From the NCBI RefSeq assembly GCF_017875645.1, contig NZ_JAGGMR010000001.1, positions 2,728,001 to 2,792,000 on the forward strand: a stretch of 64,000 nucleotides of DNA. Reading direction: 5' to 3'. Shown piece after piece: positions 1 to 64,000 of this stretch. Each line of letters starts with the position of its first letter. Within the stretch, counting starts at the first letter, position 1. The notes beneath the pieces are model-generated. The model was not told where the DNA came from, searched no databases, and worked only from the letters and a program-made list of their open reading frames with translations. This stretch comes from Nocardia goodfellowii (GTDB taxonomy: Bacteria; Actinomycetota; Actinomycetes; Mycobacteriales; Mycobacteriaceae). The translations under genes were made by a program, and so were the position numbers.

Positions 1-1975
1 CGACCAGGTGCTGGCCGTGACGTTCACGGCGCGAGCGGCGGGGGAGATGCGCAGCCGCTTGCGTGAGCTGGGGCTCGGGGGTGATGCGAATCAGGTGCAG
101 GCCAGGACATTTCACGCGGCGGCATTGCGTCAGCTCAAGTACTTCTGGCCGCAGATCGTGGGGGAGGTGTCGTGGCGGTTGATCGATGGCAAGTTCCAGA
201 TCGTGGCGCAGGCGGCGCACCGGGCGGGGCTGTCCGCGTCGACGGAGAGCGTGCGAGATCTGCTCAGTGAGATCGAGTGGGCGAAGGGCACGCTGATCGC
301 GCCGGAGGACTATCCGGCGGCGGTGGCCAAACATCGGCGGGAGACGCCGTCCGATCCGGCACGGATCGCCGAGGTGTACTCGGCCTACGAAAGCCTGAAG
401 ACATCGCCGGACGGATTGCTGCTGGACTTCGACGACCTGCTGCTGCACACGGCCGCCGCGCTGGAAGACTATCCCGCCGTCGCGGAAGAGTTCCGAAGTC
501 GCTACCGCAGTTTCGTGGTCGACGAATATCAGGACGTCACGCCGTTGCAGCAGCGAGTGCTCGACGCCTGGCTCGGCGATCGCGACGACCTCACCGTGGT
601 CGGTGACGCGAACCAGACGATCTACTCGTTCACCGGCGCGACCCCGTCCTATCTGCTCGACTTCTCGCGCCGATTCCCCGAGGCGACGGTCGTCCGGCTG
701 GAACGCGACTACCGCTCCACCCCGCAGGTGGTGTCGCTGGCCAATCGGGTGATCGGCGCCGCGCGGGGCCGGATCGCGGGGACCAGGTTGCAATTGATCG
801 GCCAGCGGCCCGACGGCCCGGAACCGGTGTTCGCCGAGTACGACGACGCGCCGGCCGAGGCGTCCGCGGTGGCCCGGCAGATCAAAACGCTGATCAAGGA
901 CGGTGTCCCGGCCGCGGAGATCGCGGTGCTGTACCGGATCAACGCGCAATCCGAGGCCTACGAGCAAGCGCTCACCGAACAGGGCATCCCGTATCAGGTA
1001 CGTGGTGGGGAAGGTTTCTTTCAGCGCGCCGAGGTCCGGCAGGCCGTGAGCCTGCTGCGCCAAGCCGCCTCCCGGGAGGACCTGCCCGACGAGTCCCGCA
1101 GCGGAACCGCCCTGGTCACCCTGGTCAAGGCGGTGCTCGCACCGGTGGGACTCACCAATACCGAGCCCGTGGGTGCACAGGCCCGGGAGAAATGGGAGTC
1201 GCTGGTAGCGCTGGTCCGGCTCACCGAGGAACTGGTCGCCGCCGAGGAAGAACTGGATCTCGGCGGATTGTTGCGTGAGCTCGCCGCGCGCGCCGAGGCC
1301 AGGCACCCACCGACCGTCCAGGGCGTCACCTTGGCGTCGCTGCATGCCGCCAAGGGGCTGGAGTGGGACGCGGTATTCCTGGTGGGCCTGGTCGACGGCA
1401 CCATGCCGATCCAGCACGTGCTGGCCGGTGACGGCTCGGTCGCGGACGTCGCCGCGCTCGAGGAGGAACGGCGGTTGTTCTACGTCGGGGTCACCCGGGC
1501 CCGCGAGCATCTGCGTCTGTCCTGGGCGCTGTCCCGTAACCAGGGCAGCCGGCGCACCCGGCGCCGGTCCCGGTTCCTGAACGGCCTCGTCCCGGACGAC
1601 TCACCGGCCTCCCGCATCGCCGCGCCGGTGCCGGAAAAGAAGGGCGGCGGCATCCGCCCGTCCTGCCGGGTCTGTGCGAAACCGCTGATCGGCACCTATG
1701 CGACCATGCTCGGCCGGTGCCGTCGATGCCCTGCCGAGCTGGACAACGTCCTGCTCGATGCCCTCAAGGAATGGCGCGCGGAGAAGGCCGAAGTGCTGCG
1801 GGTGCGCGAGTTCGTGATCTTCACCGACACCACGCTCACCGCGATTGCCGAGCAATTGCCCGCCGATGACCGGGCGTTGGGCGCGATCGCCGGGATCGGG
1901 GCGAAGAAGATCACCGAGTACGGGGCGGACGTCCTCGCGATCGTCGCCTCGCGGATGCGCGCCCGCGCGCGGTGA
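1..1975 (+). CDS. uvrD2: ATP-dependent DNA helicase UvrD2 (5' partial)
   Basis: This is a superfamily 1 DNA helicase whose start and Walker A motif lie left of the window. Visible motifs in order are [10 protein letters not shown] (motif Ia, from about 23), VVDEYQD (motif II, about 515-535), GDANQT (motif III, about 602), RDYRST (motif IV), [11 protein letters not shown] (motif V) and [11 protein letters not shown] (motif VI, about 1475-1505). A four-cysteine pair, CRVC and CRRC, follows at about 1664-1728 and looks like a zinc knuckle. The last 70 residues form an HRDC domain. HRDC plus a cysteine linker is the layout of mycobacterial UvrD2 rather than UvrD1 or Rep. Its place immediately upstream of whiB7 on the same strand also matches M. 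tuberculosis. The expected role is 3'-5' unwinding in DNA repair or replication; the specific job is inferred from the family. Confidence 0.95.
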
Positions 1976-2066
1976 AACAAGAGTCCTGTAGCGTGACCGA
2001 GCCCACCCGTGGCCGAAACCCGCTGAGCCCGAAGATTGCTCGGAAAAATCTACAAAACCGCAGGTA

Positions 2067-2104
2067 GAAAATAGGTTGTCGGTTTCTCCCGCATTGCATA
2101 TGGT
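2067..2104 (+). promoter_or_regulatory. Predicted WhiB7-type promoter of the whiB7 leader
   Basis: TTGTCG at 2076-2081 and TATGGT at 2099-2104 are separated by 17 bp, a good sigma-A-type promoter for a high-GC actinobacterium. The A/T run AAAATA at 2068-2073 sits two bases upstream of the -35 element. WhiB7-activated promoters are known to need an AT-rich stretch just upstream of the -35 element, where the WhiB7 AT-hook contacts DNA. Transcription would start near 2111, giving a leader of about 627 nt before whiB7. The assignment rests on this match and on the position only. Confidence 0.6.
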
Positions 2105-2177
2105 GGGAACACGCACCGGGAGGTAATCCCAGCGCGCACAGTTGACAGATCGACGAGAGAAGGAGGGAGGCAGACCG

Positions 2178-2597
2178 ATGAACAACATCAGCATCGCCAG
2201 AAGCCTCAACGCGTTCAGCGTTGTGGCCGGTGCGGCCATGTCGTTCGACAGTGCATTTGCCTCCCGGGGGATCTCCGCTTTGCAGGGGATCGGTCTGTCT
2301 CGCGTCAGCGCATTCGGAACCAAGGTCGACGTGACGGCGAAAGCTGTCTCGTTTACGCACCCGATTTGCGTCCAGCAACAGGCAGACAAGCCCAGCGGGG
2401 CTTGGCATCCGGCGGCTGCACAGGCAGCGGTCGGCGCCTTCGTCATCGATTCCGGTTATGAGCCGGCGGGCAACAACCCCGCGGCCGCCGGACCGGCAGC
2501 AGATATTGCGGCCGGCGTCGAGATGGCGAACCGCCTCCGCACCGCACAAGACCCAGCGACCGTGATCAGAGATCGACACAGGTGTCGAATTAGGTAG
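2178..2597 (+). CDS. Leader open reading frame upstream of whiB7 (uORF candidate)
   Basis: A 139-codon frame starts at ATG 2178 behind a strong ribosome site (GGAGG at 2166-2170, 7 nt spacing) and ends in TAG at 2595-2597. The stop lies 18 bases before the first stem of the whiB7 attenuator. The protein resembles no family I recognise. It is alanine-rich, starts with MNNISIARSLNAF and ends in a basic tail with RDRHRCRIR, with no convincing membrane segment or domain. Translated upstream frames that sense ribosome inhibition are known in the whiB7 leaders of mycobacteria and streptomycetes. At 139 codons this one would be long for a sensing peptide, so it could instead be a small independent protein. 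The ribosome site and position support translation; the regulatory role is inferred. Confidence 0.5.
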   Translation: MNNISIARSLNAFSVVAGAAMSFDSAFASRGISALQGIGLSRVSAFGTKVDVTAKAVSFTHPICVQQQADKPSGAWHPAAAQAAVGAFVIDSGYEPAGNNPAAAGPAADIAAGVEMANRLRTAQDPATVIRDRHRCRIR

Positions 2598-2613
2598 GGG
2601 ACACCCCTCACCT
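2592..2613 (+). promoter_or_regulatory. Hairpin over the uORF stop codon in the whiB7 leader
   Basis: AGGT at 2592-2595 pairs with ACCT at 2610-2613, and AGGGG at 2596-2600 pairs with CCCCT at 2604-2608, with one bulged C at 2609 and an ACA loop. The stem buries the uORF stop codon. Its 3' side contains TCACCTCC, complementary to Shine-Dalgarno sequences. A ribosome finishing or stalling on the uORF would open this hairpin, so it is a plausible ribosome-sensitive switch next to the terminator. Confidence 0.45.
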
Positions 2614-2615
2614 CC

Positions 2616-2657
2616 TGGCCACGGATCGCAACCCGCGAAACCGTGGCCATTGTTTTT
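2616..2657 (+). terminator. Rho-independent attenuator in the whiB7 leader
   Basis: TGGCCACGG at 2616-2624 pairs perfectly with CCGTGGCCA at 2641-2649, and the stem is followed by TTGTTTTT at 2650-2657. This is a complete intrinsic terminator placed about 80 nt before the whiB7 start, so it would stop most leader transcripts early. Antibiotic-relieved termination of this kind is established for whiB7 in mycobacteria. Confidence 0.8.
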
Positions 2658-2677
2658 AAGCGGCTCTTCAGCCGTTT
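2658..2677 (+). promoter_or_regulatory. Second hairpin after the whiB7 attenuator
   Basis: CGGCT at 2661-2665 pairs with AGCCG at 2670-2674 around a CTTC loop. The flanking AAG and TTT extend the stem to eight pairs. It may act as a weak second terminator or as a partner in an alternative fold of the leader. Confidence 0.4.
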
Positions 2678-2737
2678 GGAACCGGTTTCGTGGACAAAGT
2701 AAACGAACCGCTGCAAACGAACTGAAGGAGAACCGAC

Positions 2738-3061
2738 GTGTTCACCGCAGAAGGCTGGCCGGAGGCCGCTACTGACGTGACATGCCGCACTGTGGCACGA
2801 TCCACCCGCACTCGCGAGGCCACGGTGACCGTGCCTTGCCGCGCCGGAGATCCCGATCTCTGGTTCGCCGAGAGCCCGGCCCAGTTGGAGGAAGCCAAGG
2901 CCCTGTGCGCGGCTTGCCCCATCCGAAAGGGCTGCCTGACCGCGGCTATCGACCGTGGTGAGCCGTGGGGTGTTTGGGGCGGTGAGATCTTCGACCAGGG
3001 TGTCGTGATCGCCCGCAAGCGTCCGCGTGGTCGCCCGCGCAAGGTCGCGGTCCCGGCATGA
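2738..3061 (+). CDS. whiB7: WhiB7 redox-sensing antibiotic-resistance activator
   Basis: This 107-residue WhiB-family protein carries four cysteines, Cys34, Cys57, Cys60 and Cys66 (CxxCxxxxxC in the second part), which bind a [4Fe-4S] cluster in this family. It also has the GVWGGE turn at 78-83 that contacts domain 4 of sigma-A. The basic AT-hook RGRPRK at 97-102 is diagnostic of WhiB7 as opposed to other WhiB proteins. The start is GTG 2738 with AAGGAG at 2725-2730. WhiB7 activates intrinsic resistance genes (efflux, ribosome protection, drug modification) and its own promoter. An extra Cys16 in the N-terminal extension is not part of the usual set. The gene lies after uvrD2 as in M. tuberculosis and has a long attenuated leader. 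Confidence 0.95.
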   Translation: MFTAEGWPEAATDVTCRTVARSTRTREATVTVPCRAGDPDLWFAESPAQLEEAKALCAACPIRKGCLTAAIDRGEPWGVWGGEIFDQGVVIARKRPRGRPRKVAVPA

Positions 3062-3167
3062 GCGGCGATAGCCCGCTCATGCCGCGACTGACGGCATACC
3101 TCCCTCCGGTCCTCGTGGCCCGGCGGGCCCTAGTGGACCGCCGGCGCGCCCAGGAACGAGAAAGCAC

Positions 3168-3208
3168 ACGAACCGCTCACCGCGTGATCAGGTGGGCGGT
3201 TCGTTTGC
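3168..3208 (+). terminator. Terminator of whiB7
   Basis: ACGAACCGCTCACC at 3168-3181 pairs with GGTGGGCGGTTCGT at 3191-3204, a 14 bp stem with one G-T pair, followed by the T-rich TTGCGTTG. It lies about 105 bp after the whiB7 stop. Confidence 0.75.
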
Positions 3209-3236
3209 GTTGTGCGGCAAGGCATATGGCGAGCGC

Positions 3237-3265
3237 GATCCAGCTGTCGGGGTGTCAGCTGGATC
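3237..3265 (-). terminator. Stem-loop downstream of the ABC1 kinase gene
   Basis: GATCCAGCTG at 3237-3246 and CAGCTGGATC at 3256-3265 form a perfect 10 bp inverted repeat with a 9-base loop. It sits 24 bp past the stop codon of the minus-strand gene. There is no clear T run, so it may be a bidirectional terminator or a processing hairpin between the convergent units. Confidence 0.45.
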
Positions 3266-3289
3266 GAACTCGCGGTGCGGCGGGAACTC

Positions 3290-4705
3290 TCAACTGGTGA
3301 GTTCGCCGCGCTCCTCGCGGAGGCCGGGCAGCCATTGATTGGCCAGACCCATGAAGGGCAGCTCCGCGTCCAGCTGCGCGAGGATCCCGACGGACCCGCC
3401 CAGGACCCGGAAGATCATCACGTGCTCGGCCGGAAGTTGCATCGCCCGTGAGGTTTTCATCTCCGCACTGGTGATGTCGGTGGCCTTGCCCGCCACCCGC
3501 TGCATCCATCGGCGGGTGAAGTGGAACGACTCGGTCCGGATCGGGTCGGTGAACGGCCGCAGGAAGTCGGCGATCTCCTGGTGGGTGACGGTGCGGCCGG
3601 GAATGATCCAGCCGTTGTCGTAGAGAACCTGGGTGAGTTCGTCGAACCGTTCCTCGACGGCCAGCGCGAGGATCTGCCCGAGGATTTTCGGGAAACCATC
3701 CGGTAGTGGAGCGCACGCGCCGAAATCGATGACCGCGAGCCGCCCGTCGGGCAGCATCATGAAGTTGCCCGGGTGCGGATCCGCGTGCAGCAGGCCGGCG
3801 ATCTCAGGCGAGGAGAAGTGGAATTCGCCCATCAGACCCGCGACCCGGTTGCGGAGCTCGTAGGTGCCCTCCGGGTCCGCCGCGCCTTCGCCGATGATCT
3901 TGGACACCGGTGTGCCGTCCAGCCATTCGGTGACGATCACCTTCGGGGCGCCCGCCACCACCTTGGGCACCACGATCCGGGGGTGCCCGTCGAAGGCTTT
4001 GGCGAACGTGCGCTGATTGCGCGCCTCGTTGCGGTAGTCCAGTTCTTCCTCGGTGCGCTCGGTGATCTCGGCCAGGATCGGCTTCACGTCCGCGCCCGGG
4101 ACGACCGAGGCGATCAGACCCGTCATTCGAGACAGCGTCTTCAGATCGGCGCGCAGCGCCTCGTCCGCGCCGGGGTACTGCACCTTCACCGCGACGACGC
4201 GTCCGTCCGACCACACCGCCTTGTGTACCTGACCGATACTGGCCGAGGCGGCCGGAGTGTCGTCGAAGGATTGGAAGCGTTCCCGCCACCGAGTGCCCAG
4301 CTGCACGTCGAGCACCCGGTGCACGGTGGCGGCCGGCATCGGCGGCGCGGCGGCTTGCAGCTTGGTGAGCGCCTCGCGGTAGTGCTCGCCGAACTCCTCC
4401 GGGATCGCGGCTTCCATCACGCTCAGCGCCTGACCGAACTTCATTGCGCCGCCCTTGAGTTCACCGAGGACGGTGAACAACTGCTCGGCGGCCTTCTGAT
4501 TGAGCTGGGCGTTGATTTCGGACTTGTCGCCGCCGGCCAGCTTCTTGCCGAACCCGACGGCGGCCCGCCCCGCGATCCCCAGCGGAATCTTGGCTAACTT
4601 GGCATTTCGGGATGAGCCACGGCGCACAATCTCAGACACGTACCCATCATGGCCGACGGACCCCCGGCTTTGCCATGGCAATTTGGAGACTCGTGCGTCA
4701 CTCAT
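3290..4705 (-). CDS. ABC1/AarF (UbiB-like) atypical protein kinase
   Basis: This 471-residue ABC1-family protein is the equivalent of Rv3197. Features include the family KxGQ motif (KFGQ at 89-92), the alanine-rich nucleotide loop PAASASIGQVH at about 151-161, the lysine in VAVKVQYPG (about 174), the catalytic-loop-like HADPHPGN and the metal-binding IDFG. ABC1 proteins are ATP-binding kinase-fold proteins linked to isoprenoid or quinone metabolism. The mycobacterial homologue has been connected to macrolide tolerance next to whiB7. ATG 4705 is preferred over an in-frame ATG at 4726, because its ATGAGTGA overlaps the stop of the upstream gene, which indicates translational coupling. A biochemical substrate cannot be read from the sequence. 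Confidence 0.9.
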   Translation of the reverse strand: MSDARVSKLPWQSRGSVGHDGYVSEIVRRGSSRNAKLAKIPLGIAGRAAVGFGKKLAGGDKSEINAQLNQKAAEQLFTVLGELKGGAMKFGQALSVMEAAIPEEFGEHYREALTKLQAAAPPMPAATVHRVLDVQLGTRWRERFQSFDDTPAASASIGQVHKAVWSDGRVVAVKVQYPGADEALRADLKTLSRMTGLIASVVPGADVKPILAEITERTEEELDYRNEARNQRTFAKAFDGHPRIVVPKVVAGAPKVIVTEWLDGTPVSKIIGEGAADPEGTYELRNRVAGLMGEFHFSSPEIAGLLHADPHPGNFMMLPDGRLAVIDFGACAPLPDGFPKILGQILALAVEERFDELTQVLYDNGWIIPGRTVTHQEIADFLRPFTDPIRTESFHFTRRWMQRVAGKATDITSAEMKTSRAMQLPAEHVMIFRVLGGSVGILAQLDAELPFMGLANQWLPGLREERGELTS

Positions 4706-5579
4706 CGGGCCCACCTGCGCAAACACCGCGGCATCCGCAGGCCGGATGGACGGCCCAATCTCGGTGCTCGATCCGATGGGAGGCCAGATCCAGCTCGAGC
4801 GTGCCGTCCAGGGTGCCCAGTGTCCGGGCGGCCGAGCACGCCAAGATCGACTCCAACTCGCCCAGCGCTAGCGCGGCGGTTGCCGCGACCGCCGCGGTCG
4901 AAGCCTGGCCGACCCGGCCGAGCAACTGCGCCGCGAGATGCGGCCAGGCCGGGTCGAGATCGGTGCGTGTCAGGTCCGCGCAGCGCAGGCAACTGGTCCG
5001 GCCGGGCAGTACCAGGGGGCCGACGATTCCCTTGCCGTCCCGAATGTGGACGGCCAGATGGGGAATCTGATGCAGCACAAGGTCGTTGGCGAGCCGCGGG
5101 TCGGGGACCACCTCGTCGGTGAGCAGCACCAGCTCGCCGTGCCAGCTGCCGATCGGGGTATCGGGGGTGTAGCCGCGCGACCGGATGGGCCGGACCCCCA
5201 GCCGGCGTACGCCGATACTCAAAGCATCCGAGAGCGGACCGGACCCGTGCACCCGAATCGACCGGATGCGCCGGGCCGCTGCCTCGGGCGGGACCAGCAG
5301 ACCGGCGTCCTCGATGTCGGTCAGCAGCGCCGCGGCCTGGCTCGGCTGGATTCCGGATTCTTCGGCGAGCCAAAGGATCTGGGGCCGGGTGCGCATGCCG
5401 TCGAGCAGCCGGAGGAAGCTGAGCACGGTGGCGGTGTCGAGATCGGCCGGGTCGAGCACGACCGCGGTGTCCGGGTCCCAGCCCAGTTGCACCGCGCCGG
5501 AGGGTCGCACCAGGATCATCACCCGGGGATGCAACATCGGCCCGCAGGGCCCGTTGACGGCGAGATGTGTCGATGTCAT
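4698..5579 (-). CDS. E1/ThiF-like, TOMM leader-binding-like conserved protein
   Basis: This 293-residue protein matches the position and size of Rv3196. The N-terminal half (to about residue 110) resembles a winged-helix-like segment (WLAEESGIQPSQAAALLTDI). The central part looks like the E1-like domain of cyclodehydratases from azole-modified peptide pathways, ending in the CLRCADLTRTDLDPAWP signature. A second cysteine pair, CGC, lies near the C terminus, so CxxC plus CxC could bind zinc. No YcaO partner or precursor peptide is visible nearby. It overlaps the ABC1 kinase start by 8 bases, so the two are probably made together. The function is unknown; the link to peptide-modification enzymes is a family-level resemblance only. 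Confidence 0.8.
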   Translation of the reverse strand: MTSTHLAVNGPCGPMLHPRVMILVRPSGAVQLGWDPDTAVVLDPADLDTATVLSFLRLLDGMRTRPQILWLAEESGIQPSQAAALLTDIEDAGLLVPPEAAARRIRSIRVHGSGPLSDALSIGVRRLGVRPIRSRGYTPDTPIGSWHGELVLLTDEVVPDPRLANDLVLHQIPHLAVHIRDGKGIVGPLVLPGRTSCLRCADLTRTDLDPAWPHLAAQLLGRVGQASTAAVAATAALALGELESILACSAARTLGTLDGTLELDLASHRIEHRDWAVHPACGCRGVCAGGPDE

Positions 5580-5666
5580 GGGCCGAGTATGTGCGGGCGC
5601 GCCTACCGCCCAGCCTGCGAAAACCCCTGTTATGCACAGGGATTTACGATTTTCACAGGACAGTGA

Positions 5667-7100
5667 CTAGGACGTGCCGGAGTCCTCGGGCTTGTCATCC
5701 TCACCGGTCGACGGCTTCCCCGGCTCGTCCTCCTGCTTCGCGGCATTGCCCGAGTCACGTTCCCGCGCCTCGGTTTCGGCGAGCTGGGCGAGCGGGTCGT
5801 CGAACGCTCCGGTACCGCCGCCGATCACCGAGTCGATGAAGCCGGCCGGATGATCCAGATCATTGGAATCGGGCAGCAGATCGGGGTGCGCCCACACGCC
5901 GTCCCGCTTCTCCATGCCCGCGTCGTCGGTGAGCCGCTGCCACAGGGCCGCCGCTTCGCGCAGCTTGCGCGGCCGCAACTCCAGGCCGACCAGAGTGGCG
6001 AAGGTCTGCTCGGCCGGGCCACCGGAGGCACGCCGGCGGCGCAGCGTCTCGGCCAGCGCGCCCGCGCCGGGCAGCCGGTCGCCCACGGCGGCGGCGACCA
6101 CGACCTGCACCCAGCCCTCGATCAACGCGAGCAGCGTCTCCAAGCGCTCCAGCGCCTGCTTCTGCTCCGGGCTGGTCTGCGGTTCGAACGCGCCCTGTGA
6201 CAGCAGCTCCTGCAGCTTGGCCGGATCGCTCAGGGTCATGGGATCGATACCCTGCGCGGCCTCCTCGATGGAGGAGAAATCCATCTTGATGCCGCGCGCG
6301 TAGCTCTCCACCGCGCCGAGCACCTGCTGGCGCAGCCACGGCACGTGCCCGAACAGACGCTGGTGGGCGGCCTCGCGCGCGGCGAGGAAGACCATGATCT
6401 CGCTCTCCGGCTGCTCCAGGCCCGCGCTGAACTCGGAGATCGCGGCGGGCAACAGCGCGGCGGTGCCGCTCGGGCCGAGCGGCAGGCCGATATCGGTGGA
6501 GGTCAGCACCTCCTTGGCGAGCTGGCCGAGGGCTTGGCCTAGCTGCGAACCGAACGCCAGGCCGCCCATCTGGCTGAGCATGCCCATCATCGGGGCGGCC
6601 ATCTCCTTGGCCTCCTCCGGCAGCTGCGCGGTCCACATGCCGTTGACCTGCTGCGCCACCGGATCGCAGAGCCGCTTCCAGGTCGGCACCGTCTCTTCGA
6701 TCCAGTCGTTCGCCGTCCAGGCGGCGGTCTTGGTCGCACCCGCGGGCAGTGTGGTGGCGCCGTCGAGCCAGAGCTCGGCCAAGCGCGCCGCGTCGGTGAT
6801 GGCGTTCGCCGTGCTCTCCGACACCGGGGTCAGGTCCGCGCCGAGTTGCTGGCGCGCGAGCCGCTTGGCCACGTCGTAGTTCACCGGCCCGGACTGCCCG
6901 CCGCTGCCCGGCTGGCCCATGCCGCTGAGCATCTGCCCGAGCTGGGTCAGCATCTGGCCGAGCTGCGACGGATCGAAACCCGCGCCCGAACCGCCCAGGG
7001 CGAAACTGAATGGGTCGTTGGCCCCGGAACCCTGGGATTCGTCGCCTTTGCGCGCGTCGTCGTCGTCACGGTCCGAGAATCCGAACGGCATGTCACTCAT
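5667..7100 (-). CDS. Zincin-like putative hydrolase/metalloprotease (DUF2342 family)
   Basis: This 477-residue protein is equivalent to Rv3195. It has a Gly/Gln/Met-rich low-complexity N terminus to about residue 75. A mostly helical body carries the family sequence AAREAAHQRLFGHVPW around residues 239-254, and an acidic, Ser/Lys/Glu-rich tail follows. Families of this kind are annotated as zinc-dependent metalloproteases. The expected HExxH reads R242-E-A-A-H246 here, with arginine in place of the first histidine, so peptidase activity is uncertain. It is transcribed from the intergenic region shared with the divergent PDZ protease gene. Confidence 0.85.
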   Translation of the reverse strand: MSDMPFGFSDRDDDDARKGDESQGSGANDPFSFALGGSGAGFDPSQLGQMLTQLGQMLSGMGQPGSGGQSGPVNYDVAKRLARQQLGADLTPVSESTANAITDAARLAELWLDGATTLPAGATKTAAWTANDWIEETVPTWKRLCDPVAQQVNGMWTAQLPEEAKEMAAPMMGMLSQMGGLAFGSQLGQALGQLAKEVLTSTDIGLPLGPSGTAALLPAAISEFSAGLEQPESEIMVFLAAREAAHQRLFGHVPWLRQQVLGAVESYARGIKMDFSSIEEAAQGIDPMTLSDPAKLQELLSQGAFEPQTSPEQKQALERLETLLALIEGWVQVVVAAAVGDRLPGAGALAETLRRRRASGGPAEQTFATLVGLELRPRKLREAAALWQRLTDDAGMEKRDGVWAHPDLLPDSNDLDHPAGFIDSVIGGGTGAFDDPLAQLAETEARERDSGNAAKQEDEPGKPSTGEDDKPEDSGTS

Positions 7101-7250
7101 GTCTATTACGCTACTCGTTCAGGCCTGGTGGTCAGTGCTCGCGCACCGTAGCGATCGCTTGCGGGTCGCTCGAAAGGGTCGGCGAAATCGGTTCGACGCG
7201 CGGACCGCTGAAAAGCTTGCCTCTGCGGCCGTAGCGCGGGGTCCATCACT

Positions 7251-8294
7251 ATGGTGGGCCTGGTGAATCGTCGGATTTGGACCCTGCTGGCCGCCCTCGT
7301 CCCGGTGCTCGTACTCGGCGTACTCGGCACTGTCATCACTGTGCCCTATGTCGCACTGGGCCCCGGCCCCACCTTCAACACCCTCGGCGAAGTCGACGGC
7401 AAGCAGGTAGTGGACGTACGCGGCACCGAGGTGGATCCGACCACCGGCCATCTCAATATGACCACCGTGTCGGTGCGCGACGGGCTCAATCTGTTCGAGG
7501 CGTTCGGCTTCTGGGCCAGCGGCGAGCACGGCCTGGTGCCGCGCGCCGAGGTGTATCCGCCCGGGGTGCCGCGCGAGGAGATCGACAAGTCCAACCAGCA
7601 GGACTTCAAGGATTCCGAAGGCAACGCCGAGGTCGCCGCGCTGCACTATCTGAAGCTGCCGACGGTGGTGCTGGTGCGCAAGGTCGGCGACGAAGGCCCC
7701 GCCAAGGACATTCTGCGGCCCGGCGACGAGATCGTCAGCATCAACGGGACGCCGATCGCCACGCCGCAGGACGTGGTGACCGCGGTGTCCTCGCAGGCGC
7801 CCGGCAGCAAGCTGACGATCGCGCTGCGCCGCGACAACGCCGAGCAGACCGTCGAGATCACCCTGGCCGCGCGCCCCGACGACCCGGCCAAGGGCTACCT
7901 CGGGGTCACCCCGGCCGAGGGCGCGCGCCCGCCCATGCAGGTCACCTTCAACCTCGCCGACATCGGCGGCCCGTCGGCCGGTCTGATGTTCAGTCTCGCG
8001 CTCATCGACAAGCTCTCCCCGGGCGAGCTCGACGGCGGCAAGTTCGTCGCTGGCACCGGCACCATCGAACAGGACGGCAAGGTCGGTCCGATCGGCGGCA
8101 TCCAATACAAGATGATGGCCGCGCGGGAAGCCGGCGCGGAGACCTTTCTGGTCCCGGCCGCCAACTGCAACGAGGCCCGCGCCCGCACGCCCGACGGCCT
8201 GCGCCTGGTGAAGGTCGAAAACCTCGACGGCGCCGTGCAGTCTCTGGCGGACATCAACGCCGGTCGTGAGCCGGTGAGCTGCGCCGCCGGCTGA
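7251..8294 (+). CDS. Membrane-anchored PDZ/Lon-type serine protease (YlbL-like)
   Basis: This 347-residue protein is equivalent to Rv3194c. One N-terminal transmembrane segment (about 10-34) is followed by an extracytoplasmic region, a PDZ domain (about 135-215) and a C-terminal Lon-like proteolytic domain. The catalytic dyad is visible as Ser242 in GGPSAG and Lys287 in GGIQYK. It probably cleaves membrane or exported proteins. The ATG at 7251 lacks a clear ribosome site. GTG 7263, giving a protein that begins with NRRIWTLL, is an equally likely start and matches the homologue better. The stop at 8292-8294 directly abuts the stop of the convergent next gene. Confidence 0.92.
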   Translation: MVGLVNRRIWTLLAALVPVLVLGVLGTVITVPYVALGPGPTFNTLGEVDGKQVVDVRGTEVDPTTGHLNMTTVSVRDGLNLFEAFGFWASGEHGLVPRAEVYPPGVPREEIDKSNQQDFKDSEGNAEVAALHYLKLPTVVLVRKVGDEGPAKDILRPGDEIVSINGTPIATPQDVVTAVSSQAPGSKLTIALRRDNAEQTVEITLAARPDDPAKGYLGVTPAEGARPPMQVTFNLADIGGPSAGLMFSLALIDKLSPGELDGGKFVAGTGTIEQDGKVGPIGGIQYKMMAAREAGAETFLVPAANCNEARARTPDGLRLVKVENLDGAVQSLADINAGREPVSCAAG

Positions 8295-8888
8295 TCAGTC
8301 CTCGAAGCCTTCCTCGAAGGTGTGGTGCAGAGCTTCGAGCACGTTCGGGGCCAGGTTCGGATAGGTGCGCAGGTCGAGAGCGGGGAAGCTGTCGTCTTCC
8401 TCGGGCTTGATCTGTAGCAGCGCCAGCTGCATTCCTTCTCTGAGCACACCGGCGAACAGGCGGGCGGCGCGGCGTTCCGGATGGGCGTGCGCGGCGGCGC
8501 GAGCGGCGGCGTCGGCGGCCTCGTGGTCGGCCAGCAGCGGGGTGAGCGCGTCGTCCAGCGTGCTTTCCGCGTCCGGCGGCAGCACCACGATCTCCTGCAC
8601 CAGTACGCAACCCCGTACGGCCGGTGGCCAGGTGGTGGTGGCGAGGAACTCGTCGAGTGCCATCGATCCGCCGGTGATGTCGTCCGGCAACGCTTCCTGG
8701 GCGATCGGCGTCAGCTCGTTGCCCTGATCCAACTGGTCCAGCAGCCCGGGCTCGGCGGCGACCAGGTCGGCGGTGGGTACCAGGGCGAACAGCTGCGGCG
8801 GACGTCCCCAGCCCTCGGCGTCGGCGAATTCCGCTACCTCGCGTACGGCGCGGGACAGGACGAGTTCGGCGTGCAGGTCTGCGGTCAC
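8295..8888 (-). CDS. PPA1309-family conserved actinobacterial protein
   Basis: This is a 197-residue protein of an actinobacteria-specific family of unknown function, usually found beside the PDZ protease and UPF0182 genes as here. It is acidic, with an N-terminal helical region (HAELVLSRAVREVAEFAD) and a small C-terminal domain ending in FEEGFED. No catalytic motif, signal peptide or membrane segment is seen. The start is GTG 8888. Its stop meets the stop of the PDZ gene with no gap (TGATCA). Confidence 0.85.
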   Translation of the reverse strand: MTADLHAELVLSRAVREVAEFADAEGWGRPPQLFALVPTADLVAAEPGLLDQLDQGNELTPIAQEALPDDITGGSMALDEFLATTTWPPAVRGCVLVQEIVVLPPDAESTLDDALTPLLADHEAADAAARAAAHAHPERRAARLFAGVLREGMQLALLQIKPEEDDSFPALDLRTYPNLAPNVLEALHHTFEEGFED

Positions 8889-9128
8889 CGAAACATCCTC
8901 GCATCACTTCGACGAGCCCGGACACAGACACCGCGATCGGTCAGCATCGCGACAGCGATCCCGGGCGAGGTGGTGGTCGGGCGACGGGCGGGGCCGCGAG
9001 GCACCTTTCGGTGTCCGTTTCCGTAGAGTGGGCGCGAGACGGTCGACACGTGTGGACCGCTGGAACATTCGGACTGCGGCGCCCACCGGTAACGGTGCGG
9101 GCGCCGCCGGATCTTGGAGCGTGGCATC

Positions 9129-12122
9129 GTGGGCATGCGGCCCCCAACCGGCTTATCGTTGTCCCGCCGCAGCCGAGTGCTGCTGGTGGCGGCCATTGTT
9201 CTGGCGGCGCTGCTGCTGCTGGGACCACGGCTGACCGATACCTACACCAATTGGCTGTGGTTCGGCGAGGTCGGCTACCGGAACGTCTATCTGACCGTAT
9301 TGCGGTCCCGCGTCATCCTTTTCGCGGCCGTCGGATTGTTCGTCGGTCTCGTGGTCTGGCTGGCGTTGCTGCTGGCTTACCGGACCCGGCCGGTCTTCGT
9401 GCCGGTAGCGGGACCCAATGACCCGATCGCGCGCTACCGCACCACCGTGATGAGCCGGCTGCGGCTGTTCGGCATCGGCGTCCCGGTGCTGCTGGGCCTG
9501 CTGTCGGGTTTGGTGGCGCAGTCGAATTGGGTGACGCTGCAGCTGTTCCTCAACGGCGGCGACTTCGGTCAGACCGATCCGCAGTTCCAGCTCGACGTGG
9601 GCTTCTACGCCTTCGACCTGCCGTTCTACCGCATGGTGCTGAACTGGCTGTTCGTCGCGATCGTGATCGCGTTCTTCGCCAGCCTGGTCACCCACTACAT
9701 CTTCGGCGGCCTGCGGCTGAGCGGCCGCGAGGGCGTACTGACCAGGCCCGCGCGCGTCCAGCTCGCGGTGATCGCCGGAATCTTCGTGCTGCTCAAGGCC
9801 GTTGCCTACTGGTTCGACCGCTACGAGTTGCTGTCCAGCAGTCGTAAGGCGCCGACCTTCGAGGGCGGTTCGTTCACCGATATCAACGCGGTGCTGCCCG
9901 GCAAGCTGATCCTGCTCGCGATCGCGGTGATCTGCGCGATCGCGTTCTTCGCGGGCATCGTGCTGCGTGATCTGCGGGTGCCGGCCATGGCGGCCGCGTT
10001 GCTGGTGCTCTCCTCCATTCTGGTCGGCGCGGTGTATCCGCTGATCGTGGAACAGTTCTCGGTGCGCCCGAATGCCGCGGACAAGGAAGCCGAGTACATC
10101 GAGCGCAATATCGCGGCGACCCGGAATGCCTACGGCATCACCCCCGACAAGATCGAATACAAGGACTACAAGGGCGAGAGCCGCAAGAGCCCGCTGGAGG
10201 TCCCGGTCGACCGGGTCACCATCGCCAACGCCCGGCTGCTGGATCCGAACATCCTCTCGCCCACGTTCACTCAGTTGCAGCAGCGCAAGAACTTCTACGG
10301 CTTCCCCGAATCGCTGGACATCGACCGCTACAGCATCAACGGCGAGGTCCAGGACTACATCGTCGCCGCGCGTGAGCTGGATCCGCGCGCGCTGTCCGGC
10401 GGACAGACCAACTGGATCAACCAGCACACCGTCTACACCCACGGCAACGGCTTCGTCGCGGCCCCGGCCAACCGGGTGAACAAGCCGCAGGCCGACGCCA
10501 ATCAGGCCTCCAGTGGTGCGAGCGACAGCGGCTATCCGATCTTCATGGTCAGCGACCTGGCTACCGCCCCGGACAAGCAGCACATCCGGGTGGACCAGCC
10601 GCGTATCTACTTCGGTGAGCTGATCTCGCAGTCCACCGCCGACTACGCCATCGTCGGCGGCTCGGAGGGTCAGGCCCCGCGCGAATACGATTCCGACACC
10701 GCTTCCTACACCTACACCGGTGCGGGCGGCGTGCCGATCGGCAACTGGTTCAACCGGCTGGCCTTCGCGGCCAAGTACGCCGAGCGCAACCTGTTGTTCT
10801 CCTCGGCCATCGGCGAGAACTCGAAGATCATCTTCAACCGCAGTCCCAAGGACCGGGTGCAGAAGGTCGCGCCGTGGTTGACCACCGACGGCAATGCCTA
10901 CCCGGCGGTGGTGGAGGGCCGCGTCAAGTGGATCGTCGACGCCTACACCACGCTGGACAAGTACCCCTACGCGCAGACCACCTCGCTGGAGGGTGCGGTC
11001 GAGGACAGCATCGACCAGAAGACCGGTCGCCTGCTGCCCCGCAAGGAAGTCAGCTATATCCGCAACTCGGTGAAGGCCACCGTCGACGCCTATGACGGCA
11101 CGGTCACCCTCTACGAAACCGACAGCACCGACCCGGTACTGAAGGCCTGGCGCGGTGTGTTCCCGGGAGCGGTCAAGCCGGAGAGCGAGATCTCGCCGGA
11201 ACTGCGCGCGCACTTCCGCTACCCCGAGGATCTGTTCAAGGTCCAGCGCGAGATGCTGACCAAGTACCACGTGGACAATCCGCGAGAGTTCTTCACCAAC
11301 AACGCCTTCTGGTCGGTGCCGACCGATCCGACGATCGAGAGCCAGGGTGGCAGCTTCAAGCAGCCGCCGTACTACGTGCTGCTCGGTGATCCGAAGTCGG
11401 ACAAGCCGGTGTTCAACCTGACCAGCGCGATGGTGGGCTTCAACCGGCAGTTCCTCTCGGCCTACATCTCGGTGCGCTCGGATCCGGACGGCTACGGCAA
11501 GTTCACGATTCTGCGTTTGCCGACCGACACGCAGACCCAGGGCCCACAGCAGACGCAGAACAGCATGACGACCGCGGACGAGGTCTCGCGGGAGAAGACA
11601 CTGCTGTCCAACTCGAACAAGATCAAGTACGGCAATCTGCTGACGCTGCCGATCGCGGACGGCGGCATCCTGTACGTGGAGCCGTTCTACAACGAGCGCA
11701 ATACCGGCCCGAACACCTCGACCTTCCCGCAGTTGCTGCGCGTGCTGGTCAGCTACCGGGACGACGCGGGCAGCGTTCGAGTCGGCTATGCCCCGACTCT
11801 GGCCGAAGCGCTGAACGAGGTGCTGCCCGGCGCCGGGGCGCTGGCCACCAACTCCGGTGGGGATCCGGCCAACCGGCCGAAGCCGGGCACGCTCCCGCCG
11901 GCGCCGGACACCAGCCAGCCACAGCCGGGAGCGAACACCCCGGTGCCCGGCACGGTGACGCCGCCGACCGGGTCCTCGGCGGCCAAGGATGCCGCGGCCG
12001 CGGAGCTGAATCGGCGGATCGAGGCGGTACGCACGGCTATGAAGACCGGTGACTTCGCCGAACTCGGCCGGGCGTTGAACGAACTGGAGGTCGCGGTGAA
12101 GGCCTACCAGGAAGCCAAGTAG
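9129..12122 (+). CDS. UPF0182 large membrane protein
   Basis: This 997-residue protein is equivalent to Rv3193c. About seven transmembrane segments occupy the first 330 residues, with the family signatures [11 protein letters not shown] and [15 protein letters not shown] large extracytoplasmic region follows, then a proline-rich linker near residues 915-950 and a helical C-terminal segment of about 40 residues. GTG 9129 is chosen because GGAG lies about 10 bases upstream and the resulting N terminus (VGMRPP) matches the homologue. UPF0182 proteins are conserved across actinobacteria and function is unknown. Confidence 0.92.
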
Positions 12123-12186
12123 GCCCACCCGGTCGCCCGACCGCTACCCGTCATCGAGACGCTGTGCGTCGCCGCTACCACAGAAG

Positions 12187-12227
12187 CGGCCTCGCTGATC
12201 CCCAGTGATCAGCGAGGCCGTTCCTGT
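12187..12227. terminator. Bidirectional terminator between UPF0182 and rpf genes
   Basis: CGGCCTCGCTGATC at 12187-12200 and GATCAGCGAGGCCG at 12207-12220 form a perfect 14 bp stem with a 6-base loop. TTCCTGT follows on the plus strand. It lies between two convergent genes and can serve both. Confidence 0.8.
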
Positions 12228-12269
12228 ATGCACTGGACGGGCCGGGTTCGGCGGCCCGCCCAGCGGGTC

Positions 12270-12941
<672 letters not shown>

Positions 12942-13149
12942 CTAGCCCATCCGCAGATTGCCTCCGGGCCGAGCACGACGGTAACGAACAAATCTCGGCA
13001 GATCACGTCTTGATAACGAGAGAATTGCATGAAGCAAATAACACATTTATCGTTGTCTGTGCAGGTGACTTGCGCATTATGGTCTGATCCCGAACGGTCG
13101 GTTATAGCTCCGTGATGTGCTCGGCGTCACAGGTAAATTGTGATGCAGG

Positions 13150-13166
13150 GCACGTTTGAAACGTGC
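13150..13166. promoter_or_regulatory. Perfect palindrome upstream of rpf
   Basis: GCACGTTT at 13150-13157 and AAACGTGC at 13159-13166 flank a single central G. Such an odd-length perfect palindrome in an intergenic region looks like a dimeric repressor operator or a small hairpin. No cognate regulator is identified. Confidence 0.35.
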
Positions 13167-13346
13167 TACCTAGATCGAATGTGCGGGTTTTCGGATTTCG
13201 GATTGTGCAAAACGGATAAATCGGACCGGTTCCCCCGGTGGGCCCAGAGTGGGGTGTCGCGCGTGGTTCCCGGTTCGGCCGCAATCCCGCCATCGGAGCC
13301 CTGTCCGGCTGGTTGACCTGCGCAAACCCGCCCTTCCGTCAGCGAT

Positions 13347-13376
13347 TTGCCATCTGGGTGTAGACGTGTGTAATGT
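13347..13376 (+). promoter_or_regulatory. Promoter of the initiator tRNA gene
   Basis: TTGCCA at 13347-13352 and TAATGT at 13371-13376 are separated by 18 bp and end 12 bp before the tRNA. This is a good sigma-A promoter match in the right place. Confidence 0.65.
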
Positions 13377-13388
13377 TGTGTTTACCGA

Positions 13389-13462
13389 CGCGGGGTGGAG
13401 CAGCTCGGTAGCTCGCTGGGCTCATAACCCAGAGGTCGCAGGTTCAAATCCTGTCCCCGCTA
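13389..13462 (+). tRNA. Initiator tRNA-fMet (CAT anticodon)
   Basis: A 74 nt cloverleaf can be drawn with a 7-base acceptor arm whose first pair, C1-T72, is mismatched. The anticodon loop CTCATAA sits on a stem with three consecutive G-C pairs (CTGGG/CCCAG), and the T-arm contains GGTTCAAATCC. The unpaired position 1 and the three G-C pairs are the hallmarks of the initiator as opposed to elongator tRNA-Met. The CCA end is not encoded. Confidence 0.95.
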
Positions 13463-13466
13463 CTAC

Positions 13467-13502
13467 AAGACCCAGGTCAGAATTTCTGACCTGGGTCTTC
13501 TT
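13467..13502 (+). terminator. Terminator of the initiator tRNA
   Basis: AAGACCCAGGTCAGAA at 13467-13482 and TTCTGACCTGGGTCTT at 13484-13499 are fully complementary, giving a very strong stem immediately after the tRNA with a short T-rich tail. It may also serve the convergent minus-strand gene that ends at 13519. Confidence 0.85.
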
Positions 13503-13518
13503 ATGTGTCCGGAGCAAC

Positions 13519-14109
13519 TCACGCGTAGCGGGGATCGGCTGCCACCGCACGTCGACGAGGTTCCAGGGCCGCCGCGACCAAATAGCTGCCGCCACCCGCC
13601 AGGGCCAGGACCCAGTACGGGCTGGCGCCGTCGAGGAAGAGCGCGGCCGAGGAAGTGAGGCCCAGCCAGGCGCCGAGCGCGTATTGCAGCACGTCGCGAT
13701 ACGCGGCTCCGCCCGCGAGATAGAGCAAGCCGACGATCAGGCCGGAGCCGGCCGGCCAGAGCAGCATCTTCAGATCGTCCTGGCTCAGCGCCGAACTGAG
13801 CGCGGTGATGATGAAGAACAGCGCACCGAAGCCGACCAGCCAGGAGGCGGCGAGCAGATTCCCGACTACCGCGTCCCGGCCGGTGGCCGAGCGCTGGGCC
13901 TTCATGCTCACCACGATGGTGATGACCAGCGCGGACAGCAGTCCGGTGATCAACAGGGCACTCGGCACGGCGGAGGGGAGTCGCAAAAGGGGATTTTCCC
14001 CGTGCGACAAGGCGTACGCGCCGTGGCCGAACAGCCAGGCCGCGCCGAAGCTCAGATAACTCGGCCGGTTGTCCAGAATTGCGCGCAGGTGTGAATTGTG
14101 CTGAGACAT
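13519..14109 (-). CDS. Six-helix membrane protein of unknown function
   Basis: This 196-residue integral membrane protein has about six hydrophobic segments (for example YLSFGAAWLFGHGAYALSHG, ALLITGLLSALVITIVVS and SWLVGFGALFFIITALSS). The start at ATG 14109 has AGGAG ten bases upstream; longer in-frame extensions lack this support. I do not recognise the family with certainty; AcrB-like, GPR1/FUN34/YaaH-type or acetate-transporter-like proteins are possibilities of similar size. It ends 30 bp before the next minus-strand gene begins downstream of it in map order, and shares the minus strand with the oxidoreductase upstream (29 bp gap), so both may be co-transcribed under the adjacent TetR-type operator. 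Confidence 0.75.
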   Translation of the reverse strand: MSQHNSHLRAILDNRPSYLSFGAAWLFGHGAYALSHGENPLLRLPSAVPSALLITGLLSALVITIVVSMKAQRSATGRDAVVGNLLAASWLVGFGALFFIITALSSALSQDDLKMLLWPAGSGLIVGLLYLAGGAAYRDVLQYALGAWLGLTSSAALFLDGASPYWVLALAGGGSYLVAAALEPRRRAVAADPRYA

Positions 14110-14138
14110 AACATTTCTCCTCGAGGGAATCGGATTGT

Positions 14139-15173
14139 TCAGGCCGGGAAATCGGTGACGATGACGACTTTGCCGACCACAGTGCTCGACTCGGCGAGTT
14201 CCATGGCTCGGGCGGCCTCGGTCAGCGGGATGCGGGCCGCGACTTGGGCGCGCAGCGTGCCCTGTGCGGCGAGGTCGAACACCGCGCCGAGATCCTCGGT
14301 GATGCGTTCGCGGAAGCGGGGGAGGTCGCGCTTGCCCGCCCACAGGTTGTAGAAATGCGCGTTTCGCTTGTTGGGCAAGGCTTTCCACAGCAATAGCTGC
14401 CCGAAGAGCTTCAGCACGGGCAGCCGGGAGTTGCCTGCGTCGTCCTTGGTCGCCGCGGTGCCATAGGAGACCAGGGTGCCGTGCGGTGCGAGCAGTCCGA
14501 AGGAATCGTGGATGCCGGGACCGCCGATGTGATCGAACACGGCATCCACGCCGGTCGGCGCGAGCGCTCGAACCTGTTGTGGCACGTCACCGCGATAGTC
14601 GATCCAGGTCGCGCCGAGTGCTTCGACGGCTGCGGCATTGCGGGCCGAAGCGGTGCCGAGGACTCGAATTCCATTGGCGTGGGCCAATTGCACGAGTGTC
14701 GAGCCGACGCCGCCGTTCGCACCGTGGACCAGAATGGTCTGGCCGGGCTTCGCTTTCGCGGTGCGATAGAGCATTTGCCACGCCGTAATGCCGTTCACCA
14801 CAAAGGTTTCCGCTTCGGCCGCGTCGAGAGCCGCGGGGACCCGGACCAGATCGCGGGCGTCGAGCAAGGCGTGGCTGGTCCAGCCGCCGACTTTGGTCAA
14901 AGCGGCGACGCGTCTGCCGACCAGCCTCGGATCGACCTCGGATCCGGCCGCGGTCACGGTCCCCACCAAGTCGTATCCGGGCACGAATGGGAAGGGCGGC
15001 TGGTCGTAGTACTTGCCGCGTCGCATCTGCTGCTCGGCGAACGAGACGCCGCTCGCCTCGACCCGGACGAGTGCCTCGTGCGGGCCGGGTGCGGGGAGTT
15101 CGCGCTCGGTGATCAGCAGGCCGTTCGGTTCGACGCGGCCGGGCAAGACGATCTCGGTGGCGGTGGTAGACAT
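14139..15173 (-). CDS. Zinc-free medium-chain oxidoreductase (quinone-reductase type)
   Basis: This 344-residue medium-chain dehydrogenase/reductase has the GroES-like N-terminal domain. Its Rossmann fold carries VHGANGGVGSTLVQLA around residues 150-165, the NADPH motif. The catalytic and structural zinc cysteines are absent, placing it with quinone oxidoreductases and enoyl reductases. It probably reduces a quinone or an alpha,beta-unsaturated carbonyl using NADPH in the cytoplasm. A palindromic site matching the one before the neighbouring TetR gene lies 17 bp upstream, so it is a likely target of that repressor. It is separated from the TetR gene by an intrinsic terminator and therefore has its own promoter. 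Confidence 0.9.
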   Translation of the reverse strand: MSTTATEIVLPGRVEPNGLLITERELPAPGPHEALVRVEASGVSFAEQQMRRGKYYDQPPFPFVPGYDLVGTVTAAGSEVDPRLVGRRVAALTKVGGWTSHALLDARDLVRVPAALDAAEAETFVVNGITAWQMLYRTAKAKPGQTILVHGANGGVGSTLVQLAHANGIRVLGTASARNAAAVEALGATWIDYRGDVPQQVRALAPTGVDAVFDHIGGPGIHDSFGLLAPHGTLVSYGTAATKDDAGNSRLPVLKLFGQLLLWKALPNKRNAHFYNLWAGKRDLPRFRERITEDLGAVFDLAAQGTLRAQVAARIPLTEAARAMELAESSTVVGKVVIVTDFPA

Positions 15174-15189
15174 GGCGTGCTCCTAGTGT

Positions 15190-15205
15190 GTGACTGGTCA
15201 ATCAC
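15190..15205. promoter_or_regulatory. TetR-type operator before the oxidoreductase gene
   Basis: The sequence GTGACTGGTCAATCAC is an imperfect palindrome that agrees at 13 of 16 positions with the core of the palindrome at 15825-15842. The shared pattern is GTGACTGnnCAnTCAC. Its place 17 bp before the oxidoreductase start suits repression by the adjacent TetR protein. Confidence 0.6.
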
Positions 15206-15217
15206 TCGATGGGTCGA

Positions 15218-15240
15218 ATAAAGGCCCCCGTGCGGGGGCC
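15218..15240 (-). terminator. Terminator of the TetR gene
   Basis: On the minus strand GGCCCCCG (15240-15233) and CGGGGGCC (15230-15223) form an eight-pair GC stem with a 2-base loop, followed by TTTATT. It lies 11 bp after the TetR stop codon. Confidence 0.8.
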
Positions 15241-15251
15241 GCTGGTTGCGG

Positions 15252-15821
15252 TCAGTGGGCCTTCGGGTGGCGGATGCCGTCCGTGAGGATGGTCGCCCAG
15301 GGGCTGTCGTCGCCGTCCAAGCCGAGGGTGGTGATGAGGTGGCAGAGTTGCCCGAAGGCGATGAAGCGCTGAACCTGCTCGTCTGCCGCGCCCGATCGTT
15401 GTTTGGCGAAGCCGGTGACTCGGCCCAGCCCGGCGCGCAGGGCCGCGCCGATCTCCGGGATGTCCGCGACGGACTGGGCGTGCACCTGCAGCATCAGCAG
15501 GCTCTTGTCGCTGATGAGTTCCGCGTAGGCGCCGCCCATTTCGTGCAGGATCTGCTCCGGGGCCGTTTCGCCGGCCCGAGCCGCCCCCGATGACAGGGCG
15601 CGCTCGATCAAGTCGAAGCAGCGTTCCAGCGCGGCGACGAAGAGGGCGACTTTGCCGGGGAACAATTTGAAGACATAAGCGGGCGAGATCTGAGCCGTCG
15701 CCGCCACCGTGCTGATGGGGGTGCCGTGATAGCCGGTGCGGGCGAACTCGGTGATCGCGGCGTCCACGACGGTATCGCGCCGGACGTCGGATCGGGAGAG
15801 GGTGGCTCCGCTCTTGCTCAT
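15252..15821 (-). CDS. TetR/AcrR-family transcriptional repressor
   Basis: This 189-residue regulator has a typical N-terminal helix-turn-helix (about 13-60, with GTPISTVAATAQISPAYVFK). The C-terminal ligand domain is variable. ATG 15821 is used; the palindrome AGTGACTGTACACTCACT lies 4 bp upstream, where binding would block its own expression. A related palindrome lies before the adjacent oxidoreductase gene, so the simplest model is a repressor that controls itself and that enzyme, released by an electrophile or other substrate. The ligand is unknown. Confidence 0.9.
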   Translation of the reverse strand: MSKSGATLSRSDVRRDTVVDAAITEFARTGYHGTPISTVAATAQISPAYVFKLFPGKVALFVAALERCFDLIERALSSGAARAGETAPEQILHEMGGAYAELISDKSLLMLQVHAQSVADIPEIGAALRAGLGRVTGFAKQRSGAADEQVQRFIAFGQLCHLITTLGLDGDDSPWATILTDGIRHPKAH

Positions 15822-15824
15822 GTG

Positions 15825-15842
15825 AGTGACTGTACACTCACT
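15825..15842. promoter_or_regulatory. TetR autoregulatory operator
   Basis: AGTGACTGTACACTCACT is an 18 bp near-perfect palindrome, with 16 of 18 positions symmetric around TGTACA. It lies 4-21 bp upstream of the TetR start codon. Confidence 0.7.
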
Positions 15843-15883
15843 CTTTGTCGGCGACAAGCCGTGGCTTGATGGCCGACGGGCGC

Positions 15884-16696
15884 TCAGGTGTTTTCGTCGA
15901 GGAAGACGGTGATCGCGGTGATTCGGCGACTACCGGTCGCGAAGTCGACGAACGCGACGCCGCGTGCCTCGTCCAGCCGCACCGACGCCGACACGGTGCG
16001 CCCGGCGGCGATCAGCTTGTCCCAGCGCATGTTCCGGGTGCGGTTGGTGAACTCCTCCACCGATACCGTGCTGCCCGCGGGCAGCTGGAGGATGGCGCTG
16101 TCGTCCAGCAAGGTGCGCACCCGGCCGATATCGGTCGCGGCCGCGGCCGTGAAGAGTTGTGCCACTGCGTCTTTCCCGGACCGGCCGACGCTGCGGATCG
16201 CCCGCATCAGGCCGACCATGCCGCCGACGCCTTGATTCAGGATCAGTTGCGGACCGAGCTTCGCCGACGCGGTCAGTCCGCGTACGCCGGTGCGCAGCAT
16301 CAGCTGGGTGACCATGGCCGCGAATTCCCAATGTGCCGCCAGCCGAACGATTTTCCAGAGACCGTCGATCTCGGCGAGGTCGTAACGCAGGTGCATCGGC
16401 ACCCGCACCGTCGCGCCCGTGGACATGGTGGTCTCGATGTAGAGATCGCGTACCACCGACTGCCCGTGGACGAGGTCGAGTTCGATGTCGAAGGCGATGC
16501 CGTTCGGGGCGATGAACGTGTCGTAGAAGCGCTCGATGGCGGCGCGGCCGAGGTGCGGGCGTGCTCCGACCGGGTCGTTGACTTCGGCATCCGCGGCGAA
16601 CAGCGCTACCCAGGCGGATTTGTCGTGTGCGGCAACGGCTCGCGGTGAGGCCTGCACCGCCGCGAGCAGCGCTTCTGCGGTCGGGTTCAGTGCCAT
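15884..16696 (-). CDS. SnoaL/NTF2-like (ketosteroid-isomerase-type) protein
   Basis: This 270-residue protein appears to be built from two NTF2-like halves. The first (to about 130) contains the SnoaL-type string WVALFAADAEVNDPVGARPHLGR near the start and LWKIVRLAAHWE. The second (about 170-265) contains VRTLLDDSAILQLPAG. Proteins of this fold include ketosteroid isomerases and polyketide cyclases. It is divergent from a steroid reductase gene and the two share a perfect KstR-type box, so a role in sterol metabolism is likely. ATG 16696 follows the ribosome-site-like GAGGAACCTCCC. Catalytic residues cannot be assigned by eye. Confidence 0.85.
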   Translation of the reverse strand: MALNPTAEALLAAVQASPRAVAAHDKSAWVALFAADAEVNDPVGARPHLGRAAIERFYDTFIAPNGIAFDIELDLVHGQSVVRDLYIETTMSTGATVRVPMHLRYDLAEIDGLWKIVRLAAHWEFAAMVTQLMLRTGVRGLTASAKLGPQLILNQGVGGMVGLMRAIRSVGRSGKDAVAQLFTAAAATDIGRVRTLLDDSAILQLPAGSTVSVEEFTNRTRNMRWDKLIAAGRTVSASVRLDEARGVAFVDFATGSRRITAITVFLDENT

Positions 16697-16739
16697 GGGA
16701 GGTTCCTCCGCGGTTGTGGGCCAAGGCTGCGTCCCATGG

Positions 16740-16753
16740 TAGAACATGTTCTA
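16740..16753. promoter_or_regulatory. KstR-type operator between steroid genes
   Basis: TAGAACATGTTCTA is a perfect 14 bp palindrome. It fits the published KstR consensus TnnAACnnGTTnnA at every fixed position. It lies 43 bp before the minus-strand SnoaL-like gene and 37 bp before the plus-strand steroid reductase gene. KstR is the TetR repressor of cholesterol catabolism, released by a 3-oxo-cholestenoyl-CoA ligand. Confidence 0.75.
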
Positions 16754-16790
16754 ATTCAGCGGCGAGCTGTCTCACTCTGCAAGGATTTCG

Positions 16791-17582
16791 ATGGACTGGT
16801 ACACCGGGAACACCACCTATGACACCGTGCTCACGGTCGCCTTCGCCTTCGCGGCCTTCGTGCTGATAGGCGGCATGTTCGCGCAGAGCCCGTACGGCCG
16901 GTTCGCCTCCACCAAGGTGGGTTTCAACCTGAATCCGAAGCTCGGCTGGTGGCTGATGGAGATTCCCGCGACCGTGGTGTTCGCGGTGTTCTATCTGAGC
17001 GGGCCGAATCGGTTCGAGCCGGTGCCGCTGGTGCTGGCCGGGATCTGGTTGCTGCACTACGGGAATCGTGGCTGGTTCTTCCCGCTGTCGATCCGGCAGG
17101 TGCCCGGAAAGCGCAGCAGCTTCAATGTTTCGGTGCTGGCGGCGGGCATGTTCGTCACGGCGCTGCACGGCTACCTCAACGGGTCGTTCTTCAGCCACGA
17201 CTACCTGAACCAGTACGGAACGCAGTGGTTGACCGATCCCCGATTCCTCGCCGGTCTGCTGGTCTACCTGAGCGGTTTCGCGCTGCTGGTGCGCTCGGAG
17301 TGGATTGTGCGCAACCTGCGGGACAAGAAGAACCCCGGGACGACCGAATACAAAATCCCCTTCGGCGGCGGCTTCCGCTTCGTCACCAGTCCGGCCTATC
17401 TCGGCGAGCTCCTGGCCTGGGCCGGCTTCGCCTTGCTCACCTGGAGCTGGGCGGGGGTGGTGATCTTCCTGATCACGGCCGGAAATCTGGTGCCGCGCGC
17501 GTTCGCCACGCACAAGTGGTACCGGGAGCGGTTCGCCGACTACCCGGCAGAGCGGAAAGCGTTGATCCCCTACATCATCTGA
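16791..17582 (+). CDS. Steroid 5-alpha-reductase family membrane protein
   Basis: This 263-residue protein has six to seven transmembrane segments. Its C-terminal signature, with NPGTTEYKIPFGGGFRFVTSPAYLGE near residue 185, HKWYRERFADYP and a final RKALIPYII, is characteristic of 3-oxo-5-alpha-steroid 4-dehydrogenases, which reduce the C4-C5 double bond of 3-ketosteroids with NADPH. ATG 16791 has AAGGA six bases upstream. The KstR-type box in its promoter supports regulation with sterol catabolism. Its last 13 bases overlap the end of the convergent DUF2231 gene. Confidence 0.92.
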   Translation: MDWYTGNTTYDTVLTVAFAFAAFVLIGGMFAQSPYGRFASTKVGFNLNPKLGWWLMEIPATVVFAVFYLSGPNRFEPVPLVLAGIWLLHYGNRGWFFPLSIRQVPGKRSSFNVSVLAAGMFVTALHGYLNGSFFSHDYLNQYGTQWLTDPRFLAGLLVYLSGFALLVRSEWIVRNLRDKKNPGTTEYKIPFGGGFRFVTSPAYLGELLAWAGFALLTWSWAGVVIFLITAGNLVPRAFATHKWYRERFADYPAERKALIPYII

Positions 17583-18028
17583 CCCCAGACCGCCCGCGAG
17601 CCGGATTCGCCGACGCGGTAGACCTGCACAGTCGCGGCGACGCTCGCGCCGATCGTCAGCACCGCGATGACCCAAATGAGTAGGTGCGCAAGGGGTTTCC
17701 CACGCTGCTCGCGTAGGAAGACCACCAGCAGCGCGGCCGCGGCCAGCAGCAGCGGCACCGCGAAGTAGTTCATGGTGCCGCCGAGATCGGTGTGCTTCTG
17801 CAGCGCCTCGGACGGGCCGAACCGTGTCGCGAAGTTCGCACCGGCGATGATGGTGACCGGCGTCAGCGCGGCCGTGATCGCGGCCAGCGCCACGGCCGGC
17901 CAGATCAGGCGCCGCCGCGCGGCGGGCCACACCGCGCACAGCACCAGCGACAGGGCTGTGAGCGGCACGAACACTACGATGACGTGCACGAGTAGCACAT
18001 GCGCGGGCAAACCGTCGATCGTCGACAT
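17570..18028 (-). CDS. DUF2231-family membrane protein
   Basis: This 152-residue protein has four transmembrane helices and the DUF2231 hallmarks: an N-terminal GLPAHVLLVHVIVVFVPL segment with conserved histidines, and a LQKHTDLGGT loop. The conserved histidines suggest a metal or heme-associated role, but the family has no settled function. It overlaps the 3' end of the steroid reductase gene on the opposite strand. Confidence 0.88.
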   Translation of the reverse strand: MSTIDGLPAHVLLVHVIVVFVPLTALSLVLCAVWPAARRRLIWPAVALAAITAALTPVTIIAGANFATRFGPSEALQKHTDLGGTMNYFAVPLLLAAAALLVVFLREQRGKPLAHLLIWVIAVLTIGASVAATVQVYRVGESGSRAVWGQMM

Positions 18029-18117
18029 GAGGCGCTCCCAGTTCGGTTCGGCCTCAGTATCGCCGATGCGACCACCGCCGCGCGGTATACCGCGACGGCA
18101 ATTCGCGTCGTGCGCTG

Positions 18118-18321
18118 TCAGTTCATGGCCGGGTCGGGTAACGCTCCCTCGGCGGCGCGCAGGCGCTCGCTGACTCTGGTGAGCAGGTCGATGGATTCTT
18201 CGGAGAGGCCGACCGTGGTGCGCACGAGGCGGCGCAGACCGGGGCTGGACAACTGCCGGACGAGGACGAGGTCATGATCGCGGTCGTGGCCGCGATGGTC
18301 GAGATCCACAGGGGTGCTCAC
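18118..18321 (-). CDS. Stand-alone EspR-like C-terminal domain protein
   Basis: This is a 67-residue frame starting at GTG 18321. From residue 16 (DHDLVLVRQL through RAAEGALPD) it aligns with the C-terminal domain of the EspR-like regulator at 45084-45707 (DHDLELLAQL through RASEGLPD), with about half of 49 residues identical. The helix-turn-helix part is absent. It could be a genuine small protein that pairs with full-length regulators through the dimerisation domain, or the remnant of a truncated gene. No strong ribosome site is visible before the GTG. Confidence 0.6.
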   Translation of the reverse strand: MSTPVDLDHRGHDRDHDLVLVRQLSSPGLRRLVRTTVGLSEESIDLLTRVSERLRAAEGALPDPAMN

Positions 18322-18436
18322 AATCTGATTACTCAGGTGAAGATGACGCTCAGGTAATAGGCGTGTGGAGGCGGCAATTACTTCGCTAGGGGGATCCGGT
18401 CACGGGCATGACATAGCCACAGCGACACAGACTGCT

Positions 18437-18461
18437 TCTCGCGGCCGTGGCGGCCGCGAGA
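18437..18461 (-). terminator. Stem-loop downstream of ctaD
   Basis: TCTCGCGGCCG at 18437-18447 and CGGCCGCGAGA at 18451-18461 form an 11 bp GC stem with a TGG loop, 20 bp past the ctaD stop. It lacks a T run, as many actinobacterial terminators do. Confidence 0.6.
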
Positions 18462-18481
18462 CGGAGCCGGGCGATGCCGGA

Positions 18482-20242
18482 TCACGGCTCCTTGGTTTCG
18501 GATTGGTCCGGTTGCCCGGTCTTTTCCAGCGCGGGCGCCGATTCGGCGATCCGATGGGCCCGTTTCGACCCCCAGCCGACCGCGGACTCGGCTCGGTTGC
18601 GCTCGATCATGTGCGGGTAGTGCAGCTCGAACGCGGGGCGTTCGGACCGGATGCGCGGCAGTTCGTAGAAGTTGTGCCGCGGCGGCGGGCAGGTGGTGGC
18701 CCACTCCAGCGAGTTGCCGTAGCCCCAGGGATCATCCACGGCCGCGACTTCGCCATAGCGGTAACTCCTGAAGACGTTCCAGATGAACGGCAGCATCGAG
18801 GCGCCGAGGATGAACGCGCCGATCGTGGAGATCATGTTCAGCGTGGTGAAACCGTCACCGGGGAGATAGTCGGCATAGCGGCGTGGCATGCCTTCGTTGC
18901 CGAGCCAGTGCTGCACCAGGAAAGTGGTGTGGAACCCGAGGAAGGTGGTCCAGAAATGGAACTTGGCGAGACGCTCGTCGAGCATGCGCCCGGTCATCTT
19001 CGGGAACCAGAAGTAGATGCCCGCGAAGGTGGCGAACACGATGGTGCCGAAGAGCACGTAGTGGAAGTGCGCGACCACGAAATAGCTGTCGGTGACGTGG
19101 AAGTCCAGCGGCGGCGAGGCCAGGATGACGCCGGACAGACCACCGAACAGGAACGTCACCAGGAAGCCCAGTGCGAACAGCATGGGTGACTCGAAGGTGA
19201 GCTGCCCGCGCCACATGGTGCAGATCCAGTTGAAGAACTTCACTCCGGTGGGGACCGCGATCAGGAACGTCATGATCGAAAAGAACGGCAGCAGAACGGC
19301 ACCCGTGGCATACATGTGATGCGCCCACACCGCCACCGAGAGACCGCCGATCGCCAGCGTGGCGTAAACCAGTGTGCTGTAACCGAATAGGGGCTTGCGG
19401 CTGAAGACCGGAAAGATCTCGGTGACGATGCCGAAGAACGGCAGCGCCACGATGTAGACCTCCGGATGCCCGAAGAACCAGAACAGGTGCTGCCACAGCA
19501 GGACGCCGCCGGTCGCCGGGTCGTAGATGTGCGCGCCCAGATGCCGGTCGGCGAACAACCCCATCAGCGCGGCGGTGAGAATCGGAAACGCCAGCAGCAC
19601 AAGCACACTGGTCACCAGGATGTTCCAGGTGAAGATGGGCAACCGGAACATCGTCATGCCCGGTGCGCGCAGGCAGACCACCGTGGTGATCATGTTGACG
19701 CCGCCGAGGATGGTGCCGACACCGGACAGCGCCAGCCCCATGATCCAGAGATCCCCGCCGACGCCCGGCGAATGCTGGAAGTCACTGAGCGGGGTGTACC
19801 CGGTCCAGCCGAAGTCGGCGGCGCCGCCGGGCGTGATGAAACCCGCGGTGGCCATGGTCGCGCCGAACAGGTACAGCCAGTAGCTGAACGCGTTCAGGCG
19901 CGGGAAGGCGACATCGGGCGCCCCGATCTGCAACGGCAGCACCGCGTTCGCGAATCCGAAGAGGATCGGGGTCGCATAGAACAGCAGCATGATCGTGCCG
20001 TGCATGGTGAACAGCTGGTTGTACTGCTCGGTGGACAGGAAATGTAAACCGGGACGGGCTAATTCGGCGCGCATCAGCAGCGCCATCAGGCCGCCGATGA
20101 AGAAGAACGACATCGCGCTCGTCAGGTACATGACACCGAGCACCTTGGGATCGGTGGTGGTGATCATCTTCCACAGGTACGAGCCCTTCGGCCCGAGCCG
20201 GCGGGGGTAGGGCCGTACTGCCTGGACCTCGGTGACTGCCAT
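18482..20242 (-). CDS. ctaD: Cytochrome c oxidase subunit I (aa3-type)
   Basis: This 586-residue, 12-helix heme-copper oxidase subunit has all metal ligands in place: His81 (low-spin heme), His259 and Tyr263 in the GHPEVY cross-link motif, His308/His309 in WAHHMY (CuB), and His392/His394 in AHFHYV (heme a3 and heme a). It is the catalytic subunit of the terminal oxidase, which takes electrons from the bcc complex in actinobacteria and reduces oxygen while pumping protons. Subunit II, III and bcc genes are not adjacent, which is usual for ctaD in this group. The charged C-terminal tail of about 50 residues is typical of mycolata homologues. The gene is monocistronic by context. Confidence 0.97.
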
Positions 20243-20554
20243 GGCTACGCCTCGCTCCGCTCGGCTCCGCCCCGGCAGTAGCCGGTCGTGATTTCGGTTT
20301 GTTCGCTGCGCTCACTCACAGTGGTCGCCACCTTCCATCACCGCCGACCAGCCTGTGACGGGGATTATGCGCCTGTTCGATCACCGACATGCGGAGTTTG
20401 GGCCGAACACATGGGATTACCGGGCGACTCGCGGCCACGGTGTGACTCACCTCTCCGACCACGGAGGGATGGGTGGCACCGGCGGGACTCGTAGCGCTGC
20501 ATCAGCATCCCGGGTAACTGGAGTCGCAGCGTGCCGAACCCGCCCGCCGGCCGG
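20243..20554. other. Intergenic region upstream of ctaD
   Basis: This 312 bp stretch lies between ctaD and a TetR gene, both on the minus strand. It presumably contains the ctaD promoter and leader. I see no gene, clear promoter match, long inverted repeat or RNA signature in it. Confidence 0.5.
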
Positions 20555-21142
20555 TTAGCAGGTTGGCACCCGGAACCGCGCGATCAGCGCCTCGCCCATT
20601 TCCAGGGCGCGGCGTGCGGCGAGCCGATCCCCTTCGGCCGCGGCGACGATCGATCCCTTCATCAGGATGTGCCAGGAGCGGGCGAAATCATCCGGATCGT
20701 GTAAGCCCGCCTCCTCGGCGCGGCTGCGCACCATGTCCCGGATGGTGGCGAGATGACCGATGCTGGCGATTCCGGTGGGATGATCCGCGCCCATTTCCAG
20801 CAAGACGTTGACGAAGGTGCAGGTATCGAAACCTTCGGTGGTGAACCATTCGTCGAACACATCGAAAATGGCCAACAAGCGCTGCTCGGGAGTGGCGCCG
20901 CGTAGGTGCGATTGTTTCTCGATGAAACCGAAAGTCCACAGTTTCTCGCGCCGTTCCAGCACGGCGAGAACCAAGTCGTCTTTGGTGCGAAAATGCCGGT
21001 ACAGCGTCGCTTTCGCGATGGCCGCTCGCGAGATCACCTCGTCGATGCCCACATCACGGATACCGCGCCGGGTGAACAGTTCGTAGGCGGCGGACAGGAT
21101 CCGTTCGCGGGCACCGACGACGGGGTCTTCGCGCGCAGCCAT
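20555..21142 (-). CDS. TetR/AcrR-family transcriptional regulator
   Basis: This 195-residue regulator has a clear N-terminal helix-turn-helix (about 10-57; AYELFTRRGIRDVGIDEVIS then AAIAKATLYRHF). The C-terminal ligand domain includes TCTFVNVLLEMG. It lies immediately downstream of the DoxX gene on the same strand with a 47 bp gap holding the inverted pair AACCGCG (21155-21161)/CGCGGTT (21171-21177). That pair could be its operator or a terminator of the preceding operon. The target genes are not evident. Confidence 0.9.
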   Translation of the reverse strand: MAAREDPVVGARERILSAAYELFTRRGIRDVGIDEVISRAAIAKATLYRHFRTKDDLVLAVLERREKLWTFGFIEKQSHLRGATPEQRLLAIFDVFDEWFTTEGFDTCTFVNVLLEMGADHPTGIASIGHLATIRDMVRSRAEEAGLHDPDDFARSWHILMKGSIVAAAEGDRLAARRALEMGEALIARFRVPTC

Positions 21143-21189
21143 GAATCCAGCCTAAACCGCGACGGAACGCCGCGGTTCAGGCCGTCCGA

Positions 21190-22164
21190 TCAATGCCGCC
21201 GCGCTTCGGCGCGCTCCCGGGCCGCCTCGGCCCGTTCGCGTGCGGCTTCAGCTAGGTAGGCGCTGCGTTCGCGAGCGGTGTGGGCAAGTTCCGGTCCGCG
21301 TTCGCGGGCGGTGTCGGCCAGCTCCGTACCCTTATGCTGCGCGGCTTCGGCGAATTCCGAGCCCCGCTGGCGGGCGATCTCGGCCAGTTCCGCCGCGCGC
21401 TCCCGAGCGATCTCGGCGAATTCGGCGCCTCGCTTCTTGGCGATCTCGGCCCATTCCGAGCCGTGCTCCTTGGCGTATTCGGCCCACTCGGAACCGTGTT
21501 CTTTTGCCGTAGAAGCGATCTCGGGCCCACGGTGCTTGGCGACCTCGGCGAGTTCGGTGCCGCGATGCTGCGCGGTCTCGGCGAGCACGGCGCCCTTCGC
21601 GGCGGCGATCTCACCGAACTTCTGCGCCCGGACGGCCGCTTCGTGCGCCCGTTCCCGCAGCACCTCGGCGGTCTGCGAGTCCGAGGACCCGGTGAAGGGC
21701 AACGCCGCGGCCGCGGCCGACGCCGCCTTGCGGCCGCGCCAGCCCAGCGAAGGTTTGCCCTCGGTGTCGGCGGCGGCGATCATCAGCCCGCCGAGCAGGC
21801 CGAGATCCTTGAGGAAGGCGGTCCGCTTGGCGTTTTTGCGGTCCGGATCCTCCTCGTCCCAGAAGTTCTGTTCGGTGATCGTGGCCGGCACGACCGTCGC
21901 GGCGAGCACGAGCGACGCCAGTCGCGGCGTCTTGCCCAGCGCCAGTAGCACGCCGGCGGAGACCTGGGCGAACGCGTTGACGCGCACCACAGTGCCCGGG
22001 TCGGCGGGAAGTTTCGCCGCGTATTTGTCCGGCAGCGTGCGTTCACCGCGCTGGACCAGCGTGGCGGCCGTCTTCGCCCGTGGCTCGGGATGGATCAGGG
22101 TGTCGACCCCGTCGACAATGAACGTGGTCGCAAGCAGTGGTCGGGCAAGTCGGCGTAGCAACAT
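21190..22164 (-). CDS. DoxX-like membrane protein with 11-residue repeats
   Basis: This is a 324-residue protein. The N-terminal 150 residues are DoxX-like (ATTFIVDGVDTLIHPEPRAK, four hydrophobic segments). After a short Ala-rich linker, about 11 tandem 11-residue repeats fill residues 200-310. Their consensus is A-E-x-A-(K/R)-x-(R/H)-G-x-E-(L/F/W), and an Arg/Glu/Ala tail follows. Such undecad repeats form long amphipathic helices in lipid-binding proteins (apolipoproteins, alpha-synuclein, LEA proteins). Fused to a membrane domain, the repeat arm could lie on a membrane or lipid droplet. ATG 22164 is chosen because it falls 25 bp after the upstream gene's stop. It probably belongs to the catabolic array upstream. 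Confidence 0.85.
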   Translation of the reverse strand: MLLRRLARPLLATTFIVDGVDTLIHPEPRAKTAATLVQRGERTLPDKYAAKLPADPGTVVRVNAFAQVSAGVLLALGKTPRLASLVLAATVVPATITEQNFWDEEDPDRKNAKRTAFLKDLGLLGGLMIAAADTEGKPSLGWRGRKAASAAAAALPFTGSSDSQTAEVLRERAHEAAVRAQKFGEIAAAKGAVLAETAQHRGTELAEVAKHRGPEIASTAKEHGSEWAEYAKEHGSEWAEIAKKRGAEFAEIARERAAELAEIARQRGSEFAEAAQHKGTELADTARERGPELAHTARERSAYLAEAARERAEAARERAEARRH

Positions 22165-22189
22165 AGCGGGCAACCCTTTCCTCGGTGGC

Positions 22190-23107
22190 TTAGTGGTCGG
22201 GTTCCCGCGCATTCTCCCGCCAAACACCAAGATCAACTGTCGGCGACACGGGTTCTACCTGCGCGAATTCCGAGGGTCCCGGTAGGCCGGCGAGAAATTC
22301 GACGATGGTGCTGGTCACCGCGGCGGCATCCTCCATCATCGGCAGGTGCCCGCAGTCCGCCAGGACCACGCTGGTGTGCGGCCGCAGCGTGGAGGCGTCG
22401 AGCGCGGCGCCGGCGGCGGCGGACAAGATGCGGTTCTGCGCGCCCCAGATAGTGCAGATCGGCGGGAAGCCCGGGCCGGGACGGAAGGTATCGAGCGCCC
22501 GGAAGGCCGGGAAGTCCTGGACCAGCCGATCCAATGCGATCAGTCGCCCGGGGTCGCCCCAGGGGCCTTTCAAGGTCGGGGAATTCTGCAGCCGCCGGGC
22601 CCGCCCGGACGAGCCCAGCTGGTTGGCGACGATCAACTCGGCTGCCCGGTCGGGCAGCGCGAGTCGCCGAGCCAGCGGCGCGAGGGGCAGTCTGGCCGAC
22701 AGCCAGGCCAGTGGCGCCTGCCGACCCCGGTACACGGTGTTCCAGGTGAGGGGATTGATCAGCACCAGCCCCCGCACCCGGGCCGCGGGCCGGGTGATGG
22801 TGTAGCTCAGCGCGATCGCGCTGCCCAGGCAGTTCCCGACGAGGACCACATCGGTGCAGTGCCGCGCGTCCAGGAACGCGTCGAGCATGCGCACATAGTC
22901 GACCAGCCGATAGCCGGTCGCCGGACGCTGGGATTCGCCGTAACCGGGTAGGTCGAGTGCGAAAACCTCGTGATCACGCCGCAATTCGGCGATCTGATCA
23001 GCCCAGATCCGCCGGGACGCACCCGCGTTGTGCAACAGCACGATCGGTGGTCCCTCGCCCATGCGGTCGTAGACCACGCTGCGTCCGTGGTGCGCGAAAG
23101 TGGCCAC
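22190..23107 (-). CDS. Alpha/beta hydrolase with a cysteine nucleophile
   Basis: This 305-residue alpha/beta-hydrolase fold protein has the oxyanion-region string IVLLHNAG, a DLPGYGES turn, the nucleophile elbow V-G-N-C-L-G-S-A and a C-terminal catalytic His in ADCGHLPMMEDA. The elbow has Cys where most esterases have Ser, as in dienelactone hydrolase. The start GTG 23107 is set by AAGGAGG six bases upstream. It lies 113 bp after the amidohydrolase gene and 25 bp before the DoxX gene. Ester, lactone or C-C bond hydrolysis in the same pathway is plausible but not shown. Confidence 0.88.
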   Translation of the reverse strand: MATFAHHGRSVVYDRMGEGPPIVLLHNAGASRRIWADQIAELRRDHEVFALDLPGYGESQRPATGYRLVDYVRMLDAFLDARHCTDVVLVGNCLGSAIALSYTITRPAARVRGLVLINPLTWNTVYRGRQAPLAWLSARLPLAPLARRLALPDRAAELIVANQLGSSGRARRLQNSPTLKGPWGDPGRLIALDRLVQDFPAFRALDTFRPGPGFPPICTIWGAQNRILSAAAGAALDASTLRPHTSVVLADCGHLPMMEDAAAVTSTIVEFLAGLPGPSEFAQVEPVSPTVDLGVWRENAREPDH

Positions 23108-23220
23108 ATCGCCTCCTTGCGATCGGGAGGCCGGTGCGCCCGCCCTGCGATCCACGGTAATCCGAGTCCGCCGTCGCCCGCCTCGATATGGTTCGGCCGG
23201 TCACGGCGCGGCCGAAAACG

Positions 23221-24963
23221 TCAGACGCCTACGCGCAGAAAGCGGCCGGTGCGCTGTTTCCCGAGGAGCTCGTTGGGTGCGCCGTTTCCGAACACGTGCT
23301 CGCCGTTGATCAGTACGGCGGTGACGGTGTCGTCATTGCGATTGACCATGCGGGACAGATTGCCGAACTCCGGGATGGGGGATTCGGCGTAGGCCTCCAC
23401 GGCGTCGTCCAGGCGGGCGGGGTCGAGAACGACGACGTCGGCGCGATCGCCCGGCCGCAGGTGTCCGGCGTCCAAGCCGTACCAGTCGGCGAGTTCACCG
23501 GTGATCCGGTGCACGGCGCGTTCCATCGACAGGAACGGCGTGCCGGCCTGCTCGGCGAGGTGGACGCGGCGCAGCAGGCGCAAGCCGAAGTTGTAGAAGG
23601 CCATATTCCGCAGATGCGCACCGGCGTCGGAGAACCCCAGTTGCACACCGGGATCGGCGGCGAACCGGGCCAGGACCTCGGGTCGATGGTTGGAGATCGT
23701 GGTGTGCCAGCGCACTTTGTCGCCGTGCTCCACCACCAGGTCGAGGAAGGCGTCCACCGGATGCAGACCGCCCCGGTCCACACCCACTTCGCCGAAGGTC
23801 TTTCCGATGACGGCCGGGTCCGGGCACTCGACGATCTCGGCGTCGAAGAAGTCGCGGTGCCAGACCCGCGGACCGTACTTCTTGTCGTAGTCCTTGCGGA
23901 AGCGGCGGCGGTAGGCCTCGTCGCGCAGCAACTCGCGGCGCTCGTCGAGCTGGTTGGACAGGTGCAGAGCCGCTGCGCCGGAACCGAATTCCTCGAACAC
24001 CGGCAGGTCGATGCCGTCGGAGTAGACCTCGAACGGCACCGGCAGATGCTGCCAGCGGAAGTCGCCGCCGAGCCGGTTGATCACCTGGGCGAGAAGCGGA
24101 AAGATATGCGCCACAGCCGGTATGGCCTTGATGTCGGCCGCGGAGAGCAGGCTGACTTTCAACGGCTTGCGGAACAGGCCGAGGCTCGAGGCCGCCATCG
24201 CGATCAGGCTCTGCGGCTTGGCCACGTCCGGGCCGCCCTGCAAGGCGCGGCCCCGGTCGCGCAGGATCGCGTTGAGCCGCCGCCGCTCCCGGGTGGTCGC
24301 GAAGGTCGACGGGAGCGTGCGGGAACGGCACAGCTCGCCGTCGACTTTGTCGAACATCAGTTGCTGCGAGGACATTCCGAGGAAGCCGGCGTCCAGTGCC
24401 TCGGTGAGTTTGGCCGACATCGTCGCCAATTCGGCCGCGGTCGGGCGGACATCGGAGCGGGTGGCGCGGTCCAGCCCCATCTCCGCGGCTCGGATATCGG
24501 AATGCCCGATGAACGCGGCGAGGTTGGGGCCGAGCGGCAGCGCCTCCAGCGCTTCGACGTATTCCGCTGCGCTGGACCAGGTCTTGGCTCGGGTCACGGC
24601 CTCGATGACGTGCCGGCGGGGAATCGCCTCCACCCGCCCGAACAGGTCCCCGGCGTCGGTGGCGTCGACGTGCACGGTCGACAGCGAGCACGACCCCAGG
24701 AATACGGTGGTGACGCCGTGGCGTACCGACTCGGTCAGCGCGGGCCCGGTCAGCACCTCGACGTCGTAGTGGGTGTGGATGTCGATGATGCCGGGCAGCA
24801 CCCATTTGCCGGTCGCGTCGATGACGTGCGGGCACCCGGTCTCAGCGAGTGGTTCGGGCGTGACGGTGGCGACGCGGCCGTCCCGGATGCCCAGATGACG
24901 GATGGCGGCGGGCGCACCGGTTCCGTCGAACCAGCGGCCGCCCTTGATGATGGTGTCGTACAT
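23221..24963 (-). CDS. Amidohydrolase (N-acyl-D-amino-acid deacylase type)
   Basis: This 580-residue amidohydrolase-superfamily enzyme begins with the strand and motif GGRWFDGTGAP. The metal pair His63/His65 sits in DIHTHYD, additional metal-ligand candidates are FIGHSD and RWHTT, and FSDAGAHLRN near residue 470 gives the catalytic Asp. Close relatives are annotated as D-aminoacylases or N-acyl-D-amino-acid deacylases. In actinobacterial lipid-catabolism clusters such enzymes often have no proven substrate. It is six bases downstream of the acyl-CoA synthetase gene, so they are probably translated together. Confidence 0.9.
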   Translation of the reverse strand: MYDTIIKGGRWFDGTGAPAAIRHLGIRDGRVATVTPEPLAETGCPHVIDATGKWVLPGIIDIHTHYDVEVLTGPALTESVRHGVTTVFLGSCSLSTVHVDATDAGDLFGRVEAIPRRHVIEAVTRAKTWSSAAEYVEALEALPLGPNLAAFIGHSDIRAAEMGLDRATRSDVRPTAAELATMSAKLTEALDAGFLGMSSQQLMFDKVDGELCRSRTLPSTFATTRERRRLNAILRDRGRALQGGPDVAKPQSLIAMAASSLGLFRKPLKVSLLSAADIKAIPAVAHIFPLLAQVINRLGGDFRWQHLPVPFEVYSDGIDLPVFEEFGSGAAALHLSNQLDERRELLRDEAYRRRFRKDYDKKYGPRVWHRDFFDAEIVECPDPAVIGKTFGEVGVDRGGLHPVDAFLDLVVEHGDKVRWHTTISNHRPEVLARFAADPGVQLGFSDAGAHLRNMAFYNFGLRLLRRVHLAEQAGTPFLSMERAVHRITGELADWYGLDAGHLRPGDRADVVVLDPARLDDAVEAYAESPIPEFGNLSRMVNRNDDTVTAVLINGEHVFGNGAPNELLGKQRTGRFLRVGV

Positions 24964-24969
24964 GGGTTC

Positions 24970-26631
24970 TCACAGTTCGAGACCGCTCCGCATGACTTTG
25001 CCGGTGGCATTGCGGGGCAAGGGGGTGGTGGTGATCCGCCAGCGGGCGGGCACCTTGTAGTACGCGAGTCGCTCCGCGGCGAACTCGGTCAGTTCCTGTT
25101 CGGTGGTGGCGTCCGGTGCGCCGACCACGACCAGGGCCGCGACTTGCTGACCGAGGTCGTCGTCGGGCACCCCGAGGACGGCGCTCTCGCGGACCGCCGG
25201 GTGCTCGTCGAGCGCCTGTTCGACCTCGGTCGGATAGACGTTCTCCCCGCCGCGCAAGATGAGATCCGAACGGCGGCCGGACAGGCGCAGCCGACCCTGT
25301 TCCAGGATGCCGATATCGCCGGTGCGCAGCCAGCGGTCGGGCGTGATGACCGCGGCCGTGGCTTTGTCGTCGTTCCAGTAACCGAGCATCACATACTGGC
25401 TGCGAACGCAGATCTCGCCCTCGACTCCCTCGCCCACCGGTTCGCCCGCGGCATCCCGGATCTCCAGATTCACGCCGATCACGGGGCGGCCGACGGTATC
25501 CGGGAACGCGGCCAGCTCCTGCGGAGCGGCAATGGTCGCGGCGGTGGAACATTCGGTCATGCCGTAGCTGGTGACCAGTGCCGTGCGCGCCACCGGAAGC
25601 TGCTCGCGCAGCTTGTGCTGCAACGCCGCCGAGGACGGCGCGGAATTGAGCGAGAACGCGGCCAGCGAGGACAGGTCGTAGTTCGAGAGGTCGGCCTCGA
25701 GCAGCCGAGTCGCCATGGTGGGCATGGCGCCCCAGTTGGTGATGCGCTCGCGTTCGATCAGGCGCAACACCCGGTCGGCGTCGAAACCGCCCTGATAGAT
25801 GACACAGGTGTCACCGGTGACCATGCGCGGGAGCACCAGGTTGTGCAGGCTGGCGATGTGGAAAAGCGGTGAGGTGACCAGGAATCGGCGGCCCTTGGGG
25901 GAGCCGTCGTCCGCACCGCCGCCGAACGCCGCCGCCATCGCGTCGTTGAAGCGGTGATAGTCGATGACAGACAACAGGTTTCGCTGTGAATGCACCGCAC
26001 CCTTGGGACGGCCGCTGGTGCCGCTGGTGTAGAGGATGACGGCCGGGTCGTCCTCGCCGACCGCCACCTCCGGCGGCACACTCGCGCGGCCGGAGAACTC
26101 CTGGATCAGTGCCGGAAGCTGCTCCGACATGGTCAGCACCGGGACGCCGGTGTCCAGACCGGCCAGCCGCTCGGCCCGCTTGGTGTCGACGATCAAGACC
26201 TTCGGCGTGGTGTGCTCGAGGCCGTAGCCGATCTCCCGCGGCGTCCACCAGGCGTTGTAGCCGACGGCGATGGCGCCGAGCAGCTGGGTGGCCCAGAAGG
26301 AGACGACCCACTCGATGCTGTTCGCCGCCAAGAGCCCGACCCGGTCGCCCTGGCGGACGCCGTAGCGTTCCTGCAGCGCCCAAGCCAGGGCGACCGCCTC
26401 GGACTTGTGTTCGGCGTAGGTGATCCGGCGATCTTCGGTCACCAGGTACTCGCGGTCGCCCAGTGCCGCGGAGGCCAGCAAGACATCGGTCAGTGATTTT
26501 CCGCGATGCTTCAGCACTGGAATCTTCGCGCCCAGCACGTCTTCGACGGTGATTTCGAACGGTCCGCCCGGGCCGGTCAAGCGTCCGGCGATCTGGGCCG
26601 CCATCGCTTGCGCGTCAACAGGTTTGGTCAT
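24970..26631 (-). CDS. Acyl-CoA synthetase (class I adenylate-forming, FadD-like)
   Basis: This 553-residue AMP-forming ligase contains the P-loop [11 protein letters not shown], the MTECSTAAT region (A5-like), the hinge RTGDIG...[17 protein letters not shown] and a C-terminal lysine in [12 protein letters not shown]. It would activate a carboxylic acid, probably a medium or long fatty acid or an alicyclic acid, as acyl-AMP and then acyl-CoA. It is the fourth gene of the array headed by the flavin monooxygenase, with gaps of 16 bp upstream and 6 bp downstream. Confidence 0.93.
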
Positions 26632-26647
26632 GAGGCTTTCCTCGTGT

Positions 26648-27688
26648 CTAAGGGATCAGTACCGCGCGGCCCTGGATGAGGCCTTGGTCGAGCCGGTCGA
26701 GCGCCGTGCGCCCGTCGGCGAGATCGAAGCGTTCGACCTCGACCCGGATGCGGCCCGACCGCGCGAGCGCTACGGAATTGAGCAGATCGGATTTGGTGCC
26801 GCCGTAAGACTTTCGCACCGACGCACCCCAGGGCCAGCCCGGTCCACCGGCGGGGCCGGCGGTGATTTCCGGTGCGCCGCCACCCAGTCCGACCATCCGG
26901 TAAGCGCCGTTCGGGGCCACCGACGCCACCGCCAGATTCGCGGTCTGGTCGGTGCCGACGAAGTCGAACACCGCCTCGGCGCCGCGCCCGCCGGTACGGT
27001 CCAGAATGGCTTGCGCCGTGCCGGATTCGCACAGCAGGCCCTCGGCGGCGCCGCAGCGTGCCGCGAGTTCCAGCTTCGCCGCGGCGATATCGACCGCGAT
27101 CACCCGGGCCGCGGTGGTAGCGGTAAGGATCTGTACCGCGACGTGTCCCAGCCCGCCGACGCCGATGACCACAGCCGTCGATCCCGGTTGCAGCTGGGGC
27201 CGGGCGCCCTCGATCGCGTGGTAGCTCGACAGCGCGGCGTCGGCCAGCGGTGCGGCCTGCGCGAACTCGAGATCGCCGATCGGCACGAAAGAGCTTGCGG
27301 GGATGCGGATGTACTCGGCCATGCCGCCGTCGGGGCCGAGTCCGGGGCACGGTGGCATGGCGACCCGACCGGCGGCGAGGCACACATTCTCATTGCCGCT
27401 CACGCATTCCCGGCAGGTGCCGCAGGACCAGCAGAGGTAGACCAGTCCGCGTTCACCGACGGTCCGGCCGTCGACCGCCCCGCCGACCGCTTCGATGGTG
27501 CCCGCGATCTCGTGTCCGAGGGTGAGCGGGTCCGGGCGGAGCTGGAACGGCAGTTGCAGGACATACAGGTCGGAGTGGCAGATACCGGCCGCCCCCACCC
27601 GCAGCAGCAGATCGGCCGGACCGATCTCGGGAACCGGAACCTCGCGCAGTTCCAGCGCGCCCGGACCGGTCAGTTGCAGTGCTTTCAC
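26648..27688 (-). CDS. Zinc-dependent alcohol dehydrogenase
   Basis: This 346-residue medium-chain dehydrogenase has the catalytic zinc ligands Cys37 (GICHSD) and His59-Glu60 (GHE). The structural zinc set is Cys89, Cys92, Cys95 and Cys103. NAD(P) binding is shown by [12 protein letters not shown]. The GTG start at 27688 overlaps the upstream stop as GTGA, a four-base translational-coupling overlap. Combined with a flavin monooxygenase and a hydrolase, it fits oxidation of alcohols to ketones or aldehydes before or after ester cleavage. Confidence 0.94.
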
Positions 27689-28842
27689 GCCCGTACCGCC
27701 GCGTAGGCCGCCCGCAGGTAGGCGTTCGCCCGTGCTGAGCCGAGGATGCCGGGCTCCATCTTGTTCATGGTGTAGGCGAACGTCATTCGATGTTCCAGGT
27801 CGTTCACGACGATGGAGCCGCCGTAACCCGACCACCAGCAGACGCGGCCCTCGGGGACTTCCGGCGCGGTGTGCGGCTGCGGCAGCCCGTATCCGATGCC
27901 GAAACGCAGCGGCACCATCAGCGCCTGATCCACCCCGTCGGACTGCTGCTCGAAGATCAAATCAATGGTCTTGCCGGACAAGAACTTCCGGCCGTCGAGC
28001 GTGCCACCGTTGGCGATCAGCGACTGCACCCGGGCGACCGACCGCGCGTTGCCGTGCCCGTTGACGGCGCCGATTTCGGCCTGCTGCCACTGCGGAGTCG
28101 GCGTCATCGCCGCCACATCGAGCAGTGGGCTGGTGAGCGTCTTGACCAGGATGCTCTCCTGATCCAGCAGCGACATGTCGAATTCCAGTGCGGGCGGCGG
28201 GATCAGCGGGGCGATCCGGGCTCGGTGCTCGGGTCCGGTGCCGATGTGGAAGTCCGCGCCGAGCGGACCGGCCAGCTCCTCGGCGAAGAACCTGCCCAGG
28301 GTGCGGCCGGTGATCCGGCGCACCACCTCGCCGACGAGATGCCCATAGTTCAGACAGTGATAGGCCGACGCGGTACCGGGCGTCCACCACGGCGGCTGGG
28401 CAGCCAGGCGCGCGGCGGCGGCTTCGGTGTCGTAGATGTCCTCGATCGTGATCGGCGGCTGCCATCCGGACACTCCGGAGGTGTGCCCGAGGATGTGCCG
28501 AATCTCGATGTCCGCCTTACCGTTCGCCGCGAACTCGGGCCAGTAGTGCGCTACCTTCCGGCGCACGTCCAGCGCGCCGCGATCGACGAGCAGCAGTGCG
28601 GACAACGCGGTCATCGTCTTGGTGATGGAGAAGACGTTGACGATGGTGTCGGCCGCCCAGGGCCGGGTGCGTTCCGGATCCAGATGCCCGCCCCAGATAT
28701 CGACGACCGGTTCGCCGTCGACGACCACGGCGATCGACGCGCCCAGTTCCGCGCCGGAGGCCAGCTGGTTCTCCAATTCCTGACGCAGACCGGAGAATCG
28801 GTCGGTGCAGGAGCCCGAAGTTGTTGCGGTGGTTGATGTCAT
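27685..28842 (-). CDS. Beta-lactamase-family serine hydrolase (esterase type)
   Basis: This 385-residue class C beta-lactamase-like protein has the SxxK pair Ser72/Lys75 in FSITKTMTAL and a tyrosine motif in ASAYHCLNYGH (Tyr161 or Tyr166). There is no signal peptide, so it is likely a cytoplasmic esterase of the EstB/LpqK type rather than an antibiotic hydrolase. In this operon it would suit hydrolysis of the ester made by a Baeyer-Villiger-type monooxygenase. It starts 3 bp after the stop of the monooxygenase gene. Confidence 0.92.
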   Translation of the reverse strand: MTSTTATTSGSCTDRFSGLRQELENQLASGAELGASIAVVVDGEPVVDIWGGHLDPERTRPWAADTIVNVFSITKTMTALSALLLVDRGALDVRRKVAHYWPEFAANGKADIEIRHILGHTSGVSGWQPPITIEDIYDTEAAAARLAAQPPWWTPGTASAYHCLNYGHLVGEVVRRITGRTLGRFFAEELAGPLGADFHIGTGPEHRARIAPLIPPPALEFDMSLLDQESILVKTLTSPLLDVAAMTPTPQWQQAEIGAVNGHGNARSVARVQSLIANGGTLDGRKFLSGKTIDLIFEQQSDGVDQALMVPLRFGIGYGLPQPHTAPEVPEGRVCWWSGYGGSIVVNDLEHRMTFAYTMNKMEPGILGSARANAYLRAAYAAVRA

Positions 28843-28845
28843 GGT

Positions 28846-30231
28846 CTACTCCGCCTGCTCGAGTACGCGGGCGGGAACCGGCAGCGCGTTTCCCGCGGCG
28901 GCGGCACGCTTGGCGCCCCTGGCCATTTCCTTGAACATGTCGCGGACGTACGGTTCGAACTCGATCTGGATCGTGTGCCGCGGCGAGTCGTAGTAGCGCT
29001 CGCGCTTGTTCTGTTCGGCCGCGGCGATGTCGGCGCGCATGTCCGCCTCCGGCGGCGGTAGATACTTCCCGGTCAGATAGGCCGCGACCAGCTTGCTCTG
29101 CTGTTCGGCGAAGTTCACCAAGGTCGGCAGCGGTTGGGCCAGGCCGAGATAGAACAGGTTATCCACGCCCGGTTTCATCATTTGCTTGAACAGCGGCAGT
29201 CGATTGTCTTTGTCCGGCACCAGCTCCGGGTCGGAGAAGAACGGGAAGCTGATGTGATATCCGGTGGCGCAGACGATCACGTCGACTTCCGCCGTGCTGT
29301 CGTCGGCGAAGCGCACGCGCGGGCCCTCCAGCGCGGTGATGGCGGGCTTGAAGGTGATGTCGCCGCATCCGGCGCGGTGCAGGAACTCCTCACTCGCCGA
29401 GGGATGCGCCTCGAACGGCTTGTGGTCCGGTTTGGGCAGACCGTAGAACTCCATCTCGCCGCGGAACTTCCGGACGAACCGCTGCTTGAGCTTCAGCGCC
29501 AGTTTGCGGGGCAGCCACGGAGGCACGCTCTGCTTGTCCCCGACCGTGCCGTGCACGTATTTCGGCAGCACCCACACCCCGCGCCGGGCCGACACGATGA
29601 GCTGCTCGGCGAGAAAGCGCTGGGACAACTCCGAGGCGATGTCCAGGCCGGAGTTGCCCATGCCCACCACCACGACCCTCTTGCCGCGCATGTCGACCGG
29701 ATCGAACGGGTCGTTGTAGGCGTGGCTGTGCATCAGCACACCGTCGAATTCGCCCGGATAATCGGGGATTCGCGGATCCCAATGGTGGCCGTTGCAGACG
29801 ATCAAAGCGTCGTAGCCGCGGGTCTGCCCGTCGCTGGTGGTGATCAACCAGGCGCCGTCGGACTGTCGTTCGGCGGCGGTCACCGCGGTATTGAAAATGA
29901 TCTTGTCGCGCACACCGAAGTGGTCGACGTAATTCTTGAAGTATTCGAACAGCTGCGAATGGTGCGGGAAATCCGGCCAATCATCCGGCGCGGGAAAGTC
30001 TTCGAACGCCAAGCGGAACTTGGACGTATCGATGTGCAAACTCTGGTAGCAGGCCGACATGCCGTTCGGATTCTTGAAATACCAATTTCCCCCGACCTCG
30101 TCGGAGGCTTCGAAGCAGTCGAACGGAATGCCGAACTCCTGCAAGCGTTTCGCGGCGGTGATTCCGGATGGTCCCGCGCCGATGACACAGACCTTGGGGA
30201 GATTTCGTGGAGTCAATGCAGTGATCCTCAT
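28846..30231 (-). CDS. Class B flavin monooxygenase (FMO type)
   Basis: This 461-residue protein has the FAD motif GAGPSG at 18-23, the flavin-monooxygenase fingerprint F162-x-G-xxx-H168-S-xx-Y172 and the NADPH motif GMGNSG at 190-195. It would use NADPH and oxygen to oxygenate a ketone, amine or sulfide. The operon context (esterase, alcohol dehydrogenase, acyl-CoA synthetase) favours ketone oxidation. It is the first gene of the minus-strand array and shares its promoter region with a divergent TetR gene and a palindrome. The layout recalls the mycobacterial mymA cluster but the gene order differs. Confidence 0.93.
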   Translation of the reverse strand: MRITALTPRNLPKVCVIGAGPSGITAAKRLQEFGIPFDCFEASDEVGGNWYFKNPNGMSACYQSLHIDTSKFRLAFEDFPAPDDWPDFPHHSQLFEYFKNYVDHFGVRDKIIFNTAVTAAERQSDGAWLITTSDGQTRGYDALIVCNGHHWDPRIPDYPGEFDGVLMHSHAYNDPFDPVDMRGKRVVVVGMGNSGLDIASELSQRFLAEQLIVSARRGVWVLPKYVHGTVGDKQSVPPWLPRKLALKLKQRFVRKFRGEMEFYGLPKPDHKPFEAHPSASEEFLHRAGCGDITFKPAITALEGPRVRFADDSTAEVDVIVCATGYHISFPFFSDPELVPDKDNRLPLFKQMMKPGVDNLFYLGLAQPLPTLVNFAEQQSKLVAAYLTGKYLPPPEADMRADIAAAEQNKRERYYDSPRHTIQIEFEPYVRDMFKEMARGAKRAAAAGNALPVPARVLEQAE

Positions 30232-30297
30232 CTGGCAAGCTGCCGTCGCCGAGAGCCGACGGGCTCCGGAGTGACGTAGGCAACAAGTTAACACTCG

Positions 30298-30314
30298 CTA
30301 GACGCGCTGTCTAG
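30298..30314. promoter_or_regulatory. Palindromic operator of the monooxygenase/TetR divergon
   Basis: CTAGAC at 30298-30303 and GTCTAG at 30309-30314 are perfect inverted arms around GCGCT. The flanking CACT and AATG weakly continue the symmetry. It sits between the divergent start codons and overlaps a possible upstream GTG of the TetR gene, which argues for the downstream starts. Confidence 0.65.
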
Positions 30315-30322
30315 TGAATGAC

Positions 30323-30937
30323 ATGATGTCCAGTGTGACTAAGCCGAGCTTGCGGGACGAACAGAAACTGCAGACCAGGGCCAAGCTGATCGACGGCGCG
30401 AAAGCCCTGTTCAGCAGCCAGGGTTACGCGGCGGTCCGGGTCGACGACATCGCCGCCGCGGTCGGCTGTAGCCGTGCCACCTTCTATCTGCACTTCACCG
30501 GCAAACTCGACGTCCTGCGGGCGGTGGCCGAACAGAGCACCGCGCCGAGCGCCCTGCACTTCTACGAGGATTTGGACCGGGTGCTCGACACCGGGTCCCG
30601 CGCGGAGTTCGTCGGCTGGATGACCCGCGCGATCGAATGGTTCCAGGAGTACAAGGATCTGCTGCCGGCCTGGGACGAGGCCACCGCACTGGAACCGGAG
30701 TTCCGGGAGATCGCCAAGCAGGGCATCCTCGCCCTGCCCAACGCCATGACCTCATATCTGGCGCGCTGGCCCGACGATCGCCAGGACGAGGCCCGGCTGC
30801 GCGTGGAACTGCTTGTGGCCCAATTGGAACGATTCTTCACCCGCTGGGCCATGCAGGGCACCATCGACGTCACCGCGGCCCAGGCGGCCGAGGTACTCAG
30901 CGATATCTGGTTTCCGGCATTACAGGCGCCCGATTAG
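30323..30937 (+). CDS. TetR/AcrR-family repressor of the monooxygenase operon
   Basis: This is a 204-residue regulator if it starts at ATG 30323; ATG 30326 and GTG 30314 are alternatives. The helix-turn-helix spans about 20-65, with YAAVRVDDIAAAVG and CSRATFYLHF. The C-terminal domain has a long helical ligand region. Divergent orientation and the CTAGAC/GTCTAG palindrome between the genes make it the likely local repressor of the catabolic array. It overlaps the convergent lipoprotein gene by 4 bp. Confidence 0.9.
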   Translation: MMSSVTKPSLRDEQKLQTRAKLIDGAKALFSSQGYAAVRVDDIAAAVGCSRATFYLHFTGKLDVLRAVAEQSTAPSALHFYEDLDRVLDTGSRAEFVGWMTRAIEWFQEYKDLLPAWDEATALEPEFREIAKQGILALPNAMTSYLARWPDDRQDEARLRVELLVAQLERFFTRWAMQGTIDVTAAQAAEVLSDIWFPALQAPD

Positions 30938-31410
30938 CCGGAAAGTGGCAGGACCTCCGGCGCGCCGCCGTCCGGGGTCTTGGTGAGGGTGGTGAAGACT
31001 CCGTCCGCGGGCATTGTCAGCTCGACGGTGACCGGGAACGATTGCCGTGGGGCCGAGGCGCAGTCCGGATGGCACACACTGCGTGACTCCATGCCCCGGC
31101 CGGACGCTCCGCTGTCGGTCCAGCTGTCCCATCGGATCCGGTCGATGATCATGTTCCGGTCGGCGCAGGTGAGGATGATCGCGGCGGGCCGGATCTCTGG
31201 CTGACGTTGACAATTCAAGACCGCGACGGCGATGACCGGCGCGGGGGCGGGCGTCGCCGGGGCCGGACTGTGCTCGGTCGCGACATCGTGCGCACCCGCC
31301 GGATCGGCCGCCGCGACCGCGTCCGACTGGTCCCGCCCGCAGGCGGACAGGGCCGCGGTCGAGACGACCGCGGCGATGACCAGGGGTATGACGGCGGCGA
31401 TCCTGCGCAT
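30934..31410 (-). CDS. Small secreted lipoprotein of unknown function
   Basis: This 158-residue protein has a lipoprotein signal peptide: basic start MRR, hydrophobic core, and lipobox LSAC with Cys at about 24. An Ala/Pro-rich linker follows (PAPATPAPAPV), then a small domain with the cysteine pattern NCQRQP...LTCADRN...VCHPDC. Similar short lipoproteins with a CAD-N-x-I...RWDSW segment occur widely in Nocardia and Rhodococcus, with no assigned function. AGGAGGAG lies upstream of ATG 31410. Confidence 0.85.
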   Translation of the reverse strand: MRRIAAVIPLVIAAVVSTAALSACGRDQSDAVAAADPAGAHDVATEHSPAPATPAPAPVIAVAVLNCQRQPEIRPAAIILTCADRNMIIDRIRWDSWTDSGASGRGMESRSVCHPDCASAPRQSFPVTVELTMPADGVFTTLTKTPDGGAPEVLPLSG

Positions 31411-31626
31411 GGAACTCCTCCTGCTGGTACGCGTCCGGGCGATTACCAGAATGTAGCTGAGAGTTTGCTGAACCTGGGGATGTGCGTGTCGGCAACTCTT
31501 CGGCTTGGTGCGCACGGCGTGGATTCGGTGACGCGGTGCAAATCTGTCGGTGCCGTGCGGCATCATCTGTGCACGCAGCCCTGCACGACGAACCGTAGTC
31601 AGTTACGAAACCGCTCGGAGTTCACC

Positions 31627-32385
31627 ATGCCGCCCAAGACCAAGCCCAAGCCATTGTCGGACACGGAGATTCAGCAGATCGCCCAGGACATCGAGGGCGG
31701 TCGTCCGCCGATGGTCTGGTTCACCGCTGCCGCGGTCGGTGTGCCCGAGGGCCGGTCCGGCAAAGTGGTATCGCTCGGCGACCCGGCCGACGGAGATTTC
31801 CTGCAGGTCCGTCCGACCGGTTCGAAAGATGTACTGTCCTTCTCTCCCACCGAGGTGACGTTGACCAAGCCGCCGCGGAACCCGGAGAAGGCGGTCAGCT
31901 CGAAAACTGCTCAGCCGAAGTCGACAACCAGGAAGGAATCCACTGTGACCCAGCCGTCGACCATGACGAGCGTTGCGAATCAGCCCGCCCCCGCCCCGGT
32001 GGCAGACAGTATGAAACCGATTGGCGCGCAATCGGAATCCGTCGAATCGGCCCCCGAGGCCAAGGCTGCCGCGAAGCCGGCCGCCAAGCCGGTCAAGTCC
32101 ACCGCGGTGCGCAAGGCGAAGGCGCCCGAGGTCACCGTGACGTTGAACGGCACCGCCGACGGCGAATGGACCGTCGAGGTGATCAACGGCAAGAAGCGCA
32201 CGGTGCGCGGGCTGCCGGTGCAGAGCTCCGCCGTGGCCCAGGCCGCCAAGATCTTGCATCCCGAAGTCGCCGAGGTCGTTTCGGGCATTCTCGACGCCGC
32301 CCGGCAGGTGCAGGAGCAGAAAGTCGCCGCTTTGCAGGCCGAGCTCGAACAGGCCCGTCGGCTACTGGACGAACTCGCGGACTGA
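31627..32385 (+). CDS. DUF6319-like alanine/lysine-rich protein
   Basis: This 252-residue protein has three parts. The N-terminal domain (to about 90) has the conserved string GRPPMVWFTAAAVGVPEGRSG and KDVLSFSPTEVT. A low-complexity Ala/Lys/Pro linker (about 95-165) follows. The C-terminal domain (VTLNGTADGEWTVEVINGKKRTVRG) ends in a coiled-coil-like helix (about 215-250). It resembles the DUF6319 family of Nocardiaceae. The lysine-rich linker and small domains could suggest nucleic-acid or envelope binding, but function is unknown. CGGAG precedes the ATG. Its stop is 3 bp from that of the convergent GGDEF gene. Confidence 0.75.
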   Translation: MPPKTKPKPLSDTEIQQIAQDIEGGRPPMVWFTAAAVGVPEGRSGKVVSLGDPADGDFLQVRPTGSKDVLSFSPTEVTLTKPPRNPEKAVSSKTAQPKSTTRKESTVTQPSTMTSVANQPAPAPVADSMKPIGAQSESVESAPEAKAAAKPAAKPVKSTAVRKAKAPEVTVTLNGTADGEWTVEVINGKKRTVRGLPVQSSAVAQAAKILHPEVAEVVSGILDAARQVQEQKVAALQAELEQARRLLDELAD

Positions 32386-32388
32386 TTC

Positions 32389-34002
32389 TTAGACCGCGGT
32401 ACTCGTAGTCCGGGGGGCCGGCCGCCAACTCCGGCGCCCGGCCTCGGCGGGCGCCGGTGCCGCGACGCCCCGGCGGGCGACGGGCTGCGCCTTCCATGCG
32501 GCCGCCGGTGCGGCGGTGTGGCGCATCTCGTCGTGCCGAGCCATATCGTCGTGAAAGGTGTAGCCGAGCGCGTATTCCTTCGCGTGGTACATCGCCGAAT
32601 CCGCCTCCCGGATCAGGTCGTAGATGCTCGCGTCGGAGGTGCGCGGACCGGTACAGGCGATACCGACACTGGTGGTGATCGGTACCTCGCCGGCGCTCAG
32701 CTCGAAGGGGCGCACGAATGCGCCCAGTAGTCGTTCGGCCAGCATCGCGGCCTCCTGCCGCCCCAGCGGCGCCAGGATCACGAACTCGTCGCCGCCGTAC
32801 CGGGCGACCACATCGTCGCGGCGCACGACGCGCCGAATCCGGGAGGCGGCGTTGGCGATCAGCTCATCGCCGACCGCGTGGCCGTAGCTGTCGTTCACGC
32901 CCTTGAAGCCGTCCAGGTCGATGAACAGCAGGCACAGCGGTTGCCCGGCCCAGTGCTCGCTGTTGCGATTGAGCGCGCGCAGCAGGGCCGCGCGGTTCAG
33001 CAGCCCGGTGAGCATGTCGTGGTCGGCCTGGTATTGGGCGCGGCGCTCGCTGCGCTGGCTGCGCTGGATCGCCCGTTCGCTGCGCACCAGCACCCCGATG
33101 AGCAAGAGCGCGAACAGCGACGACACCACCACCCGGTCCACCGTGCCCAGACTGGAACCCACCACCGGCACCAGCGACGCCACTATCAGCGCGACCGCGA
33201 TGAAACTGGCGCGCTGCCGGGAGTGATGGGGATGGATGCGGCGCGGGCCGCCGAGGCTCGTCATCGTCGGGTGCAACGCCGCGAATCCGACGGTCGCGTA
33301 GCCCACCAGCAGCGGCGTGACCAGTATCTCGTGTCCGAACGTCGCGGTGCCGACGGTGTCGAGGCTGTAGCCGAGATCGCCGACGAGTACCGAGAACAGC
33401 GCGAGATGAAGCAGGCGCAGCGATGTTTCCGACCGGGTCGACGTCGCCACCGAATGCGCCACCAAGGTGAGCAGCAGTGCGTCCAGCACCGGGTAGGTGG
33501 CCGCGGCGATGGTGTTCAGGGTGGCCGCGTTCACCTGCAGGATCGGCGAGATCAGGAAAGTCCAGGAGGCGAGGAGTGCGCCCAGCCCGATCAGCGTGGA
33601 ATCGAGCAACAGGTCGTAGTTTCCGCGCACCTGGCGGGGCCGCAGCCACAGCGTCGCGGCCACTCCGATCCCCAGATAGCCCGCGAGCGTGAACATGTCA
33701 TCGATCGGGCTGACCGATTCCGCGGGGAACTCGCGCAAGGCGGTGCCGATGGCCGACAGCACCGCCGATACCGAGATCAAATACCAGGGCAGCGGTTGCG
33801 CGGGCCGGTGCCGGCGCAGGCCGACCGCGATCATGAACTGCGCGCCGCCGACGACGACCAGCATGGACAACAGTGCCAGTGCTGGGAAATCGACGACCAG
33901 CGGCAGCGCGATCAGCGCCGACATACCTACCAGAAGCAGCATGCACCAAGGCGTTCCGAAGGGGAACGGCTCGCTCGTCGACTGCTCTTCGCTGATTGTC
34001 AT
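32389..34002 (-). CDS. Membrane diguanylate cyclase (GGDEF)
   Basis: This 537-residue protein has eight to nine transmembrane helices in residues 15-315 (a MASE-like sensor region without a recognised name). A short linker, a GGDEF domain with the intact RYGGDEF motif at 401-407 and the upstream FIDLDGFKGVND metal loop follow. A Pro/Ala/Arg-rich tail of about 40 residues ends the protein. The intact signature predicts c-di-GMP synthesis. Its start ATG overlaps the stop of the acyltransferase-like gene by one base (TGATG), so it is translated together with the decarboxylase and acyltransferase genes upstream. Confidence 0.93.
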   Translation of the reverse strand: MTISEEQSTSEPFPFGTPWCMLLLVGMSALIALPLVVDFPALALLSMLVVVGGAQFMIAVGLRRHRPAQPLPWYLISVSAVLSAIGTALREFPAESVSPIDDMFTLAGYLGIGVAATLWLRPRQVRGNYDLLLDSTLIGLGALLASWTFLISPILQVNAATLNTIAAATYPVLDALLLTLVAHSVATSTRSETSLRLLHLALFSVLVGDLGYSLDTVGTATFGHEILVTPLLVGYATVGFAALHPTMTSLGGPRRIHPHHSRQRASFIAVALIVASLVPVVGSSLGTVDRVVVSSLFALLLIGVLVRSERAIQRSQRSERRAQYQADHDMLTGLLNRAALLRALNRNSEHWAGQPLCLLFIDLDGFKGVNDSYGHAVGDELIANAASRIRRVVRRDDVVARYGGDEFVILAPLGRQEAAMLAERLLGAFVRPFELSAGEVPITTSVGIACTGPRTSDASIYDLIREADSAMYHAKEYALGYTFHDDMARHDEMRHTAAPAAAWKAQPVARRGVAAPAPAEAGRRSWRPAPRTTSTAV

Positions 34003-34577
34003 CAGCCCCCCTTGGTCGCTCCATCCTCGGTGAACAGCGCGGCGTAGTAGGTCTGTGAATCCTCCACCGCGACTTCGACGTTCGCCTGCTGATCGAGCAC
34101 CACCCGAACTCGGTCGATGATCGATCGATGAGTGTTGTTATACGAGCAGATGTCCCAACCGACCGCTGCGCGCTCGGCCACCAAAACTTGGACAGCTGAT
34201 TTGATCATGGCATGAAAGGCGTCCCCTTGTCGCGCACTTGGGGATACGAGAGTGAACCCCGCATAGTAGATCGCGTTGCGCGCGGCATGTTCGGGAAAGC
34301 GCGCTCGGAAGTAATCCGGGCTGATCCAGGGCACTGTTTCCAGATGTCTGGTTAGTGTGGTGAGCCCGATCGGTTCGCCGGTTGTGGTGCGTGCCACATG
34401 TTTTTGTATGCGGGGGTCGACCATTTCCGCCTGGAATTCCTCAGGATGCAGAACCTGTCGGGCGATCGCCCGAGTGCGCATCGGTCCGAAGGCGTCCTCG
34501 TACAGTTTGTGAAACTGCTCGATCTGCTCCGCGGGAATCTCGGTTTCGATGGTGACGTGCAGCTCCGGTCCGGTCAT
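34002..34577 (-). CDS. GNAT-fold acyltransferase-like protein
   Basis: This 191-residue protein may have an N-acetyltransferase-type fold: LYEDAFGPMRTRAIARQVL early, a central GEPIGLTTLTRHLETVP strand-turn-strand, and a later YYAGFTLVSPSARQGDAFHAMIKSAV segment where GNATs bind CoA. The classical Q/RxxGxG/A motif is not clear, so the assignment is tentative. It lies between the arginine-decarboxylase-like gene (1 bp gap) and the GGDEF gene (1 bp overlap), which implies a shared task. An acyltransferase acting on agmatine or another decarboxylation product would be a natural model. Confidence 0.7.
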   Translation of the reverse strand: MTGPELHVTIETEIPAEQIEQFHKLYEDAFGPMRTRAIARQVLHPEEFQAEMVDPRIQKHVARTTTGEPIGLTTLTRHLETVPWISPDYFRARFPEHAARNAIYYAGFTLVSPSARQGDAFHAMIKSAVQVLVAERAAVGWDICSYNNTHRSIIDRVRVVLDQQANVEVAVEDSQTYYAALFTEDGATKGG

Positions 34578-34578
34578 C

Positions 34579-35175
34579 TCAGCTCCACGGTGTCGTGTGA
34601 TACGCGGCGAGCACCAACGCGCAGGCCGGATCGCCGGCGCATTTCGTCTCGGTGATCGAAAGTTGCACGGGCCCAAAGCTTTCCGGACGATTTGCGGTCA
34701 TATCGCGTAGGCTGGCTCGGATCAACTGCTCGACCTCCTCGGATGTCTCCGCTTCATGTTCCACGAAAAGCCCTGCGCCGGAGCCGTCATCACGCAGGAC
34801 CCAGCCGATGCCGGCGGCCGCGGACACCCCGGCCTCGGTCGCATGCTGCACGGCGTAGACGCAGTAGAGCCGATCACCCCAGCCGATGGGTTTGCGCACG
34901 CGGTCGCCGCGTTCGAGGACGGCGCGCGGCGGGATGACGGAGGAAAGCCGAATCAAGTTGGCATCACCCACTCCCAGCTCACGCAGTGCCGCGTCGAAGG
35001 CGGACATGATTGTCGGCCCGACCCCGGTCGCTGCGCCGATCTCGATCGTCAGTGGTGCCCCGTCAGCGGTGGGTACGCCGGTATGCGCGGCGCGAATCCG
35101 GCCGAGGGGCGGGCGTAGTCGTCGATCGAACCACTGCAGCCCGAGTAAGCCGCTGCGTGGGGTTGTGTGAATCAT
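34579..35175 (-). CDS. Pyruvoyl-dependent arginine decarboxylase homologue
   Basis: This is a 198-residue protein. The string NLIRLSSVIPP at 73-83 matches the self-cleavage site of pyruvoyl-dependent arginine decarboxylases, in which the second Ser (Ser79) becomes the pyruvoyl group. Supporting features are the upstream IEIGAATGVGPTIMSAFDAAL, the central AAAGIGWV turn and the family's C-terminal FVEHEAETSEEVEQL. Relatives make agmatine from arginine. It is the first gene of a three-gene operon with an acyltransferase-like protein and a diguanylate cyclase. ATG 35175 follows GGAGGG by five bases. The N-terminal extension of about 35 residues is longer than in the archaeal enzyme. Substrate specificity is not shown. 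Confidence 0.85.
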   Translation of the reverse strand: MIHTTPRSGLLGLQWFDRRLRPPLGRIRAAHTGVPTADGAPLTIEIGAATGVGPTIMSAFDAALRELGVGDANLIRLSSVIPPRAVLERGDRVRKPIGWGDRLYCVYAVQHATEAGVSAAAGIGWVLRDDGSGAGLFVEHEAETSEEVEQLIRASLRDMTANRPESFGPVQLSITETKCAGDPACALVLAAYHTTPWS

Positions 35176-35551
35176 AGTGCCCTCCCACTGAAACATCCGA
35201 CCCATTTTGCCGGTCGATTTTGCGTCAAATTGACTGTGCGCTACGAACCGCGATCCCGCACGGGGACGCGGCGAAACCCGTGCTCACCCGGCGTGTCGCC
35301 GAAGCGGGATCCGATGTCCTTGCCGCCGTGCGGTTTTCGTGTGAGGTGGGTCACGTCATAGGACGGTTGTTCGAGCGACCGGCGAGCGACCCGCGTGGAC
35401 TAAGCAACTGACCAGGTTTATCGTCGAATGTGGTCTTGCGGCGCGGCGCGGTCGCGCACAGTAGATGGCAGCCGACAATGTCCGGCGGGTACCACCCACA
35501 CTCGCAGGACCCTGCTCGACGCCAGGTTTCACCGCCAGGAGGGACGACGCT

Positions 35552-37291
35552 GTGCCGCTTGCCGACTCACCCGTGTTCGTAACCGCTTCGACTGGGCAGC
35601 TATTGGCCGACGGGCAGCTGCGGCTGGACGCAGCGCCGGTCGACTACGCGCTGGTCGCCTTGTATTTCGTCTTCGTGCTCGGGATCGGCCTGCTGGCCCG
35701 GTCGCGGGTGTCCAGCAGTATCGACTTCTTCCTGTCGGGCCGGTCACTGCCCGCGTGGGTGACGGGTCTGGCGTTCATCTCCGCGAATCTGGGCGCGGTC
35801 GAGATCATGGGCATGTCGGCCAACGGCGCGCAGTTCGGCTTCCCGACGTTCCACTACTTCTGGATCGGCGCGATCCCGGCCATGCTCTTCCTCGGCGTGG
35901 TGATGATGCCGTTCTACTACGGCTCCAAGGTGCGCAGCGTGCCGGAGTTCATGCGCCGGCGGTTCGGCACCGGCGCACATCTGGTGAACGCGCTGAGTTT
36001 CGCGATCGCGCAGGTGCTGATCGCCGGCGTGAACCTGTACTTGCTCGGTTCCATCCTGAATGTGCTGCTCGGCTGGCCGCTGTGGATCTCGGTGATCGTG
36101 GCGGCGGTGATCGTGCTCTCCTACATCACCCTCGGTGGGTTGTCGGCCGCGATCTACAACGAGGTGCTGCAGTTCTTCGTCATCGTGGCCGCGCTGCTGC
36201 CGCTCACCCTGGTGGGTCTGCACCGGGTCGGCGGCTGGGACGGCTTGAAGGACAAGGTTTCCGCGTCACCGGGCGGCTCAGCGCAGTTGAGTTCCTGGCC
36301 GGGCAATGAGCTCAGCGGATTCGCCGACAACTTCATGTCGGTACTGGGCATCGTGTTCGGGCTCGGGTTCGTGCTGTCGTTCGGCTACTGGACCACCAAC
36401 TTCGTCGAGGTCCAGCGCGCGCTCGCGACGCACTCGATCTCGGCGGCGCGGCGCACGCCCATCCTCGGCGCCTACCCGAAGATGTTCATCCCGCTGATCG
36501 TGGTGATCCCCGGCATGATCAGCGCGGTGCTGGTGCCGCAGATGGCGGAGTTCAAACAGGCCAAGGCGGCGAACCCGGACTACAGCGGAGACGTCAAATA
36601 CAACGATTCACTGCTGTATCTGATGAAGGAAGTCCTGCCCAACGGTTTGCTCGGCGTCGGCCTGGCCGGTCTGCTGGCGGCGTTCATGGCGGGCATGGCG
36701 GCCAACATCTCCGCGTTCAACACCGTGTTCAGCTATGACCTGTGGCAGCAGTACGTGATCAAGGAACGGCCCGATCGCTACTACCTGACCGTCGGCCGCC
36801 TGGCGACCGTCGGGGCCACGGTCGCCGCGATCTTCACCGCGATGATCGCCGGCAACTTCAGCAACATCATGGACTACCTGCAGACCCTGTTCAGCTTCTT
36901 CAACGCCCCGCTGTTCGCGACCTTCATCCTCGGCATGTTCTGGAAACGGATGACGCCGACCGCGGGCTGGATGGGCCTGGTCTTCGGAACCCTGTCCGCG
37001 GTCACCGTTTTCCTGATGCACGAGGCGGGTGTGTTCACGCTCTCCGGCCAGGGCGCCAGCTTCGTCGCCGCGGGGGTCGCGTTCGTGGTCGACATCGTGG
37101 TCAGCGTGGCCGTCACCATGGTGACCCAGCCGAAGCCCGCCGCCGAGCTCGTCGGGCTGGTCTACTCCGAGACGCCCGAGGAGATGCGCACCGACCCGGA
37201 ACAGGCGTCACTGCCCTGGTATCAGCGTCCGGTCCTGCTCGCGGGTATCGCGCTGGTGCTCGTCATCCTGCTCAACGTGCTCGCCGGATAA
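35552..37291 (+). CDS. Sodium/solute symporter (SSS family)
   Basis: This 579-residue, 13-14 helix transporter has the SSS signature regions DFFLSGRSLPAWVTGLAF with its aromatic and polar sodium-site residues, GGLSAAIYNEVLQFFVI and GLAGLLAAFMAGMAANISAFNTVFSYDL. It resembles bacterial sodium/glucose or mannose-type symporters, but substrate cannot be fixed by eye. GTG 35552 is preferred because AGGAGGG lies eight bases upstream; a longer N terminus from 35465 would be poor in hydrophobic residues and lacks a ribosome site. It is followed after 12 bp by a small membrane protein gene. Confidence 0.92.
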   Translation: MPLADSPVFVTASTGQLLADGQLRLDAAPVDYALVALYFVFVLGIGLLARSRVSSSIDFFLSGRSLPAWVTGLAFISANLGAVEIMGMSANGAQFGFPTFHYFWIGAIPAMLFLGVVMMPFYYGSKVRSVPEFMRRRFGTGAHLVNALSFAIAQVLIAGVNLYLLGSILNVLLGWPLWISVIVAAVIVLSYITLGGLSAAIYNEVLQFFVIVAALLPLTLVGLHRVGGWDGLKDKVSASPGGSAQLSSWPGNELSGFADNFMSVLGIVFGLGFVLSFGYWTTNFVEVQRALATHSISAARRTPILGAYPKMFIPLIVVIPGMISAVLVPQMAEFKQAKAANPDYSGDVKYNDSLLYLMKEVLPNGLLGVGLAGLLAAFMAGMAANISAFNTVFSYDLWQQYVIKERPDRYYLTVGRLATVGATVAAIFTAMIAGNFSNIMDYLQTLFSFFNAPLFATFILGMFWKRMTPTAGWMGLVFGTLSAVTVFLMHEAGVFTLSGQGASFVAAGVAFVVDIVVSVAVTMVTQPKPAAELVGLVYSETPEEMRTDPEQASLPWYQRPVLLAGIALVLVILLNVLAG

Positions 37292-37303
37292 AGGAGTCCC
37301 GCA

Positions 37304-37585
37304 ATGCTTTTCGATATTCGCACCATTGTCGGCGCACTGCTGGCCCTCTACGGCATCATCCTCAGCATCACCGGGCTGGTCGCCTTTACCGCCGAGGAGA
37401 AGGCCAAGACCGGCGACTGGAACATCAACCTGTGGGCCGGTCTCGCCATGCTGGCGGCCGGACTGCTGTTCATCGCGTGGGCCGCGCTGCGACCGGTCGT
37501 CCCGGAACAGGTGCAGGTGGCTGCCTCGGACGACCCGCTAGCCGCGCCCGACGCCCGCGAAGCCGACCCGTTCGACAACAAGTAG
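37304..37585 (+). CDS. Small two-helix membrane protein next to symporter
   Basis: This 93-residue protein has two transmembrane helices (about 8-28 and 43-63) and an acidic C-terminal tail (DDPLAAPDAREADPFDN). AAGGAG lies seven bases before ATG 37304. It is co-transcribed with the sodium symporter and is probably an accessory or stability subunit of it, which remains an inference. Confidence 0.8.
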   Translation: MLFDIRTIVGALLALYGIILSITGLVAFTAEEKAKTGDWNINLWAGLAMLAAGLLFIAWAALRPVVPEQVQVAASDDPLAAPDAREADPFDNK

Positions 37586-37634
37586 CCGGGCCGGGTTCGA
37601 GTACAGGCCGTTGCCCCGGGCACCGGCCAGGCCG

Positions 37635-37668
37635 GTCGGCGGTGCCCCGAGGAGGCGGCACCGCCGAC
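37635..37668. terminator. Bidirectional terminator between symporter and PepSY genes
   Basis: GTCGGCGGTGCC at 37635-37646 and GGCACCGCCGAC at 37657-37668 form a perfect 12 bp stem with a 10-base loop, placed between two convergent genes. Confidence 0.7.
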
Positions 37669-37695
37669 GCGTAATGCGCTGAGCGAGTAGAGCAC

Positions 37696-39156
37696 TCAGA
37701 CCGCGGTGGAGCGGTTGCGTTGCGCCAGGCCGACGAGCACGTCGACGATCAGGAACGCGATCAGACTGAGCCCGACGAGCGGCACGCACCAGCCGATGGC
37801 GACCGCCGCCACGCCCAGCGGCACCGTGATCCAGGGCGAGGTTGTGCGCAGCACGCCCCGGCGCGGCGCGCGGCCGAATGCCGCACCGCCGCGAGTCGGC
37901 CTGCGCTGCCACCACATCCGGTAGCCGTAGCAGATGACGACGATCAGCCCGAGCATCGCCGCGAGCAGCAGCAGCTGATTCGGCAGACCGAAGAGCAGGC
38001 CCATGTGGAAGGCGATACCCCAGTTGCTGAGTTTGGCCATCAGCGGCCAGTCGGCGTAGCCGAGCCGGTCGGTGACCTGGCCGGTGCGGCCGTCCACGGC
38101 GATCGAATCGACGGTGTAGGTGCCCGGCAGCCGTCGTTCCTTGATGGTGAACGCCTGAGCGGACTCGGACGGAATGCCGATTTCCGAACCCTGCGTCACG
38201 CCGTTGGCGCGGGCCACGGCGTAGACGGTGTCGAGCTGGCCGATCCGTTGTTCCGGGTCGGCCGGCTTCGGCATCTCGTGTCCGGCGTGCTGGTGCTCGC
38301 CGCCGGAAGCCGTTGCGGGCGTGGGTGATCCGGGCAGCGACGCGCTCACCGACGGCGTGACCCAGCTCAGCCGCTCACGCAGTTCGGTGACATTCGCGCC
38401 GGCGTAGGTCGACCAGGTCAACCCGGTCGCGGCGATCAGCAGCAGCACCGGCAGGGTCCAGAGGCCGAGGGCGCCGTGCCAGTTCATGGTCGCCGCGCGG
38501 CCGTGCTTGGTGCGGTCCGGTCGCAGCAGCCACGCGGCCGAGTTCCGGGCGCGGCGGCCGCGCACCCGGCGGATCCACAGCACCAGGCCCGCGAGTGCGA
38601 TGATCCACAGCCAGGAGGCCGCGAGTTCGGCGTAGAGGCGGCCGGTTTCGCCGAGATGCACACTGCGGTGCAGTTGGTCGATCCAGGTGCGCAGGGGTAG
38701 CGCGCCCGAGCTTCCGTAGACCACGGAGTCGCCGACCGGGCGCGCGGTGTACGGGTCGACGAACACCGCGCGGCGCTCGGATTCCCCGAGCGCGGGATCG
38801 TGGAAGATCACCCGGGTGGTGTCCGTGGCGCCGGGCGCGGGGGAGACCGCGACGAGCGCGAGGTCGGGTCGCGTCGCGACGGCCGCGCCGACCTGCTCGG
38901 ACAGCGGCTTGGGGCGGCCCTGCGGTTCGACCCGCAACAGGTCCTTCGAGGTGAAGTTCTCCAGGGTCGGCGAGATCGCGTAGAGCGCGCCGGTGACGGC
39001 GGCGATCAGGATGAACGGCGCGACGAACACACCCGCGTAGAAGTGCAGCCGCATGGCCAGCGCTTGCAGGCCGTTGCGGGTCGCGGGCGTGCGCGAACCG
39101 GCGGGTGGGGGTGGGGACGCCGAGGTGTCAGCGGGTGGAGTTTCGGTTGTAAGCAC
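37696..39156 (-). CDS. PepSY-associated transmembrane protein
   Basis: This 486-residue protein has four transmembrane segments in the PepSY-TM arrangement: MRLHFYAGVFVAPFILIAAV near residue 35, then GRLYAELAASWLWIIAL, NWHGALGLWTLPVLLLI and IAFHMGLLFGLPNQ. Two extracytoplasmic PepSY-like regions lie between them. The conserved helix histidines (LHFYAG, HRSVHLGE, NWHGALG, AFHMG) are those of the PiuB/FhuF-like iron-related flavo- or heme-reductase relatives. An insert rich in His (EHQHAGHEM) sits in the second loop and could bind metal. A role in iron or copper handling is likely from the family; no IdeR box was seen upstream. Confidence 0.9.
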   Translation of the reverse strand: MLTTETPPADTSASPPPPAGSRTPATRNGLQALAMRLHFYAGVFVAPFILIAAVTGALYAISPTLENFTSKDLLRVEPQGRPKPLSEQVGAAVATRPDLALVAVSPAPGATDTTRVIFHDPALGESERRAVFVDPYTARPVGDSVVYGSSGALPLRTWIDQLHRSVHLGETGRLYAELAASWLWIIALAGLVLWIRRVRGRRARNSAAWLLRPDRTKHGRAATMNWHGALGLWTLPVLLLIAATGLTWSTYAGANVTELRERLSWVTPSVSASLPGSPTPATASGGEHQHAGHEMPKPADPEQRIGQLDTVYAVARANGVTQGSEIGIPSESAQAFTIKERRLPGTYTVDSIAVDGRTGQVTDRLGYADWPLMAKLSNWGIAFHMGLLFGLPNQLLLLAAMLGLIVVICYGYRMWWQRRPTRGGAAFGRAPRRGVLRTTSPWITVPLGVAAVAIGWCVPLVGLSLIAFLIVDVLVGLAQRNRSTAV

Positions 39157-39326
39157 GGTCTTTTCGCTTCGTCGGGTTGGGGACCCGGTGGCGTTGTCGG
39201 CCGTCGCGAGGACAGCTGCGACGCAGCGCGAACAGAACGATGACTGGCCGGCAGCGGCCCGCGCGATGTGGCAGCGCTCCGCGGCGAGACAGCGTCAGGT
39301 TCGGCAGTTACCGGGTGTGGGTGAAT

Positions 39327-39890
39327 TCAGACGAGAGCGCGGCGGGGCGGGCCCCGCGTCCGGAGGGTCTCAGCCGCGAGAATGCGCAGGATGACGCGGT
39401 CGCGGTAGACCGTCCGTAAGGGCGCGGCGTCGGGGATGCCGGGCGCGCGGCACAGCGCGGGCAGGATTCGCGCCAGCACGGAGATGCCGATCCGGTACGC
39501 CGCCTCCACACCTCGGATGATCAGCGCGGCCAGGCAGGCGGCCATGATGTGCGCGGTGAGCATGGCGGGGGACAGTTGGGCATCGCCGTGATGCAGGTGC
39601 CCGGAGTTGACGCCCATGGTGAAGTGGCCCAGCAACTGACCCGCGACCAGCGCGGCGATCAATCCACCGGCGGTGTCACGTAATGGCGCGACGCCCGCGA
39701 CGAGCGCGCCGACCACCGCCGAGGCCCCGGCCAGGAGAACGAAAGTCGTGCTCGCCGTGGTCATCCCGCCCGAGGCCCAGCCGTGCGCGGCAATCGAGAT
39801 CGCCCCTGAGATCGATCCGGCCGCTCCGCCGCGCACCCGCGCGACGGCGCTGCGGTGCTCCGCAGCCGACCGGCCGAACTCTCTACTCAC
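39327..39890 (-). CDS. Histidine-rich membrane protein
   Basis: This 187-residue protein has about four transmembrane segments. One loop carries GHFTMGVNSGHLHHGDAQLSP and is followed by a helix starting LTAHIMAA. Clustered His and Met residues suggest copper or another metal. The start is GTG 39890. It lies upstream of the PepSY gene on the same strand with a 170 bp gap, so common function in metal handling is possible. I do not know a named family for it. Confidence 0.75.
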   Translation of the reverse strand: MSREFGRSAAEHRSAVARVRGGAAGSISGAISIAAHGWASGGMTTASTTFVLLAGASAVVGALVAGVAPLRDTAGGLIAALVAGQLLGHFTMGVNSGHLHHGDAQLSPAMLTAHIMAACLAALIIRGVEAAYRIGISVLARILPALCRAPGIPDAAPLRTVYRDRVILRILAAETLRTRGPPRRALV

Positions 39891-39999
39891 CCGCTGATGA
39901 TAACCGACCGTTCACCTGCGCTATCCGGTACGGACTGCGGTGTGAGAACCGGGTGCGACCAGCGATTTCCGGTCAGGAGCGCGGATCGGCTACGAAGCC

Positions 40000-40539
40000 T
40001 CAGGATCGGTCCGGCCTGGGTCGAACCGGCAGATCGTAGACGCGATGAACGCTGCTGCGACCGCCGCCGAGGTCCGCGCCATAGACGTGCAGCGTGATCG
40101 CTGGGGTGTTACCGGGATTGCGCACCTTGTGGATATCGCCGGGCGGCGCGAACCCGCTGACTTCGCCGGCGCCGTTCACCGACTGCCCGAGCAGGGTGAG
40201 GTGGTCGCCGTCGTCGCGATAGAGCGTCTCCTCCTCCACCCCGCGCAGCACGGCGAACGCGCACCACGCGATGTGGTCGTGGATGTAGGTCTCCTGCCCG
40301 GACTGCCAGATCACCGCTTGGATCGAGAATCGCTCCTCGGTGTGCAGCAGCACCCGGCCGATTCCCGTCTCGGCTCCGCGCTGTTCGCCGGCCGTGAGGA
40401 TGCCGGTGCCGGGGCGGTGTGTCCGCAGCGCCTCGGCCACCGCGGTCGCGATGCGGTGCGGGTCACCCGCACCGAGTGCGGGACGGATGCCGTCGATGAG
40501 ACGGGAGAGACCGGGACGAGTTTGCGTCAGTAGTTCCAT
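40000..40539 (-). CDS. Cysteine-dioxygenase-like cupin enzyme
   Basis: This 179-residue cupin has the iron-binding histidines His87 and His89 in YIHDHIAW and His137 in GDIHKVRNPG. It would oxidise a thiol such as cysteine or 3-mercaptopropionate to the sulfinate. Cys93, four residues after His89, stands at the spacing of the cross-linking cysteine of animal cysteine dioxygenase, a position usually Gly in bacteria, and Tyr153 is nearby in the C-terminal strand. It is divergent from a LysR gene, its probable regulator. The thiol substrate is unknown. Confidence 0.88.
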   Translation of the reverse strand: MELLTQTRPGLSRLIDGIRPALGAGDPHRIATAVAEALRTHRPGTGILTAGEQRGAETGIGRVLLHTEERFSIQAVIWQSGQETYIHDHIAWCAFAVLRGVEEETLYRDDGDHLTLLGQSVNGAGEVSGFAPPGDIHKVRNPGNTPAITLHVYGADLGGGRSSVHRVYDLPVRPRPDRS

Positions 40540-40614
40540 GGCTTCGAGCGTGCGCGCTCGAGAACCATAGGTCTAATGCCAAAAACCTTGGCGGAACATA
40601 GATATCGTTGATGA

Positions 40615-41499
40615 ATGTTGGATGTGGGACGCCTGCGCGTACTCGTCGCGGTGGCCCGCACCGGTTCGGTCACCGCAGCCGCCCGGGAGCTGCATTTTTC
40701 GCAACCCTCGGTGAGTCATCACCTGGCCCGGCTGGAAGCCGAGACGGGCGCGCGACTGATCCAGCGGGCCGGGCGCGGAATTCGGCTCACCGAGGCCGGT
40801 CGGCTGCTCGCGGACCGGGCGGCCGAGATACTCGGGCGGCTCGACATCGCGGCGATGGAACTGTCCGCGCACGTCGGGCTGCGCGCCGGAACGGTGCGGG
40901 TGGCGACCTTCGCGTCAGCCATGCTCATGCTGATGCCGCGGGTCGCCGAACGCCTCGCCGCCGAACATCCGGGTCTGGAGTTGGAGTTGACCGACACCCA
41001 TCCGCCGGAGGCGCTGCACATGCTGCGGACCGGAGCGGTGGATGTCGCGCTGGCCTACCGCAACGAGCACGCCGTCGAAGACTCCGGCGTCCGGTTGACC
41101 TCCCTGTTCGACGACCCGACCTGCCTGCTCACCCCGCTCGGCGACGATCGCGATTCGGTTGCCGCGCACCGGGATACCCGATGGATCGCCGGATGCGAGC
41201 GGCAGCGCGACAACCTGGTGCGGGTGTGCGCCGACGCGGGTTTCACCCCGAAGATCACCTGCACCACCGACGATATCGCCACCAAACAGGCGCTGGTCGC
41301 GAGCGGTGTCGGGGTGACGCTGATCCCGCGCCTCGCCCTGGCGGCGTATCGCCATCCCGGCGTCGCCGCCTTCGAGATCCCGGGTTCGGCGCGGCACATC
41401 TACGCCGCCACCTACGGTGCACCGCCGGACCCGCCGGCGACCCGCGCTCTGCTGGACGCGCTGGCCGCCGTCACCCAGCGACGCCCGCACGCGATATGA
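40615..41499 (+). CDS. LysR-family transcriptional regulator
   Basis: This 294-residue protein has the N-terminal winged helix-turn-helix of LysR regulators (RLRVLVAVARTGSVTAAARE, then SQPSVSHHLARLEAETG, residues 6-50) and a periplasmic-binding-protein-like ligand domain. It is divergent from the thiol-dioxygenase-like gene with a 75 bp intergenic region and is the expected regulator of it, probably in response to a sulfur compound. Confidence 0.92.
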   Translation: MLDVGRLRVLVAVARTGSVTAAARELHFSQPSVSHHLARLEAETGARLIQRAGRGIRLTEAGRLLADRAAEILGRLDIAAMELSAHVGLRAGTVRVATFASAMLMLMPRVAERLAAEHPGLELELTDTHPPEALHMLRTGAVDVALAYRNEHAVEDSGVRLTSLFDDPTCLLTPLGDDRDSVAAHRDTRWIAGCERQRDNLVRVCADAGFTPKITCTTDDIATKQALVASGVGVTLIPRLALAAYRHPGVAAFEIPGSARHIYAATYGAPPDPPATRALLDALAAVTQRRPHAI

Positions 41500-41523
41500 G
41501 CGCGGGCGCCGCGGGTCGGAGGA

Positions 41524-43164
41524 TCAGGCTTCGACTTCCATCTCGATCAGCGGCTTGCGCAGCAGCTTGCCGGTGGCGTTGCGCGGCAGTTCGTCGAGGA
41601 AGATCACCTCACGCGGCACCTTGTACCGGGCGAGGTTGGCCTTCACGAAATCCTTGATCTCCTGCGGATCCCGCTTGGACTCCGGGCTGGGCACCACGAC
41701 CGCGCGCAGGCGCTTGCCGTATTCGCGGTCGTCCACGCCGACCACGGCGGCCTCGAAGATGTCCTCGCGGCCCGCGAGCAGGTTCTCCACCTCCAGCGGG
41801 AAGACGTTCTCGCCGCCGGAGACGATCATGTCGTCATCGCGGCCGTCGATGTAGAGCAGGCCGTCGGCGTCGAAGTGGCCGACGTCCCCACTGGACATCA
41901 GGGTGCCGACCATCTCCTTGTTGCGGCCGTCGGTGTAGCCGGAGAACGCGAAACCGTTGTCTACGAAGATGGTTCCGGTGACATTCGGTGTCGTGATGGG
42001 CTTGCGGTTCTCATCCAGCAGTGCGATCCGGATGCCGACCGGCGGCTTGCCCGCCGTGGTCGGCGACTTGCGCAGCTCGGCCGGGTTGGCGACGGTCATG
42101 ACCGCGCATTCGGTGGACCCGTACAGGTTGTAGAGGCTGTCGCCGAAGTAGTCCAGGCTGCGGGTGACCACGTCGGGCGCGATCGCCGAACCGGCCGCGA
42201 AGATCACCTTGATGCTGCTCGGGTCGTACTTGGCCAGCACTTCCTCGGGCAGATCCAGGATGCGCTGCAACATGGTCGGCACCACGATCAGCGAATCCGC
42301 TTGGTACTTCACGATATTCGCCAGGGTCTGCTCGGGATCGAAGCGCCGCTGCTGGAAGACCACCCGGTTGCCCAGCGCCAGCCCGAGGGTGAACTGGGAC
42401 AGCCCGGTGCCGTGGAAGATGGGCGCGGCCATGATCATGGTGCCGCCCTGGGGCAGCGGGACGCGGTCGAGGAACTGCGCCGAGGCGATCGGGCTGACCC
42501 GGTCGCGCGGCGCGCCCTTGGGGGTGCCGGTGGTGCCGGAGGTCAGGATGATCATGCCGCCCGGCTGCTCGGGGGCGGGATGGGTGGCCGTGGACTGGCC
42601 GGCCGAGACCGATTCGATGGTCGGGATCGAAGGGTCGGCGTTGTGTTTGGCGTCCACCCAGGTGAGCACCCGCGGGATCTCGGCGGGGATGGCGCTCATC
42701 AGGTCGAAGAACTCGCTGTCGTGCAGCACGGCCTTGACCTGTTCGCGGGCGGCGACGTCGGCGAACTGCGGCTTGGCGAAACCGGTGTTCATCAGCACCG
42801 CGCGCACGCCGAGCTTGCCCGCGGCGAGCAGGCTGAGCACCATGCCGCGATGGTCGCGGGCCAGCAGCGCGATCACGTCTCCGGGCCGCAGACCCTGCGC
42901 GGCCAGGCCGCGGGCCAAGGCGCTGGACTGTTCGTCGAGCTGGCCGAAGGTCAGTTCCCCGCGCTCGTCGACGATGGCCGCGGCCTGCGGTGTGCTCTGC
43001 GCGGCGTGCATGACGACCCCGGCGAACGGGCCGAACTTGAGAACATTGATCGCGGACTTGGCGGCGTGATCGAGGCGGAGCGGGTTGAACAGCCCGCGCT
43101 TGCGCATCACATTGACGCCGGAGGCTAGATCGCCCACCTTGCGGGCGGTGCCGGACAGAGACAT
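41524..43164 (-). CDS. Acyl-CoA synthetase (FadD12-like)
   Basis: This 546-residue AMP-forming ligase has the P-loop ILTSGTTGTPKGAPR, YGSTECAVMTVA, and the hinge YIDGRDDDMIVSGGENVFP. The C-terminal lysine is in [14 protein letters not shown]. It resembles mycobacterial FadD12-type enzymes that activate long-chain fatty acids. ATG 43164 follows GGAAGG. It is a close paralogue of the next gene upstream (about 190 bp away, same strand): both share the order and spelling of the long signatures, which indicates tandem duplication. Confidence 0.93.
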   Translation of the reverse strand: MSLSGTARKVGDLASGVNVMRKRGLFNPLRLDHAAKSAINVLKFGPFAGVVMHAAQSTPQAAAIVDERGELTFGQLDEQSSALARGLAAQGLRPGDVIALLARDHRGMVLSLLAAGKLGVRAVLMNTGFAKPQFADVAAREQVKAVLHDSEFFDLMSAIPAEIPRVLTWVDAKHNADPSIPTIESVSAGQSTATHPAPEQPGGMIILTSGTTGTPKGAPRDRVSPIASAQFLDRVPLPQGGTMIMAAPIFHGTGLSQFTLGLALGNRVVFQQRRFDPEQTLANIVKYQADSLIVVPTMLQRILDLPEEVLAKYDPSSIKVIFAAGSAIAPDVVTRSLDYFGDSLYNLYGSTECAVMTVANPAELRKSPTTAGKPPVGIRIALLDENRKPITTPNVTGTIFVDNGFAFSGYTDGRNKEMVGTLMSSGDVGHFDADGLLYIDGRDDDMIVSGGENVFPLEVENLLAGREDIFEAAVVGVDDREYGKRLRAVVVPSPESKRDPQEIKDFVKANLARYKVPREVIFLDELPRNATGKLLRKPLIEMEVEA

Positions 43165-43311
43165 CGAGAACAACCTTCCGCGATCCCACTCGTCGAGCCG
43201 ACCCCTGGGCAGACCTGTGCGGAGTGGTGTAGACCGCAACATCGAGATCCAGTGCTGGCGCTAACAATAGCAAGCATCTGTGACGAGCTGTGTCATGTAT
43301 CTCACGCAGCA

Positions 43312-43346
43312 CGAAGGCCCCGTGCCAGGTACGGGGCCTTCGACGG
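43312..43346. terminator. Stem-loop between the two acyl-CoA synthetase genes
   Basis: CGAAGGCCCCGT at 43312-43323 and ACGGGGCCTTCG at 43331-43342 are fully complementary around a 7-base loop. The run of five T after GACGGTG lies on the plus-strand side. For the minus-strand genes it separates the upstream synthetase (ending 43352) from the downstream one, so each probably has its own promoter. Confidence 0.65.
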
Positions 43347-43351
43347 TGTTT

Positions 43352-44977
43352 TTACGCTGTGACGTCGTATTCCACCAGGACGCGGCGCAGCAGCTTGCCG
43401 GTCGGGTTACGCGGCAGATCATCGAGGAAGACCACATCGCGGGGCACTTTGTAGCGGGCCAGATTGTCGCGGACGTACGCCTTGATCTCTTCCGCGACCG
43501 GGCTGTGACCCGGCTCCGGGACGACGAAGGCGCGCAGCCGCTTGCCGAACTCCACGTCGTCCACGCCGATGACTGCGGCGTCGAACACGTCCGGTCGCTC
43601 CAGCAGCAGGTTCTCCACCTCCTGCGGGAAGACGTTCTCGCCGCCGGAGACGATCATGTCGTCGTCGCGGCCGTCCACCATGAGCAGGCCGTGCTCGTTG
43701 AAGTGACCGACATCGCCGCTGGACATGTAGCCGTCGATGATCTGCTTGTGCCGCCCGTCGGTGTAGCCCTCGAACGGCGCACCGGAGCGGATGAAGATGC
43801 GCGCGGTCGTATTGATCGCGGTGACCTGCTTGTCGTTGTCGTCGTAGAGGCGAACCTCGCAGGTGACCGGCGCCCGGCCCACGGTGCCGGGGGACAGCGC
43901 CAGCTCCTCCGGATTGGCGACCGTCGCGACCGCGCATTCGGTGGAGCCGTACAGGTTGTAGAGCACCGGGCCGAAAGTCTGCGTGGCCTTGACGCAGAGT
44001 TCCGGTGCGAGCGCCGAACCGGCCAGCAGAATGCAGTTGAGTGAGGACAGGTCGTACTTGGCGCGAACCTCCGCGGGCAGTTCGACCATGCGGTGCAGCA
44101 TGGTCGGCACCGCGACCAGCATTTCCGCCTTGTGGTCGGCGATCATCTTCAGCGTGGCTTCGGCGTCGAAGCGGCGGCGCACGACCACCTTGTTGCCGAT
44201 CGAGCCGGCGAGCATCCAGGTGGCCAGGCCGGTGCTGTGGAAGATCGGCGACACGATTACCTGGGTGCCCCGGTTCGGGAACGGGATGCGGTCCGCCAGC
44301 TGCGCGGGGGCGACCGGGGTGATCTTGCTGCGCGGCGCACCCTTGGGCAGGCCCGTGGTGCCGCTGGTGAGGATGATGAAGCCGCCCGGATTCTTCGGTG
44401 CGGGCAGTTCCTCGATGGAATTGGCGGCAATCAGGTCATCGAGAGTTTGGGAACCGGCGGGCAATTCGGTGCCCTCGTCGACCCAGGTGAGGTAGCGCGG
44501 CATATCCGCGGGGAGCGCGTCGAGCAGCCCGAGGAACTCGCTGTCGTGCAGCACCGCCTTGACCTGTTCCCGGGCGCAGACCTCGGCGAACTGCGGTTTG
44601 GCGAAACCGGTGTTCATCAGGGCGATGCGCACCCCGAGCTTGCCCGCCGCGGCCATGGACAGGATCAGGCCGCGATGATCGCGGGCCAGGACGCCGATCA
44701 CCATGCCCTCGGTGAGCCCGGCGGCTTTCAAACCCCTTGCGATGGCGTTGGATTGGTCGTCGAGCTGCTTGTAGGTGAGCTCGCCGCGCTCGTCGGCCAA
44801 CGCGGGGTTGTCCGGCACGACGCGGGCGGAATGCCGGATCGCGGTGGCTTGCGGGCCGAAGACCTGCGAATCCTTGATGGTCTTCAACGATTCCAGCGGC
44901 TTGCGCGGATCGGTGACCCCTCTCTTTCGAAGAACCCCCAGCGCTTTCACAACTTCCAGCGCGTGCGCCACCTTCAT
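43352..44977 (-). CDS. Acyl-CoA synthetase (FadD12-like paralogue)
   Basis: This 541-residue ligase has the P-loop ILTSGTTGLPKGAPR, YGSTECAVATVA, the hinge MVDGRDDDMIVSGGENVFP and the catalytic lysine in LPRNPTGKLLRRVL. ATG 44977 is favoured by GGAGGG seven bases upstream; an in-frame start at 44998 has no ribosome site. It is the tandem paralogue of the gene at 41524-43164, with the same overall length. The difference in acyl-chain preference cannot be read from the sequence. Confidence 0.93.
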   Translation of the reverse strand: MKVAHALEVVKALGVLRKRGVTDPRKPLESLKTIKDSQVFGPQATAIRHSARVVPDNPALADERGELTYKQLDDQSNAIARGLKAAGLTEGMVIGVLARDHRGLILSMAAAGKLGVRIALMNTGFAKPQFAEVCAREQVKAVLHDSEFLGLLDALPADMPRYLTWVDEGTELPAGSQTLDDLIAANSIEELPAPKNPGGFIILTSGTTGLPKGAPRSKITPVAPAQLADRIPFPNRGTQVIVSPIFHSTGLATWMLAGSIGNKVVVRRRFDAEATLKMIADHKAEMLVAVPTMLHRMVELPAEVRAKYDLSSLNCILLAGSALAPELCVKATQTFGPVLYNLYGSTECAVATVANPEELALSPGTVGRAPVTCEVRLYDDNDKQVTAINTTARIFIRSGAPFEGYTDGRHKQIIDGYMSSGDVGHFNEHGLLMVDGRDDDMIVSGGENVFPQEVENLLLERPDVFDAAVIGVDDVEFGKRLRAFVVPEPGHSPVAEEIKAYVRDNLARYKVPRDVVFLDDLPRNPTGKLLRRVLVEYDVTA

Positions 44978-45083
44978 GCGTACACCCTCCACTGCCAAAT
45001 CTCGCGAGGCTCTCGCCCCGGCATAATTGCCGACACCGTAGCAGTGCGTAGCCTAGGTCACATTCATCTGATTCTGTCGGGTT

Positions 45084-45698
45084 TCACTCTGTTCCATCCG
45101 CCGGGATGTCCGGCAGTCCTTCGCTCGCGCGCAGCTTCTCCGCCATGCTGGTCAGCAGGCTCTGCGACTCCTCGGACAGGTCGAAAGCCCGAGACGACAG
45201 GCGGCGCAAACCGTAGCCCTGCAACTGCGCCAGCAACTCCAGGTCGTGGTCGACCTTCCGCGCGTAGGCGTCGTTGAAGAAGTAGTCCGGTTTCACCTTG
45301 AAGAAGCGGGCCAGCGCCGCCACGGTTTCGTCCGAAGGGTTTCTGCGGCGGCCCGAACGCAGTTGCGACAGATAGGGTTTGGAGATCGGGTGGCCCGCCG
45401 CTGTCAAGGCCGCGGCGACCTCCGCATTGGTGTGCGCTGTGCGTCCGGGCGGGCGGACCGTTTCGAACAGCTTGTTCAAACGCCGGCTGAAGGTGACCTC
45501 CGCCGTGGAGACGGGGTAGTCGTCGAGGAAGGCGATCACGGCATGCGCCTCCGCCAAGGCCTCGGCTCGCGCCCGAAGCGCGTGGACCCGGTCGTCGCCT
45601 ATCTCCAATTCCCTTGTCCGCGTGGGCGAAACACCCAGCGAGGACTGTTCGATGAGCTCGGTGATCCGGGTGGTCTCCGGCACATTGTCGTCGGTCAT
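45084..45698 (-). CDS. EspR-like helix-turn-helix regulator
   Basis: This 204-residue protein has an N-terminal extension of about 68 residues that is not in EspR. Residues 70-141 match EspR closely (RLNKLFETVRPPGRTAHTNA, then PYLSQLRSGRRRNPS with its helix-turn-helix, and FFKVKPDYFF). The EspR-type C-terminal dimerisation domain spans 148-195. EspR is a nucleoid-associated regulator of ESX-1 genes in M. tuberculosis. Its start overlaps the sigma-factor stop by one base (TGATG), so the pair is co-translated. Target genes are unknown. Confidence 0.88.
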   Translation of the reverse strand: MTDDNVPETTRITELIEQSSLGVSPTRTRELEIGDDRVHALRARAEALAEAHAVIAFLDDYPVSTAEVTFSRRLNKLFETVRPPGRTAHTNAEVAAALTAAGHPISKPYLSQLRSGRRRNPSDETVAALARFFKVKPDYFFNDAYARKVDHDLELLAQLQGYGLRRLSSRAFDLSEESQSLLTSMAEKLRASEGLPDIPADGTE

Positions 45699-46432
45699 CA
45701 CTGCTCCTTCCCGGCGAGCCGATTGATCCAGGCATACTCCAGTCGCAGGCGCGCCCAACGGCGTTCCACCGCTTTCGCGCTGGGCCAGTCGAACAGACCC
45801 GCGATCTCGGCGGCGGTATAGCCGGAGGCTTTGCCCCACACCATGTTTCGGTCCCGTTCGGTCAGCTGGGCCAGATGGGTGTACAGCACGGCCCGATTCA
45901 CCACCGATTCGGTGAAATCCGGGCCGGACGCGGGTTCGCGATAGTCGCCCGCGACGATGGGATCGGTACCGATGCCGGTCGCCGACAGCTCACCGGTGCG
46001 CCGGTATTTACGAAAGGCGTCGATGAAGGCATACAGGCACGCGCGCACGAAATAGGCCGACAGGCTCGCACCGCCGTCCTTGCGCCAACCATTGCCCGCC
46101 AACGCCTTTCGCTGGAAACTGGCCAGCGCGGCCGAGACCGCGTCGTTCGCCAGATCCTCGCTGAGCCGGACCGCGACCAGTTCCCGTTCCTGGACAGACG
46201 GGCACAGATCGCGTCCCAGCGCGTTCGTCTCGGCGAAGATGTGCCCTGACCGTAGCCAGGCCGTCAGCACCACCAATCCGTACCGGACCAGCCGGTCCGC
46301 GAGGACGTCCCACGCGGGCCCGCGGAAACCGGTCGCGCTGACCACATCGAAAAGTTCATGCTCGGCGCACTCGATCAAGGGATCGAGCTGCCCGGGTCTG
46401 CCCGCGGCTGGTTCTTGCGCGTCGTTGGCCAC
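45698..46432 (-). CDS. Sigma-70-family RNA polymerase sigma factor
   Basis: This is a 244-residue sigma-factor-like protein. An N-terminal region 2-like part carries RYGLVVLTAWLRSGHIFAE and SLSAYFVRACLYAFIDAFRKYRR, and a C-terminal region 4-like helix-turn-helix carries TERDRNMVWGKASGYTAAEIA. GTG 46432 follows AGGAGG by seven bases. It forms an operon with the EspR-like gene. Such sigma-factor plus small-HTH pairs are seen in other actinobacteria, but their regulon is unknown. It does not match a standard ECF group at sight. Confidence 0.85.
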   Translation of the reverse strand: MANDAQEPAAGRPGQLDPLIECAEHELFDVVSATGFRGPAWDVLADRLVRYGLVVLTAWLRSGHIFAETNALGRDLCPSVQERELVAVRLSEDLANDAVSAALASFQRKALAGNGWRKDGGASLSAYFVRACLYAFIDAFRKYRRTGELSATGIGTDPIVAGDYREPASGPDFTESVVNRAVLYTHLAQLTERDRNMVWGKASGYTAAEIAGLFDWPSAKAVERRWARLRLEYAWINRLAGKEQ

Positions 46433-46535
46433 CCCACCACCTCCTGCACGGCTTTTTCACAGTAATAGGCGGGTGCGGTGGTGTAACCCCCTGTGTCGCA
46501 ACGATTGAGCAAATAGAAATCGACTGCAGGCGTCG

Positions 46536-47045
46536 TCAGCGCCGTGAGCTGGCCAAAGCGACCAGGAGTGGCACGACCCGATTGGCGGGCACCTCGAATC
46601 GGCCACGCCCCGCGGTGTGTAGCCAACCGACAGCAGCCAGCTGGCGCAGGTGGTGGTAGATCTGGCCGGAAGTGCCCACCTCGGGGAGGCTGGCCAGTTC
46701 GGCGGCGGTGCGGCGACCGGCCAGAATCGCTCGCAGCAGTCGAAGGCGTACCGGACTGCCCAGTGCGGCAAGGCATTCGGCGGCCTCGTCGGCATCGTCC
46801 AGCAGCAAGTCGTCGGTGCTGAACATGGTCTGCCAGCCGTACTGCTCACCGGGCGGCAGGCGCACCGACCCGGTGAACAGCACACCCCCGTTCAGCTCGT
46901 CGGCCGCGGCGTACTCCTGCTTCAGCCGGTGCAACGCCCATGATTCCTCGTCCGCCGGAACGGCGATCCGCACCGGTACCGCTTGCGCCGCTTCTAGTTT
47001 CGCGAGCCGCCGCTCCAGCTCCGTGACGCGTTCTGCCAGACTCAC
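46536..47045 (-). CDS. ArsR-type winged helix-turn-helix regulator
   Basis: This 169-residue protein has an N-terminal coiled-coil-like start (LAERVTELERRLAKLEA) and a central segment. A C-terminal ArsR-type winged helix spans about 85-155: LAALGSPVRLRLLRAILAGR, ELASLPEVGTSGQIYHHLRQ. The cysteines of metal-sensing ArsR proteins are absent, so it is not an obvious metal sensor. The neighbouring genes give no clear target. Confidence 0.85.
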   Translation of the reverse strand: MSLAERVTELERRLAKLEAAQAVPVRIAVPADEESWALHRLKQEYAAADELNGGVLFTGSVRLPPGEQYGWQTMFSTDDLLLDDADEAAECLAALGSPVRLRLLRAILAGRRTAAELASLPEVGTSGQIYHHLRQLAAVGWLHTAGRGRFEVPANRVVPLLVALASSRR

Positions 47046-47110
47046 CTGTACGACATTACGAAACTACGTACCTTCGGGCAACAGTTTCTTTCCGCCCCTA
47101 TCGCCGCTGG

Positions 47111-47515
47111 TCAGGGCAAGCTGTAGACCAGGGTGTAGGTGGTGGCGCCGGCGCTGGACACGTAGCCGCCGGTGCCGGAGATGTCGGCCAGCTCTCCGGT
47201 GCCGGAGCCGGGCACCACCGACCAGTCGGCTCGGGAGTCGCCGGTCGCCGCGAATGTCCCGGACATCCGCAGGACGAAGCTCCCGGACCGTCCGTCCAGC
47301 GTGCCGGTGGTGCGTTGCAGGCTGTCGAATGTGCCGCTGCCGTCCGTGAAGGCGCACATCAGGCCCTGCCAGTGCGCCTCGCCCTCGAAGTCGCCCCGGT
47401 AGACGTCGAAGCCTTGGGCGGTCGCCAGTTTCGGTACACCGGCCCCGGCGTCCGCGTATTCGGTCTGGTCCCAGGACTTCGATTCGATGGTGCCGGTCGC
47501 CTTGTTTTCGCTCAT
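47111..47515 (-). CDS. DUF3224-family beta-barrel protein
   Basis: This 134-residue protein has the DUF3224 pattern: an N-terminal TGTIESKSWDQT, mid-protein LQRTTGTLDGRSGSFVLRMSG, and C-terminal SGTGELADISGTGGYVS. The family is a small antiparallel beta-barrel, related to dirigent/allene-oxide-cyclase folds, with no fixed function. ATG 47515 is divergent from the AraC gene, which may regulate it. Confidence 0.88.
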   Translation of the reverse strand: MSENKATGTIESKSWDQTEYADAGAGVPKLATAQGFDVYRGDFEGEAHWQGLMCAFTDGSGTFDSLQRTTGTLDGRSGSFVLRMSGTFAATGDSRADWSVVPGSGTGELADISGTGGYVSSAGATTYTLVYSLP

Positions 47516-47584
47516 ATGCTCGACGCTATTTCGACCGCCGCGACGTGGTCTTGAACAAACGCGAACGCACGCGACAATGGTGCG

Positions 47585-48376
47585 ATGGACCCGACCACGG
47601 ACACTCCGCCGCGTGGTTTGCTCGATCCCCGGGCCGGGGACGGCCTGTACCGGGAATCGCTCATCCCGGCGTGCCCGGCTCTTGCCGACATCGTCGCGCA
47701 CCATTGGGCCGTGCACTGGGATCTGCGGGAACGTGATCCCTATGTGGTCGAAGTGCTTTCGCATCCCGCGGTGATTCTGGTGGTCGAGAACGGGCGCTGT
47801 CGCGTACACGGAGTACTCCGCGGGAAATTCAGCCAGCGGCTCAGCGGCTGCGGCGATATCTTCGGTACCACATTCCGCCCCGCCGGGTTTCATCCGCTGG
47901 TGCGACGCTCCGTCGCGGCACTCACCGACCGCGTGGTGCCGGGCACGGAGATCTTCGGTGCCGCCGCCGATCGCTACGCGGCGACAATCGCCGCCACCCC
48001 GGATACGGCGGCGCGAAAGGAATTATCGGAAGAATTTGTCCGCCAGCATATTTCCGAGCCCGCCCGCACTGTCGCGCTCGTCAACGAGATCGTCGACGAA
48101 GTATCCGCCGATCGCACGATCCTGCGGGTCGACGATGTCACCGCACGTTTCGGAATGGGAAAACGCACGCTGCAGAAGTTGTTTCGCGATCTGGTCGGCG
48201 TATCGCCGAAATGGGTTATTCAGCGCTACCGCCTGCACGAGGCGGCCCAGCGCCTGGACAGCGCCGATGCGGACCTGGCCACCGTGGCCGCCGAACTCGG
48301 ATATGCCGATCAGGCGCATTTCGCGCGGGACTTCAAATCCGCGACAGGCCGACCTCCGGCCACCTACCGTGGCTGA
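47585..48376 (+). CDS. AraC-family transcriptional regulator
   Basis: This 263-residue protein has an N-terminal domain of the DUF6597 type seen in AraC regulators (to about 125). A C-terminal pair of helix-turn-helices spans about 165-260 (DDVTARFGMGKRTLQKLF, VSPKWVIQRYRLHEAAQRL and AAELGYADQAHFARDFKSATG). ATG 47585 is 69 bp from the divergent DUF3224 start. Autoregulation and control of that gene are likely by position. Confidence 0.92.
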   Translation: MDPTTDTPPRGLLDPRAGDGLYRESLIPACPALADIVAHHWAVHWDLRERDPYVVEVLSHPAVILVVENGRCRVHGVLRGKFSQRLSGCGDIFGTTFRPAGFHPLVRRSVAALTDRVVPGTEIFGAAADRYAATIAATPDTAARKELSEEFVRQHISEPARTVALVNEIVDEVSADRTILRVDDVTARFGMGKRTLQKLFRDLVGVSPKWVIQRYRLHEAAQRLDSADADLATVAAELGYADQAHFARDFKSATGRPPATYRG

Positions 48377-48403
48377 TCCGGCGAACATCTGTAGGGTGTG
48401 GTC

Positions 48404-48868
48404 GTGGAATTGATCAAGTCGTTCACGACCGAACAATTCGAGTCCGCCCTCGCCTCCTGGGAATGGATCGGCCTGGCGGGCAAGACGCCGCTGTGCACGT
48501 CGTTATTCGGCGATGTCTTCTTCGACTCCGAGGAAGGCCTGTGGTGGCTCGACACCCTCAACGGGGAGTTGACCAGGCCCTGGGATAACGCCGACGACCT
48601 GGAAAAAGACCTGGACACCGCCGACGGCATGGAGCAATACCTGCTGGCCACCCTCGCGGCCCAAATCGCCGAGACCGGCCTCGTCCCCGCCGAGCACGAA
48701 GTCTACGATTTCGCCCAGCCGCCCATTCTCGGCGGCGAACTCGAGGTCGGCAACGTCCAGGTCAACGATTTCGTGTCGGCTCTCAATGTGGCCGGCCAAA
48801 TCCACGCACGCGTCGCCGACCTCCCACCCGGCGCCGAAGTCGACCCAGAACTGCTGGTCATCGAATAG
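48404..48868 (+). CDS. DUF1851 (T6SS immunity Tdi1-like) protein
   Basis: This 154-residue acidic protein resembles the C-terminal domain of Tdi1-like immunity proteins (DUF1851): LFGDVFFDSEEGLWWLDTLNG and LPPGAEVDPELLVIE. These folds (also in GAD-like proteins) are used as immunity proteins against type VI toxins. In actinobacteria, which have no T6SS, they are solitary and of unknown role. The start is GTG 48404; GTG 48398 is possible. There is no toxin gene beside it. It ends just before a strong bidirectional terminator. Confidence 0.7.
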   Translation: MELIKSFTTEQFESALASWEWIGLAGKTPLCTSLFGDVFFDSEEGLWWLDTLNGELTRPWDNADDLEKDLDTADGMEQYLLATLAAQIAETGLVPAEHEVYDFAQPPILGGELEVGNVQVNDFVSALNVAGQIHARVADLPPGAEVDPELLVIE

Positions 48869-48869
48869 A

Positions 48870-48908
48870 AAACCGGTGCGAGCCCAGGGCTCGCACCGGT
48901 TTCTCGTT
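48870..48908. terminator. Bidirectional terminator after the Tdi1-like gene
   Basis: AAACCGGTGCGAGCCC at 48870-48885 pairs with GGGCTCGCACCGGTTT at 48887-48902, a 16 bp stem with a minimal loop, followed by CTCGTTC. It lies between convergent genes. Confidence 0.85.
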
Positions 48909-48922
48909 CTAGCCGTGCGGCG

Positions 48923-50143
48923 TCACTTCAGCTCGGCGCTGGTCTTACCGAGCACGCGACGGGCCACGATCAGCTGCTGGATCTGCTGGGTGCCCTCGAA
49001 GATGTCCAAAATCTTCGAGTCGCGGCCCCACTTCTCCAGCAGCGAGTGCTGCGAGTAGCCGATGGCGCCGGCCAGTTCGACGGCCTTGAGGGTGACGTCG
49101 GTGCCGGTGCGGCCCGCCTTGGCCTTGGACATGGAAGCCTCGAGCGAGTTCGGCTTCTTGTTGTCGGCCATCCAGGCGGCGCGCAGCGCGAGCAGGTAGG
49201 CCGATTCGTAGTCGGCCTCCATGCGCAGGAATTCCGCGGCCGCGGCGTGCTGGTTGTTCGGCGGGGTGTCGTAGGAGATCTCCACGCCGGCGGCGGTCAA
49301 GATCGCGCGCAGCTCCTCGAGGGCGGCGCGGGCGACACCGACGGCCATCGCGGCCACCAGCGGACGGGTGTTGTCGAAGGTCTGCATGACCCCGGCGAAA
49401 CCCTTCTCGACGTTCACCTCGGGGCTGCCGAGAATATTGTCGGCGGGGATCCGGCAGTCCTGCAGCAGCAGCACCGCGGTGTCGGAGGCCTTGATGCCGA
49501 GTTTGTGCTCGAGCCGGGCCACCGACAGACCCGGAGCGTCGCGCGGCACGACGAACGACTTGATCGCCGCGCGGCCGAGGCTCTTGTCCACGGTCGCCCA
49601 CACCACGATGTGGGTGGCGCGCTGGCCGGCGGTGACGAAGATCTTCTCGCCGTTGAGCACCCACTCGTCGCCGTCGCGCACCGCCGTGGTGGTGACCGCG
49701 GCCGAGTCGGAACCGAAGGACGGCTCGGTGATCGCCATCGCGGCCCACACCTTGCCGAAGCGCTCCAGCTGCTCGTCGGTCGCGACCGCGGCGATGGCGG
49801 CGTTGCCCAGGCCCTGGTAGGGGATCGACAGCATCAGGCCGACATCGCCCCAGGAGGTTTCCAGGGCGTTGAGCAGCGCGGACATATTGCCGCCGTTGCT
49901 GTTGCCGAGGAGTTCGGTGGCGTGCTCGTCCTCATCGGAACGGCCGCCCGCGGCGCCGCCGATCTTCTGGGTGCCCGAATCGGCGAGGCCCTCGACCATG
50001 GCGGCCATGGTGTCCAGTTCGACCGGGTACTCGTGCTCGGCGAGGTCGTACTTGCGCGAGATCGGGCGGAAGATCTCCTGCGCGACCTGATGCGCCTGGT
50101 TGGCGCTGGCCCGCAGCTTCTTGGGGAGTTCGAGGTTGATCAT
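48923..50143 (-). CDS. Acyl-CoA dehydrogenase
   Basis: This 406-residue FAD enzyme contains the family strings AMAITEPSFGSD (FAD/substrate loop), GEKIFVTAGQRATHIVVWATV, and the C-terminal WGRDSKILDIFEGTQQIQQL, in which the Glu of FEGT stands at the catalytic base position of medium-chain enzymes. It oxidises an acyl-CoA to the trans-2-enoyl-CoA and passes electrons to ETF. It is the second gene of an operon, 33 bp after the other dehydrogenase gene. Confidence 0.94.
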   Translation of the reverse strand: MINLELPKKLRASANQAHQVAQEIFRPISRKYDLAEHEYPVELDTMAAMVEGLADSGTQKIGGAAGGRSDEDEHATELLGNSNGGNMSALLNALETSWGDVGLMLSIPYQGLGNAAIAAVATDEQLERFGKVWAAMAITEPSFGSDSAAVTTTAVRDGDEWVLNGEKIFVTAGQRATHIVVWATVDKSLGRAAIKSFVVPRDAPGLSVARLEHKLGIKASDTAVLLLQDCRIPADNILGSPEVNVEKGFAGVMQTFDNTRPLVAAMAVGVARAALEELRAILTAAGVEISYDTPPNNQHAAAAEFLRMEADYESAYLLALRAAWMADNKKPNSLEASMSKAKAGRTGTDVTLKAVELAGAIGYSQHSLLEKWGRDSKILDIFEGTQQIQQLIVARRVLGKTSAELK

Positions 50144-50176
50144 GGGAAAGTCTCCTGGAGTAAGGAACGGGCCGGT

Positions 50177-51568
50177 TTAGATGAGCACGACACCTTCGGC
50201 GACGCCGACGGCCCGCAGATCGCGGTACCAGCGCTCGACCGGGTGTTCCTTGGTGAAGCCGTGACCGCCGAGCAATTGCACGCCGTCCAGGCCGATCTGC
50301 ATACCCTTGTCCGTGGCCAGCTTGCGAGCCAGCGCGGCCTCGCGACCGAACGACAGACCCTGCTCCGCGCGTGACGCACCCCGCAGAGTCACGAGCCGGA
50401 TGCCGTCGAGTTCGATGGCTATGTTCGCGACCATGAACGCGACCGCCTGCCGGTGCGAGATCGGCTCGCCGAACGCCTCGCGCTCGTTCACGTAGGGGAT
50501 GACGTAGTCGAGCACGGCCTGGCCGGTGCCCGCGGCCAGAGATGCCCAGCCCAGGCGCGCCAGACGCACCGCATCGGCGTAATCCTCGGCGCGGGACTTC
50601 GCGTCGCCGTCGCCCAGGATGGCGTCGCCGCCGACGGCGACATTGTTCAGGATCAGGCGGCCGATGCCCGCGGCGCGCAGGCCCATGCTCGGGTCGGCCT
50701 CCACGACCAGACCCGGGGCGTCCGACTCGACGACGAAGATCGCCGGGCGGCCGTCGAGTTCGGCGGCGACCAGGAATAGTTCCGCGTCCGCCGCGGCGGG
50801 CACCAGGGACTTCACGCCGTTGAGACGGTAGCCGCTGGGGGAGCGAGTGGCCTTGGTCTGCAGCGCGAACGGATCGAACAGGGCGCGCGGCTCACTGATC
50901 ACGACCGAGGCCTGCGGCACGTTCTCGCCGGTGAAGGCGGGGAGGTAGGTCTTCTGCTGGGCGTCGGTGCCCCACTGGGCCAGCGCGACCGCGACACCGG
51001 AGGGCGCGAGGATCGGCAACGCCAAACCCATATCGCCGTGCGCGAGCGCCTCGGCGACCATCGAATTGGTGACCGCACCCCGCTCCGAAGCCGCGCCCTC
51101 GAGCTCTTCGGGCACGTTGATCAGGGTGATGCCGAGTTCGGCGGCGCGCTCCAGCAGGTCGCGCGGGGCCTTGGCGGCGGCATCGGCGTCGTAGGCGGCG
51201 GGCCGCAGGATCTCGGCGGCGAATTCCCGCACCGTCTCGACGATCATCTGCTGCTCGTCCGAGGGGGTGATGTCGAACAGGTCCTTCTTCTTGGACTCGT
51301 TCTCCGGCAACCGCTTCGGCGCACCGCCGCCGGCGACCTTGTTGAACGCGCGGGTCGCGGCGCCCAGGGTGCGGAAACCGGTCTTGGTGCCCTCGTAGGT
51401 GACTCGCTCGATCGGCTTGCGCAGGTTGTACTTCTCGGCGAGCTCCGACCCGGTAAGGGTGGTCATCACGCGCATCGCCGCCCCCATCCAGTCCCGCTTG
51501 GGCTGGCTGAGGCCGACTGCGGACGTGTCTTGACGTCGCGTCGTTGCGCTGTCTCGAGTACTCATCAT
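50177..51568 (-). CDS. Acyl-CoA dehydrogenase family protein
   Basis: This 463-residue protein has an N-terminal extension of about 105 residues before the dehydrogenase domain (DEQQMIVETVREFAAEILRP). The domain carries SEPRALFDPFALQTKATR, SGYRLNGVKSLVP and a final LLGGHGFTKEHPVERWYRDLRAVGVAEG. The FEGT catalytic motif of its partner is replaced by VGVAEG. It may therefore form a heteromeric enzyme with the downstream dehydrogenase, as seen for actinobacterial sterol-side-chain FadE pairs. ATG 51568 and ATG 51565 are adjacent start choices. Two palindromic sites lie 46-82 bp upstream. Confidence 0.9.
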   Translation of the reverse strand: MMSTRDSATTRRQDTSAVGLSQPKRDWMGAAMRVMTTLTGSELAEKYNLRKPIERVTYEGTKTGFRTLGAATRAFNKVAGGGAPKRLPENESKKKDLFDITPSDEQQMIVETVREFAAEILRPAAYDADAAAKAPRDLLERAAELGITLINVPEELEGAASERGAVTNSMVAEALAHGDMGLALPILAPSGVAVALAQWGTDAQQKTYLPAFTGENVPQASVVISEPRALFDPFALQTKATRSPSGYRLNGVKSLVPAAADAELFLVAAELDGRPAIFVVESDAPGLVVEADPSMGLRAAGIGRLILNNVAVGGDAILGDGDAKSRAEDYADAVRLARLGWASLAAGTGQAVLDYVIPYVNEREAFGEPISHRQAVAFMVANIAIELDGIRLVTLRGASRAEQGLSFGREAALARKLATDKGMQIGLDGVQLLGGHGFTKEHPVERWYRDLRAVGVAEGVVLI

Positions 51569-51613
51569 CACCTGTTTTCTCGGGTGGGTGGGGTGAGGTC
51601 TGGTCCCAGCTAT

Positions 51614-51650
51614 CTTACTGCGGAGTAAGGCTATCTTACTCCTCGGTAAG
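51614..51650. promoter_or_regulatory. Twin operator of the acyl-CoA dehydrogenase operon
   Basis: CTTACTGCGGAGTAAG at 51614-51629 and CTTACTCCTCGGTAAG at 51635-51650 are two 16 bp palindromes with the shared half-site CTTAC. Their centres are 21 bp apart, two helical turns. This is the layout for cooperative binding of two repressor dimers, and it lies in the promoter region of the dehydrogenase operon. Confidence 0.7.
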
Positions 51651-51904
51651 AACTGCGTCGAGCCGCAGCATACGCCGTTGTTTGCGCTCACGGGACCCAT
51701 CTGGGGCAGCTGTGGTCGGCAATAGTGCGGAGTCGCTGGTCGGCGCCGCTAGGGGTCGGATGCGGGGGTACAGCGCCGAGCGGCGAGAGGCATGTGGGTT
51801 TGCGACGAGACCAGCGCTGATAGCCCGGTCTGTACGGACATCGTTTCATCGCGGACATCGTGCGGACTGCGCTGTCGCTGGGGATTTGGTGTGGACCCAT
51901 GGAC

Positions 51905-52030
51905 CCGGTGGAGTCCCGTGGATCCGGTGGGGATTGTGGGCCTAGTGGCGGCTGTGGCGCTAGTCGGGGGCTGTGGTTCCGGTGGGTCTACAGTTCTGGT
52001 GGGGGTCTACGGTTCTGGTGGGGCTGTGGT
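51905..52030. repeat. Degenerate 17-19 bp tandem repeats, left block
   Basis: About six imperfect copies of a unit near TTCCGGTGGGGNTTGTGG follow each other, for example GGATCCGGTGGGGATTGTGG at 51920-51939 and TTCTGGTGGGGGTCTACGG and TTCTGGTGGGGCTGTGG near 51994-52030. The region is strongly strand-asymmetric, G-rich on the plus strand. Confidence 0.65.
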
Positions 52031-52039
52031 GCCAGCCGG

Positions 52040-52390
52040 GGCGGACATGTGTCCCCGATGCTGTCTGTGGCCTCCGATATGCGACCGCCTGGGCACGACG
52101 TTCGCTTTGTCACGAACGCTGCGTTTCGATCGGCGGTCACCGCGCGCGGCATCGACTGTGTGGAGCTCGGCGACGACAGTGGCGGCTACGGGAGAGTGCA
52201 ACAGGCGCTGAGTCACGGTGTGCCGCCGCTGATCGCCGCCGATGACAGTTCGGACAAACCCGCGATCGCGGCCCGGTGGCCTACGTCGGTGTCGGCGTCG
52301 ACCTGGGCACGCCCCGGCCCCGGGCCTGCCGCCGTGCGGGCAGCGGTCGAGTGGGTGCTGGAGAAATCCGTCCGCCGCAGCGAAAACACT
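52040..52390 (+). pseudogene. Remnant of a family-1 glycosyltransferase gene
   Basis: The translated frame at about 52046-52160 reads HVSPMLSVASDMRPPGHDVR and continues to FVTNAAFRSAVTARGID, the N-terminal acceptor-side pattern of GT1 (MGT/UGT) enzymes. It then runs directly into QQALSHGVPPLIAADDSSDK, ending with PAAVRAAVEWVLEKSVRR, the sugar-nucleotide site and last helices of the same family. A normal protein has some 250 residues between these parts. There is no plausible start or signal for a functional product, so the gene has lost its middle. The 17-19 bp repeats lie on both sides. Confidence 0.6.
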
Positions 52391-52392
52391 GC

Positions 52393-52460
52393 GGTTCCGG
52401 AGGGGATTGTGGTTTTGGTGCGGCCTGCGGATCCGGTGCGGGCTGTGCGAGGGTGTGGGA
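52393..52460. repeat. Degenerate 17-19 bp tandem repeats, right block
   Basis: Three to four further copies of the unit seen at 51905-52030 occur here, beginning with GGTTCCGGAGGGGATTGTGG at 52393-52412. That copy matches the left copy at 51920-51939 in 18 of 20 bases. Units of 18 and 19 bp follow up to the next gene's ribosome site. Confidence 0.6.
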
Positions 52461-52470
52461 CAGTGGCGCA

Positions 52471-53901
52471 ATGTATTGGGTGGCGGGGTTTTTCGCTGCC
52501 GTGCTGGTGGCGTTCGCGAACCGTTATGGCTATCACCGGGACGAGTTGTACTTTCTTGCCGCGGGGCGGCGACTGGACTGGGGATATGCGGATCAGCCGC
52601 CGTTGACGCCGTTCGTCGCGCGGGTCATGTCCGCGATCGATCCGGATTCGCTGGTTTTACTGCGCGTTCCGGCGATTCTCGCCGCGACGCTCGTGGTGTT
52701 GTGCGCGGGGTGGATGGCGCGTGAGTTCGGTGGGGGACGGGCGGCGCGGGTTGTGGCGGCCGGCGCGGTGGCCGGGGCGGCGATGGTGCTGGGGGTGGGG
52801 CACATGTTGAGCACCGCGGTGTTCGATCTGGCGGCGTGGTCGGTTGTCGGTCTGCTGGTGTCGAAGGTGCTGAACGGCGCGGATCGGCGCTGGTGGCTGG
52901 TGATCGGAGTGGTGGTCGGTGTCGGATTGCAGAACAAGCTGCTGCTGATCTTCCCGGTGCTGGCGCTCGCGGTCGCGCTGGTTGCGGTCGGCCCGCGGAA
53001 TGTGTTCGCCACCAAGTACTTTCCGCTCGCCGTCGCGGTTGCGGGGTTGATCTGGCTGCCGTACCTGGTGTGGCAGGCGAGCAACGGGTGGCCGCAGTGG
53101 GAGTTGAGCCGCGCGATCGCGGGCGGGTCGTCGGGGACCTCGGATTCGCCGATCGAGTTCGTGATCTTGCAATTCGGCCTGATGGGCCCACTGCTGGTGC
53201 CGCTGTGGCTGTTCGGGTTGTGGCGGTTGTGGCGTGCGCCCCGGTTTCGCGCGTTCCCGGTGAACTATGTGCTGCTGTTCGTGGTCTTCCTGGCGACCGG
53301 CGGCAAGGCGTACTACCTGGGCGGGATGTATCCGATCCTGCTGGCCGCCGCCGCGGTGCCCTTCGCCGAGTGGTTGGCGCAGAAGCGAATGCTTTGGCTC
53401 GCAACGGCTTCGGTGCTCGCACTGAACGCCATCGGCTCGGCGGTGCTGTTTCTACCCGTGCTGCCGGTATCCGGGTTGAACGATTCCCCGGTCCTCGCAG
53501 TCAACTACGACGCGGGAGAGACCATCGGCTGGCCCGAGTTCGTGCGCCGGATCGGCGGAGTGCGTGATGATCTCGGCCCTTCCCTCTCCATCCTCACCGC
53601 GAATTACGGCGAGGCGGGCGCCATCGAACGCTTCGGCGCGGACTACAACCTGCCGGCCCCGCACTCGGGCCACAACGCCTACTGGTGGTGGGGTCCGCCA
53701 CCTGACACCGCCGCCGAGGTGATCACCATCGGCCTCGACTCCGGCCGCCTCTCCAGCCTGTTCGCCGATTGCCGGCCTGCGGGCACTGTCGACAACGGCT
53801 TGGGCATCGACAACGACGAACAGGGCGAACCGATCTTCGTCTGCCGCAACCTCCGCGCCCCTTGGCCCGATCTCTGGCCCGGGATGAAGCACCTCGGCTG
53901 A
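52471..53901 (+). CDS. ArnT/PMT-type membrane glycosyltransferase
   Basis: This 476-residue membrane protein of the GT39/ArnT superfamily opens with RYGYHRDELYFLAAGRRLDW and GYADQPPLTPFVAR, the diagnostic lipid-phosphate-sugar acceptor region with conserved Asp-Glu and Asp residues. About ten transmembrane segments and a soluble C-terminal region (about 390-476) follow. It would transfer a sugar from a polyprenyl-phosphate donor to an envelope glycan or lipid outside the membrane. ATG 52471 follows GAGGG by about 14 bases. The glycosyltransferase remnant and repeats lie immediately upstream. Confidence 0.85.
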   Translation: MYWVAGFFAAVLVAFANRYGYHRDELYFLAAGRRLDWGYADQPPLTPFVARVMSAIDPDSLVLLRVPAILAATLVVLCAGWMAREFGGGRAARVVAAGAVAGAAMVLGVGHMLSTAVFDLAAWSVVGLLVSKVLNGADRRWWLVIGVVVGVGLQNKLLLIFPVLALAVALVAVGPRNVFATKYFPLAVAVAGLIWLPYLVWQASNGWPQWELSRAIAGGSSGTSDSPIEFVILQFGLMGPLLVPLWLFGLWRLWRAPRFRAFPVNYVLLFVVFLATGGKAYYLGGMYPILLAAAAVPFAEWLAQKRMLWLATASVLALNAIGSAVLFLPVLPVSGLNDSPVLAVNYDAGETIGWPEFVRRIGGVRDDLGPSLSILTANYGEAGAIERFGADYNLPAPHSGHNAYWWWGPPPDTAAEVITIGLDSGRLSSLFADCRPAGTVDNGLGIDNDEQGEPIFVCRNLRAPWPDLWPGMKHLG

Positions 53902-54014
53902 CGAGGCCCGCACCGGCCCACCCTTGGCAACCACAGCGCTGACCGGTGTGAATCCGCAGGCACCGTGTCATCAGGGCGCGGTACTGTCGATCGGACGTCG
54001 GCGAGAGGAGCGGT

Positions 54015-54524
54015 GTGGTCGAGGCAGCCCCGATGGTGATGGCTCAGCCCGCGGACGCGGCGGATATCGCCGGACTGCGAGATCGGCTGGCGCAGTGGAT
54101 GATCGACGCCGGCATCGCGCAGTGGCTGCCCGGTGAGTACCCGGCCGAGCGCATCGCCGCGGAGGCGGCGCGCGGGGAGTGGTTCCTCTGGCGGGAAGGT
54201 GGGCGGCTGATCGCGACTGTCCGCTTGATCTGGCGTGATCCGGAGTTCTGGGGCGAGGATGACGCCGAAGCCGGATACATCCACGGTCTGATGGTCGCGC
54301 CGGAACAGCGCGGCCGTGAGCTCGGCGCCCGGATCATCCAGTTCTGCGCCGAGCGCACCCGCGCCCAGGGCATCACCCGCCAGCGCCTGGACGCCGCGGC
54401 CAGCAACCCGGTGCTCCGGAAGTACTACACCGCACAGGGTTTCACCGAAGTGCGGGAAGCGCCGCTACCGCCACAGTTCCAAGGCACCGCGACGGTGTTC
54501 CTCTTCGAGAAGGATCTCGATTAG
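54015..54524 (+). CDS. GNAT-family N-acetyltransferase
   Basis: This 169-residue acetyltransferase has the acetyl-CoA motif in GLMVAPEQRGRELGARIIQF (Q/RxxGxG/A as RGRELG), then a β5 strand RLDAAASNPVLRKYYTAQGF. GTG 54015 follows GAGAGGAG. The substrate (amino acid, aminoglycoside or protein N terminus) is not evident from sequence. Confidence 0.9.
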   Translation: MVEAAPMVMAQPADAADIAGLRDRLAQWMIDAGIAQWLPGEYPAERIAAEAARGEWFLWREGGRLIATVRLIWRDPEFWGEDDAEAGYIHGLMVAPEQRGRELGARIIQFCAERTRAQGITRQRLDAAASNPVLRKYYTAQGFTEVREAPLPPQFQGTATVFLFEKDLD

Positions 54525-54528
54525 CGAG

Positions 54529-55311
54529 TCAGCTCAGGCGACGCAGAACTTCATCCTGGAGCAGGCCGTTGCTGGCGACCGCGTCGCCGCCGTGCGGGCC
54601 GGGCTTACCGTCCAGCGAGGTGAAGGTGCCGCCGGCCTCGCGGATGAGGATGTCGAGGGCAGCCAGATCCCACAGCGACACCTCAGGTTCCGCGGCGATG
54701 TCGACCGCGCCCTCGGCGAGCAGGCAGTAGGACAGGAAGTCGCCGTAGCCGCGAACCCGCCACACCGCGTCGGTGAGCTCGAGGAATTTCTCGCGCAGGC
54801 CGCGATCGCGCCAACCGGAAAGGCTGGAGAACGCCAGGCTCGCCGAGGCGAGGTCTCCGACCGCCGACACCGAAATCGGTTTCGCCGCAGCGGAAGCGAA
54901 GGCCGACCAAGCTCCGGCGCCCGCTGAGGCCCACCAGCGCCGAGTCAGGGCGGGCGCGCTCACGACGCCGAGGACCGGCACGCCGTCCTCCAGCAGTGCG
55001 ATCAAGGTGGCCCAGATCGGCACGCCACGCACGAAGTTCTTGGTGCCATCGATCGGGTCGACGACCCACTGCCGCCCGGTGAATTCGACATCGCCGCCGA
55101 ATTCCTCACCGAGTACCGAATCGCCGGGCCGGGCATGCTCGAGCAGCCCGCGGATCGCCTTCTCCACCGCCAGGTCGGCATCCGAGACCGGCGTCAGATC
55201 CGGCTTCGAATCCACCTTCAGATCTAGCGCGCCGAAGCGGGCCTTGGTGATCGAGTCGGCCTCGTCGGCCAACCGCAGGGCAAGTTCGAGGTCAGAGGAG
55301 TGCGCAGCCAC
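54529..55311 (-). CDS. hisN: Histidinol-phosphatase / inositol monophosphatase family
   Basis: This 260-residue phosphatase of the IMPase fold has the metal motifs GEEFG (about 91-95) and [11 protein letters not shown], and the C-terminal [15 protein letters not shown]. Length and sequence fit the actinobacterial HisN, which removes phosphate from L-histidinol phosphate in histidine synthesis. Inositol or fructose bisphosphatase activity cannot be excluded by sequence alone. The start is GTG 55311. It converges on the GNAT gene with a 4 bp gap. Confidence 0.9.
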
Positions 55312-55388
55312 GAACCGAACCCTATCCGGCGCTATCGCCCCCGCGGCGCCCGGCACGCGCGGACCCGGGAGACCCGCGGATACCGGCG

Positions 55389-55832
55389 CTACCAGGCCCT
55401 GGCGTACCGAACAGCGTCCGCGACCGCCGCCAAGTCGATGTCCAGCTCCGGATGGCGTTCTTTGACCGCGGCGAACTCCGCCAACGCATCGCCGATCGTC
55501 GCGCGGCGGGCCGAGGCGGTCAGCTCCTGCCGGACATATGTCTCGATCGGCAGCTTCGCGGCGTACGCGCGGCGACACCATACGGCGACCACGTCGGTGG
55601 GCAGGTCGTAGATCTGGATCAGAGCCAGCGCGCCGGTGTCGACGGTCGGGTCGACCGGCCAGCCCTGCCGGTCCCAGAACTCCACCACCGTGTCCATCGA
55701 GGTGCGGTGCCGGGCGAGAGCGATGAGCTCATGTCGGAGGTAGTCGCCGAGGGGGAGCCCGGCGGTTTTCGCCCGCCGCCGGAGTACTTCGACGGCGGTA
55801 TCGGCGAGATCGTCGGGATAGATATCGGCCAT
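55389..55832 (-). CDS. Duplicated FitA-like ribbon-helix-helix protein
   Basis: This 147-residue protein is made of two similar halves. Residues 7-55 ([20 protein letters not shown] then [18 protein letters not shown]) and residues 77-125 ([20 protein letters not shown] then [18 protein letters not shown]) align closely. Each half resembles the FitA/VapB-type antitoxin, which normally dimerises through a ribbon-helix-helix. A single-chain pseudo-dimer is a plausible outcome of the internal duplication. No VapC/PIN toxin gene is adjacent. Confidence 0.75.
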
Positions 55833-55876
55833 GCGGGCCACGGTAACCCGGTGCGCGCGGTGCTGCACGCCCCCGA

Positions 55877-56455
55877 TCACCCGACCGCCACGTTGCGGGC
55901 CGCTGTCAGAGCGGCGGCCCACCAGTGCAGTTGATCGAGCAGGGCCGCGGCCGCGGCGTTCGGCTCGGTCGGGTCGATCAGTTTTCCTTCCGCATCGAAC
56001 AGCAGGTAATACCGCGGGAAGGAGACATAGTTACGCACCGTGTGGGCGTTCAGCTCGTTGAAAACCTGACGCAGGCCCTCGATGGCCAGAAGTCCGCCGC
56101 TGGCACCGCTGTACCCGACGAATCCGATTGCCTTGGAATCCCATTCGGTGACATACCAATCGATGGCGGCCTTCAGGACGGCGGGATAGCCCCGGTTGTA
56201 GTCGGGTGTGACGATGATGAACGCGTCCGCGGCGGCTAGGCGTTCACCCAGCGCGGCGACCGAGGCCGGGCGCGGCCCGCCGGGATCCATCATCGGCGGG
56301 ATCGCCGGCAGATCCCGCGGCAGATCGAAGTCGGCGAGGTCGACCACGTCGATGTCGAATCCGCCGTGCGCGGCGGCCTGTTCGGCGAACCAGTCGGCCA
56401 CGGTGGGGCCGAATCGGCCTTCGCGGACGCTGCCGATGATCACTGCGAGCTTCAT
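55877..56455 (-). CDS. NADPH-dependent FMN reductase
   Basis: This 192-residue flavodoxin-fold protein has the FMN phosphate loop IIGSVREGRFGPTVADWF (residues 5-22). The second flavin-site loop reads TPDYNRGYPAVLKAAIDW. It probably reduces FMN or quinones with NADPH. GAAGGAG lies seven bases before ATG 56455. It is divergent from the XRE-type regulator, with about 170 bp between them, and may be regulated by it. Confidence 0.92.
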   Translation of the reverse strand: MKLAVIIGSVREGRFGPTVADWFAEQAAAHGGFDIDVVDLADFDLPRDLPAIPPMMDPGGPRPASVAALGERLAAADAFIIVTPDYNRGYPAVLKAAIDWYVTEWDSKAIGFVGYSGASGGLLAIEGLRQVFNELNAHTVRNYVSFPRYYLLFDAEGKLIDPTEPNAAAAALLDQLHWWAAALTAARNVAVG

Positions 56456-56629
56456 GGGGTGCTCCTTCGAGAGTGGGCCGCGGGTTCGGCCGTTCCTCAA
56501 ATCTGCGCCCTCGCAAGGTCCCCAGGAAGACCGTGGTGAGAGTGGTAGTGACAGGGTCACCTTCGGCCTCTCGGATCTTGTTAAGTTCGAAGCGTGCGGG
56601 AGTGACCTGCACGGGGAGGAGAGAGGCAA

Positions 56630-57487
56630 GTGAGCGACAACGAGCTGGGCCTGTTCCTGCGTAGCCGCCGTGAGGGGGTCACGCCCGCCAAGGTCGGCCT
56701 GCCCGCCGGCCCACGCCGCCGCACTCCCGGATTGCGCCGCGCCGAACTGGCCACCTTGGCCGGCGTCAGCGTGGAATACATCATCCGGCTCGAACAGGGC
56801 CGTGATCGTAGACCGTCGCCGTCGGTGCTGTCCGCGATCGCTGACGCCCTGCATCTCACTCCCAACGAACGAATTCACCTGCACCGCTTGACCAAATCCG
56901 TAGACGCCGGCTTCAGCTGCATGGGTTTCGTGCAGCCGAACCGCGAGGTCCGTCCGGCCGTGCGCGCGATTCTCGAGCACCTGGAGCCCGCACCCGCCGT
57001 CGTGGTCAACCGATTGCGGGAGGTCATCGCCTACACCGAGGGCTATCACCGGTTGATGGCTCCGACCGGTCTGCTCGACGATCCGCGTGGCGCCAACCTG
57101 CTGCTCTTCGCCTTCGGTGATCCGCGCGCTCGCGAGGTCTATCCGGATTGGGCGCACGTGGCCGACGAACTGGTCGCCGGCCTGAAGAACGGCCCCTTTC
57201 GCACCGACCCGGCCGCCGCCGCCCTCGCCGACGAACTCACCGTCCTCGCGGGCGAGGAATTCACTCGGCGGGTCGAAACCGTGCCCAGCCTGGCAGCCGC
57301 GACCGGCACCACCCGCCTCGACCATCCGCGAGCGGGCGCACTGCGCCTGACTTACGAAACCCTCGATCTCTCCGCCGACGACGACCAGCAATTACTCGTC
57401 TATCTCCCCGCCGACGAGGCCACCGCGACCGCTCTGGACACGCTCAGCGGGCGTCGGCCCGGCGCACTGCGCGTGGTCAGCGCATGA
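56630..57487 (+). CDS. XRE-type helix-turn-helix regulator with MmyB-like domain
   Basis: This 285-residue protein has an N-terminal XRE helix-turn-helix (ELATLAGVSVEYIIRLEQGR, residues 36-60) preceded by SRREGVTPAKVG. A C-terminal MmyB-like ligand-binding domain includes VVVNRLREVIAYTEGYHRLM, LLLFAFGDPRAREVYPDWAH and TYETLDLSADDDQQLLVYLP. Such regulators are common in actinobacteria and often control the divergent oxidoreductase gene. The start is GTG 56630. It lies opposite the FMN reductase gene. Confidence 0.92.
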   Translation: MSDNELGLFLRSRREGVTPAKVGLPAGPRRRTPGLRRAELATLAGVSVEYIIRLEQGRDRRPSPSVLSAIADALHLTPNERIHLHRLTKSVDAGFSCMGFVQPNREVRPAVRAILEHLEPAPAVVVNRLREVIAYTEGYHRLMAPTGLLDDPRGANLLLFAFGDPRAREVYPDWAHVADELVAGLKNGPFRTDPAAAALADELTVLAGEEFTRRVETVPSLAAATGTTRLDHPRAGALRLTYETLDLSADDDQQLLVYLPADEATATALDTLSGRRPGALRVVSA

Positions 57488-57641
57488 AAGTAGGGCGGAA
57501 AAGGGGTCGCCAGCCCTGGCAGACCGCCGCTACCCTTGTTTCATGGGGAAATCGACGCACAGTCCGAAGACACCGCTCGCGGCATCCGCTCACCCGGCCT
57601 GAAGAGCCGGTGGGGCGCGGCGCCCGCTAGTCTTGACCATC

Positions 57642-58757
57642 GTGCATCCTGACGTTTCCGCTGATCTCGCCGAACTCGACGCCACGCTCAAGACGGTCGA
57701 GTCGGTCCTCGACATCGAGGAACTGCGCCGCCGTATCGATGAGCTCGAACACCAGGCGGCCGACCCGGAACTGTGGAACGACCAGGACCACGCCCAGCAG
57801 GTGACCAGCGAGCTGTCGCACGCTCAGGGTGAGCTACGGCGCGTGGAGGAGTTGCGTCAGCGACTCGATGATCTGCCGGTCCTCTACGAGTTGGCCGAGG
57901 GCGAGGAGGGCCACGCGCATGTTCAGGCGCTCGCCGACGCCGATGCCGAGCGGGCCGCGCTGCACGTCGACGTGGAGGCCATGGAGGTCCGCACGCTGCT
58001 CTCGGGTGAATATGACAAGCGCGACGCGCTGGTCAACATCCGTTCCGGGGCCGGTGGCGTGGACGCCGCCGACTGGGCGCAGATGCTGATGCGGATGTAT
58101 ATCCGCTGGGCCGAACGGCACAAGTACACCGTCGAGGTCTATGACACCTCCTACGCCGAAGAAGCCGGGATCAAGAGCGCCACCTTCGCGGTGAAGGCGC
58201 CCTACGCCTACGGCACCCTGTCGGTGGAGATGGGCACGCACCGTCTGGTGCGTATCAGCCCGTTCGACAACCAGGGCCGCCGCCAGACTTCCTTCGCCGA
58301 GGTCGAGGTGCTGCCGGTGGTGGAGACCACCGACCACATCGAGATTCCGGAGAACGAGATCCGCGTCGATGTGTATCGCTCCTCGGGCCCGGGTGGTCAG
58401 AGCGTCAACACCACCGACTCCGCGGTGCGCCTGACCCACATCCCCACCGGCATCGTCGTCACCTGCCAGAACGAGAAGTCGCAGCTGCAGAACAAGATCT
58501 CGGCCATGCGCGTGCTGCAGGCCAAGCTGCTGGAGCGCAAGCGACTGGAAGAGCGCGCCGAGATGGACGCGCTCAAGACCAACGAGGGCGCGTCCTGGGG
58601 CAACCAGATGCGCTCCTACGTGTTGCACCCGTACCAGATGGTGAAGGATTTGCGCACCAACTACGAGGTGAACAACCCCTCGGCGGTGCTGGACGGTGAA
58701 ATCGATGCCTTCGTGGAGTCGGGTATTCGCTGGCGTATGCGCGAGCAGGCGAATTAG
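57642..58757 (+). CDS. prfB: Peptide chain release factor 2
   Basis: This 371-residue protein carries the stop-codon recognition tripeptide SPF at 206-208 (RISPFDNQ) and the catalytic GGQ at 251-253 ([17 protein letters not shown]). It terminates translation at UGA and UAA. The gene reads through without a frameshift, as usual in this group. GTG 57642 is chosen because it aligns with the start of mycobacterial PrfB; TTG 57633 is nine bases upstream. It is followed by a MscS-like gene and ftsEX, as in other actinobacteria. Confidence 0.96.
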
Positions 58758-58973
58758 CTTGCGGCTGGCTGGATTTCGATCCGGCGCCGAATTCGCTACC
58801 GGGCCGCAGCGCTCGTGTCGCGCGGCGCTGCGCGGTAGCCTGTCTGGCGTGCGTGTTACGGATGGTACGAATCTGCTGCCGCGGGGTGAGCGCTGGGCCC
58901 GGAGGCGGCAGCGGAGTGTAACCACGGAGGGCACCGCGAACACCGCCAATCCAACACAGCGAGGTGGGCGGTG

Positions 58974-59825
58974 ATGGCTCTCGGCATCGCCTCGGACACC
59001 ACGGTCTGGTTGCGATCGCAGGGGCTCGAGATCGTCCTGCTGATTCTCGGCGCGATCCTGTTCAGCCGATTCGCGACCTTCATCAGGGACCGGGTCACCA
59101 ATAAGATCGACGCCGGCTTCCGCAGCAGCGACGCGCTGGTCCGGACCGAGGCGGCGAAACACCGGCATGCGCTGGCGCAGGTGCTGACCTGGGTGGTGCT
59201 GACCATCGTCTATGTCCTGGTCGGCATGGAGGTGCTGCGCCGGCTCGGGTTCCAGGTCACCGGTCTGGTCGCGCCCGCCGCGGTGCTCGGCGCCGCCCTG
59301 GGTTTCGGTGCGCAGCGCATCGTGCAGGACATTCTCGCCGGGTTCTTCCTGATCACCGAACGGCAGTACGGCTTCGGTGATGTGGTGAGCATCTCGGTTA
59401 CTGGCTCCGCGGAGCTGGCCGAGGGTACGGTCGAGGACGTCACGCTGCGGATCACCACGCTGCGCAACGCCGACGGCGAAGTGATCACCGTGCCGAACGG
59501 TCAGATCGTGAAGGTGACCAATCTGTCCAAGGATTGGGCGCGCGCCGCGATCGACGTGCCGGTCGCGGCCAGCGCCGACATCACGCGGATCAACGAGATC
59601 TTGCACCAGGTGGGCGCGGACGCCTATCGAGACCGCAGGCTCGAACCGCTCCTGCTCGACGAACCCAGTGTGATGGGCGTCGAAGATCTCACCGTGGACC
59701 AGATGAACATCCGAATGGTTGCCCGCACGTTGCCGGGTAAGCAATTCGAAGTCAGTCGTGAGCTGCGCGTGCGTGTTGCCGCCGCGCTGCGACGGGAGGG
59801 CATCAGTGAAACTTCAACTTCGTAA
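58974..59825 (+). CDS. MscS-like mechanosensitive ion channel
   Basis: This 283-residue protein has two to three transmembrane helices (about 15-35, 70-90, 95-115) and the MscS pore-helix sequence LGFGAQRIVQDILAGFFLI with its glycines. A beta domain (FGDVVSISVTGSAELAEGTVEDVTLR) and a C-terminal alpha-beta part follow. It protects the cell in hypo-osmotic shock. ATG 58974 is favoured by GAGGTGG six bases upstream; GTG 58971 is also possible. The small gene that follows overlaps its end. Confidence 0.9.
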   Translation: MALGIASDTTVWLRSQGLEIVLLILGAILFSRFATFIRDRVTNKIDAGFRSSDALVRTEAAKHRHALAQVLTWVVLTIVYVLVGMEVLRRLGFQVTGLVAPAAVLGAALGFGAQRIVQDILAGFFLITERQYGFGDVVSISVTGSAELAEGTVEDVTLRITTLRNADGEVITVPNGQIVKVTNLSKDWARAAIDVPVAASADITRINEILHQVGADAYRDRRLEPLLLDEPSVMGVEDLTVDQMNIRMVARTLPGKQFEVSRELRVRVAAALRREGISETSTS

Positions 59826-60018
59826 GCCGACCTCGCTCAACCCGCTGCAGACCACCGAGTTGAAACCGCGAAAGTCCACGGCGATCCTGATGGCGGCGTG
59901 GGTCGGTACGTTCGCGCTATGGCTGTTCGTCAAGCCTGATGAACCATCTCAGCCAGGCGCGGGTTTCTTCGTCAATAGCGTGTCTACTTCGCAGAAGGCG
60001 GAGCCCGCTGCTCGATAG
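59806..60018 (+). CDS. Small single-pass membrane protein upstream of ftsE
   Basis: This 70-residue protein has one transmembrane helix (TAILMAAWVGTFALWLFV, about 24-41) and a short, Pro/Ser-containing C-terminal tail. GTG 59806 follows GGGAGGG by six bases and overlaps the MscS-like gene by 20 bp, so it is made from the same message. It sits where M. tuberculosis has a membrane protein of the same operon before ftsE. Function is unknown. Confidence 0.75.
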   Translation: MKLQLRKPTSLNPLQTTELKPRKSTAILMAAWVGTFALWLFVKPDEPSQPGAGFFVNSVSTSQKAEPAAR

Positions 60019-60069
60019 CTGTTGCGCCCCGGGTGTATGCGCGGGCGTTGCTGGCTACACTGGCTCCCC

Positions 60070-60759
60070 GTGATCACCATGCGGAACGTCACCAAGCTCT
60101 ACAAGACGTCGACGCGGCCCGCGCTCCAGGACATTTCAGTTCAGGTGGACAAGGGCGAGTTCGTCTTCGTGATCGGTCCGTCCGGATCCGGTAAGTCGAC
60201 CTTCATGCGGCTGCTCCTCAAAGAGGAGGCGCCGACCGCCGGGCAGATCCAGGTCGCCGACTTCCAGGTCGATCGGCTGCCCGGACGGAAGGTCCCGAAA
60301 CTGCGCCAGCGAATGGGCTGCGTATTCCAGGACTTCCGGCTGCTGCAGCAGAAAACCGTCTACGAGAACGTGGCGTTCGCGCTGGAGGTGATCGGCAAAC
60401 GGCGCCAGTTCATCGACCGCACCGTCCCGGAAACCCTGGACATGGTCGGGCTGGGCGGCAAGGCGGACCGGCTGCCCAATGAGCTCTCCGGTGGTGAACA
60501 GCAGCGGGTGGCGATCGCGCGCGCGTTCGTGAACCGGCCGTTGGTGCTGCTGGCCGACGAGCCGACCGGCAACCTCGACCCGGACACCAGCGCCGACATC
60601 ATGATGCTGCTCGAGCGCATCAACCGGGTCGGCACCACCGTGGTGATGGCCACGCACGACAACAACATCGTCGACGCGATGCGCAGGCGGGTCATCGAAC
60701 TCGACCGCGGCCGCATGGTGCGCGACGACGCCTACGGCGTTTACGGAGTGGATCGGTAA
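60070..60759 (+). CDS. ftsE: Cell division ATP-binding protein FtsE
   Basis: This 229-residue ABC ATPase has Walker A GPSGSGKS at 36-43, Q-loop Gln87 ([13 protein letters not shown]), signature LSGGE at 139-143, and Walker B with [10 protein letters not shown] at 161-170. With FtsX it activates peptidoglycan hydrolases such as RipC at the septum. GTG 60070 aligns with the start of the mycobacterial protein. It overlaps ftsX by one base (TAATG). Confidence 0.97.
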
Positions 60760-61661
60760 TGCGGCTGAGCTTCCTGTTCAACGAGGTTTTCACCGGTCTG
60801 CGTCGCAACGTCACCATGACGGTCGCGATGATCCTGACCACCGCGGTGTCGCTGGCCATGCTCGGCGGCGGTCTGCTGTCGGTGCGGATGGCCGACAAGA
60901 CCGAGCAGTATTTCACCGGCCGGTTGGAGGTGCGTTTCTACCTCGACGAGACCATCTCCGACAGTGATCCGGATTGCGCGGCCGAGCCGTGTAAATCGCT
61001 GCTGGCGGATATGAAGAAGACCGACGGCGTGGTGAGTGTGCAGTTCCTCAACCGTGCGGCCGCGCTGGAGGAGGCGAAGAAGCTCTTCGCCGATCAGCCG
61101 GAGATGGTGCAGTACATCTCGGAGACCCCGCTGCCCGCGTCGATGCGGGTGAAGATGACCGACGGCAGTCAGTACCAGCACATCTACGAGACCTTCCACG
61201 GCAGGCAGGGTGTGCGGACGGTCGCCAACGATCGTGAGTTCGTGGACCGGCTGCTGCGGTTGTTCGACGGATTGCGCAACGCGGCCTTCGGTCTGGCGAT
61301 CGTGATGGCTCTGGCGGCGCTGCTGCTGATCGCGAACATGATGCAGATCGCGGCGTTCACCCGGCGGACCGAGGTCAGCATCATGCGGCTGGTCGGTGCC
61401 ACGCGGTGGTACACGCAGTTGCCGTTCCTGATGGAGGCGGTGGTCGCGGCGCTGGCCGGGTCGCTGCTGGCCATCACGGGTCTACTCATCGCGCGGCCGC
61501 TGGTGATCGATCGGGCGCTCGGGCCGTTGTTCGACAGCAATGTGTTCCCGCGCATCACCGGTGACGACATCGCCGTGGTCGCCTTGACCATCGCGCCGAT
61601 CGGCGTGCTGGTCGCGGCGGTGACGGCGTATGCGACGCTGCGCTACTACGTGCGGGAATGA
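60759..61661 (+). CDS. ftsX: Cell division membrane protein FtsX
   Basis: This 300-residue permease-like subunit has one N-terminal transmembrane helix (about 25-45). A large extracytoplasmic domain (about 47-175) has a Cys pair in DCAAEPCKS that could form a disulfide, and three C-terminal helices follow. It relays ATP-driven motion of FtsE to peptidoglycan hydrolases. It begins one base into the ftsE stop. The gene that follows is recQ, not smpB. Confidence 0.97.
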   Translation: MRLSFLFNEVFTGLRRNVTMTVAMILTTAVSLAMLGGGLLSVRMADKTEQYFTGRLEVRFYLDETISDSDPDCAAEPCKSLLADMKKTDGVVSVQFLNRAAALEEAKKLFADQPEMVQYISETPLPASMRVKMTDGSQYQHIYETFHGRQGVRTVANDREFVDRLLRLFDGLRNAAFGLAIVMALAALLLIANMMQIAAFTRRTEVSIMRLVGATRWYTQLPFLMEAVVAALAGSLLAITGLLIARPLVIDRALGPLFDSNVFPRITGDDIAVVALTIAPIGVLVAAVTAYATLRYYVRE

Positions 61662-61745
61662 TTTCTATCCACATGTGCACAACTTGGGCATCGCCCCAGG
61701 TCGACCTTCGCCACGGGGGCGCGGTCGCCGGGGAGCGCTCGTAGG

Positions 61746-63629
<1,884 letters not shown>

Positions 63630-63767
63630 CGCTGCGGTGGTCGCCCGACCGGTCGACGGCTGGAGCGCAGCTCGATGAGTTTCCCGACGTGACGACGTCT
63701 TTACCGGTAGTGGACCTCTGGATCCGGGGGTCGAATGCCGCCGACGAACGCTCGAGGAGACCGACTC

Positions 63768-64000
63768 ATGAGTGACCATCTGACCACCTCTCGCGGCGAC
63801 CGGGTCGCCTACGATCTGCGCGGCTCCGGCCCCGCGCTGATCTTCATCGCCGGGGCCGGTCCGTATCGTGCTATCGATCCGACCACCACCGCCACCGCGG
63901 AACTGGCTGCCCGGCAAGGCATTACGACCATCGTCTACGACCGCCTCGGCCGCGGTGAGAGCAAGGTGGACGGGCCGATCGATCTGGCCCGGGAGTTGGC
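63768..64000 (+). CDS. Alpha/beta hydrolase (3' partial)
   Basis: The first 77 residues of an alpha/beta-hydrolase fold protein lie here: DRVAYDLRGSGPALIFIAGAG gives the first strands and the oxyanion loop region, then VYDRLGRGES. The gene runs off the window end, so the nucleophile elbow is not visible. AGGAGA lies nine bases before ATG 63768. It may be an esterase, haloperoxidase or epoxide-hydrolase relative. Confidence 0.8.
   Translation, partial: MSDHLTTSRGDRVAYDLRGSGPALIFIAGAGPYRAIDPTTTATAELAARQGITTIVYDRLGRGESKVDGPIDLAREL

What the first reader, a model, noticed from the sequence alone, without database searches (positions are those of the whole stretch)
32389..35175. Operon of an arginine-decarboxylase homologue, an acyltransferase-like protein and a diguanylate cyclase
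The three genes are tied by TGAGATG (1 bp gap) and TGATG (1 bp overlap), so they must be made in fixed ratio. A pyruvoyl-type decarboxylase (Ser79 in LSSVIPP), a probable CoA-dependent transferase and an eight-helix GGDEF protein with intact active site suggest a pathway making an acylated agmatine-like product. The membrane part of the cyclase might sense it. I know of no described system of this kind in actinobacteria.
Basis: partly seen in the sequence, partly recalled or inferred. Interest (0 to 1): 0.75.

Follow-up and report, generated by a model that had tools for sequence, protein, structure and literature searches.

The report
Amine-acylating enzyme pair with membrane sensor
Three linked bacterial genes look like a small signalling kit: two enzymes that would make an acylated amine and a membrane sensor that may detect it; relatives keep the acyltransferase but often swap in unrelated decarboxylases and unrelated sensors.

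Summary
In detail: a pyruvoyl-type decarboxylase (DC), a GNAT-fold acyltransferase (AT) and a membrane diguanylate cyclase (DGC) form one Nocardia operon. All 34 Nocardia loci fetched for their DC keep DC-AT-DGC order. Among 394 genomes of the class, PvlArgDC occurs in 12, each time with AT within 200 bp. In 34 non-Nocardia AT loci a multi-pass membrane sensor lies beside AT (25) or one gene away (8), and a decarboxylase in the same cluster in 22. Both partners are exchanged for non-homologous ones: PLP-dependent lysine/ornithine-type decarboxylases (11 loci, fused to AT in two) and an unrelated 7TM histidine kinase (10 loci, three assigned by kinase similarity only). Outputs: GGDEF, GGDEF-EAL or histidine kinase. 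Best reading: a signal synthase-receptor module making an acylated diamine or agmatine, working like LuxM/LuxN (homology not tested). Substrate, acyl donor, ligand binding and cell-cell role are inferred. Against: the sensor domain is widespread without AT; in 35 other Nocardia genomes it is in all, AT in 14 plus one remnant; 12 AT loci have no decarboxylase nearby.

The parts
34579..35175 (-). DC: pyruvoyl-dependent decarboxylase of the PvlArgDC family (198 aa)
   Evidence: PF01862 E 1.1e-24; aligns to 1n2m; N73, S79 and E139 invariant in 21 aligned sequences
34939..34941 (-). codon of Ser79, predicted pyruvoyl precursor and cleavage point (LS^SVIPP)
   Evidence: beta chain 1mt1_A ends at the residue aligned to S78
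35180..35186 (-). ribosome-binding-site-like GGGAGGG, 4 bases before the DC start codon
   Evidence: read from the sequence
34002..34577 (-). AT: GNAT-fold acyltransferase (191 aa), no Pfam family
32389..34002 (-). DGC: membrane diguanylate cyclase (537 aa)
   Evidence: PF00990 E 9.7e-40
33058..34002 (-). N-terminal membrane sensor domain (residues 1-315, ten modelled helices), no Pfam family; shared with histidine kinases and GGDEF-EAL proteins in AT clusters elsewhere
   Evidence: model pLDDT 85.9; hhalign 98.6%, E 1.3e-15 over 280 columns to histidine-kinase N-termini
32575..33027 (-). GGDEF domain (residues 326-476)
   Evidence: PF00990
32782..32796 (-). GGDEF motif; I-site R394xxD397 lies just upstream

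Best explanation
DC, AT and DGC form one signalling module. DC (after self-cleavage) decarboxylates a basic amino acid to a primary amine, most likely arginine to agmatine. AT acylates that amine with an acyl group from acyl-CoA or acyl-ACP. The product, perhaps lipophilic enough to need no dedicated exporter, is sensed by the 10-helix membrane domain, which sets the output of the attached domain: c-di-GMP synthesis here, GGDEF-EAL or histidine kinase elsewhere. AT is the signal synthase proper and DC its substrate supplier. Shown: gene order, conservation, co-occurrence, fusions, predicted folds, intact catalytic motifs. Inferred: substrates, product, ligand binding, and whether the signal passes between cells.
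For: (1) DC-AT-DGC in the same order and strand in 21 of 21 named Nocardia loci and 13 of 13 unnamed ones, all fetched because they hold DC, species overlapping, while flanks rearrange. (2) In 394 class genomes AT is in 19 and PvlArgDC in 12, all 12 within the AT set with a copy within 200 bp of AT (Fisher 2e-18 by genome, 7e-7 by genus, relatedness ignored). (3) In 35 Nocardia genomes 13 have clear DC and all 13 have AT. (4) A multi-pass sensor is beside AT in 25 and one gene away in 8 of 34 non-Nocardia loci. (5) One sensor domain is shared between cyclases and histidine kinases of these clusters. (6) PLP decarboxylases replace PvlArgDC in 11 loci (Pfam); the three compared with solved structures are nearest to lysine/ornithine decarboxylases; two ORFs fuse decarboxylase to AT. 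The AT tree puts PLP pairing on two separate branches (100/100 and 98/97). (7) In 10 loci the receptor is a histidine kinase of another 7TM type; the five N-termini compared do not match the 10-helix domain (hhalign 1.3%).
Against: The sensor domain is found in 75 of 394 class genomes, mostly without AT (a lower bound); 20 such sensor loci were read and none has AT or DC within the 5-10 kb fetched. In Nocardia the cyclase is in 35 of 35 genomes and AT in 14 plus a remnant, so the receptor must also work alone or sense something else. 12 of 34 non-Nocardia loci have no decarboxylase nearby. One AT-PLP-decarboxylase pair (L092) has no sensor within 14 kb. G017 keeps AT and DGC but has no PvlArgDC. 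DC is below the arginine-decarboxylase equivalog cut-off. D102, constant in AT-linked sensors, is also D in 11 of 20 AT-less ones. No ligand, activity or product is known.
Confidence: 0.6

Rival explanations
1. Metabolic module: DC and AT make an acylated polyamine used as a compatible solute, nitrogen store or natural-product building block, and the membrane protein only regulates it in response to another cue.
For: Polyamine acetyltransferases share the AT fold (8a9n, 1tiq, 3bj8 among hits). The sensor is present in Nocardia without AT/DC.
Against: Apart from response-regulator genes in arrangement A, I saw no further pathway or transport gene recurring beside AT (neighbours were checked in part only). 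12 loci reduce to AT plus sensor. The linked sensor is exchanged between two unrelated receptor types, yet is seen in 33 of 34 loci.
Confidence: 0.2
2. AT acylates the sensor or another protein rather than a small amine, and DC supplies an unrelated polyamine effector.
For: RimI-, NatD- and Naa60-type protein acetyltransferases are among the best structural matches.
Against: Two decarboxylase-AT fusions and two unrelated decarboxylase families beside AT point to the amine as AT's substrate.
Confidence: 0.1
3. The operon is only a neighbourhood: three genes with separate functions kept together by inertia in Nocardia.
For: Flanking genes (SSF symporter, DUF6319, TetR, FMO) are also partly syntenic in Nocardia, and the cyclase keeps its place beside DUF6319 without DC-AT.
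Against: The association recurs in other families and classes with different order, strand and gene families; DC and AT are mostly absent together; fusions exist.
Confidence: 0.04

Closest known systems
LuxM/LuxN and AinS/AinR autoinducer systems of Vibrio
   Same: A synthase works with a multi-helix membrane receptor; LuxN is a histidine kinase predicted to have nine TM helices with its ligand site between helices four and seven (PMC5007282, passages). The L077-L084 clusters likewise pair an acyltransferase with a multi-helix histidine kinase.
   Different: Different phylum; amine supplied by a dedicated decarboxylase; receptor also wired to c-di-GMP; homology to LuxM or LuxN was not tested.
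Pyruvoyl-dependent arginine decarboxylase (M. jannaschii PvlArgDC, Chlamydia AaxB)
   Same: Same Pfam family, cleavage serine, and the residues aligned with M. jannaschii N47 and E109 (their catalytic role is recalled).
   Different: Below the NCBIfam equivalog cut-off; coupled to an acyltransferase instead of the porin and arginine:agmatine antiporter of aaxABC (PMC2720952, passages).
FeeM N-acyl amino acid synthase, and long-chain N-acyl amines from environmental DNA such as palmitoylputrescine
   Different: 7% identity; no better than many other GNATs in the list; no receptor known to me.
Putrescine quorum sensing linked to c-di-GMP in Dickeya (PMC12239582, search listing only)
   Same: By its title and abstract start, an amine signal linked to c-di-GMP.
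   Different: By the listing it concerns putrescine itself; I did not read the paper.

Membership tests
PvlArgDC (PF01862) | Pfam score over the gathering cut-off | tested here: met
   87.5 bits against 22.7
PvlArgDC (PF01862) | cleavage serine | tested here: met
   S79 aligns to the cleavage point, invariant in 21 sequences
PvlArgDC equivalog (TIGR00286) | NCBIfam equivalog cut-off | tested here: not met
   54.8 bits against 106.95; arginine specificity is therefore not assigned by family
PvlArgDC equivalog (TIGR00286) | arginine decarboxylase activity | not testable with these tools
   needs an enzyme assay
GNAT superfamily | GNAT fold | tested here: met
GNAT superfamily | [R/Q]xxGxG/A acyl-CoA pyrophosphate loop (motif recalled) | tested here: inconclusive
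   R/Q in 33 of 38 and G three residues later in 21 of 38 ATs; the window AT has D there
Diguanylate cyclase | GGDEF motif and I-site | tested here: met
   GGDEF 403-407, R394xxD397
Diguanylate cyclase | c-di-GMP synthesis | not testable with these tools
   needs an assay
LuxM/LuxN-type autoinducer system | synthase gene clustered with a multi-pass membrane receptor gene | tested here: met
   sensor beside AT or one gene away in 33 of 34 non-Nocardia AT loci; that AT makes a signal is inferred
LuxM/LuxN-type autoinducer system | sequence homology to LuxM or LuxN | not tested
   no LuxM or LuxN sequence was compared
LuxM/LuxN-type autoinducer system | diffusible signal sensed by the receptor | not testable with these tools
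   needs LC-MS and binding assays

The most novel reading that the evidence does not exclude
An undescribed class of small-molecule cell-cell signalling in Actinomycetota: N-acylated diamines or agmatine made by a decarboxylase-GNAT pair and read by two unrelated families of multi-pass membrane receptors, wired interchangeably to c-di-GMP turnover or histidine kinases. The cyclase kept without AT/DC in many Nocardia would be a 'solo' receptor that listens to neighbours.
Probability: 0.4. Interest if true: 0.9.

Novelty: new variant of a known kind. Interest (0 to 1): 0.76.

Why it matters
If right, it adds a signal chemistry, a synthase family and a widespread uncharacterised sensor domain to bacterial communication, in a phylum where membrane receptors for small non-peptide autoinducers are little known to me. 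It predicts an input for cyclases carrying this domain and can be tested directly: delete DC-AT, look for the missing metabolite, add it back and measure c-di-GMP. It would also explain why 12 of the 14 PvlArgDC matches in the 394 sampled genomes of the class lie beside this acyltransferase (the other two are extra copies in the window's own genome).

Full report
What is there. The window lies in a Nocardia-like genome: all 21 named loci found with DC are Nocardia. On the minus strand, DC (35175-34579), AT (34577-34002) and DGC (34002-32389) follow each other with a 1 bp gap and a 1 bp overlap. DC matches PF01862; its cleavage serine S79 and the residues aligned with M. jannaschii N47 and E109 (N73, E139) are invariant in 21 aligned sequences, which include both other copies in this genome. 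It falls below the NCBIfam arginine-decarboxylase equivalog cut-off, so arginine is the likely, not the proven, substrate. AT has no Pfam family but a confident model with GNAT fold. DGC carries an intact GGDEF and I-site behind a membrane domain modelled as ten helices.

Conservation within Nocardia. DC-AT-DGC stand in the same order and strand in 21 of 21 loci from named genomes and 13 of 13 from unnamed Nocardia genomes; all were fetched because they hold DC, and the two sets overlap in species. Flanks vary: in several loci the SSF symporter is missing or the TetR/FMO block is on the other side. In 35 other Nocardia genomes the DGC sensor domain is found in 35, AT in 15, one of them a C-terminal remnant, and clear DC in 13. 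All 13 DC genomes have AT. G017 keeps AT and DGC without DC; G007 has DGC, an AT remnant and no DC. Of the 20 genomes without AT I read 18 DGC loci (L104-L121): DUF6319 lies downstream of DGC in 18 of 18, as in the window, with weak AT fragments (E 0.001) in two. So DC-AT is an accessory part beside a cyclase present in all these genomes; remnants suggest loss in some lineages.

Outside Nocardia. AT was found in 19 of 394 class genomes (10 of 137 genera) and 17 of 396 phylum genomes (13 of 236 genera). PvlArgDC was found in 12 of the 394 class genomes; all 12 are in the AT set and in each a copy lies within 200 bp of AT, match to match. There were 14 PvlArgDC matches; the two not beside AT are extra copies in the window's own genome. 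The association is far from chance (Fisher 2e-18 by genome, 7e-7 by genus; both ignore relatedness).

Four arrangements occur in 34 non-Nocardia AT loci (17, one, 16). A, 11 loci: PvlArgDC + AT + sensor domain. In eight (L077-L084) the order is sensor kinase (PAS-HisKA-HATPase where checked) - DC - AT, with a receiver or response-regulator gene next in seven of eight; in L055 the sensor is a GGDEF-EAL protein between AT and DC; in L085 and L086 it is a PAS-GGDEF-EAL protein divergent from AT-DC. B, 12 loci: AT beside sensor-GGDEF-EAL, all 12 by Pfam, no decarboxylase nearby (L087-L091, L093, L167-L170, L174, L176). C, 10 loci: PLP decarboxylase + AT + convergent histidine kinase of another 7TM type (L171-L173, L175, L177-L182). 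D, one locus: PLP decarboxylase + AT, no sensor seen (L092). Sources. In C the L178 and L182 kinases are cut by contig ends, L180's decarboxylase is in pieces (only its C-terminal domain was checked by Pfam), and PF16927 itself was matched in seven of ten, in L181 below its cut-off; L178, L180 and L182 are assigned by similarity to the L172 kinase.

One sensor domain, several outputs. Profile comparison of the cyclase and histidine-kinase N-termini gives 98.6%, E 1.3e-15 over 280 columns. A profile built only from cyclase sensors, run on 755 predicted proteins of the loci at E up to 10, hits cyclases of AT loci, four of the eight AT-linked histidine kinases and the two PAS-GGDEF-EAL proteins (with pieces of the same genes in shorter loci), and nothing else; the loci of this genome's other seven GGDEF matches (L094, L096-L101) were in the set. 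Conversely, the kinase-built profile hits 16 Nocardia cyclases besides the kinases. As a negative control, five arrangement C kinase N-termini do not match the domain (1.3%). The domain is not exclusive to AT clusters: 75 of 394 class genomes have it by a single-sequence search, and 20 sensor loci without AT in 5-10 kb were read, one of them in a genome with AT elsewhere.

Exchange of the decarboxylase. PLP decarboxylases lie beside or fused to AT in 11 loci. The three compared with solved structures are nearest to lysine/ornithine decarboxylases (L092: 2plj 5e-67; L171: 5gjm 3e-64; L181: 5gjm 1e-63) and further from diaminopimelate decarboxylase (best 4e-23, 5e-37 and 4e-33). Two open frames, L178 (602 aa) and L181 (598 aa), carry decarboxylase (about residues 10-380) and AT (about 410-585) in one chain. 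A search of 5.8 billion proteins for this AT part in proteins of fusion-like length returned two clusters, L181's own and one other of 415 aa, both with the decarboxylase domains; it missed L178, so it is not exhaustive. The AT tree places arrangement C in one branch (100/100) and L092 elsewhere, with class ATs of arrangement B (98/97). One AT family has thus been paired with two non-homologous decarboxylase families, the PLP kind on two branches. The simplest reading is that AT acylates the amine.

Mechanism. Shown: clustering, predicted folds, intact motifs, exchange of partners, fusion. Inferred from family knowledge: amine formation and acyl transfer. Inferred from genome logic: the product is the sensor's ligand, because sensor type changes but a multi-pass membrane sensor is in the cluster in 33 of 34 loci; that it is lipophilic, because I saw no recurring exporter. 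Whether it acts between cells is open. The arrangement works like LuxM/LuxN (PMC5007282 passages), but homology was not tested, so I do not file it there.

Limits. Sampling is 394 and 396 overlapping sets of genomes with few candidates scored in each; neighbours were read with a simple gene caller and only partly checked by Pfam; relatedness inflates the statistics; no ligand, substrate or activity is known.

Noticed in passing
L057:8028-8672 (+): A second PvlArgDC paralogue in this genome (59% to DC) begins with a twin-arginine-like signal (GRRSFLVVGGLGAAMA, read by eye) and has N where DC has D61; no AT or DGC match in the 20 kb fetched. A possibly exported pyruvoyl decarboxylase.
   Followed up: partly
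L057:15873-16454 (-): A third, distant PvlArgDC paralogue (21% to DC) 7 kb away, beside genes matching S-adenosylhomocysteine hydrolase, Cupin_5 and amidohydrolase families: perhaps a biosynthetic cluster.
   Followed up: partly
window 33058-34002: The membrane sensor domain has no Pfam family yet is found in 75 of 394 sampled class genomes, up to five matches per genome (five is also the scoring cap), in open frames of many lengths: an unnamed widespread sensor domain.
   Followed up: partly
L102, L103, L108, L109: Nocardia loci where DC and/or AT are missing or reduced to fragments while a cyclase match remains, resembling solo receptors.
   Followed up: partly
L084:6671-7528 (+): In one arrangement A locus the gene after AT is a receiver plus Trans_reg_C protein rather than a lone receiver, giving a possible DNA-binding output.
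   Followed up: no
L167 and L170 (genome G551): One genome carries two AT-sensor pairs, on separate branches of the AT tree.
   Followed up: no
L170:6984-7907 and L176:5354-6334: Two arrangement B loci have a PhoH-like gene beside AT; probably ordinary neighbourhood.
   Followed up: no
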